Origin: Arboricoccus pini | GTDB taxonomy: Bacteria; Pseudomonadota; Alphaproteobacteria; Geminicoccales; Geminicoccaceae | Direction of reading: 5' to 3' | DNA: 64,000 nucleotides | Assembly (NCBI RefSeq): GCF_900187945.1 | Contig: NZ_FYEH01000005.1 | Coordinates: 1-64,000 of the forward strand | In this document: positions 1 through 64,000 of the stretch, one piece after another | Numbering within the stretch: position 1 is the first letter of the stretch | How the letters are laid out: the number at the start of each line of letters is the position of its first letter | Program-made: the position numbers and the translations under genes | Notes under the pieces: generated by a model | Told to the model about the DNA's origin: nothing | Database searches by the model: none | Seen by the model: the letters and a program-made list of their open reading frames with translations, nothing else

Positions 1-2
1 GA

Positions 3-79
<77 letters not shown>

Positions 80-169
80 AATCCACATAAAACAACCACC
101 GTCTCGATTTAATCACCGGAGCGCTGTGGGGCGTGGCATCCGCTGGATACTGCGCCTGATCGCTTATGC

Positions 170-538
170 TTGACATTACCGAGGCTGTCGTGGATGGCGG
201 AAGAGTCGAAATTCCGCCGTGCAGCGCCACGACTGAATGCCGATCCATCTATTGTCTCACGCTATGTCCGCGACATTGAAGCGGATTTGAGCGCTGACCT
301 TTTTCTTCCCGAACCAGGGCATGGCGCACGGCTGACTGAAGTCGGCCGCGCGTTTCTCAGTGACGTGCGCGCGATGTTCGAGAACCTGGACCGGGCCAAG
401 ATGGCGGCACGGTCGGTGGCCTGCGGCAAGCGCGGACGGCTTCGGCCGGCAGCATCGGAAGACGTGATGACGTGCACGCTGGCGCGTATCACCAGAGCCT
501 ATCGAGAGCAGCAGCCCGGGTGCATCTTGACGTGTTGA
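170..538 (+). pseudogene. LysR-family regulator remnant (N-terminal HTH only)
   Basis: The frame translates to about 122 residues matching the start of a LysR regulator: FRRAAPRLN followed by PSIVSRYVRDIE is the winged-helix recognition region, LTEVGRAFL is the usual linker-helix start, and ARITRAYREQQPG is the first strand of the effector domain. It then stops. A complete LysR protein is about 300 residues, so nearly the whole ligand-binding domain is missing. The stop lies 14 nt from the end of the convergent M24 gene, so the 3' half has been lost rather than interrupted. Probably non-functional, though a short DNA-binding product cannot be excluded. Confidence 0.7.
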
Positions 539-554
539 AGATGCCCGCCATTGC

Positions 555-1685
555 TTATTTGACGAAGAGTTGCCTTGGGAAATTGGTGAGCAGTTCGAAG
601 CCGTCCTCGGTGATCGCGATCGTCTCCGACATGCCGAAACCGCGGGCGAGGACGTAGGTGTGGAAGGTCTGGCCGGGCTCGAACGTCCAGGTGCAGCCCG
701 GGGCGGCCTCAAGCGGCTCGCCGCCATTGGGCTGCAGCAGCAGGCCGACCGAGTAGAAGGTCTTGTTCGTGTAGCTGTCGCGCAACCCGGCGGCGAGCAC
801 GCCCTCTCGGTAGATCGTGTCCGGCACGCTGGCAGGAATGCCGGGCTTCACCGCACGAAGAGCGGCGTCCTGGATGGCGATCAATTGCTCGACGACGCGA
901 TGATCGTCATCCCGGGCGGGACCGATCCGGATCGGACGCATGAAGCGCGCGTGGTAATTCTTGACGTTCGGCGTGGTCTCGATCTGGACGATGTCGCCCG
1001 CTTCCAGCGCGCGATCCGAATAACCGCCATGCAGGTGGAAGGCACGTTCGCCGGAGGACATGACGCCGGGGCCGGGCAGGTCGCTGCCGGCCCGGATCAT
1101 GGCAGCGCAGATTTCCGCTGCCATCTCACGCTCGGTGACGCCCACGGCCGCACTGTCGATCGCCGCCTGCATACCCGCCTCGGCCGCCTTGGCGGCACGC
1201 CGCTGGTAGGCGATTTCTGCCGGCGACTTGATCAGCCGCATCGTCGGCGTCAGGCTGCTTTCGTCCTGCCAGACGATGCCGGGCAGGGCGGCCTTCAGAT
1301 ATTCGTAACGTCCAGCCGAAAGCGGCCAGGCGGAAAGCTCGATGCCGAGACGGGCGGAAGTGCCGATGCGGCTGGCGATCGCACCGGCGGCGACCTTCAT
1401 CCGATCATCGCCGTCCGTCCACATCACGCGGTCTGGGAAGACGCACGTGCTCTCAAGGTAATATTCCTCTACGTCGCGGCAGAACATCGTCGGCTCGCCC
1501 TCGGCGGGAACGATGGCAAACTGCAGCGTGCCGTAGGCGCGGGTAAAATAACCTGTCAGCCATGTCACCGTTTCCGGCAGGAATGCAATGAGCCCGTCCA
1601 GCTGTTTCTCGCGCAATGCGGATTGGACACGAGCCAGGCGCGCTAGAAATTCCTGACGTTCGAAGCAGAAGGCCGACGTTACCAT
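555..1685 (-). CDS. M24 family protein (creatinase/prolidase-like), copy 1
   Basis: 376 residues. The N-terminal creatinase domain (about 1-150, with TVTWLTGYF) is followed by a pita-bread M24 domain. In metal-dependent aminopeptidase P the ligands sit in D-x-G and D-x-TRT motifs; here the equivalent stretch reads QIETTP then HARFMRPI, so the two Asp positions are Glu and a non-acidic residue. The last Glu appears kept in MSETIAIT. This resembles creatinase and ectoine hydrolase (DoeA), which use the fold without two metals to open C-N bonds. The gene lies 21 nt after the amidotransferase gene and is probably co-transcribed with it. Start ATG follows GGGAGG. Substrate unknown. Confidence 0.85.
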   Translation of the reverse strand: MVTSAFCFERQEFLARLARVQSALREKQLDGLIAFLPETVTWLTGYFTRAYGTLQFAIVPAEGEPTMFCRDVEEYYLESTCVFPDRVMWTDGDDRMKVAAGAIASRIGTSARLGIELSAWPLSAGRYEYLKAALPGIVWQDESSLTPTMRLIKSPAEIAYQRRAAKAAEAGMQAAIDSAAVGVTEREMAAEICAAMIRAGSDLPGPGVMSSGERAFHLHGGYSDRALEAGDIVQIETTPNVKNYHARFMRPIRIGPARDDDHRVVEQLIAIQDAALRAVKPGIPASVPDTIYREGVLAAGLRDSYTNKTFYSVGLLLQPNGGEPLEAAPGCTWTFEPGQTFHTYVLARGFGMSETIAITEDGFELLTNFPRQLFVK

Positions 1686-1706
1686 GCGGACATTCCCTCC
1701 CTTCGA

Positions 1707-2417
1707 TTAGCCGTGCTGGACGAGTTCGGCAAAGCGGGTCAGCATGGTCTTTGCATCGAGTGCCTCATGCGCTTTTGCCTTCAAGTCGTCGATGCTGGCG
1801 CCGTCTGCCTCCATGCGGCTGCGGTTTTCCTCGAACCAGAGCAGGGCCTGGGCCTTCGTCACTTCGGGATGTCCCTGAATGCCCCAGATGTCGGCATCCC
1901 GGTAGCGCCAGATCTGGTTGGGACAATCGTCGGAATAGGCAAGGACGGTCATGTCGGGATGGCTCGCCCGTACCTCGTCATTGTGCCAGACGAACATATC
2001 GACGCTGCCCACAAGGTCACAGGTCAGCTTGTCGTCCTGGGCTGCCTCGGTTAGTGGCAGGGTCTTGTAGCCGATTTCGCAATAAGCTCGGCGAAAGACC
2101 TGATCGCGCCCGCATAGCGCCGAGCCCAAAATCTGGCTGCCGAAGCAAATGCCTAGCATCGGAATCCGTTGGGCCGCCGCATCCTGGATCAACTCGTGCT
2201 CGCGTCGAATGAAAGGAATGGCTTCATAGGCGCCATGCGGGCTGCCCGAGAGGAAGATCCCGTCATATCCCTTGAGTGATGATGGAAACTGTCCACCATA
2301 CGACCAATAGCGATCGACGTTGAGGCCCCAGGTCTCGAACCTGTCGTCCAGCTTGGACGCTGATTGCAGGCGTCGTCCATTGCCGAGATAAAGAAGGCGT
2401 CCTGCCATGCCATTCAC
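1707..2417 (-). CDS. Class I glutamine amidotransferase domain protein
   Basis: 236 residues, a stand-alone GATase1 domain. The nucleophile elbow GICFGSQ places Cys91, and GIQGHPEV supplies His183 and Glu185, completing the Cys-His-Glu triad. No synthase domain follows, so it could be the glutaminase half of a two-protein enzyme or, like PuuD, a free gamma-glutamyl amide hydrolase. The 5-oxoprolinase genes next door make a gamma-glutamyl substrate an attractive inference. It is first in a leftward two-gene unit with an M24 gene and is divergent from pxpA across a region holding a candidate GntR operator at 2440-2451. Confidence 0.88.
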   Translation of the reverse strand: MNGMAGRLLYLGNGRRLQSASKLDDRFETWGLNVDRYWSYGGQFPSSLKGYDGIFLSGSPHGAYEAIPFIRREHELIQDAAAQRIPMLGICFGSQILGSALCGRDQVFRRAYCEIGYKTLPLTEAAQDDKLTCDLVGSVDMFVWHNDEVRASHPDMTVLAYSDDCPNQIWRYRDADIWGIQGHPEVTKAQALLWFEENRSRMEADGASIDDLKAKAHEALDAKTMLTRFAELVQHG

Positions 2418-2439
2418 CGCTTACGATTTGCGGATGGCA

Positions 2440-2451
2440 TCGGTATACCAG
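2440..2451. promoter_or_regulatory. Candidate GntR/FCD operator, site 1
   Basis: TCGGTATACCAG has an 8-bp perfect palindromic core, GGTATACC (2442-2449). It lies between the divergent amidotransferase and pxpA genes. The same core sits in the perfect 12-bp palindrome at 8102-8113 beside the GntR regulator gene. FadR-subfamily GntR proteins commonly bind short GT-x-AC palindromes, so shared control is inferred. Confidence 0.55.
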
Positions 2452-2464
2452 TGGTGTTCAAGGT

Positions 2465-2502
2465 GCAACGCCGGTGGCATGTCGATAGGCCATCCGCGTT
2501 GC
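2465..2502 (+). promoter_or_regulatory. Inverted repeat in the pxpA leader
   Basis: GCAACGC (2465-2471) and GCGTTGC (2496-2502) form a 7-bp perfect stem, with an inner TGGC/GCCA pairing. It ends 20 nt before the pxpA start codon, so it could affect translation or bind a protein. Function not known. Confidence 0.3.
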
Positions 2503-2522
2503 CTGCGATCGACGGAGGCCAC

Positions 2523-3284
2523 ATGCGTATCGATCTGAATTCAGATCTAGGAGAAGGCTACGGTCCTTGGGCACTCGGCGATGACGCCTCGATGCTGGAG
2601 GTCGTCAGCACCGCGAACATCGCCTGTGGCTTCCATGCCGGCGATCCGCGCATCATGCGGGCGACGGTGCGTTTAGCGCGTGAGCGCGGTGTCGCGGTGG
2701 GTGCGCATCCTGGCTACCAGGATCTGATCGGCTTCGGCCGTCGCCGGCTTCCCGGCATCACGGTAGGGGAGGTCGAATCGCTCGTTGCCTACCAGGTCGG
2801 CGCCTTGGCCGCGATTTGCGCGCTCGAAGGACATCCCATGACCCATGTGAAAACCCATGGCGCCCTCGGTAATGTCTGCGCTGACGATGACGCAATGGCG
2901 CTTGCCGTGGGCCGCGCCATCCGGGCGGTCGATCCCAAGCTGGCCTACATGGTCATGCCGGGCACGGCCACGGCCCGTGCCGCCGACAGTCTCGGGCTGA
3001 CGGTGATCAACGAGATCTATGCCGACCGGACCTATGCCGACTCATTCAACCTCTCGCCCCGATCGGAACCCGGCTCGGTCCTGCACGATCCCGACCTCGT
3101 GCTGCAGCGTGTGATGGCCATGGTCGCGGAAGGATGCCTCACCTCGACATCGGGCAAGCGCCTCACAGTGCCCATCAGCTCCATCTGCGTGCATGGCGAC
3201 ACGCCCGGTGCGGTGGCCATGGCGCGTCGGCTCCGCCAGGGCCTGGAGGCCGCCGGCTGGACGATTGCGTCGAGCCGTGGCTGA
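2523..3284 (+). CDS. pxpA: 5-oxoprolinase subunit PxpA (LamB/YcsF family)
   Basis: 253 residues, the usual length for PxpA, which with PxpB and PxpC hydrolyses 5-oxoproline to glutamate using ATP in the cytoplasm. The family start motif DLNSDLGEGYG, CGFHAGDP, GAHPGYQD and the late VHGDTPGA are all present. The ATG at 2523 follows CGGAGG and begins exactly at the family N-terminus; the frame stays open further upstream but has no support there. Unlike the common pxpBCA or pxpABC operons, this subunit is on the opposite strand from pxpBC and converges on pxpC with 22 nt between them. The divergent promoter holds a candidate GntR site. Confidence 0.95.
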   Translation: MRIDLNSDLGEGYGPWALGDDASMLEVVSTANIACGFHAGDPRIMRATVRLARERGVAVGAHPGYQDLIGFGRRRLPGITVGEVESLVAYQVGALAAICALEGHPMTHVKTHGALGNVCADDDAMALAVGRAIRAVDPKLAYMVMPGTATARAADSLGLTVINEIYADRTYADSFNLSPRSEPGSVLHDPDLVLQRVMAMVAEGCLTSTSGKRLTVPISSICVHGDTPGAVAMARRLRQGLEAAGWTIASSRG

Positions 3285-3306
3285 TGATGCCGATGTTTCC
3301 TGCTGG

Positions 3307-4269
3307 CTAATCCCGCGACCCCTTGTCGTCTGGCCGGCGGCGGCCGGCGATGATCGCCTCAAGCCGTTCTTGAGCGTAGATGAGGGCTTCCTCCGCGGCA
3401 TCGGCGGAAATCGCGCGGAAGGTGAAGGTGCTGCCGTTGGGCATCTGGGCGAGCCTGGCCAGATCGGACGAGGCCACTGTCGCGATCTTCGGGTAGCCTC
3501 CCGTCGTCTGTCCATCGGCTGTAAGGACGATGGGCTTGCCGGAGCCGGGCACCTGGATGGAACCCGTCACCGTGGCATCGGATACGATGTCATGACCCTT
3601 GAAGGCCTGGAGGCGGGGGCCAGAAAGTACCATCCCCATCCGGTCCCGCGAAGCCGTGGTCTGGAAGGGCTGCGTCAGGAACAGCTTCCAGGCCTCGGTG
3701 TCGAAATAGTCGTCCTGGGGACCTGGCACGACATCCACGGGGCCCGGTCGGCGCACATAAGGTTGCGTCAAAATGAGAGGCTCCAGCGGCGTTCTTGAGC
3801 GTGCGAGCGGCAGGATGTCTCCTGCCGCCAGCGCCTTGCCGTTGAGGCCGCCAAGGCCGGTGCGCACGTGCGTCGAACGGCTGCCGAGTACCGGCGCGTT
3901 GGCGATCCCACCTGACACGGCAAGATAGCCCCAGACAGCACCTTGCAGGAGACCGATGGTCAATGTCTGGCCGGCGCGCAGGATATGGCTCTGCCAGGGC
4001 AGGACCGGTTTCTCGTCGATCTCGACCTTGCAGTCACCGCCGGTGACGGCGATCAGGACGTCCTCATCCACGCGGATCGATCCGCCGACGAGAGCGAACT
4101 CGATGGCGGCTGCTGTGGCGTCGTTACCCACAAGCGCGTTGGCGATTACATGCGAATCCCGGTCGACCGGCCCGGATCGCGACACTCCGTATGATCGATA
4201 GCCATAGCGACCACGATCCTGAATGGACATCAGCGGGCCGGAGCGAATGACGGAAAGAGCAGCGGCCAT
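3307..4269 (-). CDS. pxpC: 5-oxoprolinase subunit PxpC
   Basis: 320 residues of the biotin-dependent carboxyltransferase / allophanate hydrolase subunit 2 fold. Typical motifs include IQDRGRYGYRSYGVSRSGPVD near the start and the VPGPQDD segment. With PxpB it probably phosphorylates 5-oxoproline for PxpA. Its ATG shares one base with the pxpB stop (TGATG), which indicates translational coupling. It is last in the leftward operon starting at the GntR gene, after the M20 hydrolase, hydroxyacid dehydrogenase and pxpB. Confidence 0.93.
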   Translation of the reverse strand: MAAALSVIRSGPLMSIQDRGRYGYRSYGVSRSGPVDRDSHVIANALVGNDATAAAIEFALVGGSIRVDEDVLIAVTGGDCKVEIDEKPVLPWQSHILRAGQTLTIGLLQGAVWGYLAVSGGIANAPVLGSRSTHVRTGLGGLNGKALAAGDILPLARSRTPLEPLILTQPYVRRPGPVDVVPGPQDDYFDTEAWKLFLTQPFQTTASRDRMGMVLSGPRLQAFKGHDIVSDATVTGSIQVPGSGKPIVLTADGQTTGGYPKIATVASSDLARLAQMPNGSTFTFRAISADAAEEALIYAQERLEAIIAGRRRPDDKGSRD

Positions 4270-5033
4270 CAGACGGTTCCCACAAGCTCGAAATCGCTTT
4301 GTCCGGCGCGTTCGTCCAGATGGGCGGCCTCGTCGGCATCAATGCGGCGAAAGCGAATCCGGTCGCCCGCTCGGAGCAGGAATGGTCTGGCGCGGAGCGG
4401 ATTGAATAGCAGGTAAGGAGTCCGGCCGATGAAGCGCCAGCCGCTGGGGCCGGGCACTGAATTGATGCTGGACTGGCGCCCTCCTATCCCGATGGCGCCG
4501 GCTTCGATCCGCTGGCGCGGCGTGGCAAGCCGTGGCGTGTGCAGAATTTCAGGAAGGCCACCCAGATAGGCGAAGCCCGGCGCGAACCCGATCAAGTAGA
4601 CCCGATACTCGCCGGCAAGATGCAGGCCGATCACCTCGTCGACGGAGAGGTTCTTGATGGCCGCGAGTTCCTCAAGGTCGGTGGCATGTTCGCCGCCGTA
4701 GAACACCGGAAATTCGAAGCGCCGCCCGGGTGGAGGCTCATAGGACGCATCCGATCGCGCGCGCCGCATCAACTCTTCCGCCAGCACGGATCCGCGCACC
4801 AATCGGGCATCGTAGATAAGCGTCAAGGACCGATAGGTGGGGATCGTCTCACGCACGCCCACGATCGGATTTGATGAAATCGAGGCGCTGAGGGCCAGTA
4901 CTTTCAGATTCGCGGTCTCGTTGACGGTGTCGGCAAACTCCACGCTTACCGCCTGATCGCCATTGCGAACGATTCGGGGATAGGACGTCGCGCTATCGAT
5001 CGGGGCTGGGTTTGAACAGGAGTTTCTGGTCAC
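4269..5033 (-). CDS. pxpB: 5-oxoprolinase subunit PxpB
   Basis: 254 residues from the GTG at 5033. The allophanate hydrolase subunit 1 (KipI-like) domain shows GFAPGFAYLGGLP and the late PGPSGWRFIGRTP. An upstream ATG at 5057 would overlap the preceding dehydrogenase gene by 28 nt. The GTG instead overlaps that gene's stop in a GTGA, matching the 4-nt or 1-nt overlaps at every other junction of this operon, so I prefer it. It works with PxpC in the ATP-dependent activation of 5-oxoproline. Confidence 0.9.
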   Translation of the reverse strand: MTRNSCSNPAPIDSATSYPRIVRNGDQAVSVEFADTVNETANLKVLALSASISSNPIVGVRETIPTYRSLTLIYDARLVRGSVLAEELMRRARSDASYEPPPGRRFEFPVFYGGEHATDLEELAAIKNLSVDEVIGLHLAGEYRVYLIGFAPGFAYLGGLPEILHTPRLATPRQRIEAGAIGIGGRQSSINSVPGPSGWRFIGRTPYLLFNPLRARPFLLRAGDRIRFRRIDADEAAHLDERAGQSDFELVGTV

Positions 5034-5995
5034 GTCGATATCGCCGCCCGTTGGCACCTGATAAGGCGCAACTCTTCAAGAACCCTTGTCGCGACCTGTC
5101 TACCCGTTCTCTCCAGTGCGTCGATCGTCAAACCGCCAACATGAGGGGTGAGAATGAGGTTTGGGCAATCGAGCAACGGGTCATCTGCCCGGATCGGCTC
5201 AACGACCGCCACGTCGAGGCCCGCGCCGAAGATAACACCGCTTCGCAACGCCTCGACAAGTGCCGGCTCATCGACCAGCGCGCCGCGGGCGGTGTTGATA
5301 AGCATGCCTTGCGGGCCAATCAGCGCCAGACGGCTGGCGTCGATCACGGGTGTCCCATCGGGCACCCCATGCAGCGAGACCACGTCCGCCCATTCGCATA
5401 AGCTGTCGATATCCGGCATCGCCAGCATGTTCTCCGCGGCCAGTTGGTGGGCCGGGGTGGAACGGGAATAGATCGCCACCTGCATGCCGATCGCCGACGC
5501 GAAGCGGGCAACGAGCCTTGCGATATGACCGTACCCGATCAGCCCTAGTCGGCGAGCCGCCATCTCGAACGTACGGCGAGTCTCGCGGAAATGGTAATCC
5601 CCCTGGCGCGATGCCGTGTCGGCCTGGATCAGCAAACGTGAGCAGGCGAGCATCAGGGCGATGGTCAGTTCGGCGACAGACTGTGCGTTGGCACCCGGCG
5701 TATTGACCAGCGAAACGTTGCGTGCTGCCAGCGACGGCTTGTGGACTTTTTCGGTTCCCGTGCCGTGTACGCCCAGAACCAGGAGATTTGGGGCGGCGGC
5801 AATTTCCCGGGCGGAGAGTCCGTGATTACGGGTGATGATGGCGCAAGCTCCGGCCAGCAGCGGGCGCAGCGTTTCGAAGTCGGTGTTCTCGGCTACATGG
5901 ACTTGAAGGCCGGCTTCTTCCAGGAGCCTGATCGCCGTTACCGCTATCGGCTGCACGACCAAGCATTCACCGCAGTAAGGCGCCGTCATGGTCAA
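5030..5995 (-). CDS. D-isomer-specific 2-hydroxyacid dehydrogenase
   Basis: 321 residues. The central Rossmann domain has LGLIGYGHIARLVA for NAD(P) binding. The catalytic set is visible: Arg in INTARGALVD, an acidic residue after the helix, and His in LTPHVGG. Such enzymes reduce 2-keto acids or oxidise D-2-hydroxyacids. Substrate cannot be read from the sequence. Inside this operon it may process a keto acid freed by the hydrolases. It overlaps the upstream M20 gene by ATGA and pxpB by GTGA. Confidence 0.88.
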   Translation of the reverse strand: MTMTAPYCGECLVVQPIAVTAIRLLEEAGLQVHVAENTDFETLRPLLAGACAIITRNHGLSAREIAAAPNLLVLGVHGTGTEKVHKPSLAARNVSLVNTPGANAQSVAELTIALMLACSRLLIQADTASRQGDYHFRETRRTFEMAARRLGLIGYGHIARLVARFASAIGMQVAIYSRSTPAHQLAAENMLAMPDIDSLCEWADVVSLHGVPDGTPVIDASRLALIGPQGMLINTARGALVDEPALVEALRSGVIFGAGLDVAVVEPIRADDPLLDCPNLILTPHVGGLTIDALERTGRQVATRVLEELRLIRCQRAAIST

Positions 5996-7305
5996 GCCCT
6001 CAACGGAGGATCGAGACAGAGGGCCGAAAGGAGGCGCGCGGCCTCGGCAAAATCAGCCATCGCCATGTGTTCGTCGGGATTATGGCTGCCGTTGGCATTG
6101 CGGATGAAGATCATGCCGGTCGGCACGCCGGCGGCGGAGAAAACGGCCGCATCGTGACCAGCCCCGCAAGCCATCCTCATGGCCCTGATCCCATGTTCTC
6201 TGGCCAGCGCCGATAGGGACCTGACGATATCCGCATCCATTTTCGCCGCGGCGCTGCCGGTCAGGTGACCGAAATCGAAGCGCACGCGATGCTCCGTTTC
6301 GATCCTGGCCGCGGTGTCGGCAACGATCCGCTTCACGCGCTCCAGCGTGGCGGCTTCCTGACTGCGAACATCGAGAGCGAAGGTCAGGCGGCCGGCGATC
6401 TTGCTGAAGGCGGCCTCGGACGCATCGGTGTAGAACTGGCAGAAGGTCACGACGAGATCCGCCCCTTCTTCCTCCAGTCGCGTCCAGGCCTTGTCGAGTT
6501 CCACCACCAGGGCGGCTGCTGCGCGCACCGCATCCTGCCTGTATTCGCGCGGCGTCGCGCCGGAGTGGGCATAGACCCCCAGGCATTTCGCCTCGCGATA
6601 GCGGAAGGATCCGCGAATGCCGGTGACGATGCCAATCGGTAGGCCCCGCTCGACGAGGACCGGGCCTTGCTCGATATGCGGCTCGATGAACATGGCGATC
6701 CTAGCCGGATCGAGGAAGGAACGCCCGGATCGCAGGAAGGCGGTGTCGCCGCCGGCAGCCTCGATCGCGGCACCGAGCGCGATCTGATCCGATGAGCGCT
6801 TGACCTCGTCAAGTTCGTCCGACCTCAGAAGGCCGAACGCGGCCCGGCTGCCGATATAGGAAGCCCCGAACCAGGTGCTCTCCTCTGCCCGGATGACCAT
6901 CAAGGTGATGTTCCAGGGCGGGCGGATGCCCGCGCGCGCGTAGCCGGAGAGGACGCAAAGGCCGAGCAGAACGCCGGCCGCGCCATCGAAATTGCCGCCC
7001 ATCGGCACGGAATCGATATGCGAGCCTATGAAGATGGCGGGCCCTTCCTCGCGACCCTTCATGGTCATGTAGAGATTGCAGGCAGCATCCATCTCGATCT
7101 CAAGGCCGAGCTTGCGCCCTTCGCGCCTGACGATGTCGTGGGCGACCTGCTCTCCAAGTCCATAGGATGCACGCGTGATGCCGCGATCGGTGCCGGTGCG
7201 GCGGCGCAATTCCTCGAACAAACGCTCCGCCAGGTCGATATCCGCGGAAGCGAGGTCAGGCTGCGTGGCGTCGGCCTGCCGCTCGCGCTCGGGATACATG
7301 CTCAT
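5992..7305 (-). CDS. M20 amidase, hydantoinase/carbamoylase family
   Basis: 437 residues. Dinuclear-metal motifs are intact: GSHIDSVPMGGNFDGAAG (His and Asp ligands), RAEESTWFG (acidic pair), FIEPHIEQGPVLV (His) and NGSHNPDEHM (last His). Family members hydrolyse N-carbamoyl-L-amino acids, ureidoglycolate, allantoate or beta-ureidopropionate. The match fits N-carbamoyl-amino-acid hydrolase in general, but the substrate is not fixed by sequence. It is second in the GntR-led operon with 4-nt overlaps on both sides, so it is likely made together with the dehydrogenase and PxpBC. A ring-opening step feeding a carbamoyl or amide intermediate to this enzyme would be consistent. Confidence 0.88.
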   Translation of the reverse strand: MSMYPERERQADATQPDLASADIDLAERLFEELRRRTGTDRGITRASYGLGEQVAHDIVRREGRKLGLEIEMDAACNLYMTMKGREEGPAIFIGSHIDSVPMGGNFDGAAGVLLGLCVLSGYARAGIRPPWNITLMVIRAEESTWFGASYIGSRAAFGLLRSDELDEVKRSSDQIALGAAIEAAGGDTAFLRSGRSFLDPARIAMFIEPHIEQGPVLVERGLPIGIVTGIRGSFRYREAKCLGVYAHSGATPREYRQDAVRAAAALVVELDKAWTRLEEEGADLVVTFCQFYTDASEAAFSKIAGRLTFALDVRSQEAATLERVKRIVADTAARIETEHRVRFDFGHLTGSAAAKMDADIVRSLSALAREHGIRAMRMACGAGHDAAVFSAAGVPTGMIFIRNANGSHNPDEHMAMADFAEAARLLSALCLDPPLRA

Positions 7306-7961
7306 GCGCGCGTCAATCTCCTGACGATACTGTCTCGAATGTGTTCGAGATGCTGACGCATCGCCAGAGCGGCATCATCGCCGCGTCCGTCCCGCAAGGC
7401 CTCGACGATCTCCAAGTGCTCCCGGCAGGTCGCCTCGAATCTCTCGGGCAGGCTTCGCAGGTCGAAGATCTGCGTCTGGCGGCGCAACATCCGCGCGATC
7501 TGTGCCAGTTGCGGGTTGCCCGCGGCAGCGCCGATGCCGCCATGCAGGCGATCGTCCACATCACGAACCAAGCCACGATCCGGCCTGCCTTCGTCGCTTA
7601 AGGTCCTGCCAAGCAGGTCTCTCAAGTCGGTCTCCAAGGCATCGAGCTCGACCCGGGATATTTGACCTGCCGCCAGGCGCGCTGCTTCCGGCTCGAGAAG
7701 CTGCCGAATGTGGAGCGCATTGATGTAATCATCGACGCGCATCTCCTTGACCTGGAGTCCGCGGCTTCCCTGCCGGATCAAGAGGCCTTCGCCCTCGAGC
7801 ATCAAAAGCGCGTCGCGGATCGGCGTCCGCGACATGTTCAGCGTTTCTGCAAGCCGGCGCTCGGTAATCATGACGCCTGGCGGGATCTGTCCCGAGACAA
7901 TCAGGTTGAGGATCTGCTCATACGCCTGCAGTGCCAGCCGTTTCCCCGTTTCGATCAGCAT
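7302..7961 (-). CDS. GntR family transcriptional regulator (FCD domain)
   Basis: 219 residues from the ATG at 7961, which follows AGAGGAA; a longer reading from 8039 has no ribosome site. The N-terminal winged helix shows ITERRLAETLNMSRTPIRDAL, and the C-terminal FCD domain has R..LEPEAARLAA and the metal-site His residues in DDRLHGGI and HLEHIRDS. FadR/FCD regulators usually repress and are released by an acid ligand. The gene heads the hydrolase-pxpBC operon and is divergent from the second M24 gene and ABC importer. A perfect TTGGTATACCAA in that gap is its likely own operator. It overlaps the next gene by 4 nt. Confidence 0.92.
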   Translation of the reverse strand: MLIETGKRLALQAYEQILNLIVSGQIPPGVMITERRLAETLNMSRTPIRDALLMLEGEGLLIRQGSRGLQVKEMRVDDYINALHIRQLLEPEAARLAAGQISRVELDALETDLRDLLGRTLSDEGRPDRGLVRDVDDRLHGGIGAAAGNPQLAQIARMLRRQTQIFDLRSLPERFEATCREHLEIVEALRDGRGDDAALAMRQHLEHIRDSIVRRLTRA

Positions 7962-8026
7962 CTTACTGGTTCCTCTGGGCGGACGGCTCAAGACCAACCA
8001 TGCCGCGTCTGTCGCCACGGGAAGCA

Positions 8027-8071
8027 GCTGTTGCCACACAAACTGTCCCCAAAAAATCCGTGAGCAACAGC
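8027..8071 (-). promoter_or_regulatory. Inverted repeat in the gntR leader
   Basis: GCTGTTGC (8027-8034) and GCAACAGC (8064-8071) form an 8-bp perfect inverted repeat with a 29-nt loop. It lies between the probable promoter and the start of the GntR gene. It could be a leader hairpin or a second protein site. No homologous element is recognised. Confidence 0.3.
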
Positions 8072-8094
8072 GAGAAAATTAAGTATTCCTTTGG

Positions 8095-8121
8095 TTGACG
8101 ATTGGTATACCAAACTTTACC
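8095..8121 (+). promoter_or_regulatory. Promoter with overlapping GntR operator, site 2
   Basis: TTGACG (8095-8100) resembles a -35 box and TTTACC (8116-8121) a weak -10. The perfect 12-bp palindrome TTGGTATACCAA (8102-8113) fills the spacer. A repressor bound here would block polymerase and could also control the leftward gntR operon. The core GGTATACC recurs at 2442-2449. Confidence 0.6.
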
Positions 8122-8166
8122 GTTCTGACAACGGGCAGCATTCGCCTGTCCAGAACGGACGCTATC

Positions 8167-9339
8167 GTGACGACAACGCCGCATTTGCCGTTCAGCCGAG
8201 AGGAGCATCTGCAGCGCCAGGAGCGGCTGCGGACTGAACTCGCGGCGCGCGGCGTCGATGCCATGCTCGTGTTTGCCCAGGAGAGCATGTACTGGCTGAC
8301 GGGGTACGACACTGGCGGCTTCGTCTTCTATCAGTGCCTGGTCGTCCCGACCGATGGACGTCAACCCGTCCTTCTGACGCGCCGGCCCGACCTCATTCAG
8401 GCCAGACAGACCAGCATCATCGAAGATATCCGCATATGGTGGGATGCCGAAGATGCCAATCCGGCCGAAGACCTGAAGTCCATTTTGCACGAGCTCGGCC
8501 TTGCCGGCGCCCGGATCGCGATCGAACTCAATACCCATGGCCTCACCGGCTGGAATCTCTGGCGCACGCAGCGGGCGATCGGCGACTGGTGTAAGCTCGA
8601 GGACGACCGGCATCTGATCCGCTGGTTGCGGCTTGTGAAGTCTCCAGCCGAGATCGATTATACCCGCAAGGCCGGCCGCATTCTTGACGATTCGCTCAAA
8701 GCCGTGATCGCGGCGGCTCGTCCAGGCATTCTCGATAGCGACCTTAAAGCCGTCTACCTGACCGCGATCCTCGGGCAGGGTGCTGACATGCCGCCGAACC
8801 CGCCACTTTTCAATTCGGGGCCCCGGGCGGTTTATGGCCGCGGCGTGTCGGATCCGCGCCGGCTCGAAGAGCAGGACCAGATCCTCATCGAATATCCCGT
8901 GGCCTATCGGCACTATAATGTAAAAACGGAATGGACCATCTTGTTCGGCAGGGCTTCGGACGCGCATCGCAAGATGTATGATGTCGGTCGCGAGACGCTG
9001 CAAAAGATGACCGATGTGGCCCGTCCCGGCACGACGCTGGGTGAGATCTTCGATCTCTACGCGGAGGGTCTCGACAAAGGCGGCTACGGGCGCGCCCGAT
9101 ACGGGGCCACTGGCTACGCCGTGGGCTGCACGTTCGCGCCGACCAGCATGGACGTTCCGCCGATGATCTACGCCGGCAACCCGACCGAATGCCGGCCGGG
9201 CATGACGCTTTTCTACCACGTGATGAACGGCGACAGCGACACCGGCCTCGCCATGGGCGTTGGCCATACGCTTCTCATCACCGAGGGTGCGCCGGAAATT
9301 CTGACGGCTTTGCCGGATGAATTGACGGTGGTCGGCTAA
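8167..9339 (+). CDS. M24 family protein (creatinase-like), copy 2
   Basis: 390 residues from GTG 8167; reading from TTG 8095 would put the candidate promoter and operator inside the gene. The creatinase N-domain (FAQESMYWLTGYDT) precedes a pita-bread domain. The two Asp metal ligands of aminopeptidase P are replaced (LIEYPV, then NVKTEWT), the late Glu positions read FYHVM and VGHTLLIT, and the catalytic His region is GYAVGC. The GHTLLI segment resembles creatinase, which has no metals. It therefore probably cleaves a C-N bond without metal. It shares NSGPRA.YGRG and DVPPMIY.GNP with copy 3 and leads the importer operon. Confidence 0.85.
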   Translation: MTTTPHLPFSREEHLQRQERLRTELAARGVDAMLVFAQESMYWLTGYDTGGFVFYQCLVVPTDGRQPVLLTRRPDLIQARQTSIIEDIRIWWDAEDANPAEDLKSILHELGLAGARIAIELNTHGLTGWNLWRTQRAIGDWCKLEDDRHLIRWLRLVKSPAEIDYTRKAGRILDDSLKAVIAAARPGILDSDLKAVYLTAILGQGADMPPNPPLFNSGPRAVYGRGVSDPRRLEEQDQILIEYPVAYRHYNVKTEWTILFGRASDAHRKMYDVGRETLQKMTDVARPGTTLGEIFDLYAEGLDKGGYGRARYGATGYAVGCTFAPTSMDVPPMIYAGNPTECRPGMTLFYHVMNGDSDTGLAMGVGHTLLITEGAPEILTALPDELTVVG

Positions 9340-9414
9340 GCGCGAAAATCCCGCCGGGAAGATCATGAGTACACTGCCGCCCGGCTTGCATCTCGAACCA
9401 ACCAAGAGGGCGAA

Positions 9415-10965
9415 GTGACGAAATTCATGCTTACCCGCCGCAACGTGGTCATGGGTCTGGCGGCGACGGCACTCGTTCCCGGCCTGGACCTTCAAGATGC
9501 GCTTGCCGCCGCGACACCGAAGCCAGGCGGCACGCTGAGGATCAGCCATTCGACGCGCATCGCAACACTGAATGTGCTGAATTGCTCTGGTCCGGCCGAA
9601 TATCCGGCCGTCGACATGCTCTATTCCGGCCTGACGCGCATGGGTCCAGACAACAAGCCCATGGCCGACTTGGCCCAGCGCTGGGAGGCCAGTGCCGATG
9701 CCAAGACTTTTACCTTCCACCTGCGGGAGGGCATTACATTCCACGACGGCTCGCCCTGCACGGCCGACGACGTCGTCGCGACTTACCAGGCGATCCTCAG
9801 CCCCGACATTCCGGCAGCGGCCCGCTCCGTCCTCAACATGATCGACAAGATCGAGGCCGTGGATCCGACGACCGTCAAGATCACGTTGGCCTCGCCCTTC
9901 GCCGACCTGCCGATCTCGACGGCGCATCCGAACGCTCGCATCCTCTCCAAGGCAGCGCTTGCCGGACCGAGGGAAAAACTCGACACGACCGTCAATGGGA
10001 CCGGCCCGTTCAAGCTCGAGACCTATGACAGTGCTCGCATGGTGCGTCTGGTCAAGAACGAGAACTACTTCATCAAGGGCAAGCCCTACCTCGACGCAGT
10101 CGAGTTATACCTGTTCCCGGATCTGGCTGCCGAGAGCGCCAACTTCCTGAATGGCGCGATGGACGTCATGCTGACGGTCCAACAGGCCGATTTCCAGCGC
10201 ATCGCGGCATCGAGCGGCATCAAGGCCCAGCGCATTCCATCTGGCCGGTTCGTCAATATCACGATGCGTCAGGACCAAAAGCCGTTCGATGACGTCCGCG
10301 TCCGCAAGGCGCTGGCCATGTCGATCGACCGGCCGACTCTCGTTGACATTGTGTTGGAAGGCCTGGGCCGCCCGGCTTACGATAACCTGCTGTCGCCAGA
10401 ATTTCAGTATGCCATCCAGACGCCGGAAATCCCCTACGACCCGGCTTCGGCGAAGAAGCTCCTTGCGGAAGCTGGCTACCCTGACGGCATCAAGATCAAG
10501 CTCGTCGCCTCCAACCGCCCGGCGATCCGCGCCCAGGTGGCCGTTGCCGTCAAGGAAATGGCCAAGGCGGCGGGGTTCGACATCGATGTCGAGACCATGT
10601 CCCACGACACCTATCTGGCCAATATCTGGATGAAGGGTCAGTTCTACATGGGCTATTGGGGCATGCAGGCGACCGAGGACGCGACCTTCAACCTGTTACT
10701 TACCTCGAACGCTTCCTACGAAGATACGGGTTGGAAGAACAAGGAGTTCGACCAACTGGTGTCAGATGCCCGTCAGACCACCGACACCGAAAAGCGCCGA
10801 GATCTCTATGCCAAGGCGCAAGAGTTGATGTTGAGGGATACGCCCTACATCGTTCCAATCTTCGAAGACGTGTTGACGGCAAGCGGCAAGAGTGTGGAAG
10901 ACTGGACGACCGCGCCGCTGTCTGGGTATTTCTACGTCGAGAACGTCTGGCTCAACAAGGCTTGA
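9415..10965 (+). CDS. ABC transporter substrate-binding protein, family 5 (peptide type)
   Basis: 516 residues. The N-terminus has a Tat-like signal, TRRNVVMGLAATALVPG, so export may be by the Tat route. The SBP_bac_5 body begins at PKPGGTLRIS and contains the family signature region around MADLAQRWEAS and ITFHDGSPCTADDV. GTG start with GAGGG seven bases upstream. It is the periplasmic receptor for the two permeases and fused ATPase that follow. The family binds di- and oligopeptides, glutathione, nickel chelates and opines; the ligand is unknown but presumably the substrate of the surrounding hydrolases. Confidence 0.93.
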   Translation: MTKFMLTRRNVVMGLAATALVPGLDLQDALAAATPKPGGTLRISHSTRIATLNVLNCSGPAEYPAVDMLYSGLTRMGPDNKPMADLAQRWEASADAKTFTFHLREGITFHDGSPCTADDVVATYQAILSPDIPAAARSVLNMIDKIEAVDPTTVKITLASPFADLPISTAHPNARILSKAALAGPREKLDTTVNGTGPFKLETYDSARMVRLVKNENYFIKGKPYLDAVELYLFPDLAAESANFLNGAMDVMLTVQQADFQRIAASSGIKAQRIPSGRFVNITMRQDQKPFDDVRVRKALAMSIDRPTLVDIVLEGLGRPAYDNLLSPEFQYAIQTPEIPYDPASAKKLLAEAGYPDGIKIKLVASNRPAIRAQVAVAVKEMAKAAGFDIDVETMSHDTYLANIWMKGQFYMGYWGMQATEDATFNLLLTSNASYEDTGWKNKEFDQLVSDARQTTDTEKRRDLYAKAQELMLRDTPYIVPIFEDVLTASGKSVEDWTTAPLSGYFYVENVWLNKA

Positions 10966-10969
10966 TGGC

Positions 10970-11920
10970 ATGAGCCGGGGTTACCTGATCCGGCGACTGC
11001 TCGCCATCATCCTCGTGCTGGCGATCGTCACGCTCGCTGTCTTTGCGATCACCACGATACTGCCGGGCAACGCCGCCATCATGATCCTGGGTGAATATGC
11101 CACCCCGGACGCGGTGGCGGCCCTCGAGCGGCAGCTGCATCTCGATCAGCCCTGGTACATGCAATATCTAAGTTGGGTCGCCGGCATCCTGCATGGCGAT
11201 TTTGGCACCTCGCTCAGATTGTCCCAGCCGGTTACCCAGGTCGTGGGCGAGGCATTCCTCAATTCGGCCATGCTGGCCCTGACCGCGCTGGCCGCGGTCA
11301 TCATCGTCGCCATCCCGCTGGGCGTGCTCGCGGCATTGAAACGTGGCACAGTGATCGACTTGGCGATCGGCCTGTTCAGCTATCTAGGCACGGCGCTGCC
11401 AGAATTCGTCACCGCCACGCTGCTTCTCGTTTTTCTGGCTGCGCCCAACGTCGGGCCCTTTCCCGCAGGCGGCTTCGTTGCTCCCTGGGAGGATCTTGCG
11501 GGCTTTGCCGCCCACGTCATCCTTCCTGCCGCCACGCTGGGCTTGATCCTGCTCGCTCATGTCTCGCGCCAGGTGCGATCGGAAATGTCGGAAGTGCTTG
11601 CCTCCGACTATGTCCGCGCTGCCCGTCTCAAGGGGTTGAGCGAGCGCCGGGTGATCTGGCGTCACACGTTGCCGAATTCGCTGGCGCCGGCGGTGGCCGT
11701 CATCTCGCTCGACATCGGCTATCTGCTGGGCGGCATCATCGTCGTCGAGGAAATCTTCGCCTGGCCCGGACTGGGTCGGGTTTTAATGTATGCACTGGAA
11801 AATCGGGATCTGCCCGTCATTCAGGCAGTCACCCTGCTTCTCGCGGCAATCTACGCTTTGTCCAATCTCGTCTCGGACATCATCATCGCTAAGCTCGACC
11901 CGCGGGTCCGCTATGCGTAG
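10970..11920 (+). CDS. ABC transporter permease, DppB type
   Basis: 316 residues with about six membrane segments. It opens with the DppB N-terminus YLIRRLLAIILVL, has a periplasmic loop ending GDFGTSLR, and the EAA coupling segment HTLPNSLAPAV. The gene starts 4 nt after the receptor stop and its last 8 nt overlap the next permease. It forms half of the inner-membrane channel of the importer. Confidence 0.93.
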   Translation: MSRGYLIRRLLAIILVLAIVTLAVFAITTILPGNAAIMILGEYATPDAVAALERQLHLDQPWYMQYLSWVAGILHGDFGTSLRLSQPVTQVVGEAFLNSAMLALTALAAVIIVAIPLGVLAALKRGTVIDLAIGLFSYLGTALPEFVTATLLLVFLAAPNVGPFPAGGFVAPWEDLAGFAAHVILPAATLGLILLAHVSRQVRSEMSEVLASDYVRAARLKGLSERRVIWRHTLPNSLAPAVAVISLDIGYLLGGIIVVEEIFAWPGLGRVLMYALENRDLPVIQAVTLLLAAIYALSNLVSDIIIAKLDPRVRYA

Positions 11921-12731
11921 ATTCCTGTCCTCGCCAAGTGCTGTCGTCGGCACGACTTTGCTCGTCCTCGTCCTGTTTGCTGCCTTGTTCGGCCCACTGA
12001 TCGCTCCTTATGATCCGCAGGAGTTCCATCCGTTGGCACGGCTTCAGGGCCCTTCGGCCAGCTACTGGCTGGGGACCGACCAGTTCGGCCGCGACCTACT
12101 CTCGCGCATCCTCAGCGGCGCGCCCGCGACCATCGCATTCGGGGTGTTTTCAACGACGATCGGCGTCGTCGTGGGCTCGCTCATCGGCGTGATCGCTGGG
12201 GTTTCCAGCGGTTGGGTCGACAGCACGATCATGCGTATTCTCGACGGTCTGCTCGCGGTTCCAGACCTCCTGTTCACGCTTTTGATCGTCACCGTCCTCG
12301 GGGGCGGCATGGAGCATGCGCTGCTGGCCGTGGCCGTTGCCTTCACGCCCGGTATGGCGCGCATTGCCCGCAGTGCCGTGCTGTCGGTCCGTACACGTGA
12401 CTATGTCCGGGCGGCAGTCGCGCGCGGCGAGTCCGGACTCTATATCGTTGGCCGCGAAGTCCTGCCGAACGCGCTTAGTCCCATTGTCGTTGAAGCCACC
12501 ATTCGCGTCTCCTTCGCCATCATGATCGGCGCGACGCTCGGCTTCTTGGGCCTGGGCGCCCAGCCGCCCAGTACCGAGTGGGGACTGATGGTCTCCGAAG
12601 CCCGCCAGTTCATGTTCCGCAATCCTTGGTGTGTCGCCATTCCCGGCCTATCGATCGCGACGGCGGCCCTTGGCTTCAACCTGTTCGGCGACGCTTTGCG
12701 GGATGCCCTCGACCCAAGGAGGAGCCATTGA
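11913..12731 (+). CDS. ABC transporter permease, DppC type
   Basis: 272 residues. The N-terminal segment and YWLGTDQFGRDLLSRIL motif are typical of DppC/OppC, followed by five more membrane helices and the EAA loop LPNALSPIVVEATI. It pairs with the DppB-type permease, overlaps it by 8 nt, and overlaps the ATPase gene by 4 nt (TTGA). Confidence 0.93.
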   Translation: MRRFLSSPSAVVGTTLLVLVLFAALFGPLIAPYDPQEFHPLARLQGPSASYWLGTDQFGRDLLSRILSGAPATIAFGVFSTTIGVVVGSLIGVIAGVSSGWVDSTIMRILDGLLAVPDLLFTLLIVTVLGGGMEHALLAVAVAFTPGMARIARSAVLSVRTRDYVRAAVARGESGLYIVGREVLPNALSPIVVEATIRVSFAIMIGATLGFLGLGAQPPSTEWGLMVSEARQFMFRNPWCVAIPGLSIATAALGFNLFGDALRDALDPRRSH

Positions 12732-14404
12732 GCGCCGCGCTCACCTCGGCCGAGGCAAAGGCTGCCAGCAAGGAAAAGCCGGCCCTCGCTGTGCACAAAT
12801 ATTCGCTCTCCTATCGCACTGAGGCCGGCCTTATCGCGGCGCTGAGGAACATCGACCTTACCATCGCCAAAGGTGAGACCGTCGGCCTTGTTGGCGAATC
12901 CGGCTCGGGCAAGTCGTCGATGGCCTGGTCGATCATGCGCTATCTGCCGCCCAATGCGGTGGAGCAGGGTGGTGCCATCCGCCTCGCAGGCGAAGAGATT
13001 CTCGACTACACGCCGCACGAAATGGCGACGATCCGCGGCAGCCGGGTGCCGATGGTCTTTCAAGATCCGTCGACCTCGCTCAATCCAACGATCAGGCTGG
13101 GCGAACAGATCGCCGAGGTACTGATCCGCCACCGGGGCCTGACGAAGGCCGAGGCCTACGCCGAGGCGGAAGCGGCGCTGGCACGAACCGGCATCACGCA
13201 TCCCAAGGAAATGCTGCAGCGCTATCCTCATGAGGCCTCGGGTGGCGAGAAACAACGCGTCGTCATCGCCACGGCCTTCGCCTGTGAGCCGGAACTGATC
13301 ATTTTCGATGAGCCGACAACAGCGCTCGATATCCTGACCGCACGGCAGATCCTCGATCTGTTCACCCGGCTGCGCGAAGAGACGAACGTGTCGGCTCTCT
13401 ATATTTCCCACGATCTGGGCCTGGTCTCGCGCGTCGTCGACCGGGTCGCCGTGATCCACAAGGGCGTCATCGTCGAGAACGGGTCGGTCGACGAGGTGTT
13501 CCGGCACCCGAAGGCGGATTATACCCGCCAACTGATCGGGGCCGTGCCGGACCCGGAGCGCTGGATCGGTGTGGAGGCACCAGCGGTCCCGCAGACGCTG
13601 ATTCGGCTAACGAATGCCGGCGTGCATTATGGCGGCCCCAGCCTCCTGCAGAGGATATTCCAGCCAGAGGAAGCCGGAAAGGTCGGCTTTTGGGGGGCTC
13701 GAAACGTCAGCCTCGACATCCGTAAGGGAGAACTCCTGGGAGTTGTGGGTGAAAGCGGCTCCGGCAAATCGACGATCGCCAAGGTGCTGGCCGGGCTGCA
13801 GGATTTTGAGGGGACGCTCGAAGTGGACGGCAGGACGATCGGCAGCCGGAAGGCTATCGACCGTGCCTATCGCCGCCGGGTGCAGATCGTGTTTCAGCAT
13901 CCCGACGCCTCGCTCAACCCGCGCCAGAAGATTGGCACGATCATCGGCCGGCCGCTGAAGCTCTACCAGATAGTCCCGCGCCGGCAGGTCAAGATACGTG
14001 TCGGGCAACTGCTCGAAATGGTTCGTCTGCCGGCCGCCTACGCCAAGCGATATCCGCATCAGCTCTCGGGCGGCGAGAAGCAGCGCGTGGCCATCGCCCG
14101 CGCGTTCGCCGCTGAACCGGAACTCGTCATCTGCGACGAGGTGACCGCAGCGCTCGACGTGTCGGTGCAGGCGGCCGTGGCCGAACTTCTGGTCAAGTTG
14201 CAACGGGATACCGGCACGGCCTGCCTGTTCATCACGCACGACCTTAATCTGATCCGTCAGCTCGCGCACCGGATCGCGGTCATGCGCCATGGCGTGCTCG
14301 TGGACTTCTTCGACCGCCGGGACGCCCGCGCGGACGATCGCAACCCCTATACCAAAGCGCTCCTTGACGCTGTTCCGGTTCAGTCGTCCAGCGCAGCAGC
14401 ATGA
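12728..14404 (+). CDS. Fused dipeptide-type ABC ATPase (two ATP-binding domains)
   Basis: 558 residues from TTG 12728, chosen because AAGGAGGAG precedes it and it overlaps the permease stop as TTGA. Domain 1 has GESGSGKSS, ASGGEKQRV and LIIFDEPTTALD; domain 2 has GESGSGKST, LSGGEKQRVAIARA and LVICDEVTAALD. DppD- and DppF-like domains in one chain is the architecture of GsiA, the glutathione importer ATPase, and of many peptide or opine importers. It powers uptake by the receptor and permeases upstream. Confidence 0.92.
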   Translation: MSAALTSAEAKAASKEKPALAVHKYSLSYRTEAGLIAALRNIDLTIAKGETVGLVGESGSGKSSMAWSIMRYLPPNAVEQGGAIRLAGEEILDYTPHEMATIRGSRVPMVFQDPSTSLNPTIRLGEQIAEVLIRHRGLTKAEAYAEAEAALARTGITHPKEMLQRYPHEASGGEKQRVVIATAFACEPELIIFDEPTTALDILTARQILDLFTRLREETNVSALYISHDLGLVSRVVDRVAVIHKGVIVENGSVDEVFRHPKADYTRQLIGAVPDPERWIGVEAPAVPQTLIRLTNAGVHYGGPSLLQRIFQPEEAGKVGFWGARNVSLDIRKGELLGVVGESGSGKSTIAKVLAGLQDFEGTLEVDGRTIGSRKAIDRAYRRRVQIVFQHPDASLNPRQKIGTIIGRPLKLYQIVPRRQVKIRVGQLLEMVRLPAAYAKRYPHQLSGGEKQRVAIARAFAAEPELVICDEVTAALDVSVQAAVAELLVKLQRDTGTACLFITHDLNLIRQLAHRIAVMRHGVLVDFFDRRDARADDRNPYTKALLDAVPVQSSSAAA

Positions 14405-14414
14405 GGGTTCATCC

Positions 14415-15635
14415 ATGACGACAGCGCTGGAGCTCGCAGACAAGGTCGACCGCCAGACCTGTATCGACATCCTGGCCGACCTGGTGCGGCACAAGAGCTA
14501 TTCGGAAACTCCGGGCGAGCGCATCCTGGCCGAGCACATGGCCGACATCATGCGCAACATGGGGCTGGAAGTGACGTTGCAGCCAGTGACCGGCGACCGG
14601 GTCAACGCCATCGGCATCTGGCGCGGCTCAGGCGGTGGCAAGAGCCTGTTGTTCAACGGCCACCTGGACACCAATCCGGCGACCGAGGGCTGGACCGTCG
14701 ATCCCTGGGGCGGCGTCGTCGATGACGAATTCATCTACGGCATCGGCGTCTCGAACATGAAGGCCGGCGACGCGTCGTCGCTCTGCGCCGTCAAGACTCT
14801 GATCGACAACGGCATCCGGCTGAAGGGTGATGTCGTGCTAACGTATGTGATCGGCGAGTTGCAGGGCGGCATCGGGACGTTGCAGGCGGTGCGGGCCGGT
14901 ACCCGCGCCGACTATTTCATCAATTCCGAGCCATCCGACCTGCAGGCGATCACCATGCATGCGGCGGCCTTCACTTTCATCATCGAGCTTGAAGGCGTCA
15001 CGCGGCATTTGTCCAAGCGCGAGGCTGCCGTCGACGCCATCCGTGCGGCCTGCGAGTTGATTCCGCAACTAAGCGCCATGACGTTCTCCGATGCACCGAC
15101 GGAAGAGCACAAGGCGGTCAACCGCGTGCATGTCGGCGTCATCCATGGCGCACTCGGACGCGATCTGCATGAATGGCGGCCGCCGCAGGTGGCAGACTTC
15201 GTCCGTCTCAAGGGATCTGGCCGCTATGGGCCGGGCCAGAGCCGGGAGAATGCTCTGGCTGACATCCAGCGCGTCCTCGACGGGCTGGCCGAATGCCATC
15301 CCGGCCTGAAGGCCAAGGTCCATGCGGAGACCAGGAACGATCAGCCGACCATGCCGGCTTTCGCGGTCTCGAAGGAAGCGCGCATCGTCAAGGCGATCAA
15401 CGCGGCCTACGAGGCCGTGCGCGGCGACAAGCAGCCGACCGGCCCGATTGCGCCGCCCGCCTATTTCGGCACCGATGCCGGCCATCTCTGGGTGGAAGGC
15501 GGCATGGAAGGCGTCGTCTGCGGACCAGGCGGGCGCTACAACACCATGCCGGACGAACGGGTCGATATCGTCGACTATCTCGACATGGTCCGCATCTATC
15601 TCATCACCATGACAGACATCTGCGAGTTGGCATGA
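14415..15635 (+). CDS. M20 family deacylase/peptidase homologue with altered metal site
   Basis: 406 residues, ArgE/DapE-like overall. H83 and D85 in NGHLDT are kept, and so are E148 (catalytic-base position) and E172 in SEPSD. The bridging Asp before MK is Asn114 (GVSNMKAG), the Glu after E148 is Leu149 (GELQGG), and the last His position reads Thr377 (NTMPDERV). The second metal site therefore looks lost. The protein may be mono-metal, use different ligands, or have changed chemistry. The ATG lies 10 nt after the ATPase gene and the stop overlaps the next M24 start (ATGA), so it is part of the importer operon. Confidence 0.85.
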   Translation: MTTALELADKVDRQTCIDILADLVRHKSYSETPGERILAEHMADIMRNMGLEVTLQPVTGDRVNAIGIWRGSGGGKSLLFNGHLDTNPATEGWTVDPWGGVVDDEFIYGIGVSNMKAGDASSLCAVKTLIDNGIRLKGDVVLTYVIGELQGGIGTLQAVRAGTRADYFINSEPSDLQAITMHAAAFTFIIELEGVTRHLSKREAAVDAIRAACELIPQLSAMTFSDAPTEEHKAVNRVHVGVIHGALGRDLHEWRPPQVADFVRLKGSGRYGPGQSRENALADIQRVLDGLAECHPGLKAKVHAETRNDQPTMPAFAVSKEARIVKAINAAYEAVRGDKQPTGPIAPPAYFGTDAGHLWVEGGMEGVVCGPGGRYNTMPDERVDIVDYLDMVRIYLITMTDICELA

Positions 15636-16846
15636 CCATGCATGTGCCCGAGGAATTCGCGGCGACCTCAAGAAGCGGTCGCAACGTCCTCTTGAAGTTC
15701 AAGCCGGCCGAATTCGCGGGTCGCCTTGCCGCCACCCGCCGCCGCCTGCGGGAGCGCGGGCTCGACGCACTGATCGTGTTTGCCCAGGAGAGTCATTACT
15801 GGCTGACCAGCTATGACACGGCGGGTTACGTTTTCTTCCAGGCCGGTCTCGTCCTCGCCGACGATGGCAGCGACACGGTGCTCCTCACTCGTACGCCAGA
15901 TCTCAGGCAGGCCAATGTCGCCTCGCTCTATGACGATATCCGGGTCTGGCTCAATGCCGAGAACGCCAATCCTGCCCAGGACCTGCGTGACATTCTGGCC
16001 GAGAAGGGCCTCAGGGGCAAAAAGGTCGGCGTCGAATATGCGACCTACGGCCTGACGGGTGCCAATGCCCGCATGGTCGATCGAGCGCTCGACGGTTTCT
16101 GCGTCACCGAGGATGCCTCCGACATCGTGCGGCAGGGCAGGTTGGTGAAGTCCAGGGCCGAGCTCGAGCATGTGCGCATGGCGGGCAAGCTCGCCGACGC
16201 CGCTGTCCGGGCGGCGATCGACGCCACCCGGCCTGGCATTCCAGATACTGTCCTGACCGCCGCGGCATTGACCGCAATGCTTGCCGGCGGCGGCGACATC
16301 CCCTCGGGCGGACCTCTGGTCAATTCCGGCCCGCGGGCGCTGTACGGTCGCGGCATTGGCGGACCTCGAACGATCGAGGAACAAGACCAGATCCTGGTCG
16401 AGCTCGCCGGCTCCCATTGCCGTTATCACGTCTGCATCGAGCACACGCTGGTGACTGGCAAGCCAGATCCGCGTCAACGCGACATGCTCAAGGTGGCGAA
16501 GGACGCTCTCGACCAGATTAAAGATGCCGCGCGGGCAGGGACGGCACTGGGAACGCTCGACGACATTCATCGCAAGGTGCTGGATGATGCCGGCTTTGCC
16601 AAGGCTCGCTACGCCGCCTGCGGTTACGCCCTGGGCTGCACTTTCAAGCCGACCTGGATGGACGTGCCGCCGATGATCTATTCCGGAAACCCCCTCATCA
16701 TGACGCCGGGGATGGTATTCTTCGTTCACATCATGATCCCCGATGCGTCGACGGGCCTGACGGCGGGAGTTGGCCAGACCTTCGCCATCACCGATGGCGC
16801 ACCAGAGGTCTTCAGCGATCTGCCAGTGCAGCTTTACTGCTGCTGA
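15632..16846 (+). CDS. M24 family protein (creatinase-like), copy 3
   Basis: 404 residues, close paralogue of copy 2: FAQESHYWLTSYDT, NSGPRALYGRG and MDVPPMIYSGNP are shared. Metal-ligand positions are again substituted (LVELAG, then VCIEHTL; late FVHIM and VGQTFAIT), and differ from copy 2 by Gln for the late His. The pair may be two subunits or two enzymes of different specificity. Start ATG overlaps the M20 stop. It is the last gene of the importer operon. Confidence 0.85.
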   Translation: MTMHVPEEFAATSRSGRNVLLKFKPAEFAGRLAATRRRLRERGLDALIVFAQESHYWLTSYDTAGYVFFQAGLVLADDGSDTVLLTRTPDLRQANVASLYDDIRVWLNAENANPAQDLRDILAEKGLRGKKVGVEYATYGLTGANARMVDRALDGFCVTEDASDIVRQGRLVKSRAELEHVRMAGKLADAAVRAAIDATRPGIPDTVLTAAALTAMLAGGGDIPSGGPLVNSGPRALYGRGIGGPRTIEEQDQILVELAGSHCRYHVCIEHTLVTGKPDPRQRDMLKVAKDALDQIKDAARAGTALGTLDDIHRKVLDDAGFAKARYAACGYALGCTFKPTWMDVPPMIYSGNPLIMTPGMVFFVHIMIPDASTGLTAGVGQTFAITDGAPEVFSDLPVQLYCC

Positions 16847-17191
16847 CGCCGGCAAGCCGCATCCGGGGTCACGCGGCACCGCCTCGTGGAGGGGCGCCGA
16901 CGTCCCGCTGCGGCTTGGCATTCGCATGGTCCTTGTGCAGGGATCGCTCATGGAAATTGGCCGGTCTAAACGGCTTGGATTTGCGCAACCAGGTCGAACG
17001 TTACTCGACCGAGTCCCGGCCTTCGCGCCTGGGAATGATGGGTTTGCCCCCGACAACCTGAGGACAACGACGTCTCGGGCTTTGCGGTTCACATGTTGAC
17101 CTGGGCTTGATTGACCGGACAATTGTCCGCGTCGTCGAGATACTTCACTCGTCAGAGGCTATATTCCCACTAATCAGTGCGAGGATTCGTC
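16847..17191. other. Intergenic region, 345 nt
   Basis: No convincing gene on either strand. It holds a 14-bp perfect palindrome at 17116-17129 and, nearer the next gene, TATATT around 17159-17164 that could serve as a -10 element. No terminator with a T-run follows the M24 gene. Confidence 0.5.
17116..17129. promoter_or_regulatory. Perfect 14-bp palindrome upstream of the membrane-protein gene
   Basis: CGGACAATTGTCCG is identical to its reverse complement and lies 62 nt before the start of the unknown membrane protein. Size and position suit a dimeric repressor. No regulator gene is adjacent, and no other copy was noticed. Confidence 0.4.
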
Positions 17192-17782
17192 ATGGGCCAG
17201 ATCCCACCCATCGATCCCGCGATCTTCGCTTATGTCCGTACCGTCATCAGCATCATCGTCGGGCTCAGCATCGGCCGGCTCCTCACCGGCATCGCTCGTT
17301 TCATCCAGCATCCCAAGCAGCAGAAGATTTTCGGCGCTCACCTTGCATGGACCTTCTTCATGCTGGTCTATGTCATTCACTTCTGGTGGTGGGAATTCCA
17401 CTTGGGAACCGTTCACTGGAATTTTGCCATATATTGTTTTTCCGCGCTCTACGCGGGGCTTATTTTCATTCTCTGTACATTGCTCTTCCCTGACACCATG
17501 TATGAGTACACGGGCTTCGCGGACTATTTCGTGTCCCGACGAGTCTGGTTCTTTGGTATACTTATCGCGATCTTCTTCCTCGATATCGGTGATAGCAGGA
17601 TCAAGGGGGCCGACTATCTTGCCTCGCTCGGGCTGGGATTGTGGTTCCGGTTGGCGTTTTATGTCCTTGGCAGTGCCGCCGCGATGATGGTCCAGAGCGT
17701 GAAGTTCCAGACCGCCTTCGCCATTGCCGCCCTGTTCTCTGAGATCGTCTGGGCGCTCTCAGAGTATTATACGTTGTTTTGA
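17192..17782 (+). CDS. Hypothetical membrane protein, about six helices
   Basis: 196 residues from ATG 17192, which has GAGGA six bases upstream; an in-frame GTG at 17177 is less likely. Hydrophobic segments lie near residues 10-33, 48-65, 76-98, 116-135, 147-168 and 174-192. A WWWEF cluster follows the second segment, and FLDIGDSR follows the fourth. No catalytic motif or known family is recognised. It stands alone between the M24 operon and an aldo/keto reductase, with a 14-bp palindrome upstream that suggests dedicated control. The length of the frame, the ribosome site and the helix pattern support a real gene. Confidence 0.75.
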   Translation: MGQIPPIDPAIFAYVRTVISIIVGLSIGRLLTGIARFIQHPKQQKIFGAHLAWTFFMLVYVIHFWWWEFHLGTVHWNFAIYCFSALYAGLIFILCTLLFPDTMYEYTGFADYFVSRRVWFFGILIAIFFLDIGDSRIKGADYLASLGLGLWFRLAFYVLGSAAAMMVQSVKFQTAFAIAALFSEIVWALSEYYTLF

Positions 17783-17868
17783 CAGGCGCTCCTGCCGTCT
17801 CGGTGCCCCTGAGCCGACGAGGCCGGCGGGCCGTGCTGCCAGGAAAAACAGAGCCAAGGAATTCTCCC

Positions 17869-18900
17869 ATGCCGTTTTCACCGGCTCCCGATCGCTACGC
17901 TGCCATGTCCTATCGTCGCTGCGGTCAAAGCGGCATCGACCTGCCGGCGATCTCACTTGGCCTATGGAACAATTTCGGCGGCGTCGACGTCTACGAGGCC
18001 GGCCGCGCGATCCTGCGCCGGGCCTTCGATCGCGGCATCACGCATTTCGACCTCGCGAATAATTACGGGCCGCCTCCAGGCTCGGCCGAGGAAATGTTCG
18101 GGAGAGTGATGGCCGGCGATCTGGCACCCTATCGCGACGAGCTCATCATCTCGACCAAGGCCGGCTGGGAGATGTGGCCCGGCCCTTATGGCGGTATCGG
18201 CGGTAGCCGGAAATATCTCGTTGCCAGCCTCGACCAGTCGCTCAAGCGCATGGGGCTCGACTATGTCGACATCTTCTATTCGCATCGCGTTGACCCCATG
18301 ACGCCGCTTGAGGAAACCATGGGCGCGCTCGCCCATCTCCATCGGCAGGGCAAGGCGCTCTATGTGGGCATCTCCAGCTACTCGCCCGAACTGACGCGCA
18401 AGGCCGCCGCCATCCTGAAGGAAGAGCGCGTCCCCCTGTTCATTCACCAGCCGAACTATTCAATGTTCAACCGATGGATCGAGCATGGCCTGCTCGATGC
18501 GCTGGAGGAGACCGGTGCGGGCTGCATCGCCTTCTCGCCGTTGGCGCAGGGTTTACTCACCTCGAAATATCTGGGCGGCATCCCCGACGATGCGCGTGCC
18601 GCCAAGGGACGGCTGCTGAACAGTTCAGCGCTCACCGAGGATATCCTGGAGCGCATCCGCGCACTCAATGAAATCGCCGGGCGACGCGGGCAGACATTGG
18701 CGCAGATGGCGATTGCCTGGACGCTACGCGATCCTCGAGTTACTTCATCGCTGATCGGGGCCAGGACCGTCGAGCAACTCGACGATTCGCTGGGGGCCCT
18801 CGAGCGGTTGGACTTCACGCCGGCCGAGCTTGCCGAGATCGATCCGTTCGCCATCGACGGCGACACCGATTACTGGAAGGTCTCGACCGCGTTTTCATAG
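17869..18900 (+). CDS. Aldo/keto reductase (YghZ/GAP-reductase-like)
   Basis: 343 residues from ATG 17869 behind AAGGA. It has the AKR tetrad: Asp in HFDLANNYG, Tyr in the same motif, Lys in STKAGWEM, and His in FYSHRVD. The long loop and GGSRKYL motif are typical of the YghZ branch, E. coli's L-glyceraldehyde-3-phosphate reductase; NADPH use is expected. Neighbours give no clear substrate. It could serve sugar-aldehyde detoxification near the rhamnonate genes. Confidence 0.9.
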   Translation: MPFSPAPDRYAAMSYRRCGQSGIDLPAISLGLWNNFGGVDVYEAGRAILRRAFDRGITHFDLANNYGPPPGSAEEMFGRVMAGDLAPYRDELIISTKAGWEMWPGPYGGIGGSRKYLVASLDQSLKRMGLDYVDIFYSHRVDPMTPLEETMGALAHLHRQGKALYVGISSYSPELTRKAAAILKEERVPLFIHQPNYSMFNRWIEHGLLDALEETGAGCIAFSPLAQGLLTSKYLGGIPDDARAAKGRLLNSSALTEDILERIRALNEIAGRRGQTLAQMAIAWTLRDPRVTSSLIGARTVEQLDDSLGALERLDFTPAELAEIDPFAIDGDTDYWKVSTAFS

Positions 18901-18930
18901 GTCTGCCCGGCTTTCCGGTCCGGCAGAGAG

Positions 18931-19320
18931 GTGGGACAACTGGGTCGGCCTCGCCGGTTGCCAAGCCCGCGGCTGGCCGCTGCCATCGTCACGTCGATGG
19001 CGACCGCAAAACGACTTTGCCGGAGCAACGCGCCGCCAGTATCCCGACGATGGATGCTGCCCGAACTCGTAAGGCTGGTGGGCATGTCGCGAACAACGTT
19101 CGCCGCACGGTTCCGCCAGATCGTAGGCGAGCCACCCTTGGGCTATTTGACCCGATGGCGCATGTAACAGGCGGCTGACCGCCTGCGGCATTCGCGCGAT
19201 CCTCTAGCCGAGATCGCCTGCGCAGCCGGATACACCGCCGAGTCAGCCTTCAGCACGACATTTAGCCGGGTCATGGGATGCCCGCCCCGCCGCTATCGGC
19301 GCGGCATCCCCGTCGCGTAG
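18931..19320 (+). pseudogene. AraC-family regulator remnant (C-terminal DNA-binding domain)
   Basis: The frame reads as the double helix-turn-helix of an AraC regulator: LPELVRLVGMSRTTFAARFRQIVGEPPLGYLTRWRM, a TAA stop at 19165-19167, then LAEIACAAGYTAESAFSTTFSRVMG and a final PRRYRR in the same frame. The cupin/sensor domain is missing and the sequence before the first helix looks degraded. The in-frame stop splits the two helices, so it should be non-functional. Confidence 0.7.
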
Positions 19321-19405
19321 TCCCGTGCAGGCGGCCTTGGTGGGAGCCCGATCCTCACTGCGCAATCGCATTCGCAGTTCCTGAGCGCCGATGTGTGAAA
19401 GGCAT

Positions 19406-20698
19406 CTATTTCCCGGCGACGTCGGCGACTGAGATGGGTTGGCTCGGCAGGACGAAGATGTAGGCAAGGGCGGAGGCCAAGCCGATGACGGCGCCGACGA
19501 TCAGAGCCGGCATGAAATGGCCGGTGGCCTGGACGATGAAACCCGTGATGAGCGGCGCCAGGGCGCCACCCAGATAGCCGCCGAAATTCATGATGCCGCC
19601 AATCGAGCCCGTATTGTTTTCGGGCGCGCAGACGCTGACCATCGCCCAGGCCATGGCGCTCGAAGAGCCTGCGCCGAACATCACGACGGCGATGCAGGCG
19701 ACCGCCAGGGTGTTGCTTGGCGTCAGCGCGGCCAGGACCGTGAAGCAGGCCATGGCCAGCAGCGAGATGACCGCCGGAATGCGACGGCTGTCGATGGGCG
19801 TGAATCCGCGCGCCATCAGGAGATCGGCAACCTTGCCTGTGCCGATGCTGCCAATCACGCCAAAGGCATAAGGGATCGCGGCGACCCATCCAGTCTTTTG
19901 CAGGCTCATGCCACGCTCCATCTCGAGATAGCCGGGCAGCCACGCCTGAAAAAGCCAAAGCAGATAGACGACACCGAAGAAGCCCAGGATCAGCCCCCAA
20001 CTCACCTGGAATGAAAAGAGGCGCTTCCATTCGGCAAGGGTGATTGGGGCGTGCGGTTGCGGCTCCTCTCCGTCCTGGAGATAATTCTTCTCCTCGGCGG
20101 TAAGGTCGACCTCGTCCGGTTCGCGATAGATGATGAACCAGATCATCGCCACGACGACGCCAGCTAGCCCAACGATGATGAACATCCAGCGCCAGCCGAA
20201 GGCCAGCATCAACGCTGTCAGGATCGGCGGCGCAATTGTTGGCCCGAGCGTTGAGGTGCAGTTATAGATACCCGTGGGCAGGCCACGGGCGCGGATATTG
20301 TACCAGTCCTTTACGACTCGAGCACCCGACGAGAACATCGGCGCCTCGCCCAGTCCCAAAAAGATGCGGGCAACGACAAACTGGCTGAAATTGCTGACGA
20401 TGCCGCCCGCCGCCTGGGCCACTGACCAGATGAAGAGGCCGATTCCGAGGAGCCGCCTCGGGCCGAAGCGGTCGATCAGCGCGCCACCTGGCAACTGGGC
20501 GAAGGCATAGGCCCACAGGAAGGCCGAGAGCAGCATGCCCATCTCGCCCAGCGTCAGGCCGAGATCGGCGCGGATGAGCGTGCCGCCCACGGCCAGGGTC
20601 GCACGGTCGACATAGTTGATCGTTCCCACGATGACGAGCAGGATGAGAGCCGCCCGCTGGGTGCGCCGCACCCGGGGTGGGGTCGTCATGACGGCCAA
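19406..20698 (-). CDS. MFS transporter, anion:cation symporter (ACS) family
   Basis: 430 residues, twelve predicted membrane helices with a central loop (about 195-230). NYVDRATLAVGG in helix 1 and DRFGPRRLLGIG after helix 2 are ACS-family motifs, as in sugar-acid carriers for galactonate and glucarate. It follows the SDR gene by 89 nt on the same strand, at the end of the rhamnonate operon. It may carry a second sugar acid, or a product such as lactate. Confidence 0.88.
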   Translation of the reverse strand: MAVMTTPPRVRRTQRAALILLVIVGTINYVDRATLAVGGTLIRADLGLTLGEMGMLLSAFLWAYAFAQLPGGALIDRFGPRRLLGIGLFIWSVAQAAGGIVSNFSQFVVARIFLGLGEAPMFSSGARVVKDWYNIRARGLPTGIYNCTSTLGPTIAPPILTALMLAFGWRWMFIIVGLAGVVVAMIWFIIYREPDEVDLTAEEKNYLQDGEEPQPHAPITLAEWKRLFSFQVSWGLILGFFGVVYLLWLFQAWLPGYLEMERGMSLQKTGWVAAIPYAFGVIGSIGTGKVADLLMARGFTPIDSRRIPAVISLLAMACFTVLAALTPSNTLAVACIAVVMFGAGSSSAMAWAMVSVCAPENNTGSIGGIMNFGGYLGGALAPLITGFIVQATGHFMPALIVGAVIGLASALAYIFVLPSQPISVADVAGK

Positions 20699-20787
20699 TT
20701 CTGTAGCCTCCTTGATGGATTTTAGTCGATCGTGCTGGCGTTGCTTGTCGGCCGGTCCTTACGCGTGCCAGCCGTTGTTCTCTTGGC

Positions 20788-21540
20788 TCAGTAGGTGGCG
20801 CGGCCGCCCGAAACGTCGAAGACGCCACCCGTGGTGAACGAGCATTCCTCCGAGGCCAGCCAGCAGATCAGTGCTGCCACTTCCTCGATCTGGCCGAAGC
20901 GACCCATCGGAATCTTCGAGAGCATGAAGTCGATATGCTCCTGGCTCATTTGATCGAAGATGGCCGTGCGGACGGCTGCCGGCGTCACACAATTGACAGT
21001 AATGCCGGTCTTGGCCAACTCCTTGCCCAGCGACTTGGTCAGGCCGATCACGGCCGCCTTGGATGAGCTGTAGGCGGGCGCGTTGGGATTTCCCTCCTTG
21101 CCGGCAATCGATGCGATGTTGACGATTCTGCCATAATCCTTGGCCTGCATGAACGGCACGACCGCCCGATCGCAATAGAAGACGCCATGGACATTGACGT
21201 CGAAGACCCGCTTCCAGTCCTCGATCGGGTATGTCCAGGTGGTGGCATTCGGTCCGGTGATTCCGGCACTGGCGACCAGGACGTCGATGCCGCCCAACTG
21301 TTCGGCCGTCTTGGCGGCCGCCTTTTCCACCGAGGCCCAATCGGCGACGTCGACGACGATCCCGAGGGCACCTTCGCCCAGGCTGGCTATCGTCGCATCG
21401 ATCTGCTTCTGGTCGCGATCCCAGACCGCGACCCTGCCGCCCTCGGCCAGGATCCGTTTGACGACCGCCAGGCCGATGCCGGCGGCGCCGCCGGTCACGA
21501 CGGCGATCTTGTCCTTGAAGCGGCCTGCAAATTCGCTCAT
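20788..21540 (-). CDS. SDR dehydrogenase, probable 2-keto-3-deoxy-L-rhamnonate 4-dehydrogenase
   Basis: 250 residues, classical SDR: TGGAAGIGLAV at the cofactor site, VASAGI, the catalytic Ser in NIASIAG, and YSSSK. The ATG overlaps the stop of the FAH-family gene by 4 nt. In the non-phosphorylative diketo-hydrolase route known from Sphingomonas (LRA5), an SDR oxidises 2-keto-3-deoxy-L-rhamnonate to the 2,4-diketo acid. The adjacent hydrolase and rhamnonate dehydratase point to that role. The fucose version of the pathway is the main alternative. Confidence 0.85.
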   Translation of the reverse strand: MSEFAGRFKDKIAVVTGGAAGIGLAVVKRILAEGGRVAVWDRDQKQIDATIASLGEGALGIVVDVADWASVEKAAAKTAEQLGGIDVLVASAGITGPNATTWTYPIEDWKRVFDVNVHGVFYCDRAVVPFMQAKDYGRIVNIASIAGKEGNPNAPAYSSSKAAVIGLTKSLGKELAKTGITVNCVTPAAVRTAIFDQMSQEHIDFMLSKIPMGRFGQIEEVAALICWLASEECSFTTGGVFDVSGGRATY

Positions 21541-22394
21541 GCGCGTTGCTCCCAGGCGACGCAGACCTGCCGCTGCTCGCCCAATTTGTCGATGCCAAGC
21601 GTGATGATATCGCCGGGCTTGAGGTAGACCGGCTCGGGTTTGATCCCCATGCCGACACCGGGCGGCGTACCAGTGGTGATGACGTCGCCGGGCATCAGAG
21701 TCATGAACTCCGAGAGATAGGAGACGATGGTCTCCACATCGAAGATCATCGTCGCGGTATTGCCGGTCTGCATGCGCTTGCCGTTGACGTCCAGCCACAT
21801 GCCAAGCTTCTGCACGTCACCCACCTCGTCCTTGCTGACGAACCAGGGACCGATCGGCCCGAACGTGTCGCAGCCCTTGCCCTTGTCCCACGTGCCACCG
21901 CGTTCGGCCTGGTAGTGCCGCTCGGAGACATCGTTGATCAGCACATAGCCAGCCACATGGTCGAGGGCCGCGTCCTTGCTGACATAACTGGCGCGCTTGC
22001 CGATGACGACGCCGAGTTCGACCTCCCAGTCGGTCTTGGTCGACCCACGCGGAATGACGACATCGTCGTTCGGGCCCTGAATGCAGCTGATCGCCTTGGT
22101 GAACACGACGGGCTCGGTCGGTATGGGCAGGTTCGATTCCCTGGCGTGGTCGGAGAAATTCAAGCCGATGGCGATGAACTTGCCGACCTTGGCAACGGGG
22201 CAGCCATAGCGCTGCTCGCCAGAGATCAGTGGCAGGCTCTCGGGATCGAGCGCAGCCAAGCGCTCAAGGCTCTCTGCCGCGTAGGCCGCGCCGTCGAGAT
22301 CGCTCAGATGTCCTGAGAGATCACGGATCCTGCCGGAGCGATCGAGCAGGCCCGGGCGTTCGGCGCCGGGCGGACCGTAGCGAAGTAGCTTCAT
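21537..22394 (-). CDS. FAH-family hydrolase, probable 2,4-diketo-3-deoxy-L-rhamnonate hydrolase
   Basis: 285 residues with the fumarylacetoacetase C-terminal fold. Metal-binding acids appear in DWEVELGVVIG, and GDVITTGTPPGVGMG is the family loop. An N-terminal cap (about 1-70) precedes it. In the LRA6-type step the diketo acid is cleaved to pyruvate and L-lactate. Context between the dehydratase and the SDR makes this assignment likely; ureidoglycolate lyase-like annotation would be a family-level alternative. Confidence 0.86.
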   Translation of the reverse strand: MKLLRYGPPGAERPGLLDRSGRIRDLSGHLSDLDGAAYAAESLERLAALDPESLPLISGEQRYGCPVAKVGKFIAIGLNFSDHARESNLPIPTEPVVFTKAISCIQGPNDDVVIPRGSTKTDWEVELGVVIGKRASYVSKDAALDHVAGYVLINDVSERHYQAERGGTWDKGKGCDTFGPIGPWFVSKDEVGDVQKLGMWLDVNGKRMQTGNTATMIFDVETIVSYLSEFMTLMPGDVITTGTPPGVGMGIKPEPVYLKPGDIITLGIDKLGEQRQVCVAWEQRA

Positions 22395-22419
22395 GGTGTT
22401 TTACCTGATCTCTGTTGGT

Positions 22420-23601
22420 TCAATGCGTGTAGGGCCGGTGCAGCTTGCATTCCGGATTGAGCCTGACGCCAAAGCCTGGCGTTTCGGGGAGCTTGAGCCG
22501 CCCCTTGGTCGGCACTGGCTCCTCCAGAAGTAAGGGCGTGAACATCGGGACAACCTGATCGGGAACCGGGTGCATCATCAAGAACTCGGCAAAGGGGCTG
22601 TTATGCCGGGTGATAACGAAATGATAGCTGTAGACCGAGGAGCCGTGCGGGACCACGAGGACGCCGTGGGCGTCAGCCAGCGCTGAAATCTTGATGAGTT
22701 CGGTTACGCCGCCACACCAGCCGACATCCGGCTGGATGATGTCGCAGCAATTCATGTCGAGGAGCAGCCTGAAGCCCCATCGCGTGGCTTCGTGCTCGCC
22801 GGTCGTGCAAAGCATCCCGCGCGGCAGATTTCGCCGCAACTCGGAATACCCCCAGTAATCGTCGGGAGAGAGTGCCTCCTCGATCCATTTGAGGCCGGCC
22901 TCATGCCAAGCCCGGGTAGCGAACTTCGTCGCATAATTGACATCCAGGCTCATCCAGCAATCCTGCATGAGCCAGAAATCGGGCCCGACCTTGGCACGCA
23001 TGTCGGTCAGGATCTCGAGATTCTTCCTCAGGCCTTCCTCGCCCTCGGCCGGGCCGTGGTGAAGCGCCATCTTTCCGCCGATGAAGCCCATCTCCTTGGC
23101 AAGATCGGGTCTGGCACCCGTGGCATAGAATTGCAGCTCGTCCCTCACAGCGCCGCCCAGCAGGTGGAACACCGGCTCCTGGCGCACTTTGCCCAAAAGG
23201 TCCCAAAGGGCCAGGTCCACACCGCTGATCGTGTTGATGACCAGGCCCTTGCGCCCATAATAGAGCGTCGCGTTATACATCTGGTCCCACATAAGCTCGA
23301 TGTCGGTGACCTTGGCCCCCTCGATGAAGCGGGCCAGGTGATTCTCGACGATCCAGGCCGCGGGTTCGCCACCCGTCGTGACGGCAAAGCCCACCGTTCC
23401 ATCTGATGCCTCGACCTCGACCACCAGCGAGCCCAGAACGTTGATCCCGAAGCTGCGCCGGCTTGCCCGGTAGTTCGGATATTTCGCCATCGGCGTCGAG
23501 ACGTGATCGTCGATCCAATGCGCGCCGCTCTGGTCGTGATAATCGCCACCACCGCCTCTGACGGTATAAGCGCGGATCTGGCGAATCGTTGGCGTGGCCA
23601 T
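22420..23601 (-). CDS. rhmD: L-rhamnonate dehydratase
   Basis: 393 residues of the enolase superfamily, closely matching RhmD throughout: [19 protein letters not shown] at the N-terminus, [54 protein letters not shown] and [13 protein letters not shown]. RhmD uses Mg2+ and His/Asp acid-base residues to dehydrate L-rhamnonate to 2-keto-3-deoxy-L-rhamnonate; close epimers such as L-lyxonate can also be accepted by the family. The gene is flanked by a transporter and by the two enzymes that finish the pathway. Confidence 0.93.
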
Positions 23602-23615
23602 GTGGTTTTCCCAAG

Positions 23616-24932
23616 TCAGGCGGAGGTAGGGCTGCTGCTGGCGGCGAGTTCAGTTGCCGGCTCCGCCGTCGGCTCCCGGCGCAGGGCCAAGATGAAGACG
23701 GCGCCTATCAGCGTCGTTCCCGCCAGTGTGTAGAGGCCAGCTGGCGCACCCAGGCTGGCATCGGCCCAGTTCTTGATGTTCGGGGCGGTGAAACCGCCCA
23801 GCGCGCTCAAGGCGTTGATGACGGCGATGCCGCCCGCTGCGGCCACCCCACCCAGATAATTGGTCGGGAAGGTCCAGAACATGGGCTGCACGGCGATGAA
23901 GCCCGCAGCGGCAAAGGAAAGGGCCACCAGTGCAATCGCTGGGCCCGCTCCGGCCGAGACGGCGATGCCGAAGCCTGACACTGCCAGGGTCGCCGCCGCC
24001 AGCCATCGATGCGCGCCGTACCGGTCGGCGAAGCGTGGGAGAAAGAAAGTGGCGATCAAGGCGCAGAGCCAGGGAATGGCCGAGACCAGGCCAACTTCCA
24101 GACCGATCCTGGTGCCAAGGAGGGCCGCCACCTGAGCAGGGAGATAGAAGCTGACGCCATAGACGCTCATCTGGATGAGAAAATAGATGACCACGAACTG
24201 CCAGACGCGCGGCAGGCGGAAGATCACGCCCAGCGAAGAGAGTCCGTGGCGGGCCTTTGCCCGCTCCTCCGTGTCGATCGCCGCAGTCAGGACATGACTC
24301 TCGTCGGCCGGCAGCCACGCGGCGTCGCTCGGCTTGTCGTCCAGATACCAGTAGGCCCAGACGCCGACGGCCGTGGCCATCAGTCCCTCGATCATGAACA
24401 TCCACTGCCAGCCCTCGAGGCCGAGATAGCCATGCATCTCGATTAGCAGCCCTGAGAGCGGCCCGCCGACGATGAAGGACAAGGGAGCGCCGAAGTAGAA
24501 GAGGCCCAGGATGCGGCCTCGCGTGCGGGCCGGAAACCAGTAGGTGAGGTAGAGGATGACACCGGGGAAAAAGCCGGCTTCCGCGGCACCCAGGAGCAGG
24601 CGGACGACGTAGAAGGACATCTCGCCGCGAACGAACATCGTCGCTGCCGAGATCAGCCCCCAAGATACCATGATCCGGCACATCCAGATCCTGGCGCCCA
24701 CTTTGTGCATGATCAGGTTGCTCGGCAGTTCCGTCGCCGCGTAGGTGAGGAAAAACAGGCCGGCACCCAGTGCGTAGGCCGCCGCAGAGATGCCGGCGGA
24801 GGCCTGAAACGCCTCCTTGGCAAAGCCGATATTCGCCCGGTCGAGAAACGATAGGACGTACATCAGCAGCAGGAATGGAACGAGTCGCCGCTGCGCCCGC
24901 GTCACCGCTCCATCGAGACGGCGATCTTCCAT
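23616..24932 (-). CDS. MFS transporter, probable L-rhamnonate carrier (RhmT-like)
   Basis: 438 residues, twelve helices. The start [13 protein letters not shown] and the helix-4/5 region [20 protein letters not shown] are hallmarks of the ACS carriers related to RhmT. ATG follows AAGGAGG; a CGGGC/GCCCG hairpin sits just upstream of that ribosome site. First gene of the leftward operon, 14 nt ahead of rhmD, and divergent from the IclR gene. The role as rhamnonate importer is inferred from position. Confidence 0.88.
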
Positions 24933-24990
24933 ATTAGCCTCCTTCGGGCGCGTTGCCCGCCACCATATCGGGTCGGCTTTGCGCTGTGTC

Positions 24991-25021
24991 CCACAATATG
25001 ATACTTGTTTTTATTATGTGG
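24991..25021. promoter_or_regulatory. Imperfect inverted repeat, candidate IclR operator
   Basis: A 31-bp AT-rich inverted repeat with arms CCACAATATG (24991-25000) and TATTATGTGG (25012-25021); seven of ten positions match as inverted pairs. It is centred between the divergent transporter and IclR genes, the normal place for an IclR-family site. Local AT content stands out from the flanks. Confidence 0.5.
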
Positions 25022-25057
25022 ATGACGTAGCCATTCTTCAGGCGCCATGTCAATCGC

Positions 25058-25867
25058 GTGCTCGAAGGGAGCAACGGCATCAGCACGGACCGACCAGCCG
25101 CGCCGCAAGGCAGCCAATCGTTGATGCGCGCCTTGGACATCGTCGACGTGGTCGCAGGCGGAATCACAGACCTTGCGGGGCTTTCGCTCCACCTGGGTCT
25201 GACGCGGAGCACCACGCACCGGCTGGCCAGCACGCTGGTTGCTCGAGGCTATCTCCGCTTCCAGCCGGGGCAGGGCTACGGTCTCGGCTCCAAGCTCCTT
25301 GAGCTCGGTTGGCATGCCTTGCATCAAAATCCCCTGACGCGACTGGCGCGGCGCCATTTGGAGCAGCTCGCAGCGGCAACCGAAGACACAGTGCACCTGG
25401 GCGTCCTGGACGGATGGTGGGCGCTCTACCTCGATAAGATTCCGGGCATGCGGCGGGTGGAAATCAGTTCGCAGGTGGGTGAACGACACCCCGTCTGGTC
25501 AACCGGCCTCGGCAAGGCGTTGCTCCTGGACGGCAATGAGGCAACCTGGCGGTCCTTCTTCGCGCGGGGGGAGGCGCACGGTGATGGGCAGACGCAGGAT
25601 CTGGCCGAATGGCTCGATCGAATGCGCGCTTACGCCCTACTAGGCTATGCTTTCGATCTTGAGGAGAACGAGCCGGAGATCCGCTGCGTGGCAGCCCCGG
25701 TGCGTGATGCAAGCGGCCGGATCGTGGCGGCCATCAGCCTCTCGAGTCTCAATCGCTATATGACCGACGAGCGTATGGACGAACTGACGCCATTGGTCGT
25801 CGATACGGCCAAGAACGTCAGCCACGACCTCGGCTGGCACCCCGCACAGAGCTCAATGCCTCGCTAG
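25058..25867 (+). CDS. IclR family transcriptional regulator
   Basis: 269 residues from GTG 25058. N-terminal winged helix (SLMRALDIVDVV, HLGLTRSTTHRLASTLVARGYL) and a C-terminal effector domain with KIPGMRRVEISSQVGERHPVWSTGLGKALL and a late VAAPVRDASGRIVAAISLS. It is divergent from the rhamnonate operon, which it probably controls in response to a sugar acid or keto-deoxy acid. Its last 15 nt overlap the convergent receiver-protein gene. Confidence 0.92.
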   Translation: MLEGSNGISTDRPAAPQGSQSLMRALDIVDVVAGGITDLAGLSLHLGLTRSTTHRLASTLVARGYLRFQPGQGYGLGSKLLELGWHALHQNPLTRLARRHLEQLAAATEDTVHLGVLDGWWALYLDKIPGMRRVEISSQVGERHPVWSTGLGKALLLDGNEATWRSFFARGEAHGDGQTQDLAEWLDRMRAYALLGYAFDLEENEPEIRCVAAPVRDASGRIVAAISLSSLNRYMTDERMDELTPLVVDTAKNVSHDLGWHPAQSSMPR

Positions 25868-26251
25868 CGGGTCTGCTTCGGGCCTGCCGATGAGGCTGGT
25901 GACGATCTTGAGAAGCTGAGAAGGGCGAAAGGGCTTCATCAGGAGGATGTCCGAAGGCAAGCGTTCGGGAAAATCGCCGATGGTGTGAGGCCGACCGGTG
26001 ACGAAGACGATCGGTGCGCCTGGATAGTTTCGCCTAAACGCCGCCGCGACGCCGAAGCCATCCTGCCCGCCGGGCAGGTTGATGTCCGAGACCAAGAGGG
26101 AAAAGCGTGATTTTCCGTCATTGGCACGACGAACGAGGTCGACGGCCTCATCGGCGGATGAGGCCTCGCTCACCTCGAAACCATGCTCCGAAAGGATCTC
26201 GACGAGCAACGAACGTATGAGCCACTCGTCTTCGACGACCAAAACGCACAT
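25853..26251 (-). CDS. Single-domain response regulator (CheY-like)
   Basis: 132 residues, a receiver domain only. VVEDEW gives the acidic pocket, D56 in SDINLP is the phosphoacceptor, Thr in FVTGRP and Lys in LMKPFRP complete the switch. With no output domain it must act by protein contact, for example in a phosphorelay or by binding a kinase or motor. No histidine kinase is adjacent. A GTCAG/CTGAC inverted repeat (26310-26327) lies in its upstream region. Confidence 0.9.
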   Translation of the reverse strand: MCVLVVEDEWLIRSLLVEILSEHGFEVSEASSADEAVDLVRRANDGKSRFSLLVSDINLPGGQDGFGVAAAFRRNYPGAPIVFVTGRPHTIGDFPERLPSDILLMKPFRPSQLLKIVTSLIGRPEADPLARH

Positions 26252-26377
26252 TGCAAACAGCCTCGGGGGAAGATCCTTCTACCTTATAAGCGTCTTAATA
26301 TATCTTCACGTCAGATGTTGCACTGACAATCCGCTCGCCCTCGAAATTTACTTCGGACGTATCTAAGAAGCCGCACC

Positions 26378-26935
26378 TCAGGCGTGCGCGTCAGCCAGGT
26401 CGCAAAGCAACCGAACAAAACCCGAAGTTGAATTTTCGGGTGTAGTGTCGTTAAAGATTTTGGCGTCAGGCTGCAGGGCAGAGACTTCCGTGCGCCGTGC
26501 GAATCGTCTGTTCAGATCCCCGTCCTCGGGGCGCGCGCGTTGTGCCAGTCTACGGGCCAACTCGGCATCACTCGCCGTCACCTCGATGACGAAGCTCTCC
26601 TTGAATCGGTCGCGTGCCTCTTGGACAACCCCGCGCGAAACGTTCGCCACGACGATGTGTCCCTCCTTTAGGGCATCCTCGATCGCGCGCGGGAGCCCAT
26701 AGGACAGCCCATGGGCTGTCCAGTGCAGGGTAAAGGCACCCTCCGCTGCAAGCGTGGCGAAACGTTCCCGATCGAGCTCGATGCATTCCTCGTCAACGGA
26801 CGAAGCGCGCGTAATGGCGCGGCGGACGAAAACGAAGCGAGGATCGTCGCCTAACTGGCGGCGAGCGCCACGGATCAACGTGTCCTTGCCGGCGCCGCTT
26901 GGCCCGACGACGAGGACGAGCCGTCCCATCTTCAT
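26378..26935 (-). CDS. phnN: Ribose 1,5-bisphosphate phosphokinase PhnN
   Basis: 185 residues. P-loop GPSGAGKDTL, guanylate-kinase-like fold. PhnN phosphorylates ribose 1,5-bisphosphate to PRPP, the salvage step after C-P lyase action. Its ATG overlaps the phnM stop by 4 nt and it is the last gene of the operon; no terminator with a clear T-run follows. Confidence 0.93.
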   Translation of the reverse strand: MKMGRLVLVVGPSGAGKDTLIRGARRQLGDDPRFVFVRRAITRASSVDEECIELDRERFATLAAEGAFTLHWTAHGLSYGLPRAIEDALKEGHIVVANVSRGVVQEARDRFKESFVIEVTASDAELARRLAQRARPEDGDLNRRFARRTEVSALQPDAKIFNDTTPENSTSGFVRLLCDLADAHA

Positions 26936-28077
26936 GCCACCCGTTTCCCTTCTCGATAGACCGCGACCGGTACAGGCTGGTCGCCCAGCATGGCAACCCT
27001 GACCAGATCGGCTCGCAGCCCAGCCACGAGAGCGCCACGATCATCGAGACCCGCCGCCCGCGCGGGATTGCGGCTTATCATTGCGACCGCCCGTGGAAGC
27101 TTGATGACGGGGAGGCGGGCCGTGAGCTCGAAGGCCGCCATGAGGAGGCTGGAGGGGACATAGTCGGACGAAAGGAGGTCGAGCAGGCCGTGGCTTGCCA
27201 GTTCGAGAGCCGCGACGTTGCCCGAATGCGAGCCACCACGGACAATGTTGGGCGCCCCCATGAGGACGCTGATGCCATGTGCGTGCGCGTGCTCAGCAGC
27301 AGTCAGAGTGGTCGGAAACTCGGCGATGGCCACGCCATCGGCCACCGCCTCTGCAACGTGCTGCTCGGTCGTATCGTCGTGGCTGGCAAGAGGAATGCCG
27401 TGCGTCTGAGCGAACTCGACCATCATCAGCCGATGCTTTTGCGCGTTACGCTCATTCAGCGCACGACGATGGCTGATCAGCGCATCGGCCTCGTTGCCGG
27501 AGCGCCCGGTCTTGCCGCAGTAATAAGTCTTCCAGATGGCGATATCGCGGAATTGTCGCTGACCCGGCGTGTGGTCCATCAGGGACATGAGGTGGACGGG
27601 GTAGCGCTCAGCGAAGCGCTGGAGCTGATCGACGACGTCGCCTGCCGCGATCTCGCAGCGCAGGTGAGTGCGATGCTCCACCCTCAGCCTGCCGGCCTGC
27701 CGCGCGGTCTGGATAGACTCGGCCAGCAGCCAGATATCGTCGGACTTGTCATCCTGGTCAAAATCCGAGCCGATACGCAGCGAATCGAAGACCGTCGTGA
27801 TCCCTGAAGCCGCCATTTGCGCATCATAGGAGATGGCTGCCCCCAGGGCATTCCAGCGCACCTTGGGGCGGGGGGTGAAGTGGCTTTCTATATGATCGGT
27901 ATGTAGCTCGACCAGGCCTGGCAGGAGCAGATCGCCCCCAAGGTCGACGCCGCGTTCCGGTGGCCGGCCCTGGCCCAGTTCCGCGATCCGGCCGTCGACG
28001 ACAGCGAGCCAGCCTTGATCCAGAATCTCTTCGGGTAGGACGAGACGCGCATTTTCGATCATGGTCAGGCTGTTCAT
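26932..28077 (-). CDS. phnM: RPnTP diphosphatase PhnM
   Basis: 381 residues, amidohydrolase fold. ELHTDHIESH carries the metal His pair, and later HDDTTEQHV supplies further ligands. PhnM removes pyrophosphate from alpha-D-ribose 1-methylphosphonate 5-triphosphate, giving the 5-phosphate substrate of PhnJ. It overlaps phnL and phnN by 4 nt each. Confidence 0.95.
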   Translation of the reverse strand: MNSLTMIENARLVLPEEILDQGWLAVVDGRIAELGQGRPPERGVDLGGDLLLPGLVELHTDHIESHFTPRPKVRWNALGAAISYDAQMAASGITTVFDSLRIGSDFDQDDKSDDIWLLAESIQTARQAGRLRVEHRTHLRCEIAAGDVVDQLQRFAERYPVHLMSLMDHTPGQRQFRDIAIWKTYYCGKTGRSGNEADALISHRRALNERNAQKHRLMMVEFAQTHGIPLASHDDTTEQHVAEAVADGVAIAEFPTTLTAAEHAHAHGISVLMGAPNIVRGGSHSGNVAALELASHGLLDLLSSDYVPSSLLMAAFELTARLPVIKLPRAVAMISRNPARAAGLDDRGALVAGLRADLVRVAMLGDQPVPVAVYREGKRVA

Positions 28078-28799
28078 GCCGCGCTCGCTTCACTGGTCCC
28101 AGCACCGGCATAGCGGCGCATGTCGATCACTCGATCCACGAGGCTCGTCCTGACCGCGTCGTCATGGAAGATGCCCAGGACGGCGGTGCCGCGGCGTTTC
28201 ATGTCCTTGACGATATCGACGACGACGGCGCCATTCGCCGCGTCGAGAGACGCTGTCGGCTCATCCAGAAGAAGGAGACGTCGCTCGGCGCAGAGACCCC
28301 GGGCGATATTCACTCTTTGCTGCTCGCCGCCCGAGAAGGTTGCGGGCGGCAGCGACCAGAGCCGGTCCGGCACATTCAGCCTGCTGAGCAGATCCCGAGC
28401 ACGGTTTTTGGCCGCGCTCTCGTCGAGGCCACCTTCGACGCCTGCGGCCTCGACGATCTGCAGCGTCGGCACGCGTGGAATGACACGCAGGAACTGGCTC
28501 ACATAGCCGATATTCTTCCGCCGCAGCGCCAGCATGGCATGGGGCGAGGCATGCGGAATGTCGACGATGGCCGCCTCGGCATGGAACAGGATGTGCCCTT
28601 CGGAGCAACGATAATTGCCATAGGCCATCTTAAGGAGCGAGGATTTGCCGATGCCCGAGGGGCCGCCCAGCGCCACGCATTCGCCCTCATGCAGATCGAA
28701 GGTAACGCCACTGACGACCGGCAGATCGGCGCTCCCCTGCAGATGCAGGGTGAAGGCCTTGCCGACGTCGACGAAGGTGAGAACGGATTTCTTGCTCAT
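28074..28799 (-). CDS. phnL: C-P lyase ATP-binding protein PhnL
   Basis: 241 residues, ABC ATPase: Walker A GGPSGIGKSSLL, signature FSGGEQQRVNIARGL, Walker B LLLLDEPTASLD. PhnL helps PhnGHI install the triphosphate-ribose on phosphonates and associates with the core complex. No membrane partner is encoded, as expected. 4-nt overlaps with both neighbours. Confidence 0.95.
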   Translation of the reverse strand: MSKKSVLTFVDVGKAFTLHLQGSADLPVVSGVTFDLHEGECVALGGPSGIGKSSLLKMAYGNYRCSEGHILFHAEAAIVDIPHASPHAMLALRRKNIGYVSQFLRVIPRVPTLQIVEAAGVEGGLDESAAKNRARDLLSRLNVPDRLWSLPPATFSGGEQQRVNIARGLCAERRLLLLDEPTASLDAANGAVVVDIVKDMKRRGTAVLGIFHDDAVRTSLVDRVIDMRRYAGAGTSEASAA

Positions 28800-29572
28800 G
28801 CGGCAAGCACCGAGGCGACGAGAAGTTGCGTGTAGGCGTCGGCTGGGTCGTCCAGCACCTGATCGGTCAGGCCCTGCTCGATCACGCGGCCTCGGCGCAT
28901 CACCATGATCCGATGCGAGAGGATCCTGGCCACGGCCAGATCATGCGTGACGATGACGACGGCCAGTCCCAGGTCGGTCACAAGGCCCCGGATCAGGTCC
29001 AAGAGGCGCGCCTGCACCGAAACATCGAGGCCCGAGGTCGGCTCGTCCATGAGAACGAGGCGCGGATGCGTTACGAGGTTGCGCGCGATCTGCAGCCGCT
29101 GTCGCATGCCGCCGGAAAAACTGCGCGGCGTCTCGTCGATCCGTTGCGCCTCGATCTCGACCTTCTCCAGCCAGTCGCCGGCGCGCTGCCTGATCTGGCC
29201 GTAATGACGGTCACCCTTCGCCATCAGCCGCTCGCCGACATTCCCGCCAGCGGTCACGGCCATGCGTAGTCCCTCGCGCGGATCTTGGCGAACAAAGCCC
29301 CATTCGGTGCGCATCAGCGCGCGCCGCGCACCCTCGTCAAGGGAACCAAGCTCGACCGTCTCGTCGTTTTGTTGCCGATAGTCGATGTGGCCGGCGGTCG
29401 GCTCCAACTCGCCCGCGAGCAGACCGAGCAGCGTCGACTTGCCCGAGCCCGACTCGCCGACGACGGCCAGCACGTCGCCCTCGAAGAGATCGAAGCTCAC
29501 ATCTTCGCAACCCAGCCGCTGGCCATAGAATTTGGTGAGGCCGGTAACGTCCAGAAGCGGCTTGGCGCTCAT
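28796..29572 (-). CDS. phnK: C-P lyase ATP-binding protein PhnK
   Basis: 258 residues from ATG 29572, which overlaps the phnJ stop by 4 nt; a longer in-frame start is not supported. Walker A GESGSGKSTL, signature FSGGMRQRLQIARNL, Walker B LVLMDEPTSGLD. PhnK docks on the PhnGHIJ core through PhnJ and resembles peptide-importer ATPases in sequence while serving the lyase. Confidence 0.95.
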   Translation of the reverse strand: MSAKPLLDVTGLTKFYGQRLGCEDVSFDLFEGDVLAVVGESGSGKSTLLGLLAGELEPTAGHIDYRQQNDETVELGSLDEGARRALMRTEWGFVRQDPREGLRMAVTAGGNVGERLMAKGDRHYGQIRQRAGDWLEKVEIEAQRIDETPRSFSGGMRQRLQIARNLVTHPRLVLMDEPTSGLDVSVQARLLDLIRGLVTDLGLAVVIVTHDLAVARILSHRIMVMRRGRVIEQGLTDQVLDDPADAYTQLLVASVLAA

Positions 29573-30450
29573 GCTGCGTCTCCCTGCAAGCCGGTGTGCC
29601 CCGACGCCCGCCGCTCCTCGCAATAGTCGGTATCGGAGCAGGCGAACATGCGCTGGCCGCGATCGTCCAACAGGATCTCGTCCAGATAGGCATCTTCGGC
29701 GCCGCAGAGCGCACAGGGGCGGGAAAAGCGCTGCACCTCGAAGGGATGATCTTCGAAGTCCAGGCTTCGCACGTGAGTGTAGGGTGGCACGGCATAGATC
29801 CGCTTCTCGCGCCCGGCACCGAAGAGTTGCAGAGCCGGGCTCATATCCATTTTCGGATTGTCGAATTTCGGGATGGGCGAGGGGTCCATCACGTAGCGTC
29901 CAGCCACCTCGACCGGATAGGCATAGGTCGTGGCGATATGGCCGTGCCGCGCGATATCCTCGTAGAGCTTGACGTGCATCAGCCCGTAATCGCGGAGGCC
30001 ATGCATCTTCCTGGTCTCGGTCTCGCGCGGCTCGAGATAGCGGAGCGGCTCGGGGATCGGAACCTGGTAGACAAGGATCTGGTCCGCGCGTAACGGCCGC
30101 TCTGGGATGCGGTGGCGGGTCTGGACGATTGTCGCCTCGCCGGTGTGCGTCGTCGTCCGCACACCGGCGGTCTTTTCGAAGAATTTACGGATCGAGACCG
30201 CGTTGGTCGTGTCGTCCGACCCTTGGTCGATCACCTTGAGCACATCGGCCTTGCCCAGGATCGAGGCGGTCACCTGCACGCCACCCGTCCCCCAGCCGTA
30301 GGGCATCGGCATCTCACGCGAGGCGAACGGCACCTGATAGCCCGGAATGGCGATTGCTTTCAGGATCGCGCGGCGGATCATCCGCTTCGTCTGCTCGTCC
30401 AGATAGGCGAAATTGTAACCCGTGGCCTTAAGTCCGCTCACGGTGTTCAT
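29569..30450 (-). CDS. phnJ: Carbon-phosphorus lyase PhnJ (radical SAM)
   Basis: 293 residues. The four iron-sulphur cysteines of this unusual radical SAM enzyme are present at C246, C249, C271 and C277, all five positions on from E. coli PhnJ numbering. PhnJ cleaves the C-P bond of ribose-1-phosphonate 5-phosphate to release methane or another alkane. ATG 30450 overlaps the phnI stop by 4 nt. Confidence 0.96.
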   Translation of the reverse strand: MNTVSGLKATGYNFAYLDEQTKRMIRRAILKAIAIPGYQVPFASREMPMPYGWGTGGVQVTASILGKADVLKVIDQGSDDTTNAVSIRKFFEKTAGVRTTTHTGEATIVQTRHRIPERPLRADQILVYQVPIPEPLRYLEPRETETRKMHGLRDYGLMHVKLYEDIARHGHIATTYAYPVEVAGRYVMDPSPIPKFDNPKMDMSPALQLFGAGREKRIYAVPPYTHVRSLDFEDHPFEVQRFSRPCALCGAEDAYLDEILLDDRGQRMFACSDTDYCEERRASGHTGLQGDAA

Positions 30451-31541
30451 TCCGCAGCCTCCTCGCTGCTGCCGACCGTATGTTCCTGCCGCATGCGGCG
30501 CACCAGATCGAGCTCGGCCTGGAAATCGACATAGTGCGGCAGCTTCAGATGCTCGACGAAGCCTGTGGCCTGCACATTGTCGCAATGGGCAAGGACGAAC
30601 TCCTCATCCTGCGCGGGCGCCTGGCGCTCCTCGCCAAGCTCATCAGCGCGGAGGGCGCGATCGATCAGCGCCATACTCATGGCCTTGCGCTCGCTCTGGC
30701 CGAAGACCAGTCCGTAGCCTCGGGTGAATTGCGGCGGCTGCGTGGCCGATCCAGCAAACTGATTGATCATCTGACACTCGGTGAGCATCACCCGGCCGAG
30801 CGGTACGGCGAAGCCCACTTCCTCCGCCTCGAACGCCACGTCGATCTCGCCGATGCGGATCTCGCCGACGAAGGGATGGGTACGGCCATAGCCGCGCTGC
30901 GTGGAGTAGGCGAGGCCGAGCAGAAAGCCCTCGTCGCCGCGGGCCAACGCCTGGAGGCGTAGATCGCGGGCGGCCGGGAAATCGAGGGGATCACGCGTCA
31001 GATCGCCGACCTCGTCGTCCGTGTCGGCGGAGGGAACGGCCTCGATGAGACCGTCCTGGTCTAAAAGCTCGGTAAGCGGCACGACCCTCTCGTCCGCGAC
31101 GGGTTGGCCCTCCGCCGGTGGCGCTGGTTCGACGCCGGCCGCCAGCATGAAGTCGATCAGACGGTGCGTGTAGTCGAAGGTAGGGCCCAGGATCTGTCCG
31201 CCGGGAAGGTCCTTGAAGGTGGCGGAGACACGACGGACGATCGTCATGGCGACCGTCTCGGTGGGCACTGCGTAGCCGAACCGCTCGACCGTCGTTCGAA
31301 AGGCGCGGATGAGAAAGATCGCCTCGATCAGATCACCCTGCGCCTGCTTGATCGCCAGGGCCGCCAACGCAGGATCGTAGAGCGACCCCTCGGTCATGAC
31401 CCGGTCGACCGAACGCTGCAACTGCCCCTCGATCTGCTCGGGCGCGATCTCCGGGACGCTGGCGTCGCCACGGCGCTGATGCGCCAGGAGCTCGTGCGCG
31501 TTGGCGATGGCGCGCTCGCCTCCTTTGACAGCTACATACAT
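30447..31541 (-). CDS. phnI: C-P lyase core subunit PhnI
   Basis: 364 residues, full length. The start YVAVKGGERAIANAHELL and the SYSTQRGYGRTHPF-like segment (AYSTQRGYGRTHPFVGEIR) are PhnI signatures. PhnI is the nucleosidase-like subunit that, with PhnG, PhnH and PhnL, displaces adenine from ATP with a phosphonate. It overlaps phnH by 10 nt and phnJ by 4 nt. Confidence 0.95.
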   Translation of the reverse strand: MYVAVKGGERAIANAHELLAHQRRGDASVPEIAPEQIEGQLQRSVDRVMTEGSLYDPALAALAIKQAQGDLIEAIFLIRAFRTTVERFGYAVPTETVAMTIVRRVSATFKDLPGGQILGPTFDYTHRLIDFMLAAGVEPAPPAEGQPVADERVVPLTELLDQDGLIEAVPSADTDDEVGDLTRDPLDFPAARDLRLQALARGDEGFLLGLAYSTQRGYGRTHPFVGEIRIGEIDVAFEAEEVGFAVPLGRVMLTECQMINQFAGSATQPPQFTRGYGLVFGQSERKAMSMALIDRALRADELGEERQAPAQDEEFVLAHCDNVQATGFVEHLKLPHYVDFQAELDLVRRMRQEHTVGSSEEAAE

Positions 31542-32140
31542 GGGGCTTGCTCCTCGGCCGGGGTCAGGACGACGCTGCGCGGTAGAGCCAGAACGTCGGT
31601 GCCGTCGACTAGCAGAAGGTCGACGCCGCGCGGAAACAGGCTATGGTTGCCGGCCCATCGGGCGGCAAAATTCACGGGCAGCCCGTCGACGAGAAAGGCG
31701 ATTGTTCCGTCGATGCCGGGGCCGCTAGCCCTCCAGCTTTTGCCCCGATCGAAGCCGGTCACTGCGGCTATGATTGTCGTCGAGCGGTCGGGATAGGTAT
31801 CACTGCCAAGGGCAAATTCATCGAGGGAAGAAAGGCTGCAAGCCTCGGCGACAAAGGCGAAGGTTGCCGTCTTCTTGTCCGCCGTCAGCGGGGAGCCCGT
31901 ATGGAATGCCAGATATTTCGACACCGCGTCGGTCGCCGGCAGGGCCGGATCCAGCCAGATCGGCGTCTCGTGATCGCAGAGCGAGAGGGCAATGCTCGCC
32001 ATGTCGGCGCGCAGCGGCGGTGATTGCAGTCCTGAGCCCAACTTCCGCAGGGTGCCTGGCTGCGACAATGCCGTCATGACCGCATGGAAGATTCCTTGCG
32101 CCTGCTCGACCGGATCCGTGAATCCCGCGGTGAGCATCAA
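31532..32140 (-). CDS. phnH: C-P lyase core subunit PhnH
   Basis: 202 residues, typical length. Start region LTAGFTDPVEQAQGIFHAVM and GIDGTIAFLVDGLPVNFAARW-like ending match the family. PhnH is a non-catalytic partner in the PhnGHIJ complex. 4-nt overlap with phnG upstream. Confidence 0.94.
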   Translation of the reverse strand: MMLTAGFTDPVEQAQGIFHAVMTALSQPGTLRKLGSGLQSPPLRADMASIALSLCDHETPIWLDPALPATDAVSKYLAFHTGSPLTADKKTATFAFVAEACSLSSLDEFALGSDTYPDRSTTIIAAVTGFDRGKSWRASGPGIDGTIAFLVDGLPVNFAARWAGNHSLFPRGVDLLLVDGTDVLALPRSVVLTPAEEQAPCM

Positions 32141-32604
32141 TTGTCGCCTCGTATCATCGTGAAGAACTCCACGCGCGTTGCCGCCGTTTGCCGGGCTTGA
32201 AGGGCTGCTATCGCTGACAGCCGTCGGCGAATTGGGATCAGCGCCGTCTCGACGCGCTCGCGTGTCGCCTCCTCCTGCCAGAGTGCGTCCACGAGCGCCG
32301 CACGCCGTGCCTTCACCAGATCCCGGCCCAGATGGTAGGCAAAGCCCACCGTGCCGGAGCTCAACTGGACCGAGGCCCTGGCTACCGTCGCCTCGCCAAG
32401 ATTGAAGGCGGCGCCTTCGCCACCCATGCGCCCCCGAAGCATTATCAGTCCGACCTTGGGCGGGCGAAGATCGATCGCCGCACCGGATTCGGGCAATGCC
32501 TTGAGAAGAATCCCTACCTCGTCGCCGGTCGCTGCAGCGCAGAGGCCCATGACCGCGCGTCGCGCCTCAGTCTCCGAATTGACCTCAGAGCCCAACATCG
32601 CCAC
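32137..32604 (-). CDS. phnG: C-P lyase core subunit PhnG
   Basis: 155 residues, matching PhnG: ALPESGAAIDLRPPKVGLIM, then VARASVQL and GFAYHLGRDLVKARRAALVDAL. First gene of the leftward operon and divergent from phnF with only 50 nt between starts, so both promoters must overlap the candidate PhnF operator there. Confidence 0.94.
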   Translation of the reverse strand: MAMLGSEVNSETEARRAVMGLCAAATGDEVGILLKALPESGAAIDLRPPKVGLIMLRGRMGGEGAAFNLGEATVARASVQLSSGTVGFAYHLGRDLVKARRAALVDALWQEEATRERVETALIPIRRRLSAIAALQARQTAATRVEFFTMIRGDN

Positions 32605-32630
32605 CTACCAAATTATCTGCCATCGGCAAT

Positions 32631-32650
32631 TTGTCTATTTATCTATACAA
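32631..32650. promoter_or_regulatory. Candidate PhnF operator
   Basis: TTGTCTATTTATCTATACAA is a 20-bp imperfect palindrome (outer TTGT/ACAA, inner TA steps) just before the phnF ATG and inside the phnG promoter region. HutC-type GntR proteins such as PhnF bind GT..AC palindromes of this kind. Confidence 0.5.
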
Positions 32651-32654
32651 CAGG

Positions 32655-33419
32655 ATGACAATAATTGAACAGAGTAATGACCGCGTGACGCTGGAACGCA
32701 TCGAACGCGGGGCGGGTGTGGCAGCATGGCGGCAAATCGCCGACCAACTAGGCGAGGAAATTCGCAGCGGTCAGCTCCTGTCGGGCAGCCAACTTCCGAC
32801 CGAGGCGCGACTGGCCCTTCGGTTCGGCGTTAACCGTCATACCGTTCGACGCGCCATCCGGGCGCTTGCCGACGAGGGTATCGTGCGCGCGACGCAAGGA
32901 AGGGGCACCTTCGTCGAGCAGTCACCCATCGCCTACCACATCGGCACGCGGACGCGCTTTAGCGAGAACGTCCTGCGCAGCGGCCGGCAGGCGGGTGGCG
33001 AGATCCTCGGTGCCGAGGAGATCCCGGCGACCGCTGACCTGGCGGAGCAATTGAGGATCGAGCCCGGCCAGTCGGTCCTCAGATTGAGGACGCGACGCTT
33101 CGTCGACGGTACGCCAGTCTCTTTGGGGCGCTCCCATCTGCCCTTGCCGCGCTTCGCCGGTCTGGAGGACGTTCGTCGCCAGGCTGAGCGGATGACCGAC
33201 GCCCTCCTCGCCTATGGGATCAGCGATTATCGTCGCACGCGCAGCACGGTCTCAGCGCGCCCGGCAACGCCCGAGGAAGCGGATCTTCTCGACCTTGCCC
33301 CGGGGCGGATTCTCCTGGTGGTGCACAGCGTCGACGTCGATCTTGACGGCACGCCGATCGATGCCGGTCAGGCATGCTTTGTCGCCGATCGCATCGAACT
33401 GCATTTTGGCGAAGACTAG
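32655..33419 (+). CDS. phnF: Phosphonate operon regulator PhnF (GntR/HutC family)
   Basis: 254 residues from ATG 32655; a TTG eight codons earlier would place the palindrome in the gene. Winged helix LPTEARLALRFGVNRHTVRRAIRAL, then a UTRA ligand domain. It is divergent from phnG, so it probably represses the C-P lyase operon. Its 3' end overlaps the convergent aminopeptidase gene by 4 nt. Confidence 0.92.
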   Translation: MTIIEQSNDRVTLERIERGAGVAAWRQIADQLGEEIRSGQLLSGSQLPTEARLALRFGVNRHTVRRAIRALADEGIVRATQGRGTFVEQSPIAYHIGTRTRFSENVLRSGRQAGGEILGAEEIPATADLAEQLRIEPGQSVLRLRTRRFVDGTPVSLGRSHLPLPRFAGLEDVRRQAERMTDALLAYGISDYRRTRSTVSARPATPEEADLLDLAPGRILLVVHSVDVDLDGTPIDAGQACFVADRIELHFGED

Positions 33420-35194
33420 GCTGGGCCCAATCTGGCGCAATTCATCTCGAGCCATGCCGCCTCCGGCCCGCTGAGAAGCGGCCGCAGGCTTGTCAGCACA
33501 CGCGCGTGATAGGCATCGATCCAGGCGATCTCGTCGATGCTCAGCAGCGGCAACTGGATAAGGCGCCGATCGATCGGGCACAGTGTGAGGGTGCGAAAGC
33601 CCAGAATAGCCCGCTCCGCGCCCACCGGCGCCGGCTTCTCCTCGACGAGAAGAAGGTTCTCGATACGAATGCCGTAGGCACCGCTTTTATAGAAGCCCGG
33701 CTCATTGCTCAGGATCATGCCGGGCTCGAGCGGCACGTTGCCGGCCTTGCTGATCCGGGCCGGCCCTTCATGGACGCAAAGATAAGCGCCGATGCCATGG
33801 CCGGTGCCGTGATCGAAGTCGAGGCCGTGCCGCCAAAGGGCCAGCCTGGCCAGCGCGTCAATCTGTGCGCCGGTCGTGCCGCGCGGGAAGAGCGCCTGAT
33901 CGATCGCGATATGGCCCTTGAGGACGAGCGTGAAGTGCGTCTTCATCTCGTCCGGCACGGCGCCTACGGCCACGGTCCGGGTGATGTCGGTGGTGGCATC
34001 TTGGTATTGGCCGCCGCTGTCGATCAGGTAGAGCGCGCCGCCACTCAATGGCCGATTGGTCTCGGGCGAACAGCGGTAATGCGGCAGCGACGCATTCGGC
34101 CCATAGGCCGAGATTGCCGGGAAGCTCTCGCCGCGAAACAAAGGGTCCGCCTGCCGGTATGCCAAAAGTCGTTCGGCGGCCGCCAATTCGTCGATGCTGC
34201 CGACCGGCTGTGCGTCGACCCAGGCAAGGAAGCGCGAGACGGCCGCACCATCACGGAGCTGTGCCGCTATTGCTCCATCGATCTCCCTGGCATTCTTTCT
34301 GGCCTTGGCGCGCACGATTGGATCATCGCCGGTGACGAGCCTGGCACCGGCCGCCTCGAGCTTGAGCAGATAGCCTTCATGCACGAGGGTCGTATCGACG
34401 AAGACGCGCCGTCCTTTCTGGTCGGCAAGTGCTGCAGCCAATGCCGAGGGCGGCTCGACGGCCACAGCGTTGTCCAGTCGAAAGCCCGTTGGCAGCTTGT
34501 CCGGATCGACGAACCAGCGGCATCTGCCGTCCGTTTCGAGGAGAAGATGACTGAGGCATAACGGATTGAAAGGAATGTCGCGACCGCGAATATTCAGCAG
34601 CCACGCGATCGAATCAGCTGCCGTTACGAACAGGGCGTCCGCACCCTTTTCGGCAACCTCGCCGCCGATTCTGCCGCGCTTTGCGGCGCTCGGCTCACCG
34701 GCGTAGAGTTCGTCCTGAAGGCTGACCGGAGCCTTGGGCGGACCTGGACGATCGATCCAGACCTCATCCAGCGGATTCGTATCCAAGGCTACCAGTTCGC
34801 CCTGAACGGGTTCCAGCGCCGATCGGAGCCGCGCGATCTCGGCGCGACGCATCAGCATCGGGTCGTAGCCGATCCTGGCTTTGGGCTGCACGCGTGCCGC
34901 AATCCAGGCGGACGGCGGCTCCTCCACGAGATGGCGACGCTCGAAAAGCTCGGGGTCCACCTCAGCGGCAAGTTGCACGGTATAGCGGCCGTCGGAGAAG
35001 ACCGCCGCCTTCTCGGTCAACACTACGACGACCGCCGCCGATCCGGTGAAACCCGTGAGCCAAGCCGCGCGTTCAGCATTGGCCGGCAGATACTCGCTGC
35101 CGAACTCATCGGTTCGTGGCAGGTAGAAACCGCTGAGACCGCGTTCCTGCAACCAGCCGCGGAGCGCCGTCAGCCTTTCGGCTCGGCTGCTCAC
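33416..35194 (-). CDS. pepP: Xaa-Pro aminopeptidase, three-domain type (M24B)
   Basis: 592 residues: two creatinase N-domains and a C-terminal M24 domain, the layout of cytosolic aminopeptidase P1. Metal ligands are intact: [18 protein letters not shown] (two Asp), [10 protein letters not shown] and VHEGP (His), LSNEPGFY and IRIENL (two Glu), in contrast to the three M24 proteins of the first 17 kb. It removes N-terminal residues before proline. Start ATG overlaps the infC stop by 4 nt. Confidence 0.94.
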
Positions 35195-35718
35195 TTCAAG
35201 GGCGCCATCACCATGATCATCTGCCTGCCCTCGAGCTTGGGCATCTGCTCGACCTTGCCAAGCTCGGCGACCTCGTCCTTAACCTTATTCAAGATGTCCA
35301 TGGCCAAGTGCTGGTGGGCCATCTCACGACCACGAAAGCGCATAGTCACCTTGACCTTGTCGCCTTCGTCGAGGAACTCCTTCACCTTCTTCATCTTGAT
35401 CGAGTAGTCATTGTCATCGATGCTCGGACGCATCTTGATTTCCTTGACCTCGATCACGCGCTGCTTCTTGCGCGCGGCGGCAGCCTTCTTCTGCGCCTCG
35501 TACTTGAACTTGCCATAGTCGAGAATCTTACAAACGGGCGGGGTTGCAGTGGGCGAGACCTCAACAAGGTCCAGCCCGGCATCCTCGGCACGAAGAAAAG
35601 CGTCGCGAAGGGGAACGACACCGATCATAGATCCGTCCGCATCGACGAGTCGTACTTCCCGTGCATCGATGAGACCATTGATCCGATATTCTTCGCTGCT
35701 GCGCTGCTGCTGAGACAT
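35191..35718 (-). CDS. infC: Translation initiation factor IF-3
   Basis: 175 residues. [16 protein letters not shown] and the linker [15 protein letters not shown] are classical IF-3. The start is ATG behind GGAGGATGACGGGCAC, rather than the AUU used for autoregulation in enterobacteria. Its 158-nt leader carries a CCGGC/GCCGG hairpin at 35755-35767. The next gene is pepP with a 4-nt overlap, in the place where rpmI and rplT often stand. Confidence 0.97.
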
Positions 35719-35876
35719 ATGTGCCCGTCATCCTCCGACGTTGTGGCGACTAATCCGGCATGGCCGGCTGAAGAACAGGTCGATCATCCGAACCGACACT
35801 GCCGATTATGCAATAGAATGACCGTCCTTTCATGCGAAAGACAGCCAAACTCACGTGAGCCTTCGCTGGCGCGTTT

Positions 35877-37865
35877 TCAAGACGTGCGGAGATCGGGCGC
35901 TGCGCCCTCCCGCTGGCACAATGCAAGAAAGGCGTCAAGGGACAAGCTCTCCTGCGACTGGCTACCCAGGCGCCGCAGGCTCACCGTCCGCTCAGCCGCC
36001 TCACGTGCGCCCACAGCAAGGAGAAGCGGCACCTTGGCCAGGCTATGTTGCCGGACCTTATAGGAGATCTTATCCGGGCTGGTGTCGACATTGACCCGCA
36101 CGCCCTTGGCATTCAGCAGATCCCGCACCTCGTAGGCGTAGGCGTCGGCCTCATTCGTGACGGTAGCGACAACGACCTGGACCGGGGCCAGCCAAAGGGG
36201 CATGCGCCCGGCATGCTCCTCGATCAGCATGCCGATGAACCGTTCGAGCGAACCCAGCACCGCCCGGTGCAGCATGACCGGTCGATGCCGGGCACCGTCG
36301 GAGCCCACATATTCGGCATCGAGCCGTTCGGGCAGGATGAAGTCGACCTGCAGTGTGCCGCACTGCCAATCCCGGCCGATCGCGTCCCTTAAGACGAACT
36401 CGAGCTTGGGCCCATAGAAGGCGCCTTCGCCCGGATTGAGGGTGGTCTCCATCCCGGCACCCTCGACAGCCGCCGAGAGAGCTGCCTCCGCCTGGTCCCA
36501 CACTTCGTCGCTGCCAGCCCTCACCTCGGGACGATCCGAGAACTTCACCTTGACGTCGGTGAAGCCGAAATCGGCATAGATGCTCTTCAGCAGCTCGAAG
36601 AAACGCCGGCTTTCCTCGCCGATCTGCTCCGGTGTGCAGAAAATGTGCGCGTCGTCCTGGGTGAAAGCGCGCACCCGCATAATGCCGTGAAGAGCGCCAG
36701 AAGGTTCGTTGCGCATGCAAGAGCCGAACTCCGCCATTCTTAGCGGAAGATCGCGATAGCTGTGCAGCGTCTGGTTGAAAATCTGCACATGGCAGGGGCA
36801 GTTCATTGGCTTGATTGCAAGCGCGCGATCGTCCTCGGTCTCGACCGTGAACATGTTTTGCCTGAACTTGTCCCAGTGCCCGGAGCGTTCCCAGAGGACG
36901 CGGTCGACCAGCTGCGGCGTACGCACCTCCTGATAGCCATCGGCGGCGATGCGACGTCGCACGTAGTCCTCGACGATCCGATAGAGCGTCCAACCCTTGG
37001 GATGCCAGAAGACCGAGCCCGCTGCCTCTTCCTGAATATGAAAGAGATCCATCTCGCGGCCGAGCCGGCGGTGATCGCGGCGCTCCGCCTCCTCGAGCTG
37101 GTGCAGATGGGCGTCGAGTTCTTTCTTCGTCGCGAATGCCGTGCCGTAGATGCGCTGCAACTGCGGATTGCGCGCATCGCCGCGCCAATAGGCGCCGGCC
37201 ACCTTCATGAGCTTGAAAGCGCCGATCCGGCCGGTCGATGGCCCATGCGGTCCGCGACAAAGGTCGAACCACTCGCCTTGATGATAAAGGGTGATCCTTT
37301 GATCCGCCGGGATGGCATCCAGCAACTCGAGCTTGAAATCCTCGCCCATCGCGGCGAAGCGCTCCCGGGCCTCTTCCCGGCTGACTTCCTCCCGGCGAAA
37401 TGGCCGATCGGCAGCGACGATGGCAGCCATCTTCGCTTCGATCTTCGTCAAGTCCTCGCTCGAAAACGGCTCGGCGCGATAGAAATCGTAGTAGAAGCCA
37501 TTCTCGATCGCGGGGCCGATCGTTACCTGCGTTCCGGGGAAGAGAGCCTGTACGGCCTCTGCCATCACATGCGCGGCGTCATGCCGGATAAGGCCCAGCG
37601 CGTCCGCATCCTGCGCGCGCACGATCTTAGCGTGCGCATCGGCCAGGATGGGCCAATCGAGATCGCGTAACACGCCGTCCACCTCGATCGCTAAAGCGGC
37701 CTTGGCAAGGCCCGGGCCGATCGAGGCTGCGACCTCCTTGCCGGTGACCGGCGCGTCGAAGGTCCGCGTCGTCCCGTCAGGCAGGGTGATGGCAACCCTG
37801 TTCCCGCTGGCGTGAGCAACGCCTGCCCGTTCCTCGGGCTTTGCGGAATCGACGACATTGGACAT
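35877..37865 (-). CDS. thrS: Threonyl-tRNA synthetase
   Basis: 662 residues: TGS domain (about 20-80), editing domain (about 85-240), class II core and anticodon domain. Core motifs include KPMNCPCHV (zinc Cys), [19 protein letters not shown], and QCGTLQVDF. It lies 158 nt upstream of infC on the same strand and is divergent from a hydrolase gene. Confidence 0.97.
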
Positions 37866-38020
37866 GATGGTCGGACAACTCGAGCTGGGGCCAGGGGCCC
37901 GGTGGAAAGGGCGCGCATCCTGCCACGCCGCACGACGGAATGGGAGGGCAGGAGCTCAGATATGGTACTTCTGCGCGCGAAACGTTGCCCTCCTGCCGAA
38001 GCCAAGCCATCTTCTGGCGC

Positions 38021-38776
38021 ATGAGCGAGGTCGATTATCTCAAGGTCGGCGCCGGCTATCGTCTGGCGTTCGAGCGGATTCCCGGCGACGGGCCGACGTT
38101 GGTCTTCCTTTCAGGGCTGCGTTCGGATCTCACCGGCAGCAAGGCCAGTCACTTGGCCGATCTCTGTCGGAGCAGGGGCCAGAATTTCCTGCGTTTTGAC
38201 TATCGCGGTCATGGACGCTCCGAGGGCCTGTTCGAGGAGCATGGGATCGGCGACTGGCACGCCGACACGATGGCGATGCTGGAACAGGTCGTTGACGGGC
38301 CCTTCATCCTTGTGGGCTCGTCGATGGGCGGCTGGCAGGCGCTGCTTGCGGGGCTGCGGCTCCCCCAGCGCATCCGAGGCTTGATAGGGATTGCCGCCGC
38401 TCCCGACTTCACTGCCCGCGTTGTCGAGCCAGCACTCGATGCAGAAGCGCGGGCCACACTCGCGCGCGACGGCAAGCTGCTTGTGCCTAATCCATATGGC
38501 GAGCCTTTGCCGCTGACGGCGGGATTCATGCGCGACGCTGCCCGGCATCTGGTCATGCAGGACAGCATTGCCATTCGCTGCCCGGTCCATCTGCTGCACG
38601 GCCAGGAGGACCGCGAGGTTCCCTGGAGCACCGCTTTGGAGCTGGCCAGTTGTCTCGAGAGCCGCGCCGTTACGGTCGAGCTCGTGAAGGACGGTGATCA
38701 CCGTCTCTCACGGCCGGACGATCTTTATCGTCTCGAGCAGGCAGTCGACCGGGTGATGCAACAGGCGGACCTATGA
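38021..38776 (+). CDS. Alpha/beta hydrolase
   Basis: 251 residues. FDYRGHGRSEG, the nucleophile elbow GSSMGGW, the acid in HGQEDREVPW and His in DGDHRLS make a complete triad. It resembles the ABHD10-like thioesterase/esterase group; the physiological ester is unknown. Convergent overlap of 6 nt with the next gene. Confidence 0.9.
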   Translation: MSEVDYLKVGAGYRLAFERIPGDGPTLVFLSGLRSDLTGSKASHLADLCRSRGQNFLRFDYRGHGRSEGLFEEHGIGDWHADTMAMLEQVVDGPFILVGSSMGGWQALLAGLRLPQRIRGLIGIAAAPDFTARVVEPALDAEARATLARDGKLLVPNPYGEPLPLTAGFMRDAARHLVMQDSIAIRCPVHLLHGQEDREVPWSTALELASCLESRAVTVELVKDGDHRLSRPDDLYRLEQAVDRVMQQADL

Positions 38777-39637
38777 GTTCTCCGCCTCGCGCAGAAGTGC
38801 CGCCAAACCCTCTCGATAGGTGGGAAAGGCGAGGGTCACGCCAAGCTCCCGCTTGATTCTCTCGTTTCGCACCCTGCGATTGGCGCTGTAGAAGCTTCGG
38901 GCCATCGGCGGCAGCTCCGCCGTCTCGAAGGGCAGTTCCGGTGGCGGCGGGACGCCCATCAGTTTCGCCGCATGGCCAACGACGTCCTGGGACGGTGCCG
39001 GCTCGTCGTCGCAAACATTGTAGATTCGTCCGGGCGAGGGCTTGGCGATCGAGGCCATGAGCACTCGAACGATATCGTCCACGTGAATTCGCGAGAAGAC
39101 CTGGCCCGGTTTGACGATGCGCCTAGCCGTGCCTTGGCGCAGCGTGACGAAAGCATTGCGACCGGGTCCGTAGATCCCGGCCAGCCGGAAAATATGCGTG
39201 GGCAGCCCACTGGCGAGCCAGTCCCGCTCGGCCGCCGCCCTGCGATCCGCGCGCGCGATCGCCGGCAGGAGCGGCGTCTCCTCGTCGACCCAGGCACCAT
39301 CGCGATTACCGTAGACCGAGGTGCTCCCTAGCCAGCCCAGCCAGGCAAGGCCAGGGAGGGCGGCCAAGTCCGCCGCGTGCCACCTCAGCACGGGATCGCC
39401 CTCTGGATCTGGCGGAATCGAGTGCAGGACATGCGTCACGCTGGAGAGAGCGGTCGACGCCTCCTGCAAGGGCCCGAGCCCGGCGAATTCGAAGGCCTCG
39501 ATCCCCTCCTGACGGAGTTCTGCGACCTTCGCGGCTGTACGCGCCGTTCCCCGAATGATCCATCCTTTCGACGCCAGGGCCGCGGCCAATCGTTTGGCCG
39601 TGTAGCCCAGACCAAAGCAGAAGAGGACTTCAGGCAA
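38771..39637 (-). CDS. Atypical SDR / NAD-dependent epimerase-like protein (YeeZ-like)
   Basis: About 288 residues if it starts at TTG 39637, giving the family start PEVLFCFGLGYTAKRLA with only an 8-nt overlap with queG; a longer reading to 39766 would bury 137 nt inside queG. The Rossmann GLGYTA motif, STSVYGNRDG and AGIYGPGRN are those of the YeeZ group of extended SDRs. Substrate not known. Co-transcribed with queG. Confidence 0.85.
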   Translation of the reverse strand: MPEVLFCFGLGYTAKRLAAALASKGWIIRGTARTAAKVAELRQEGIEAFEFAGLGPLQEASTALSSVTHVLHSIPPDPEGDPVLRWHAADLAALPGLAWLGWLGSTSVYGNRDGAWVDEETPLLPAIARADRRAAAERDWLASGLPTHIFRLAGIYGPGRNAFVTLRQGTARRIVKPGQVFSRIHVDDIVRVLMASIAKPSPGRIYNVCDDEPAPSQDVVGHAAKLMGVPPPPELPFETAELPPMARSFYSANRRVRNERIKRELGVTLAFPTYREGLAALLREAENS

Positions 39638-40778
39638 AGGCCTTGTCCCTGCTGGCCTGACGCCATTCCTCTCGAACCGAGGGATCGGACTCGCCGGCAT
39701 GGGCGCTGGCAAACGATTCCAGTTCCGCCTGGGACACGAGTTGCGCCAGCGCCCAGACGGCAGCACCCCTTACGAGGGGCGAGGCATCTCCCAGGCGGCG
39801 CGTCAGGGGTTGAACGAATCTCGCATCGCCACTGTTGCCCATCGCCAGGACGACGTTTCGCATGAATCGGTCGCGACCGATGCGTTTGATCGGACTGCCG
39901 CTGAAACGGACCCTGAAACTGGCATCGTCCAGGTGGGACAGTTCTTCCAGGCTAGGGGTCACACGGTCCGGTAGTGCCGCGAGCTTCACCTCGCTGGCGG
40001 CGCTGGCGAACTTGTTCCAGGGGCAGGCGGCCAGGCAATCGTCGCAACCATAGATCCGGTTTCCCAGGAGATGGCGGAATTCCCGATCGATCGGGCCCTT
40101 ATGCTCGATCGTCAGATAGCTGATGCAACGCCGGGCATCGAGTTGATAGGGTGCTGGGAAGGCGGCCGTCGGACAGACGTCCAGGCATCGGCGACACTGG
40201 CCGCAATGGTCGGCCTCCGGCGGATCGGACGGCAGGTCGATGCTCGTGAGGATCTCGCCCAGGAAGAGCCAGGAGCCGAACTGGCGAGAGACGAGATTCG
40301 TGTGCTTGCCCTGCCAACCAAGCCCGGCCTGTTGCGCCAGCGGCTTCTCCAGGAGAGGGGCGGTGTCGACGAAGACCTTGATCTCGCCGCCTCCAACACG
40401 GTGCAGCCACTGCCCGAGTTCTTTCAATCTTCCCTTGATCACCTCATGATAATCGCGGTGGCGCGCATAGACGGAGATATAGGCGCGGCCCTTGGCCTCG
40501 AGCTCGGGGCGCGGATCAGCGCTTGGACCGTAATTCATGGCCAGCGTGATGGCCGATCGCGCCTCCGGCCAGAGGTGGACGGGCGAGGAGCGACGATCTG
40601 GCTCGGCCGCTAGCCAGGCCATGCTGCCATGTCGGCCGAGGCCGATCGCCTGACGGTAACGGTCCTGGACGACAGGCGGCAGGTCCGCCTTGGTGAAGCG
40701 GATGCTTGAAAACCCGAGCGCCTCAGCGCGCTCGCGGATACGCCCAGGCAACTCGGCCTTAGAAATCCGGATCGTCAT
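39630..40778 (-). CDS. queG: Epoxyqueuosine reductase
   Basis: 382 residues. It has the cobalamin-binding N-domain with catalytic Asp in VDTAPLLEK, two 4Fe-4S motifs (CGQCRRCLDVCP and CDDCLAACPW plus an earlier Cys), and C-terminal HEAT-like repeats. QueG makes queuosine in tRNA at the last step. ATG 40778 overlaps the GST gene end by 20 nt. Confidence 0.95.
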   Translation of the reverse strand: MTIRISKAELPGRIRERAEALGFSSIRFTKADLPPVVQDRYRQAIGLGRHGSMAWLAAEPDRRSSPVHLWPEARSAITLAMNYGPSADPRPELEAKGRAYISVYARHRDYHEVIKGRLKELGQWLHRVGGGEIKVFVDTAPLLEKPLAQQAGLGWQGKHTNLVSRQFGSWLFLGEILTSIDLPSDPPEADHCGQCRRCLDVCPTAAFPAPYQLDARRCISYLTIEHKGPIDREFRHLLGNRIYGCDDCLAACPWNKFASAASEVKLAALPDRVTPSLEELSHLDDASFRVRFSGSPIKRIGRDRFMRNVVLAMGNSGDARFVQPLTRRLGDASPLVRGAAVWALAQLVSQAELESFASAHAGESDPSVREEWRQASRDKAFA

Positions 40779-41424
40779 AATGCGCGGGCGGCGTGAGCAT
40801 GCGGACCCGCTCAAGAAGGATCGGCCGCATGGAAGGGCGCGACTTCATCTTGGCGTACCAGTCGCGCGCCGCGCCAGCGTGCTCCCAGTTGATATCGCCC
40901 ATGTAATCGAGCACCGAGAGATGCGCTGCTGCCACCAGATCGGCCATGGTGAGCTGATCGCCTGCCAGCCACCGACGGCTTTGGTAGAGCCAATCGATGT
41001 AAGCCAGATGGAAGCGGATATTGGCCACCGCCTCGCGTAGGCCATCGGTGCGAGGAAAGCCACGCCTCGCCCAGCGCTTGACGATCTTTTCGCGCCAGAG
41101 TGGGTCGGTCACTTCGCGGGTGAACTTCGTGTCGAACCAAGCAACGAGCCGTCGCGTCTCGTTACGCTCCTCAAGGGAGCGGCCATAGAGCGTCGTCTCG
41201 GGGAAGGCCTCCTCGAGATAGTCCGCGATCGCCTGCGAATCGCAGATCACGAGGTCGTCATCGACGAGCACAGGGGCTTCCGAAGCCGGGTTAAGCGCCA
41301 GGAACTCGTCTTTTTGCTCCCAGGGCTCAACCTCGATCAGCTCGGCCACGAGATTCTTCTCGCGCAAGGCCAGACGAATCTTGCGTGAATATGGGCAAAG
41401 GGGAACGTGATAAAGGCGCAGCAT
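40759..41424 (-). CDS. Glutathione S-transferase family protein
   Basis: 221 residues. Thioredoxin-like N-domain (LYHVPLCPYSRKIRLAL, then EAPVLVDDDLVICDSQAIADYLEE) and an all-helical C-domain. The CPYS motif suggests a Cys-type or omega-like enzyme active in thiol reduction. Head of the gst-queG-SDR unit. Confidence 0.92.
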   Translation of the reverse strand: MLRLYHVPLCPYSRKIRLALREKNLVAELIEVEPWEQKDEFLALNPASEAPVLVDDDLVICDSQAIADYLEEAFPETTLYGRSLEERNETRRLVAWFDTKFTREVTDPLWREKIVKRWARRGFPRTDGLREAVANIRFHLAYIDWLYQSRRWLAGDQLTMADLVAAAHLSVLDYMGDINWEHAGAARDWYAKMKSRPSMRPILLERVRMLTPPAHYDDPDF

Positions 41425-41528
41425 GAGGTCCGTGTCGTCGGCCCCGGGTTGGGCAAAAGGGACCGTGTCGGCGCATAGAAAGACGATGCCGAGCGCCCTG
41501 GCAAGCTTCCTGGTTGCCGAACAGGCTT

Positions 41529-41663
41529 TCAGGCCAAGCTAAAAAGTCCGCGAAGCACGAAGGCGACGATCGCAACGACGCATACGCCAGCCAGCCACAG
41601 GCCTGCAAACCAGAGTAGACGCCGGCCGCGCGAATTTGCCAGAGCACCCCGCGAACGACTCAA
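41529..41663 (-). CDS. DUF2474 small membrane protein, CydX-like oxidase subunit
   Basis: A 44-residue gene: TTG start at 41663 overlapping the cydB stop as TTGA, TGA stop at 41531-41529. The peptide has a basic N-terminus (SRSRGALANSRGRR), then LLWFAGLWLAGVCVVAIVA and a short tail. That is the DUF2474 pattern found directly after cydB in CIO-type oxidases. By analogy with CydX it probably packs against CydA/B as a single-helix accessory subunit. Confidence 0.75.
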   Translation of the reverse strand: MSRSRGALANSRGRRLLWFAGLWLAGVCVVAIVAFVLRGLFSLA

Positions 41664-42676
41664 TGATAACCCTCAGCATCAGCTACTTTGCCGCGAAATA
41701 CCCAATAGCTGTACCCGGTATAAGCCAGGATGACGGGTAAGAGCACCAAGGCGCCCACCAGCAGGAAGCCTTGGCTCATGGGTGGTGAGGCTGCTTCCCA
41801 GATCGTCACGCTATAGGGGATGATATGGGGGAACATGCTGATGCCAATCCCCAGATAGGAGAGGGCAAACAACGCCATGGCCAGCAGGAATGGCCAGTAA
41901 TCGTGGCGATTCTCGACCGCTCGCCAGAAAAGGAAGGCGGTCAGCACGACCAGGACCGGCACGGGTGACAAATAGAGAAGGTTCGGCCACGCGAACCAGC
42001 GCTGATAGATATGCGGATTGATGAAGGGAGTCAGGAGCGAGACGATCCCGATCCCGATCATTACCAGGAGCCCGATAGGCGCGACGATCTCAAAGGACCA
42101 AGCCTGCAATTCTTCCTCGGTCTTCATGATGAGCCAGGTAGCTCCCAAAAGAGCATAGCCCGCGACCAGGGCAGCCCCGCAGACGAGGGCGAACGGTGAG
42201 ATCCACGTAAGTGCCGTGCCGGTGAAAATGCGGTTGGCGACATCCACCTCAAAGCCCTGGATGAAAGTACCGAGGACCACGCCCTGGGCAAAGGTCGCGA
42301 TGACCGAGCCCAGCGCGAACGCGGCGGACCAGAGGTGCTTGTTGCGACGGCTCTTGAAGCGGAATTCGAATGCCACGCCGCGAAAGATCAAGGCGAGCAA
42401 CATGACGATGAGCGGCATATAGAGGGCTTCCAAAAGCACGGCATAGGCAATCGGGAAGGTGCCGAGCAGACCGCCGCCGCCCAGAATGAGCCAGGTCTCG
42501 TTGCCGTCCCAGATGGGTGCCACGCTGTTCATCATGATGTCCCGTTCCCGCTCGCCCCTGGCAAAGGGAAAGAGGATGCCGACGCCGAGGTCGAACCCAT
42601 CCATCAGCACGTACATGAAGACAGCGATGCCGATCAGCGCCGTCCAGATGAGGGGGAGGTCGTAGCTCCAGTCCAT
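41660..42676 (-). CDS. cydB: Cytochrome bd-type ubiquinol oxidase subunit II
   Basis: 338 residues, about nine helices. YDLPLIWTALIGIAVFMYVLMDGFDLG and APIWDGNETWLILGGGG are family signatures. ATG at 42676, 5 nt after cydA. With subunit I it reduces oxygen with quinol in the inner membrane, giving high oxygen affinity or cyanide tolerance. Confidence 0.95.
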   Translation of the reverse strand: MDWSYDLPLIWTALIGIAVFMYVLMDGFDLGVGILFPFARGERERDIMMNSVAPIWDGNETWLILGGGGLLGTFPIAYAVLLEALYMPLIVMLLALIFRGVAFEFRFKSRRNKHLWSAAFALGSVIATFAQGVVLGTFIQGFEVDVANRIFTGTALTWISPFALVCGAALVAGYALLGATWLIMKTEEELQAWSFEIVAPIGLLVMIGIGIVSLLTPFINPHIYQRWFAWPNLLYLSPVPVLVVLTAFLFWRAVENRHDYWPFLLAMALFALSYLGIGISMFPHIIPYSVTIWEAASPPMSQGFLLVGALVLLPVILAYTGYSYWVFRGKVADAEGYH

Positions 42677-42681
42677 CTTCG

Positions 42682-44073
42682 CTACTCCGTCGCGTCGAGG
42701 CTGGCGGCCGCCGAGAGCGGCCGTGCCGATCGTTGGGGCCCGCGCGGATCGTCGCGCAGACGCCCGGGACCCTTGGCCATCATGCGGATCATGTAGATGG
42801 CGCCGACAGAGAAGACGAGGCAGTAGACGACGACGAACATGATCAGCGTCGTTAGTACCGCTGATGTCGAGACGGCGGAGATGCCATCGGCCGTGCGGAT
42901 CTCTCCATAGACCAGCCAGGGCTGACGGCCATGTTCGGTAGTGTACCAGCCGAACAGAATGGCGGGAAAGCCGATCGGCCCTGCCATAAGGCAGACTTTC
43001 AGAAACCATCGCGTATCGTAGAGCCGGCCCTTGAGGCGTAGCCACAGGCTGGTGACGCCGATGGCCAGCATGAGCATGCCCAGGGCGACCATCAGACGGA
43101 ACGACCAGAAGAGCGAGCGGGAGTCTGGCCACTGTTCACGCGGAAACTCGCTCAGCGACGGAAAATCTCCGCTCAGCGAGTGAGTCAGAATCAGCGAGCC
43201 CAGATAGGGGATGCCGAAGGCATAACGGACCGTAGCCGCCTCGTTGTCGGGCAATCCGAAGAGGAGCAGCGGTACCGGCCCATCGTCCGGCACGAAATGG
43301 CCTTCCATGGCCGCAATTTTGGCCGGCTGATATTCAAGCGTGTTCAACCCGTGCAAATCGCCGGCGATGATCTGGATTGGCGTTACGATGGCGGCCATCC
43401 ACATGGACATTGAGAGCATGATTCGGGCGCTCTCATCGCCCGGGCGGCGCAAAAGATGGTAGGCGCCTGTAGCGCCGACGACGAAGGCCGTCGTCAGATA
43501 GGCGGCCAGTACCATGTGAACGAGGCGGTAAGGGAAAGAGGGATTGAAGATCACCGCCCACCAATCCAGCGGCCTATACTGGCCGTTGACGATTTCGAAG
43601 GCGACCGGTGTTTGCATCCAGCTATTGGCGGACAGGATCCAAAATGCCGAAATCAGCGTGCCGATCGCCACCAGGAGTGTCGCCAGGAAATGCAGTCTCG
43701 GCCCGACTTTCTTTCGTCCGAACAGCATGATGCCGATAAAGCCCGCCTCAAGGAAAAAGGCGGTCAGAACTTCGTAGCCGAGGAGGGGGCCCAACACCGG
43801 CCCTGTCGCATCGGAAAAGCGTGCCCAGTTCGTGCCGAATTGATAAGAAAGGACGATGCCCGAGACCACGCCCATGCCAAAGGTGACGGCAAAGATCTTT
43901 CCCCAAAACTCAAAGAGTTCGAGGTAGATCGCGCGTTTCGTCGTTAGCCACAGGCCCTCCAGCACCGCAAGGTAGCTGGCCAGTCCGATCGTGAAGGCCG
44001 GGAAGAGGATGTGGAACGAGACGGTGAAGGCGAACTGAATTCGTGCCAGGGTCGCCGCGTCAAGAGAATCCAT
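42682..44073 (-). CDS. cydA: Cytochrome bd-type ubiquinol oxidase subunit I (CIO-like)
   Basis: 463 residues. RIQFAFTVSFHILFPAF has the heme His near residue 21, YRLVHMVLAAY a second His, and FRLMVALGM the heme b558 Met. The Q-loop after LEYQPAKIAAMEGHF is short compared with E. coli CydA (522 residues), the form seen in cyanide-insensitive oxidases. No cydDC or regulator is adjacent. Confidence 0.95.
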   Translation of the reverse strand: MDSLDAATLARIQFAFTVSFHILFPAFTIGLASYLAVLEGLWLTTKRAIYLELFEFWGKIFAVTFGMGVVSGIVLSYQFGTNWARFSDATGPVLGPLLGYEVLTAFFLEAGFIGIMLFGRKKVGPRLHFLATLLVAIGTLISAFWILSANSWMQTPVAFEIVNGQYRPLDWWAVIFNPSFPYRLVHMVLAAYLTTAFVVGATGAYHLLRRPGDESARIMLSMSMWMAAIVTPIQIIAGDLHGLNTLEYQPAKIAAMEGHFVPDDGPVPLLLFGLPDNEAATVRYAFGIPYLGSLILTHSLSGDFPSLSEFPREQWPDSRSLFWSFRLMVALGMLMLAIGVTSLWLRLKGRLYDTRWFLKVCLMAGPIGFPAILFGWYTTEHGRQPWLVYGEIRTADGISAVSTSAVLTTLIMFVVVYCLVFSVGAIYMIRMMAKGPGRLRDDPRGPQRSARPLSAAASLDATE

Positions 44074-44524
44074 GATCCCTCGCCCTTTGCACTAAGCCTG
44101 CAGCGCTTTTAATCCGTCACTTTCCAATATGGACGACTTCGCGCGGTGAGACGAGCCCCGGTATGGCCTTGTGGGCCAGTCAAAATGGTTAAAATAGCGC
44201 GACAAACCCCGAGGACGACGAGAATTGCGCGATTGACTTGATCAGCGGCTCGGCCCGCCTGCAGGGACAAACACCTGAGAAGCCCTGGGCCCGGCGAGCT
44301 TAGGACATTGAACGCGCCAGGCACGGCGCAGATACGTTGAAAAGGAAGATGAATGCATCGATTTGAAAACCAAAGGGCGCGCTTTGGCCCGTATGGCATA
44401 GGGAGCTAAGCAGCGAGCGGCCAAACCGCCAATCAGTCATGGCGCTTTGCGACGAGGGCGAGCCAGCGCCGCTCACTGTAAGGCGAGGGAGGCCGAAAGG
44501 ATCGCCCGCCGTCCAGGCTATTCG
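44074..44524. other. Intergenic region, 451 nt (cyd promoter and msrA 3' region)
   Basis: No plausible gene. It contains the cyd promoter zone, a TGGCC/GGCCA hairpin at 44164-44178 in the cyd leader, and the msrA terminator at 44365-44387. No clear FNR box (TTGAT-N4-ATCAA) was found. Confidence 0.5.
44365..44387 (-). terminator. Rho-independent terminator after msrA
   Basis: Read on the minus strand, CCAAAG-CGCGCC-CTTTGG forms a 6-bp stem (44387-44370) followed directly by TTTTC. It lies 138 nt downstream of the msrA stop and separates msrA from the cyd operon. Confidence 0.6.
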
Positions 44525-45184
44525 TCACGCTGCGGCGATCAGGCCCGTGGGGCAGGTCACGCCAGTCCCAGCGAGGCCGCAATAGCCCCAAGGAACCTTG
44601 TGCAGATACTGCTGGTGGTCTTCCTCCGCATACCAGTACTCACCTGCGGGCTCGATCGTTGTCGTCACCCTCTCATGGCCCGCTTCGGCAAGCGCTTTAT
44701 CGAACGCCGCCATGGTTGACCGAGCGGTCTCGGCCTGGACCTGATCGAAGGTCTGGATCAGGCTGCGATACTGCGTGCCCACATCATTGCCCTGACGCAT
44801 GCCCTGCGTTGGATCATGAGCTTCGAAGAAGATCTTGAGGAGGGCCTCGTAGGAGATGACCTTCGGGTCGAACACGACGTGAACAACCTCCGCATGCCCC
44901 GTCTGACCCGTACAAACTTCCTCGTATGTCGGATTTGGCGTGAAGCCACCTGCATAGCCGACCGAGGTGACATGGACTCCCGGTTGGTTCCAAAGGAGCC
45001 GCTCAGCGCCCCAGAAGCAGCCCAGGCCAAAAATCGCCTGCTCCATCCCTTCGGGATAGGGAGCGAATATTGAATGGCCAGATACCGCATGTCGGCCCGA
45101 GAGCTTGAAGGGCCGTGCCGGGCGCCCCGCGAGCGCGTCGGCCGCGTCCACCATTTCCGCTTTCTTACGATAGCCGAACACCAT
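44525..45184 (-). CDS. msrA: Peptide-methionine (S)-S-oxide reductase MsrA
   Basis: 219 residues. The catalytic motif GCFWGAE has Cys56; resolving Cys residues lie in the C-terminal [14 protein letters not shown]. Cytosolic repair of methionine sulfoxide using thioredoxin. Monocistronic, with a terminator at 44365-44387. Confidence 0.95.
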
Positions 45185-45261
45185 GGCGATCTCCCCTTTG
45201 CCATACAGCTAAATGGGGTTGGAGTGAGGCTGCATCAACGTCGGCTAGTGGCTGCGGCTCT

Positions 45262-46494
45262 TTATTGGAAAAAGCGCCTCAAAAACGCGGGCATCAGGGG
45301 CGGCCCCTTGGGCACACGGCGCGTCGTCGTCCGGTTCGCCGGATCGAACAAGGCCCGGACGCGGTCCGCCGCGCGTTCCACATCGGCCATGGGTGGCGGC
45401 AAGGGACGGTCGTCCGGCCAGGGTTCTCCAAGCCAGACGCAGCGGCCGATTTCAACCTGGCGCTTGTGGATCAGCGTGACGTCGCGTGTGAGCCGCGTGG
45501 GTGCGTAGCGAAGTCCGAAGCGGAAGCTGTAGGGCTGAAGCTTCCAGTCCTGCAGGCGCTCCAGCCAACTGCTTCCTTGAAGTCGATGATCCGTCGGCAA
45601 GGGCGGACGGTGATTACCGGGCCCGCGACTGAAATCGAAGAGCAGCACAGGCTTTCGGGTGACGCAGGCCTCGACCATCATCGACATCGAGTCCGCCGTG
45701 ACGATGTGTCTGTCAGCCATCGCCAGGATGCCGAAATAAGGATTGTCGGGGTCGTCCTTGCGCCAGCGATAGACGAAGGCAGGGACGCGGATTTCGCTCA
45801 TGAAGGCATCGATGGCCTTGGCCGGCGTGCGGGCGCTGGTCGTGACGAGGAGCGAGCCGCCCATGGATTCGGCCAGCTTGGAAGCGTGATATCCCAGAAG
45901 GGCGCCATTCTCCCGGTCGAGCACGTAGGGGCCGGCATTGCCGCCGATGATCACCGAGATGAAAGGGCGCGGCAGATCGGCCAGGGCAGGCGCCAGCCTT
46001 GCCGCCGCGGCATCGAGGCGCGCCTTTGTGACACGATGCAAAGGGGCCTCGTTTTGCAGGATATTGGGCTTCTCCGGCAGCCGGTATTGCGGTGTCGTAA
46101 CGATCAGGTCGAAGCATTCATGCAGTGCCCAGGGACGGCCGGCATGGACAAGCTTGACCTTATCCGGGCCGCCCGCTTCGCGCTGGATCCAGCGCACCAA
46201 TGGTTCGTTGCGACGGCCGGCGGAGATGATCAATTCCGGCCAGGGTGGTTCCAACCGGTCGGATCTCGATTGGATCAGTCCCTTAAGGGTCGGGCCAGCG
46301 AAAAGGTTGGTAAGGATCTCAGTCTTGCGATACGCGAGCCGCTTGATCTCAAACGGCCAGCCCAGGGCCTCGGCCAGTGCCAGGATCTGCGAATTGTCGC
46401 CGGCTTTATGTCCCATCATCAGCCAGGTGCGCGGGGGCCGCCATTCTGGGGAGGCAACGGCGTCTTCGGCTGCGACGGATTCGTTCTTCGACAT
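45262..46494 (-). CDS. ELM1-family protein (predicted nucleoside-diphosphate-sugar epimerase/glycosyltransferase-like)
   Basis: 410 residues from the ATG at 46494. It matches the family of plant mitochondrial fission protein ELM1 common in alphaproteobacteria: GHKAGDNSQILALAEALGWP, HAGRPWALHECFDLIVTTPQY, VIIGGNAGPYVL, TADSMSMMVEACVTRKPV. The fold resembles GT-B glycosyltransferases. Role in bacteria unproven; it may act in envelope glycolipid synthesis. Confidence 0.85.
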   Translation of the reverse strand: MSKNESVAAEDAVASPEWRPPRTWLMMGHKAGDNSQILALAEALGWPFEIKRLAYRKTEILTNLFAGPTLKGLIQSRSDRLEPPWPELIISAGRRNEPLVRWIQREAGGPDKVKLVHAGRPWALHECFDLIVTTPQYRLPEKPNILQNEAPLHRVTKARLDAAAARLAPALADLPRPFISVIIGGNAGPYVLDRENGALLGYHASKLAESMGGSLLVTTSARTPAKAIDAFMSEIRVPAFVYRWRKDDPDNPYFGILAMADRHIVTADSMSMMVEACVTRKPVLLFDFSRGPGNHRPPLPTDHRLQGSSWLERLQDWKLQPYSFRFGLRYAPTRLTRDVTLIHKRQVEIGRCVWLGEPWPDDRPLPPPMADVERAADRVRALFDPANRTTTRRVPKGPPLMPAFLRRFFQ

Positions 46495-46893
46495 GGGCGG
46501 TCGTCTAGGGCGCAACGCATCGGCTGTAAATCCGCCCTGGCATCTTCATGAAGCCGTCGCCCTGGGCTAAGCAGGCCCCGCCACCTTAAGGAAGGGCATC
46601 CGGATGGGGTCGATCTTGAACGAGGAGCACTTGCCGCATCAAGGCGCGGACAAGGTCATCGATGGTCGGGCTGCCCTTTGCCTCGGGCGGTCTGAGCGAG
46701 CACGCATCATCCTGGCAAGGCTGCAAGGCACGTGTCCCGTTGCGGCGGCGGTTGCCGGCGAACCTCCTCTCAATCGAGCTGCCGGGCGCACGGCACGACC
46801 AGCCTTCTATGTCACGGACGGTTCCCATGACCTACACGGTCTGGCCCTGGCTGATCGGGAGGCCGTGGGTGCGCCCGGTGGTTTTCTCAAGGC
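46495..46893. other. Intergenic region, about 400 nt, before the urease operon
   Basis: Short open frames exist on both strands, but none has a ribosome site and a recognisable product together. It should hold the ure promoter. I see no NtrC or sigma-54 site I would defend. Confidence 0.4.
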
Positions 46894-47742
46894 GTGGTGA
46901 AGGATGAGCCTGCTTTTCTCCCGCGCGCGCAGGGCCGGGCCGAGTTGGAGGTCAAGTGGCAAGATGGCCGGACGCGGCTGGCACACGCTTTGGAAGAGGG
47001 TGCTGCCAAGCTGCGTTTTCCGCGTGCCGACGATCCAGCCGGCTTCGAGGCGGTCTGGATCAACAGTGCCGGTGGCCTCACCGACGGTGACCGTCTTACT
47101 CTGCGGGTCAAGGCAGGAGAAAAGGCGCGCCTTCTGCTTACGAGCCAGGCAGCCGAAAAGGTCTACCGGGCACGCCACGGGATGGCGGCGGCACGGCTTG
47201 ACGTCCGTCTGGATGCCGCATTGGGAAGCCATGTCGAATGGCTGCCGCAGGAAACGATCCTGTTCGAGAGTGGCATGCTTGAGCGCAGCTTCGAGGTCGA
47301 CTTGGCACCCGGGGCCACGCTCCTTGCCGCCGAGAGCGTCGTCCTTGGCAGGACGGCACGCGGCGAGGTCGTGGAGCGGGGGCAGTTCGCTGATTCCTGG
47401 ATGATCCGGCGCGAAGGACAGCCGATCTGGGCCGACCGCTTGCGGCTCACTGGAGCGATTGGCGCTCTTGGCCGGCGACCCGCGCTCCTGGATGGTGCGC
47501 GCGCTTTTGCCAGCATCCTTTATGTCGGGGCCGACGCCGAAAGCCGGCAGGAGGCCGTCCGCGAATGGTGCGAAGCCTTGCCGATCCGCGCTGGCTGCTC
47601 GGCGCGTGGCGAGCTTCTTGCTCTGCGTTGCCTAGCTGCCGATGGCGATCAACTGCGCATGGCAATGAGCCTGTTGCTCAGCCGCTTTCGATCTGCTTTG
47701 GCAGGCGCTACCGTGCCCTTGCCCCGTCTCTGGTCCTGTTGA
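46894..47742 (+). CDS. ureD: Urease accessory protein UreD
   Basis: 282 residues from GTG 46894 (GTG 46897 also possible). It shows the conserved NSAGGLTDGDRL, TSQAAEKVYRA, EWLPQETILFE and GRTARGE motifs. UreD binds apo-urease and with UreF and UreG builds the nickel-insertion complex. It is the first gene of ureDABCEFG. Confidence 0.95.
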   Translation: MVKDEPAFLPRAQGRAELEVKWQDGRTRLAHALEEGAAKLRFPRADDPAGFEAVWINSAGGLTDGDRLTLRVKAGEKARLLLTSQAAEKVYRARHGMAAARLDVRLDAALGSHVEWLPQETILFESGMLERSFEVDLAPGATLLAAESVVLGRTARGEVVERGQFADSWMIRREGQPIWADRLRLTGAIGALGRRPALLDGARAFASILYVGADAESRQEAVREWCEALPIRAGCSARGELLALRCLAADGDQLRMAMSLLLSRFRSALAGATVPLPRLWSC

Positions 47743-47760
47743 GAAAGAACGAATCCGGTC

Positions 47761-48063
47761 ATGAATCTGACGCCCCGCGAGAAGGACAAGCTGCTTATCA
47801 GCATGGCGGCCATGGTGGCGCGACGTCGTCTCGAGCGTGGGGTCAAGCTGAACCATCCCGAGGCCGTTGCGCTCATCACCGACTTCGTCGTCGAGGGGGC
47901 GAGGGACGGCCGGTCGGTGGCCGAACTCATGAGCGAGGGCGCGAAGGTGATAAGCCGCGACCAGGTCATGCCAGGGATTGCCGAGATGATCCACGACGTC
48001 CAGGTCGAGGCGACTTTCCCGGACGGCACCAAGCTCGTTACCGTGCACGAACCCATCCGATGA
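47761..48063 (+). CDS. ureA: Urease subunit gamma
   Basis: 100 residues, the standard length: [51 protein letters not shown]. Structural subunit of the (alpha-beta-gamma)3 enzyme. Confidence 0.97.
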
Positions 48064-48076
48064 AAGGGGCATCGTC

Positions 48077-48382
48077 ATGATACCCGGAGAGATTATCACC
48101 ATGCCCGGCGAAATCGAGTTGAACGCCGGACGGCGGACGATAACACTTGCCGTCGCCAATACCGGAGACCGGCCGATCCAGGTGGGCTCGCACTATCATT
48201 TCTTTGAGACGAACGATGCGCTGGCCTTCGATCGCGATCAGGCCAGGGGTATGCGTCTGGCGATCCCCGCCGGCACCGCGGTTCGCTTCGAACCCGGCCA
48301 GCGCCGCGAGGTGGCGCTGGTCGAAATCGGTGGCGCACGCAAGATCTTCGGCTTCAATCAGAAAGTGATGGGCGCCCTCTAG
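48077..48382 (+). CDS. ureB: Urease subunit beta
   Basis: 101 residues: [29 protein letters not shown] and [17 protein letters not shown]. Separate beta and gamma genes, as in most proteobacteria. Confidence 0.97.
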
Positions 48383-48430
48383 GCCAGGCCCTTCTTCCAT
48401 CCCAAGACGTCTTGGCCTCGGAGGCCCCAC

Positions 48431-50137
<1,707 letters not shown>

Positions 50138-50139
50138 CC

Positions 50140-50589
50140 ATGCGACGCGCCACTCACCTGACCGGCGATATCGAGCCCAGTGCCACCGTCACGCTCGACC
50201 ATGGCGCGCGTCATCGCCGCCGGCTTCGCCTGACGACCGACCAGGGAGCAGAGTTTCTTCTCGACCTTCCGGAGGCGCGCGCCCTCCGGGAGGGCGATGT
50301 CCTGGCCCTCGATGACGGAACTGCCGTGCGTGTTCGCGCCGCGCCGGAGGACGTGATCGAGGTGGCGCTGGCCGAGCCGCTCGAACTTGCCCGCATCGCC
50401 TGGCATCTGGGCAATCGCCACACGCCAGTACAGATCCTGCCCGGACGCCTGCGTCTTCATCCCGACCACGTGCTCGAAGCGATGCTTGCCGGATTGGGTC
50501 TGATCTGCGAGCGGCATCGGGCGGCGTTCGACCCCGAGAGCGGTGCCTATGCCACGCATAATCATGGTCGCCACGACCATGACCACTGA
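50140..50589 (+). CDS. ureE: Urease accessory protein UreE
   Basis: 149 residues from ATG 50140. N-domain with LTTDQGAEFLLDLPEA and a C-domain containing WHLGNRHTP and HPDHVLEAML, the nickel dimer site. The His-rich tail [10 protein letters not shown] should bind extra nickel. 11-nt overlap with ureF. Confidence 0.94.
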   Translation: MRRATHLTGDIEPSATVTLDHGARHRRRLRLTTDQGAEFLLDLPEARALREGDVLALDDGTAVRVRAAPEDVIEVALAEPLELARIAWHLGNRHTPVQILPGRLRLHPDHVLEAMLAGLGLICERHRAAFDPESGAYATHNHGRHDHDH

Positions 50590-51268
50590 GGCGGCCGCGG
50601 CCTGGCTCTATCGCCTGATGGCTTGGCTTTCGCCTGCCTATCCGGTCGGCGCCTTCAGCTATAGTCATGGTCTCGAATGGGCGGTGGAGCAACGGCTCGT
50701 TGGCGATCGCTCAAGCCTTGAGGACTGGCTCGATGATGTCCTTCGGCATGGCGGGGGCCGAATTGACGCCATCCTTTGCGCCCATGCTTACGCGGCTGCG
50801 GCGCTAGGTGACCGGCCGACGCTCGTGGGCCTGCGTGATCTTGGCGAAGCGCTGGCTCCGACACGTGAACTGGCTCTGGAGACCCTCTCGCAGGGCGAGG
50901 CGTTTCGTACAACCACGCTCGCGGCCTGGCCGGACCTTGAGCGACTGGCGGAGCTTCTCCCCGACAGGCTGCCGGCCTACCCGATTGCCGTCGGTGCCGC
51001 CGCCGCGGTAGCAGCCATTCCGATGCTGCCGGCGCTCGAAGCCTATCTGCATGCCTTTGTCGCCAATTTGACGTCGGCCGGAGTCCGTCTCATCCCATTG
51101 GGCCAGACCGATGGACAGCGCATCGTTGCCAATCTCGAGCCTGTATGTGTCGAGATGGCCGAGGCGGCCCGTCTCGCACCACTGGACGATCTCGGTACCG
51201 CCACGTTGATGGTCGACTGGTGCTCGATGCGGCATGAAACGCAATATACGAGGCTTTTCAGATCATGA
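50579..51268 (+). CDS. ureF: Urease accessory protein UreF
   Basis: 229 residues from ATG 50579. [20 protein letters not shown] is the UreF signature, with the all-helical remainder. It bridges UreD-urease and UreG and guards GTP hydrolysis. Overlaps ureE by 11 nt and ureG by 4 nt. Confidence 0.94.
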
Positions 51269-51885
51269 ATGCATCGAATGGACCTCTTCGCGTTGGCATT
51301 GGCGGCCCGGTGGGCTCCGGCAAGACCGCCCTTTGCGAGATGCTTTGCAAGGCCATGCGCGACCGCTGGAACATGGCTGTCGTCACCAACGACATTTATA
51401 CCAAGGAAGACCAGCGGCTCCTGACCGTCTCAGGAGCTCTTGATGCCGAGCGGATCGTCGGCGTCGAGACCGGTGGTTGCCCACATACCGCCATCCGTGA
51501 GGATGCCTCGATCAACCTGGCCGCCATTGCCGATCTGAACCGTCGCTTCGAGGGATTGGAACTCCTCTTGATCGAATCGGGCGGCGACAATCTAGCGGCC
51601 ACCTTCAGTCCTGAACTGGCCGATCTTACCATCTACGTGATCGACGTGGCAGGCGGGGAGAAGATCCCGCGGAAAGGTGGCCCAGGTATTACTCGATCGG
51701 ACCTACTCGTGATCAACAAGATCGACCTTGCGCCAATGGTGGGGGCGTCTCTCGACGTCATGGCAGCCGATACGGCGCGCATGCGCAAGGAGCGTCCCTG
51801 GGTCTTCACCAACATCAAGGCGAACCAGGGCGTAGCCGAAGTGGTCGCATTCATCGCCCGTGAAGGCGGGCTGAGGGCTGCCTGA
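51265..51885 (+). CDS. ureG: Urease accessory GTPase UreG
   Basis: 206 residues. P-loop [13 protein letters not shown], nickel-binding motif [13 protein letters not shown], and VINKIDLAP as G4. Last gene of the operon. No nickel or urea transporter genes are present around it. Confidence 0.96.
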
Positions 51886-51914
51886 ATTTTCCGTGGCGGC
51901 GCGGACCGATGCAT

Positions 51915-51945
51915 CTTGACGGAGAGCGGCAGCTTCCCAAATGTA
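51915..51945 (+). promoter_or_regulatory. Sigma-32-type (RpoH) promoter of hsp20
   Basis: CTTGACG (51915-51921), a 14-nt spacer and CCCAAATGTA (51936-51945) resemble the alphaproteobacterial RpoH consensus CTTGAAA-N11-15-CCCCATNT. It sits about 104 nt upstream of the heat-shock gene start. Confidence 0.6.
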
Positions 51946-51948
51946 TGA

Positions 51949-52048
51949 CACGCAGCGTGCCAAAGTGTTGGGCGTAGCGTTTTGTAAGAAGTGACGTGGC
52001 TCGACTTGGTGGGTGCGTCTCTGATCTATCGCTCAATGGAGGGTAGTT
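51949..52048 (+). ncRNA. ROSE-like RNA thermometer in the hsp20 leader
   Basis: The roughly 100-nt leader has a first hairpin CACGC-A-GCGTG (51949-51959) and, at its end, TCGCT (52029-52033) facing the ribosome site GGAGGG (52038-52043). CTC pairs with GAG and leaves a G-G opposition, as in the UYGCU motif of ROSE elements, which melt on heating to free the ribosome site. The GACG/CGTC arms between them could form a second stem. Confidence 0.55.
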
Positions 52049-52498
52049 ATGTCAATCGTCTTCAACAGCAGCTTCGATCCTTTCCGCGGTCTCGAACTCT
52101 TTCCTGCCAATGGAGCGCGCAAGCCATTGGCGCCTGCTTATGATCTCGTCGCCCAGGGCGAGCATAATTTCAAGCTTGCATTAGCCGTGCCTGGCTATGC
52201 GGAGACGGAACTCAGTCTTACCGTCGATGACGGCACGTTGATCGTTCGCGGTGAGCCCAAACAGAGCGAGGAGAGTGCCTCCGACGGGCTCAAATGGATC
52301 CGTAGAGGAATCTCCCACAACGCTTTCGAACAGCGCTTTGCGCTGGCCGAGCATGTGCAGGTCAAGTCGGCCAATCTAGCCAACGGGGTGTTGGAGATCG
52401 AACTTGAGCGGGTGATCCCCGAGGCTCTAAAGCCTCGTACGATTGCGATCGGTAAAGCCACTGTGCCCGCCGACAGGTCGATTTCCCAGGCTGCGTGA
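52049..52498 (+). CDS. Small heat-shock protein Hsp20 (IbpA-like)
   Basis: 149 residues. Alpha-crystallin domain about 30-125, with YDLVAQGEHNFKLALAVPGY, GTLIVRGEPK and ANGVLEIELER. It holds unfolded proteins for refolding. Sigma-32-type promoter and a thermometer-like leader suggest dual heat control. Confidence 0.93.
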   Translation: MSIVFNSSFDPFRGLELFPANGARKPLAPAYDLVAQGEHNFKLALAVPGYAETELSLTVDDGTLIVRGEPKQSEESASDGLKWIRRGISHNAFEQRFALAEHVQVKSANLANGVLEIELERVIPEALKPRTIAIGKATVPADRSISQAA

Positions 52499-52567
52499 CA
52501 GGCCAGGATCGCATAGGTTATCGCTATTGCGGTCCACGTGGTCTAGACAGTAACCGATCCGACATAG

Positions 52568-52600
52568 GCGGGCGTGGCGTCAAAGCTGCGCCCGCTTCTG
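52568..52600 (+). terminator. Possible terminator after hsp20
   Basis: GCGGGCG (52568-52574) pairs with CGCCCGC (52589-52595), followed by TTCTGTC. The stem is strong but the T-run is poor, so termination may be partial. Confidence 0.4.
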
Positions 52601-52689
52601 TCAACTATACGCCGTCCTGGCGGGGCAGAGAGTGAAGTAACGAGACGGTTGATAGCGGGCTTCGCTGACAACTAGGTAATGGATGGCAG

Positions 52690-53601
52690 ATGGCTCGGTC
52701 TCTCTATGACAAGCTTGGCGTCGAGCGTAATGCCACGGACGCCGAGATCACCAAGGCATATCGAAAGCTCGCCAAGAAATATCATCCGGACGTTAATCCG
52801 GGCGACAAGAAGGCTGAGGACACGTTCAAGGACGTTACGGCTGCCTACGATATTCTTCTCGATAAGAATAAGCGGGCGCTTTACGATCGCGGCGAGATTG
52901 ATGAGGACGGCCGGGAGCGGGGGTTCGCCGGAGGCGGTTTCAATCCACGTGGCGGCTTCAATGGTGCCGGAGCCGGGCCCGGTGCCGGTATGCGCTTTGA
53001 TTTTTCTCAGGGCGGAGGCGGCTTTGAGGATGTGCTGAACGATTTGTTCGGCAGTGTCGGAGGTGGGCGCGGTGCACGCGGACGGCCGTCGATGGGCGAA
53101 GATATTCGCCTCTCACTCGATCTCGATTTTGTCGACGCCGCGCTTGGCGCGAAGAAGCGCGTCAACTTGCCTGACGGCAGCACACTCGACCTCAATATTC
53201 CAGCGGGTACCGAGACGGGGAACGTGCTGCGCCTACGCGGCAAGGGCCGGTCGGGAGCAGGAGGCGCTGGCGACGCGCTGGTGGAGGTAACGGTTCGCGA
53301 TCATCCGCAGTTCAAGCGCGACGGGCGGGACATTCTCATTGATTGTCCTTTGCCGCTCACCGTGGCCATCGCAGGCGGTAGGCTCAGGGTCCCGACCCTG
53401 ACCGGTCAGGTGAGCCTGAAGGTGGCGCCGGGTACGAGTTCGGGTAAGATCTTGCGTCTGCGTGGCAAAGGCATTCCGGGCGTCAAGGGAAAGCTCGATG
53501 GTGACCAACTCGTCCGGGTGATGGTCGAACTTCCATCGACGATCGACGATCAATTGCGAAACTGGGCCGACGCCCATCAGCCCGCCGAAGCTGCGGATTG
53601 A
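52690..53601 (+). CDS. DnaJ-type co-chaperone, CbpA-like
   Basis: 303 residues: J domain with HPD in KYHPDVNP (about 5-70), a Gly/Phe-rich linker (about 78-110), then two C-terminal substrate domains. The zinc-finger region of DnaJ is absent, so it is the CbpA (type II) class that stimulates DnaK. Its end overlaps the convergent deaminase gene by 25 nt. Confidence 0.93.
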   Translation: MARSLYDKLGVERNATDAEITKAYRKLAKKYHPDVNPGDKKAEDTFKDVTAAYDILLDKNKRALYDRGEIDEDGRERGFAGGGFNPRGGFNGAGAGPGAGMRFDFSQGGGGFEDVLNDLFGSVGGGRGARGRPSMGEDIRLSLDLDFVDAALGAKKRVNLPDGSTLDLNIPAGTETGNVLRLRGKGRSGAGGAGDALVEVTVRDHPQFKRDGRDILIDCPLPLTVAIAGGRLRVPTLTGQVSLKVAPGTSSGKILRLRGKGIPGVKGKLDGDQLVRVMVELPSTIDDQLRNWADAHQPAEAAD

Positions 53602-54896
53602 TCCACCATTCGGGCGAGAGGCTGGTGCATGAATTCGACACGTTCCGGCCGTCCGGCTAGCGATAGACTGGCATGGCGTGGCGGTGTCGAAGCAATGATC
53701 CGACCCTCGCGAATGACCTGAAGGCGAGTTGCCCGCAGACGGATGGCCTCGAAGGGATCAGCGGCCTCAAGCAGCACAAGGTTTGCCTTTGCACCCACCT
53801 GCAGGCCATAGCCCTTCAGTCCCAAGATTTGCGCCGGCGTGGTGGTAACGCTCTCAAAGCAACGACGGATTTCATCCTGGCTCGTCATGTGCAGTGCGTG
53901 AACGGCCATATGTGCCACGTCCAGCATGTCGCCCGATCCCATCGCGTACCAGGGATCCATGCAGCAATCCTGGCCGAACGCTACGGGAATCCCGTGGGCC
54001 TGCATCTCCGGCACGCGTGTTAGACCCCGACGCTTTGGATAGGTGTCCTGCCGTCCCTGGATCGCCATGTTGACCAGTGGATTGCTAATCGCCGCGACAC
54101 CAGCCTCGGCGACGAGTGGCAACAGCTTGGAGACGTAGTAATTGTCCATGCTGTGCATGGATGTAGTATGCGATGCGGTCACCCTGCCTTGCAGCTTGTT
54201 ACGTTCCGCCTCGTAGGCGAGCGTCTCAATATGCCGCGACATGGGATCGTCGCTCTCGTCACAATGAATGTCGACCATCAGCCCACGTTCCGCAGCAATC
54301 TCGACAAGCTGGCGAAGGGAGCGCGCGCCCTCCGCCATCGTTCGCTCGAAATGGGGAATGCCACCCACAACCTCGACGCCCATGTCGAGAGCACGGACAA
54401 GGTTGGCCAAGGCAGTTGGCGAGCGATAGAGCCCGTCTTGTGGGAAAGCCACGAGTTGTAGCTCGAGATAAGGCGCGACACGGCGCTTGACTTCCAAAAG
54501 GGCTTCGACACCGACTAGTCGGTCGTCACAGACGTCGACATGACTGCGAATGGCGCCGACGCCTTGAGCAACAGCGATGTCGCAATAGGCAAGCGCCCGT
54601 TCGACGACCGCCTCTACCTTCAACAGCGGCTTCAGTTCGCTCCAGAGGGCGATCCCTTCGAGCAGTGTGCCCGAGCGATTGAGCCGGGGCAGGCCCAATG
54701 ACAAGGTCGCGTCCATATGAAAGTGGCAGTCGATGAAAGGCGCGGTGACGAGTTTGCCAGCCGCGTCGATCTCGCGTTCGCCATGAGTATCACTCGAAGG
54801 TCGGATCTCGGCGATCCGACCTTCGGCTATGATGATGTCCTGGTTCGTTTGTCCGTCCGGCAACGTGGCCCGGCGAACGACTAGATCGGCGCTCAT
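53577..54896 (-). CDS. Cytosine deaminase-type amidohydrolase, possible 5-methylcytosine deaminase
   Basis: 439 residues, like E. coli CodA across its length with a constant offset of three: H58 and H60, Q153, H211, E214, H243 and D310 match CodA H61, H63, Q156, H214, E217, H246 and D313. The next residue is Cys311 where CodA has Asp314, the residue that excludes 5-methylcytosine; enzymes lacking this Asp deaminate 5-methylcytosine to thymine. So this is likely a 5-methylcytosine or broad pyrimidine deaminase. No cytosine permease gene is adjacent. Confidence 0.85.
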   Translation of the reverse strand: MSADLVVRRATLPDGQTNQDIIIAEGRIAEIRPSSDTHGEREIDAAGKLVTAPFIDCHFHMDATLSLGLPRLNRSGTLLEGIALWSELKPLLKVEAVVERALAYCDIAVAQGVGAIRSHVDVCDDRLVGVEALLEVKRRVAPYLELQLVAFPQDGLYRSPTALANLVRALDMGVEVVGGIPHFERTMAEGARSLRQLVEIAAERGLMVDIHCDESDDPMSRHIETLAYEAERNKLQGRVTASHTTSMHSMDNYYVSKLLPLVAEAGVAAISNPLVNMAIQGRQDTYPKRRGLTRVPEMQAHGIPVAFGQDCCMDPWYAMGSGDMLDVAHMAVHALHMTSQDEIRRCFESVTTTPAQILGLKGYGLQVGAKANLVLLEAADPFEAIRLRATRLQVIREGRIIASTPPRHASLSLAGRPERVEFMHQPLARMVDQSAASAG

Positions 54897-55028
54897 TCTC
54901 TCTCCTGGTCCCGCAAGCGACTTCCATCAGCCTTCAAGGCTTGAACGGCCGCCATCCTCTAGCAGGAGCGCAGGATGCGAGACCGAAGTCGAGCCTTCAA
55001 GCTAGATGGCAAGTCTCCAGCCGCAGGG

Positions 55029-55199
55029 TCAGACGCTTCGGCCGCGCGCCACGTGCATGATCAAGCCGATCAGGAAAAGTACGATGAAGACGATGAAAAT
55101 GATCTTGGCGATCTGCGCTGCTCCGGCGGCAATGCCTCCAAATCCGAGCACGCCCGCGATGAGCGCAATGACGAGGAAGATGAGAGCCCATCGAAGCAT
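55029..55199 (-). CDS. DUF1328 small membrane protein
   Basis: 56 residues starting at ATG 55199, behind AGAAGGA. The sequence [20 protein letters not shown] then [19 protein letters not shown] is the DUF1328 (YtjA/UPF0391) pattern of two helices. The family is stress-linked in several bacteria but has no proven role. A branched inverted-repeat element lies in its leader. Confidence 0.85.
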
Positions 55200-55245
55200 G
55201 TTTTCGATCCTTCTTCTTTAGCGGCGATACCAGACGTCGTGGGAT

Positions 55246-55328
55246 AGCTTGGCCGAGAACGAATGCCTGCCAGGACGGTTCCGTCCAACATCGCTCATCG
55301 AGACCTTCAGGCAGTATCAGGCCAAGCT
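55246..55328 (-). ncRNA. Branched inverted-repeat element (candidate structured RNA)
   Basis: An 83-nt block of nested inverted repeats. P1: AGCTTGGCC (55246-55254) with GGCCAAGCT (55320-55328), 9 bp. P2: TGCCTG (55264-55269) with CAGGCA (55308-55313), 6 bp. P3: GGACG (55273-55277) with CGTCC (55282-55286). P4: CTC/GAG (55294-55302). It starts 8 nt after the aminomutase-like gene ends and stops 47 nt before the DUF1328 start, so it may be a leader of the small gene or a 3' structure. No U-run follows. Confidence 0.5.
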
Positions 55329-55336
55329 TGTAATGC

Positions 55337-56389
55337 CTATTGATCGCTGACGTCATCAGGATAGAAATGCCGTCGTCCTTCGAAATCCTCGATTGTGTAG
55401 CCACCCTCCTCAGGATCGGCGTAGGCTGGCTGAAGCGGCGATTTCCCGTAGCCGCCCGGGATGTCGAGGACGTAGGCAGGTTGACAAAGGCCCGACCAGC
55501 GGCCGCGCAGTGCCTTCACGATCGATTGTCCCGCGGCAACGCTTGAGCGAAAATGGCCGGTCCCAGGCGCCAGATCCAGGTGATGCAGATAATAGGGCTT
55601 GATGCGCGCCTCCACGAGCGCGCGCATCAGATCGCCCAATACTGCCGGGCTGTCATTGACGCCCTTGAGCAGCACGGACTGGCTGAGCATAGGAATGCCC
55701 GCGTCTACGAGCCGAGCAATGGCTTCCTTGCCGAGGGATGTGAGCTCTCGGGCATGATTAACATGCAGGACCACCCAACTGGTCAGTTCATCGGCTCGTA
55801 AGGAGCGGACTAGATCAGGCGTGATTCTGCCGGGATCGACCAGTGGAATCCGCGTGTGGAAGCGCACGATGCGCACATGCGGGATTGCCGACAGCCTCTC
55901 GGTCAGGGCGGCGAGGCGGCGACTCGATGCGATCAGCGGATCGCCACCAGTAACGACGACCTCCCAGATATGATCGTCGTCGGCGATATAGCCCAGCGCT
56001 CGGTCCAAGGCCTGGTCATCCATCACATGCGGCTGCCCTGGCCCGACGACCTCGCGCCTGAAGCAGAACCGGCAATAGACGGCGCAGACCTGGACGAGCT
56101 TAAGGAGAACCCGGTCGGGATAGCGATGAACGATGCCCGGCACCTTCTCGTGCACATTGTCGCCGATCGGATCCGGGCTCTCATTCGGCCGATTGGTGAG
56201 TTCTTCCAGGCGCGGCACAAATTGCCGCCCGATCGGATCGTTCGGCTGCTCGATCGCTTCGGCCATGAGCGGCGTTATGGCGACCGCGTAGCGGGCGGCG
56301 ACCGCCGCCAGTTCCTCACTTTGACTAGGAGAAGCGAGACCGACATGCTCAAGGTCGGCGGGACTGCGGATCGTCGATTTTGTTCCCAT
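55337..56389 (-). CDS. Lysine-2,3-aminomutase-like radical SAM protein (EpmB-like)
   Basis: 350 residues. Radical SAM cysteines C102, C106 and C109 (CAVYCRFC), TGGDPL for SAM, and the PLP lysine in GGYGKSPL. In bacteria with elongation factor P modification, EpmB turns lysine into beta-lysine for EF-P, but efp and epmA are not next to it. True lysine 2,3-aminomutase activity is the alternative. Confidence 0.85.
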   Translation of the reverse strand: MGTKSTIRSPADLEHVGLASPSQSEELAAVAARYAVAITPLMAEAIEQPNDPIGRQFVPRLEELTNRPNESPDPIGDNVHEKVPGIVHRYPDRVLLKLVQVCAVYCRFCFRREVVGPGQPHVMDDQALDRALGYIADDDHIWEVVVTGGDPLIASSRRLAALTERLSAIPHVRIVRFHTRIPLVDPGRITPDLVRSLRADELTSWVVLHVNHARELTSLGKEAIARLVDAGIPMLSQSVLLKGVNDSPAVLGDLMRALVEARIKPYYLHHLDLAPGTGHFRSSVAAGQSIVKALRGRWSGLCQPAYVLDIPGGYGKSPLQPAYADPEEGGYTIEDFEGRRHFYPDDVSDQ

Positions 56390-56563
56390 GGGCCGGCCTC
56401 ATACTGCCGGATCGCCTCAGGTGCAAAGCCGATGAGCGGGATCCTTTTGGCTTCCACCACCGGAGAGGTGAGTGCCCGGCCGGGCGAGGCTGTCGCGCTC
56501 ACTTGATTCGTCGGCGCAGAAGGCCGACCTCTTGCCGATCCACTGAGTTGATGAGGAAGTCGT

Positions 56564-57955
56564 GTGACCGACGTCGATCTGTTCGTTCTGGGCGGTGGGT
56601 CCGGCGGTGTGGCGTGCGCCCGCCGCGCGGCCGCTCACGGTGCCAAGGTGGCGTTGGCGGAGCAAAGTCGCCTGGGCGGTACGTGCGTCATCCGTGGCTG
56701 CGTGCCGAAAAAGCTCATGCGCTATGGCGCCCATTTCGCGGATTATTTCAAGATAGCGGAAGCCTATGGCTGGGCTGGGTCAAAGCCCCAGTTTGATTTT
56801 GGGCGGCTGCTGCAGGCGCGCAACCGAGAGATCGAGCGTCTGACCGGTATCTACGCGACGATGCTCGAGAAGAGCGGGGTTCGTGTCATCCGCGGTCACG
56901 GGAGCGTCGTTGGCCGCGCAGGCCAAGACTTTCTCGTCCAGATCGGAGCGGAGCGGCTAACGGCGCGCAACGTCGTGATCGCGGTCGGTGGGCATCCCGT
57001 GCGACCCGAGATTGAGGGAATCGAGCTCAGCTTGACCTCTGATGAAATTCTCGAGGACATCTATCCGCAGCCAGCCCGGCTTGCGGTTGTGGGCGGCGGT
57101 TATATCGGTCTCGAGATCGCAAGCTTCATGGCCGGCTTTGGTATCGAGACGCACTTGATTATCCGCCAGGATCTGCCGCTGCGCGGATTCGATGACGATC
57201 TTCGGCAGGACCTCCGTGACCGTCTCGTCGAGCGCGGCATCCATATCCACGCCGATACGAGGCCCATTCGCATACTCGATAGCGGCGGAGGGAGGATTCT
57301 TGAGACCGACCGCCAGCCAATCGAGGCAGACATGGTCGTCATGGCTACCGGCAGGTTAGCGAAGGCACGCACAGAGGGCCTTGGCGCGGTGGAATTGGGT
57401 GCGAGCCGAGACCCGCAAGGGCGCATTCTGGTCAATGAGCGCTACGAGAGCGTCGTTCCGGGCCTCTATGCCATCGGCGACTGTAGCTCACATGCCCATA
57501 ATGCGGCGTTTGCCGGACAGTTCGACCTCACGCCGATTGCCATCGCCGAAGGTCGTGCACTGGCCGAGCGCCTTTTCAATCGCGAACCTCAACCGGTGGA
57601 TTATCGCTACGTCCCTACTGCGGTCTTTGCCATTCCGGAAGCGGCATCGGTCGGCATGAGTGAGACCGCGGCGCGGGCCGCCGGTCACGACGTTCAGATC
57701 TATCGAACCCGATTTCGCCCCATGCTCTATACGATTCCCGACGGCAAGGAGCGGACAATGATGAAGATCGTCGTCGACAAGTCGAACGATCGAGTTCTTG
57801 GCGTTCACATGGTCGGTGATGACGCGGCCGAGATCATCCAGGGGCTGGCTGTGGCACTCACATCAGGCGCGACGAAGGCCCAATTCGATGCTACAGTAGC
57901 TATCCATCCGACGGCAGCCGAAGAGTTCGTCACCCTTTATCAGCCTGTGGGCTGA
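56564..57955 (+). CDS. gor: Glutathione-disulfide reductase
   Basis: 463 residues, GTG start behind GAGGAAG. GGGSGGVACARRAA is the FAD site, C41 and C46 (GGTCVIRGC) the redox pair, GGGYIGLEIASFM the NADPH domain, and IHPTAAEE holds the catalytic His. It is divergent from the aminomutase gene, and the DAHP synthase gene follows. Confidence 0.95.
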   Translation: MTDVDLFVLGGGSGGVACARRAAAHGAKVALAEQSRLGGTCVIRGCVPKKLMRYGAHFADYFKIAEAYGWAGSKPQFDFGRLLQARNREIERLTGIYATMLEKSGVRVIRGHGSVVGRAGQDFLVQIGAERLTARNVVIAVGGHPVRPEIEGIELSLTSDEILEDIYPQPARLAVVGGGYIGLEIASFMAGFGIETHLIIRQDLPLRGFDDDLRQDLRDRLVERGIHIHADTRPIRILDSGGGRILETDRQPIEADMVVMATGRLAKARTEGLGAVELGASRDPQGRILVNERYESVVPGLYAIGDCSSHAHNAAFAGQFDLTPIAIAEGRALAERLFNREPQPVDYRYVPTAVFAIPEAASVGMSETAARAAGHDVQIYRTRFRPMLYTIPDGKERTMMKIVVDKSNDRVLGVHMVGDDAAEIIQGLAVALTSGATKAQFDATVAIHPTAAEEFVTLYQPVG

Positions 57956-58017
57956 GGGCTAAGTACTCGTTCGGCTTTTCGTATCTTTTTGCGACGATGT
58001 CTTGAAGGTTGAGAACG

Positions 58018-59388
58018 ATGAGCGTGGATTGGCAGCCCGGCAGCTGGCGTAACAAGCCCGTGCAGCAGATGCCCCGTTTCGAGGACGGCGCAGCGCTGGC
58101 CGAAGTCGAAGCGAAGCTTGCCGTTTATCCTCCGCTTGTCTTCGCCGGTGAGGCGCGCGCTTTGAAGGAGCGCCTTGCCAAGGTTGCGGCAGGGGAGGCT
58201 TTTCTGCTGCAGGGAGGCGACTGCGCCGAAGCATTCAGCGACTTCAACGCCAACAAGATCCGCGACAGCCTGCGCGTGCTTTTGCAAATGGCCGTCGTCT
58301 TAACGTTCGGCGGCGGCATGCCGGTCGTGAAGATGGGACGGATGGCCGGACAGTTCGCAAAGCCACGCTCGGCACCCATGGAAACGGTTGATGGCACCGA
58401 ACTTCCTGTCTATCGCGGCGACATCGTGAATGGCATCGACTTCGATCCGGAATCGCGTCGCCCGGATCCTCAGCGTCAACTCCAGGCCTATATGCAGTCG
58501 GCCGCGTCCTTGAACCTGCTGCGTGCCTTCACCGAGGGCGGCTATGCCTCGCTGACCCGTGTCCATCAGTGGACAATGGGTTTCCTCGATCGCTCGCCGC
58601 AGGGTGAGCGCTATCGCGACATGGCAAATCGTATCAGCGAGGCCCTGGCCTTCATGGCGGCTTGCGGAATTACCGATCTCACGACCACCGAGATCACCCG
58701 GACGGACTTCTATACCTGTCACGAAGCTTTGCTGCTTGGATATGAGCAGGCCTTGACCAGGATCGATTCGACCTCGGGCCGTTATTACGACACCAGCGCC
58801 CATTTCGTCTGGGTGGGCGATCGTACCCGGCAGTTGGACGGCGCGCATGTCGAATTTTGCCGCGGCATCTCCAATCCGATCGGCGTCAAGGCCGGGCCTT
58901 CCATGCCAACCGACGACCTGCTGCGTCTCGCCGATGTGCTCAATCCGGACAATGAGCCCGGCAGGCTAACGGTCATATGCCGCATGGGCCATGAGAAGGT
59001 GGAGGCCCATCTGCCCCAACTCGTGCGAGCCATTGAGCGCGAAGGTCGCAAGGTCGTCTGGGCTTGCGATCCCATGCATGGCAATACGATCAAGTCCAGC
59101 ACGGGCTACAAGACACGGCCCTTCGATCGCATCCTCTCGGAGGTGCGTAGCTTCTTCGCGGTCCACCGCGCCGAAGGCACGCACCCTGGCGGCATCCATC
59201 TTGAGATGACCGGTGAGGACGTTACGGAGTGCACGGGCGGGGCCCAGGCCATCACCGATGCCGGCCTGCGCGACCGCTACCACACGGCCTGCGATCCTCG
59301 GCTAAATGCCCAGCAGAGCCTCGAGTTGGCTTTTCTGATGGCAGCGGCGCTCAAGGAAGAACGCGAATCGCTTCGCCAAGCGAGTTAG
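58018..59388 (+). CDS. DAHP synthase, class II (3-deoxy-7-phosphoheptulonate synthase)
   Basis: 456 residues from ATG 58018. Class II motifs are [56 protein letters not shown] and [17 protein letters not shown]. It condenses PEP and erythrose 4-phosphate in the first shikimate step, 62 nt after gor, an association seen in alphaproteobacteria. Confidence 0.96.
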
Positions 59389-59531
59389 GACCTGGACGGG
59401 ATGATCATCGATGCGGACCTGTCCACGAGGCTCATATCGACCAGCATGTGCCAGCCGACGCGGATGATTTGACAGCTTCGCCGCAAGCGCTCTAGGTCGC
59501 GGACCGGATCATCAGCGTCTTAGGCACCCAC

Positions 59532-60671
59532 ATGCGTCCCAATGGTAACGATGTTGCTCGGTTCACAGACAAATATTTCAGCAAGACCCGGGCTATCGTT
59601 GAGAGGTTCGGGGACACCCGTGTAACCTACGCGGTTTTCATGCGCCGGCCGGTGCTGTGCGCATCGCGGCTCGCAGTAAGCTGGCTCGAGAGGGCAGCCG
59701 CCGAGACAGGAGCGCCGATCGAGGTTGAGGCGCTATTTCCCGAAGGTGGCTGGGTCGGGGCAGGCGAGCCCATGCTTTATCTGCACGGCTCGTTTCGTCA
59801 TCTGGTCGAGTTTGAGACGATCTTCCTGCAGAAGCTAGGACCTACCTGCGTGGCGGCGTTCAATGCCTACACGATGGCCACTGACCTCCCCTATGCTAGC
59901 TTTATCGCCATGGATGCGCGGCATTGTGCCGGTGCCGAGATGGCGGAGATGATGGCCTATGCGGCCAGCGTCGGCTCGACTCGGGCGCAGCGCGAGGAGG
60001 GGGCCAAGGGTTTTATCGGCAACGCTACAGACGATACGGCACATTTCTTTGGCCAATCGGCCGGCCTCGGCACCATGCCGCATGCACTTATCGGCTACGC
60101 CGGCAGCACGGTTCGGGCGGCGGAAATGTACCACGAGACATTCCCAGACGAGGCCCTGTTCGTCCTGGTCGATTATTTCGGACGGGAAATCACCGATGCC
60201 TTGGCGGTCTGCGCGCGCTTCCCTGATATGGCCCGTGACGGCAGGCTCGGTGTGCGCCTCGATACCCACGGTGGCCGGTTTCTCGAGGGACTGGATACAG
60301 CCCAGTCCTACGCAGTGCTGGAGCGCCATCAGCCCCATGCCATCCGGACCTACCGAACTCAGGAAGAGTTGGGCTGGTTGACCGGGACAGGCGTGACCGC
60401 TGCCGCGATTTACAAGATGCGCGAAACTCTGAACGAGGCCGGGTTCGAGAAAGTCCGCATCGTCGCCAGTTCGGGTTTCAATCCGCGCAAGTGTAAGCTC
60501 ATGGCGAGCGTTAAGGCACCCGTCGACGTCGTAGGCACGGGATCGTTCCTGCCGGAGCGCTGGAGCGAAACCTACGCCACCGCCGACGTCATCGCCTATG
60601 ACGGCGTTTCACGCGTCAAGGTCGGTCGCGAATTTCTCTTCCGTGCCGAGGACGGGGCCGCGCAGGGCTAA
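59532..60671 (+). CDS. Nicotinate phosphoribosyltransferase family protein
   Basis: 379 residues of the type II phosphoribosyltransferase fold. GTMPHALIGYAG and VASSGFNPRKCKLM with DVVGTGSFLPE match bacterial nicotinate phosphoribosyltransferases, which make NaMN from nicotinate and PRPP. The start has no good ribosome site. It follows DAHP synthase by 143 nt. Confidence 0.88.
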   Translation: MRPNGNDVARFTDKYFSKTRAIVERFGDTRVTYAVFMRRPVLCASRLAVSWLERAAAETGAPIEVEALFPEGGWVGAGEPMLYLHGSFRHLVEFETIFLQKLGPTCVAAFNAYTMATDLPYASFIAMDARHCAGAEMAEMMAYAASVGSTRAQREEGAKGFIGNATDDTAHFFGQSAGLGTMPHALIGYAGSTVRAAEMYHETFPDEALFVLVDYFGREITDALAVCARFPDMARDGRLGVRLDTHGGRFLEGLDTAQSYAVLERHQPHAIRTYRTQEELGWLTGTGVTAAAIYKMRETLNEAGFEKVRIVASSGFNPRKCKLMASVKAPVDVVGTGSFLPERWSETYATADVIAYDGVSRVKVGREFLFRAEDGAAQG

Positions 60672-60676
60672 AGCGG

Positions 60677-60690
60677 GGCGAAGCCTCGCC
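60677..60690. terminator. Hairpin between convergent genes
   Basis: GGCGA-AGCC-TCGCC in the 40-nt gap between convergent genes, followed by TTAGCC on the plus strand. It may act as a bidirectional terminator, but has no T-run. Confidence 0.35.
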
Positions 60691-60711
60691 TTAGCCTTGC
60701 GCGTCGTCCAA

Positions 60712-62103
60712 TCAGGCGCTGCGATCGGTACGAGCCCGCCTAGGCGACCGCGATAGATGGCGCTCGCCACCAGCGTCGCCGACCGGGCGACCTTGTCCTG
60801 GTCCACGACCATGTTGGCGGTGCAGATGTCGGGGACCAGCGCCGGTAGCATTGGCGTCGGCATTGCGACCAGGCCTTGATGGTCCGCCCGGGCGGGTGAT
60901 CACGCGGCCGGCAGACCGATCGGGGCCCTCGGCGGTGGCTGCTTCCACGCGACGAGGGGCCATGATAGGCCGTGGCAGAGTCGAGGGATCGATGACGAAG
61001 ATGCGCTTGCGGATCAGTCGCTCGATACCACGCAGATAGCTTCGCTCTTCACTGTCGCAAAGCGAGATTGCGAGGCCGGAGGCTCCGGCGCGGGCAGTGC
61101 GGCCGATGCGGTGAACATAGGTCTCCGGCACGTTCGGGAGTTCAAAATTGATTACGTGGGAGATGCCATCCACGTCGATGCCGCGCGCGGCAATATCGGT
61201 CGCGACCAGAACCTTGAGCTGCCCGTTCCTGAAACCGCCCAGCGCCCGTTCACGCTGTCCCTGGCTCTTATTGCCGTGGATCGCAGCCGACTGCACGCCG
61301 GCGTCATCCAGATGTCGGACCACGCGATCGGCGCCATGCTTGGTGCGGGTGAAGACAATCGCGCGCTCGACACTCGGGAGCTGCAGGAGCGAAACCAGGA
61401 CGTCGCGCTTTTGTGCCTTCTCCGCATAGATGAGCTGCTGCTCGACGCGTTCCGCCGTCGTGGAAACCGGCGCAACTCGGACCAGGGCAGGATCCCTCAG
61501 AATCTCGCCTGCGAGGGAGCCGATGGCGTCGGGCATAGTCGCCGAAAAGAATAGGTTCTGTCGTACGGGAGACATCGCCTTGATGAGTCGGCGTATTGGC
61601 AAAATGAAGCCCATATCGAGCATCTGATCGGCCTCGTCGAGCACGGCCACCTCGACATCCCGCAGGCTGACGGCACCTTCGCCCAGATGATCGATCAGGC
61701 GGCCTGGCGTAGCGACCAGAATATCGACGCCACGCGCCATCGTGCGGGCCTGAGCCATGCCGCTGACGCCGCCGAATATGACTGTCGAAGACAAATTGGC
61801 AAAGCGGCCATAGGTCTTGAAGCTTTGATGAATCTGACTGGCGAGTTCGCGAGTAGGACTGAGCACCAGGACCCGACATCCCTTTTTGGGGACCGGCTTC
61901 GGGTCGTTCAGAAGGCGGTGCAAAATGGGCAAGGCAAAGGCAGCGGTCTTGCCGGTGCCCGTCTGGGCTATTCCCAGAAGGTCCCGGCCCGCGATAATAT
62001 AGGGGATGGCTTGCGCCTGAACGGGGGTAGGCGTCACGTAACCTTCGGCGTCCAGCGCCTTCAGCAGGGGCTGAGCCAGACCGAGTTCGGTAAATGTCGT
62101 CAA
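60712..62103 (-). CDS. rhlE: DEAD-box RNA helicase, RhlE type
   Basis: 463 residues from TTG 62103, where the family start TTFTELGLAQPLL begins; a longer reading would run through the leader hairpins. Motifs: AQTGTGKT, PTRELA, TPGR, DEAD, SAT, ARGID and HRIGRTARAG. The last 55 residues are R/G/P-rich and low complexity. No Shine-Dalgarno sequence precedes the TTG. Likely role: unwinding of RNA duplexes in ribosome assembly or decay. Confidence 0.9.
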   Translation of the reverse strand: MTTFTELGLAQPLLKALDAEGYVTPTPVQAQAIPYIIAGRDLLGIAQTGTGKTAAFALPILHRLLNDPKPVPKKGCRVLVLSPTRELASQIHQSFKTYGRFANLSSTVIFGGVSGMAQARTMARGVDILVATPGRLIDHLGEGAVSLRDVEVAVLDEADQMLDMGFILPIRRLIKAMSPVRQNLFFSATMPDAIGSLAGEILRDPALVRVAPVSTTAERVEQQLIYAEKAQKRDVLVSLLQLPSVERAIVFTRTKHGADRVVRHLDDAGVQSAAIHGNKSQGQRERALGGFRNGQLKVLVATDIAARGIDVDGISHVINFELPNVPETYVHRIGRTARAGASGLAISLCDSEERSYLRGIERLIRKRIFVIDPSTLPRPIMAPRRVEAATAEGPDRSAGRVITRPGGPSRPGRNADANATGAGPRHLHRQHGRGPGQGRPVGDAGGERHLSRSPRRARTDRSA

Positions 62104-62132
62104 GGAGGAAGTCTTTCGAATGCGTGCACAAG

Positions 62133-62240
62133 CCGCATGACTACATGCGGTCGACCACGCGGGGTTGATGTCACGCCCCGCGTGCACGGGCGATGCAAGA
62201 GTTGCGACGCTTAGTAAATCAGGCGGACGGACGAAGTCCG
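62133..62240 (-). promoter_or_regulatory. Three tandem hairpins in the rhlE leader
   Basis: CCGCATG/CATGCGG (62133-62139, 62144-62150), CACGCGGGG/CCCCGCGTG (62156-62164, 62176-62184) and CGGAC/GTCCG (62228-62232, 62236-62240) are perfect stems of 7, 9 and 5 bp. The first two lie 30-81 nt before the rhlE TTG. They could form a structured leader, for example for autoregulation by the helicase. Confidence 0.5.
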
Positions 62241-62399
62241 ATCCGATGCTTACACGCGGCCTGAAGCGTCGAGCCTCGTTTTCGAGATAGACCTATTGTG
62301 CGGTAGCGAGATAGAATTTTCAAGGGCCGTCTCGGCACACAGGCTTGAATTCCGCCGCAGGTGGCAGAGATTGCCTAGTTGCATGGATGGAGATCTTGG

Positions 62400-63353
62400 A
62401 TGCTGACTCGCTCGCGTCGTGTCTGGGAGGTCTCCGAGGGCAAAGTGACGCCGGAGGCAATTTATCTAAGGCGCCGCAATATTCTCGGCGCCGCAATCGG
62501 GGGGAGCCTTGGGTTATCCTTCCCAGCTGTCGCTGACGAGGCCACCCGATTCAGCGATGCGGTCTACCCAGCCAGGAAAAATCCAGCTTACGGTGTCGAT
62601 CGACCTGTTACCGCAGAGAAGCTGGTGACCAGCTATAATAATTTCTACGAGTTCGGAACGTCCAAAGACATCGCTGACGCGGCGCAGATGCTCAAGACGT
62701 CGCCTTGGACCGTGAAGATCGCGGGCCTGGTCGAGCAGCCCAGGGATATCGATATCGAAGAGCTCGTTAAGGCGATGCCGGTTGAGGAACGCATCTACCG
62801 TCATCGCTGCGTCGAGGCTTGGTCGATCATCGTGCCATGGACGGGATTTCCGCTCAAGGCGTTGGTCGACTATGCCAGACCTCTCGGCAGTGCCCGCTAT
62901 CTCAAGATGCTCACGTTTAACGACCCCAGCATGGCTCCAGGGCAGCAGAGTTTTTTGTATTCGTGGCCTTATGTCGAAGGGCTGACGCTGGCCGAGGCCG
63001 GCAATGAGTTGGCATTCATGTCAATCGGCGTCTATGGCAAGCCTTTGCCCAATCAAAATGGTGCGCCACTGCGGCTGACCATCCCTTGGAAATACGGATT
63101 CAAGTCGATTAAGTCGGTTGTATGCTTCGAGTTTACCGACGAGCGACCGAAGAGTTTCTGGGAAGCACTACAAGCTAGCGAATATGGCTTTTGGGCTAAC
63201 GTCAATCCGAAAGTCCCCCATCCGCGCTGGAGCCAAGCTACCGAGGAGGAAATAGGCACGGGCCAGCGGATTCCGACACTTCTTTTCAATGGTTATGCCG
63301 AGCAGGTAGCGGGCCTCTACACAGACCTGGAGAATGAGCCGCTTTATCGCTGA
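62400..63353 (+). CDS. msrP: Methionine-sulfoxide reductase catalytic subunit MsrP
   Basis: 317 residues, ATG behind GGAG. Tat signal around RRRNILGAAIGGSLG (24-38), so it is exported folded with its molybdopterin. The Mo-ligand Cys137 lies in RHRCVEAWS, and GVYGKPLPNQNGAPLRL is typical. It repairs periplasmic methionine sulfoxide. The membrane partner msrQ, usually directly downstream, is not there. Confidence 0.94.
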   Translation: MLTRSRRVWEVSEGKVTPEAIYLRRRNILGAAIGGSLGLSFPAVADEATRFSDAVYPARKNPAYGVDRPVTAEKLVTSYNNFYEFGTSKDIADAAQMLKTSPWTVKIAGLVEQPRDIDIEELVKAMPVEERIYRHRCVEAWSIIVPWTGFPLKALVDYARPLGSARYLKMLTFNDPSMAPGQQSFLYSWPYVEGLTLAEAGNELAFMSIGVYGKPLPNQNGAPLRLTIPWKYGFKSIKSVVCFEFTDERPKSFWEALQASEYGFWANVNPKVPHPRWSQATEEEIGTGQRIPTLLFNGYAEQVAGLYTDLENEPLYR

Positions 63354-63362
63354 TCGTAGGCG

Positions 63363-63392
63363 TGCCGTAAGTCAATATGTGGCTTGACGGCA
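63363..63392 (+). terminator. Bulged hairpin after msrP
   Basis: TGCC and GTCAA pair with TTGAC and GGCA around an 8-nt loop, with a 4-nt bulge, 10-39 nt after the msrP stop. No T-run follows, so it may be a processing or Rho-dependent site. Confidence 0.3.
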
Positions 63393-63416
63393 ACGTTCAA
63401 GGGGATTATTATAAGT

Positions 63417-63542
63417 TCAATTCGTTAGAAAAGCGTGCGCGGCTAAAAGCCCGGCCAAGTAGATCAGGGCCGCTAAAAGTCCCAGACATCGAAGCAGCCA
63501 GTTGACGCTTCCGTCATTTGGCGCGGAGCCCGCTGCGAGCAC
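63417..63542 (-). CDS. Possible 41-residue single-helix protein
   Basis: GTG 63542 to TGA 63419-63417. The peptide starts LAAGSAPNDGS and then has WLLRCLGLLAALIYLAGLLAA as one hydrophobic helix. It has no ribosome site and no recognised family. It may be a degraded gene end or chance in GC-rich antisense. Low confidence. Confidence 0.3.
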   Translation of the reverse strand: MLAAGSAPNDGSVNWLLRCLGLLAALIYLAGLLAAHAFLTN

Positions 63543-63639
63543 GGCAATGCGGCGATTGTACCTACGGTGAGGATATTGGCCTCACCGAGAACACTAGGTC
63601 ATGGACTCGCACAGTGTGGCATCATCCGTCCCGGTCGAA

Positions 63640-64000
63640 TCACCAAGCGTTATGTGCCGCGACCTTTTCGAGAAGAAAATCACGAAAGACGGCCACACGT
63701 TTCGAACTGCGCAGTTCTTCAGGATATACGAAGTAGGCGGTAAAGATCGGCCCCTCGATTTCGGGAAGGACGCGCTCCAAGTGGGGATGCGCCCAGCTCA
63801 GATAGTCTGGCAACGAGGCCAGACCCATGCCCGCGCCGACCGCGCGTAGCATTCCATAGACATTGTTACAGGTGAAATGGGCCATGCGCGGCCTGCCGTT
63901 CTGCTCGTCGTCTTCACGTCCTGCATGCAGTATCCAATTGAGGGATACGACCGGTGCCTGCGCCTCGTCGCCATAGGCGACAAGGCGGTGGTTCTCCAGT
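63640..64000 (-). CDS. LysR-family regulator, C-terminal part, cut by the window edge
   Basis: The open frame runs from the edge to TGA 63642-63640. It encodes the end of a LysR effector domain: NNVYGMLRAVGAGMGLASLPDYL, then LPEIEGPIFTAYFVYPEELRSSKRVAVFRDFLLEKV. The DNA-binding half lies beyond the window. No frameshift is seen in the visible part. Confidence 0.88.
   Translation of the reverse strand, partial: LENHRLVAYGDEAQAPVVSLNWILHAGREDDEQNGRPRMAHFTCNNVYGMLRAVGAGMGLASLPDYLSWAHPHLERVLPEIEGPIFTAYFVYPEELRSSKRVAVFRDFLLEKVAAHNAW

Follow-up and report, generated by a model that had tools for sequence, protein, structure and literature searches.

A CodA-type nucleobase deaminase of Arboricoccus pini with a cysteine at the 5-methylcytosine discriminating position, a replacement shared by its nearer relatives

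The stretch of the Arboricoccus pini genome analysed here (64,000 nucleotides, contig NZ_FYEH01000005.1, positions 1 to 64,000; in the following the window) carries a homologue of the cytosine deaminase CodA in which the residue discriminating against 5-methylcytosine is replaced by a cysteine. This raises the question whether the enzyme serves to salvage methylated bases from DNA, as proposed in an earlier note on this sequence, or whether it is a more ordinary scavenger of nucleobases.

The gene is an intact open reading frame running from ATG to stop, with the position and strand that had been reported before. The features relevant to the analysis are the following.

53577-54896, minus strand: CodA-type nucleobase deaminase of the Cys-314 clade, 439 aa (PRK07572 cut-off exceeded, alignment, tree)
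54902-54906, minus strand: AGGAG, resembling a ribosome-binding site, 5 nt before the ATG (sequence read)
54717-54725, minus strand: His58 and His60, corresponding to the metal ligands His61 and His63 of CodA (alignment)
54438-54440, minus strand: Gln153, corresponding to CodA Gln156, the glutamine marking the CodA cluster (alignment)
54255-54266, minus strand: His211 and Glu214, corresponding to CodA His214 and Glu217 (alignment)
54168-54170, minus strand: His243, corresponding to CodA His246 (alignment)
53970-53972, minus strand: Gln309, corresponding to CodA His312; Kpn00632 also has Gln (alignment)
53967-53969, minus strand: Asp310, corresponding to CodA Asp313, the catalytic and metal-binding Asp (alignment)
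53964-53966, minus strand: codon TGC of Cys311, corresponding to CodA Asp314, the 5-methylcytosine discriminating position (alignment and codon read)

The alignment with E. coli CodA (1k6w) covered residues 9-422 at 42% identity and bore out the claim that the catalytic residues of CodA are conserved, shifted by a constant three positions. His61, His63, Phe154, Gln156, His214, Glu217, His246, Asp313 and Trp319 of CodA correspond to His58, His60, Phe151, Gln153, His211, Glu214, His243, Asp310 and Trp316 of the window protein (offset -3). These include the residues characteristic of the CodA cluster (amidohydrolase subtype III), namely His61, His63, His214, Glu217, His246 and Asp313 in CodA numbering, which are invariant in all 108 fetched homologues. 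According to the available text of PMC12828455 the cluster is further recognised by a glutamine after beta-strand 3 (CodA Gln156), which the window protein possesses as Gln153. In the same alignment CodA Asp314 is matched by Cys311, again in agreement with the earlier note down to the codon, and CodA His312 is matched by Gln309. Homologues are referred to as Cys, Ser or Asp types below according to their residue at CodA position 314. The window protein contains a second cysteine, Cys312 (CodA Val315), which is rare, being present in three of the 38 Cys-type rows of the phylum survey described below and in none of 108 other rows.

A scan of positions 53400-55500 of the window for promoters and terminators found none. 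The 3' ends of the deaminase gene and of a convergent DnaJ-like ORF (52690-53601, plus strand) overlap by 25 bases (53577-53601). Upstream of the deaminase gene, on the same strand, lies an ORF for a hydrophobic protein of 56 aa (55029-55199, minus strand), which presumably resembles the DUF1328 small membrane proteins.

Profile searches matched the deaminase to Amidohydro_3 in Pfam and to the NCBIfam model PRK07572 (“cytosine deaminase”), the cut-off of which (438 bits) was exceeded with 748 bits; no difference defining the protein against this subfamily was found. Its score to the CodA model PRK09230 was below the cut-off (426.3 versus 483 bits), and with Cys311 in place of the aspartate it is not CodA proper. 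Another Cys-type protein (P0002) scored 725 bits to PRK07572. Since the cut-off of PRK07572 was also passed by four of the six Ser or Asp types tested, five of the six scoring higher to PRK09230, the model is not exclusive to the Cys type and its name tells little about the substrate.

A Foldseek search with the predicted structure (pLDDT 79.1, pTM 0.84) returned the Klebsiella 5-methylcytosine deaminase 4r7w as top PDB match (E 2.4e-37), level with CodA entries, and the matches included the CodA variants D314A, D314G and D314S. The predicted fold fits the Klebsiella enzyme as well as it fits CodA. Since the pLDDT lies under 50 at residues 274-291 and 313-321, beside Cys311, the pocket is unreadable in the model, which therefore neither supports nor refutes room at C5 of the substrate.

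The window protein shares with E. coli CodA (1k6w, PRK09230) the fold, the metal-binding and catalytic residues, Gln156 and Trp319, but differs from it by Cys instead of Asp314, Gln instead of His312, Cys instead of Val315 and Met instead of Phe316. In the accessible text of PMC6186785 the aspartate of CodA, numbered 315 there, is described as barring 5-methylcytosine; its change to Ala gives activity, and the Klebsiella enzyme has Ser. The latter enzyme, Kpn00632 of Klebsiella pneumoniae (4r7w/4r85/4r88), resembles the window protein in lacking Asp314, in having Gln at position 312 and in its fold, the alignment showing Gln-Asp-Ser in 4r7w versus His-Asp-Asp in CodA. Whereas both proteins have a small residue instead of Asp314, the window protein has Cys311 where Kpn00632 has Ser, and it does not belong to the Kpn00632-like group. 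Kpn00632 goes with the Ser group, whose genes often adjoin CodB, outside the Cys group; 4r7w itself is not in the tree, and for the Ser-type L227 the score is 656 bits to 4r7w compared to 533 bits to the best CodA entry. The N-isopropylammelide hydrolases AtzC and 6nbo belong to the CodA cluster and have the same fold but are only 26-28% identical to the window protein (137 bits or less versus about 347 bits to CodA). Rsp0341 of R. sphaeroides is said to be a 5-methylcytosine deaminase tested by Hitchcock and colleagues in 2014. The literature searched contained no measured activity of an enzyme assignable to the Cys type, and PMC13054789, PMC11898903 and PMC13207237 yielded nothing decisive either.

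The distribution of the residue at position 314 was read from a survey of the phylum covering 299 genomes, 74 of which gave a match with an E-value of at most 1e-60, with one match listed per genome and at most five candidates scored each; one of these is the own genome and the other 73 were all read. All 38 homologues with at least 55% identity to the window protein have Cys at this position, and the 35 homologues below 55% have either Asp as in CodA (17) or Ser as in Kpn00632 (18). In 60 related genomes, which are not independent of each other, Cys was found in all 18 homologues with at least 60% identity and Ser in three homologues at about 44%. Another set, which may share species with the phylum survey, comprises 108 loci taken from plasmids, relatives and named genomes, 106 of them Cys and two Ser types. 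Because 80 of these loci (the named loci) are the best 80 of at least 592 and were selected for their resemblance to a Cys-type query, the count is biased towards Cys and the phylum survey represents the fairer draw. At position 312 the Asp types of the survey all have His, the Ser types Gln or Glu and the Cys types His or Gln; outside the survey this pattern fails, as His is found in the Ser types L028-L030 and Ser in two Cys types.

All 78 Cys rows cluster together (SH-aLRT 100) in a tree built from 120 rows, and the Cys type occurs across many families; this quick tree is midpoint-rooted, has long branches (L229, L232, outgroups) and leaves 37 of its 117 inner branches open. The window protein is located in a set of 14 rows of its own family (SH-aLRT 97); of the 15 further Cys rows belonging to this family, 13 are in the set. 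Ser and Asp need two changes each on the tree, so that a small residue at position 314 may have arisen, or may have been kept, more than once. Judged from these sequence comparisons, the replacement of Asp314 by Cys is more than chance and is not peculiar to the gene in the window. Two relatives from the same family as the window protein, L065 and L066, are Ser types of about 44% identity with His at position 312; they belong neither to the Kpn00632-like Ser group nor to the Cys group, and importer and CodB are absent within the flank examined.

Unlike E. coli CodA, the Cys-type relatives are linked to BMP importers and not to CodB. In the survey a complete BMP-ATPase-permease-permease set was detected in 18 of the 38 Cys loci, in none of the 18 Ser loci (one with permease matches only) and in none of the 17 Asp loci, these counts depending on the flank length fetched and on gene calls that are simple ORF picks. 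A CodB-like permease (PF02133) adjoins none of the 38 Cys, 14 of the 18 Ser and nine of the 17 Asp loci, with the same dependence and with CodB sought by a single query at 30% identity and 40% coverage, which could miss a divergent permease. The complete importer is present in 49 and some part of it in 54 of the 80 named loci, compared to five and eight, respectively, of the 18 loci from relatives; no importer gene at all was found within the flank examined in 18 of the 38 survey Cys loci and 26 of the 80 named loci. Among the first eight plasmid loci, six have a BMP-family ABC importer next to the Cys-type gene and two (L044, L045) lack it. In many loci the deaminase gene starts directly at the end of the importer genes, and in annotated records the deaminase is the last gene of the importer operon, with one exception in which it is the first; some of these operons include an amidase. 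A search for sigma-54 sites before 73 BMP genes gave no clear signal, with three hits at up to two mismatches (4%; random stretches 1.5%) and seven at up to three (10%; random 12%). An amidase gene occurs in or beside the Cys-type neighbourhoods of L040, L041, L043, L192, L193, L195, L250, L251 and L270, and the substrate of this recurring enzyme may hint at what the Cys-type operon handles.

A smaller number of neighbourhoods contain genes acting on uracil. The uracil phosphoribosyltransferase gene upp was detected near four of the 38 survey Cys loci and one of the 17 Asp loci, URC genes near one of the 38 Cys loci, and neither of them in any of the 80 named loci. URC1-URC4-upp are found in the Cys-type neighbourhoods of Azospirillum TSH58 (L042), C. 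metallidurans CH34 (L044) and L238, and upp alone within about 6 kb of the Cys-type gene in L063, L237, L241 and L245. The URC pathway, described for a yeast, leads from uracil to 3-hydroxypropionate and urea (PMC7530994, in the text available). As these neighbours constitute a route starting from uracil, they support the conversion of cytosine to uracil as one real use of the enzyme.

Alternatively, the Cys clade may act mainly on another base delivered by the BMP-type importer, such as isoguanine, which is also taken by CodA, another purine or a modified base. Such a substrate appears possible because the URC and upp neighbours are few and the BMP binding protein of the Cys-type loci is a distant relative of purine binders. 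Its nearest solved structures are 3s99 and AtzT, which bind purines according to the available text of PMC6834077, AtzT binding cytosine only at 800 uM. The presence of the importer in 18 of the 38 loci together with the lack of CodB-like permeases points in the same direction, as do CodA-cluster enzymes which were annotated as cytosine deaminases and turned out to have other scopes (PMC12828455, in the text available). Taking into account, however, that URC and upp genes do occur in some loci, that the match of the binding protein is distant (119 bits) and that the catalytic residues follow CodA, we consider this alternative unlikely, if worth keeping in mind.

In the window itself the queries for importer, URC, upp and amidase gave no match anywhere, and the deaminase gene stands alone. 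A urease gene cluster (46894-51885, plus strand) lies about 1.7 kb from it. A link with this upstream cluster was considered and rejected: 181 fetched loci were searched for seven neighbours in the window, which we take to be UreC, UreG, Hsp20, DnaJ, EpmB and a glutathione-reductase-like and a DAHP-synthase-like protein, and the sole match was one of 27% to the reductase-like protein in L141. As the flanks examined were short, the result means no more than that this arrangement is not repeated in the immediate neighbourhood of the deaminase.

The own genome (99.32% complete) gave no match to the C5-cytosine methyltransferase family PF00145, the query for which matches ten of 14 control genomes, so that the cell would have to obtain 5-methylcytosine, as a DNA base, from external sources. 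Likewise, there was no match to the thymidine kinase family PF00265 (matched in eight of 14 control genomes) or to PF02133 permeases, and families outside those searched, such as other thymidine kinases or uracil/xanthine permeases, could fill these gaps. The genome does encode upp. One locus comprises RutA (602 bits, cut-off 498), PreA (700 bits, cut-off 335), a carbamoylase-family amidase and a RutR-like regulator, which with 177 bits is under the RutR cut-off of 368; a dihydropyrimidinase (591 bits, cut-off 393) is encoded elsewhere. Based on upp and the RutA/PreA locus, and on the lack of PF00265 matches, uracil could be salvaged or degraded, whereas thymine would probably only be degraded. 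Uracil catabolism by the URC pathway was rejected for the own genome, which has no match to PF07958 (URC4).

A BMP importer on contig 27 of the own genome was rejected as partner of the deaminase. It adjoins a PF00591 gene and a gene for an apparent fusion of 404 aa (L156:7434-8645, minus strand) composed of a cytidine deaminase (residues 2-125) and a purine-nucleoside phosphorylase (133-394), and it reads as a nucleoside system because the best scores of its binding protein are those to Lbp (7x0r) and tmpC, not to 3s99 or AtzT. A second BMP gene is located on contig 23.

With regard to substrates and direction of use we infer, with moderate confidence, that the window gene encodes a relaxed deaminase of the CodA cluster which converts scavenged cytosine to uracil and ammonia, and probably also 5-methylcytosine to thymine, the products entering salvage or breakdown. 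5-Methylcytosine is probably tolerated because the small Cys311 replaces Asp314 beside the C5 edge of the substrate. By analogy to the CodA cluster as presented in the available text of PMC12828455, a metal-bound water activated by Asp310 and His243 would attack the base, Gln153 would stabilise the intermediate and Glu214 would move the proton, while Cys311 would leave room at C5. The products could then be directed to salvage by uracil phosphoribosyltransferase or to breakdown by RutA/PreA and serve as a source of nitrogen and pyrimidines.

Compared to this relaxed deaminase, an ordinary cytosine deaminase whose pocket still excludes 5-methylcytosine, owing to Cys311 or to further changes, seems rather improbable. 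It would be consistent with the fact that the CodA variants listed carry Ala, Gly or Ser at position 314 and Kpn00632 carries Ser, none of them Cys, but Cys is smaller than Asp and uncharged, and the loss of the aspartate is the determinant stated in the available text of PMC6186785. Despite the loss of Asp314 and the precedent of the Klebsiella enzyme, which lacks this residue and is a solved 5-methylcytosine deaminase, we hold it to be very doubtful that the protein is a dedicated recycler of methylated DNA bases, with 5-methylcytosine as main substrate and reuse of the thymine, since the own genome lacks PF00145 and PF00265, Cys types occur in many different families and those few neighbours that are informative act on uracil.

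What stands of the earlier proposal is a CodA-type deaminase without the discriminating aspartate, as supported by the residues and by the role ascribed to this aspartate in the available text of PMC6186785. A special role in the salvage of methylated DNA is doubtful, because all 38 homologues with at least 55% identity share the Cys and what few neighbours are informative suggest that bases are taken up and uracil is used, and salvage of methylated bases from the own DNA finds no support, given the lack of PF00145 and PF00265 matches. As the nearer relatives share the Cys, an enzyme scavenging bases in the ordinary way is likelier than a gene specialised in the salvage of methylated DNA.

This gene is one among many, and what is useful is the pattern in which it stands. 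The family falls into Asp, Ser and Cys types by the residue deciding on 5-methylcytosine, the Cys type has a different transport partner from the other two, and Cys at position 314 should not be taken as evidence of methylated-DNA salvage. More speculatively, and in our view improbably, the Cys-314 clade may represent a third functional class of CodA-type enzymes, common in the phylum and acting on C5-substituted or modified bases taken up by its own BMP-type ABC importer, with CodB and cytosine specificity belonging to the other two classes. If true, this third class would constitute a widespread and so far unrecognised way of consuming the modified nucleobases of decaying DNA and RNA. From the pattern a small number of enzymes and binding proteins can be singled out that bear on the fate of free 5-methylcytosine.
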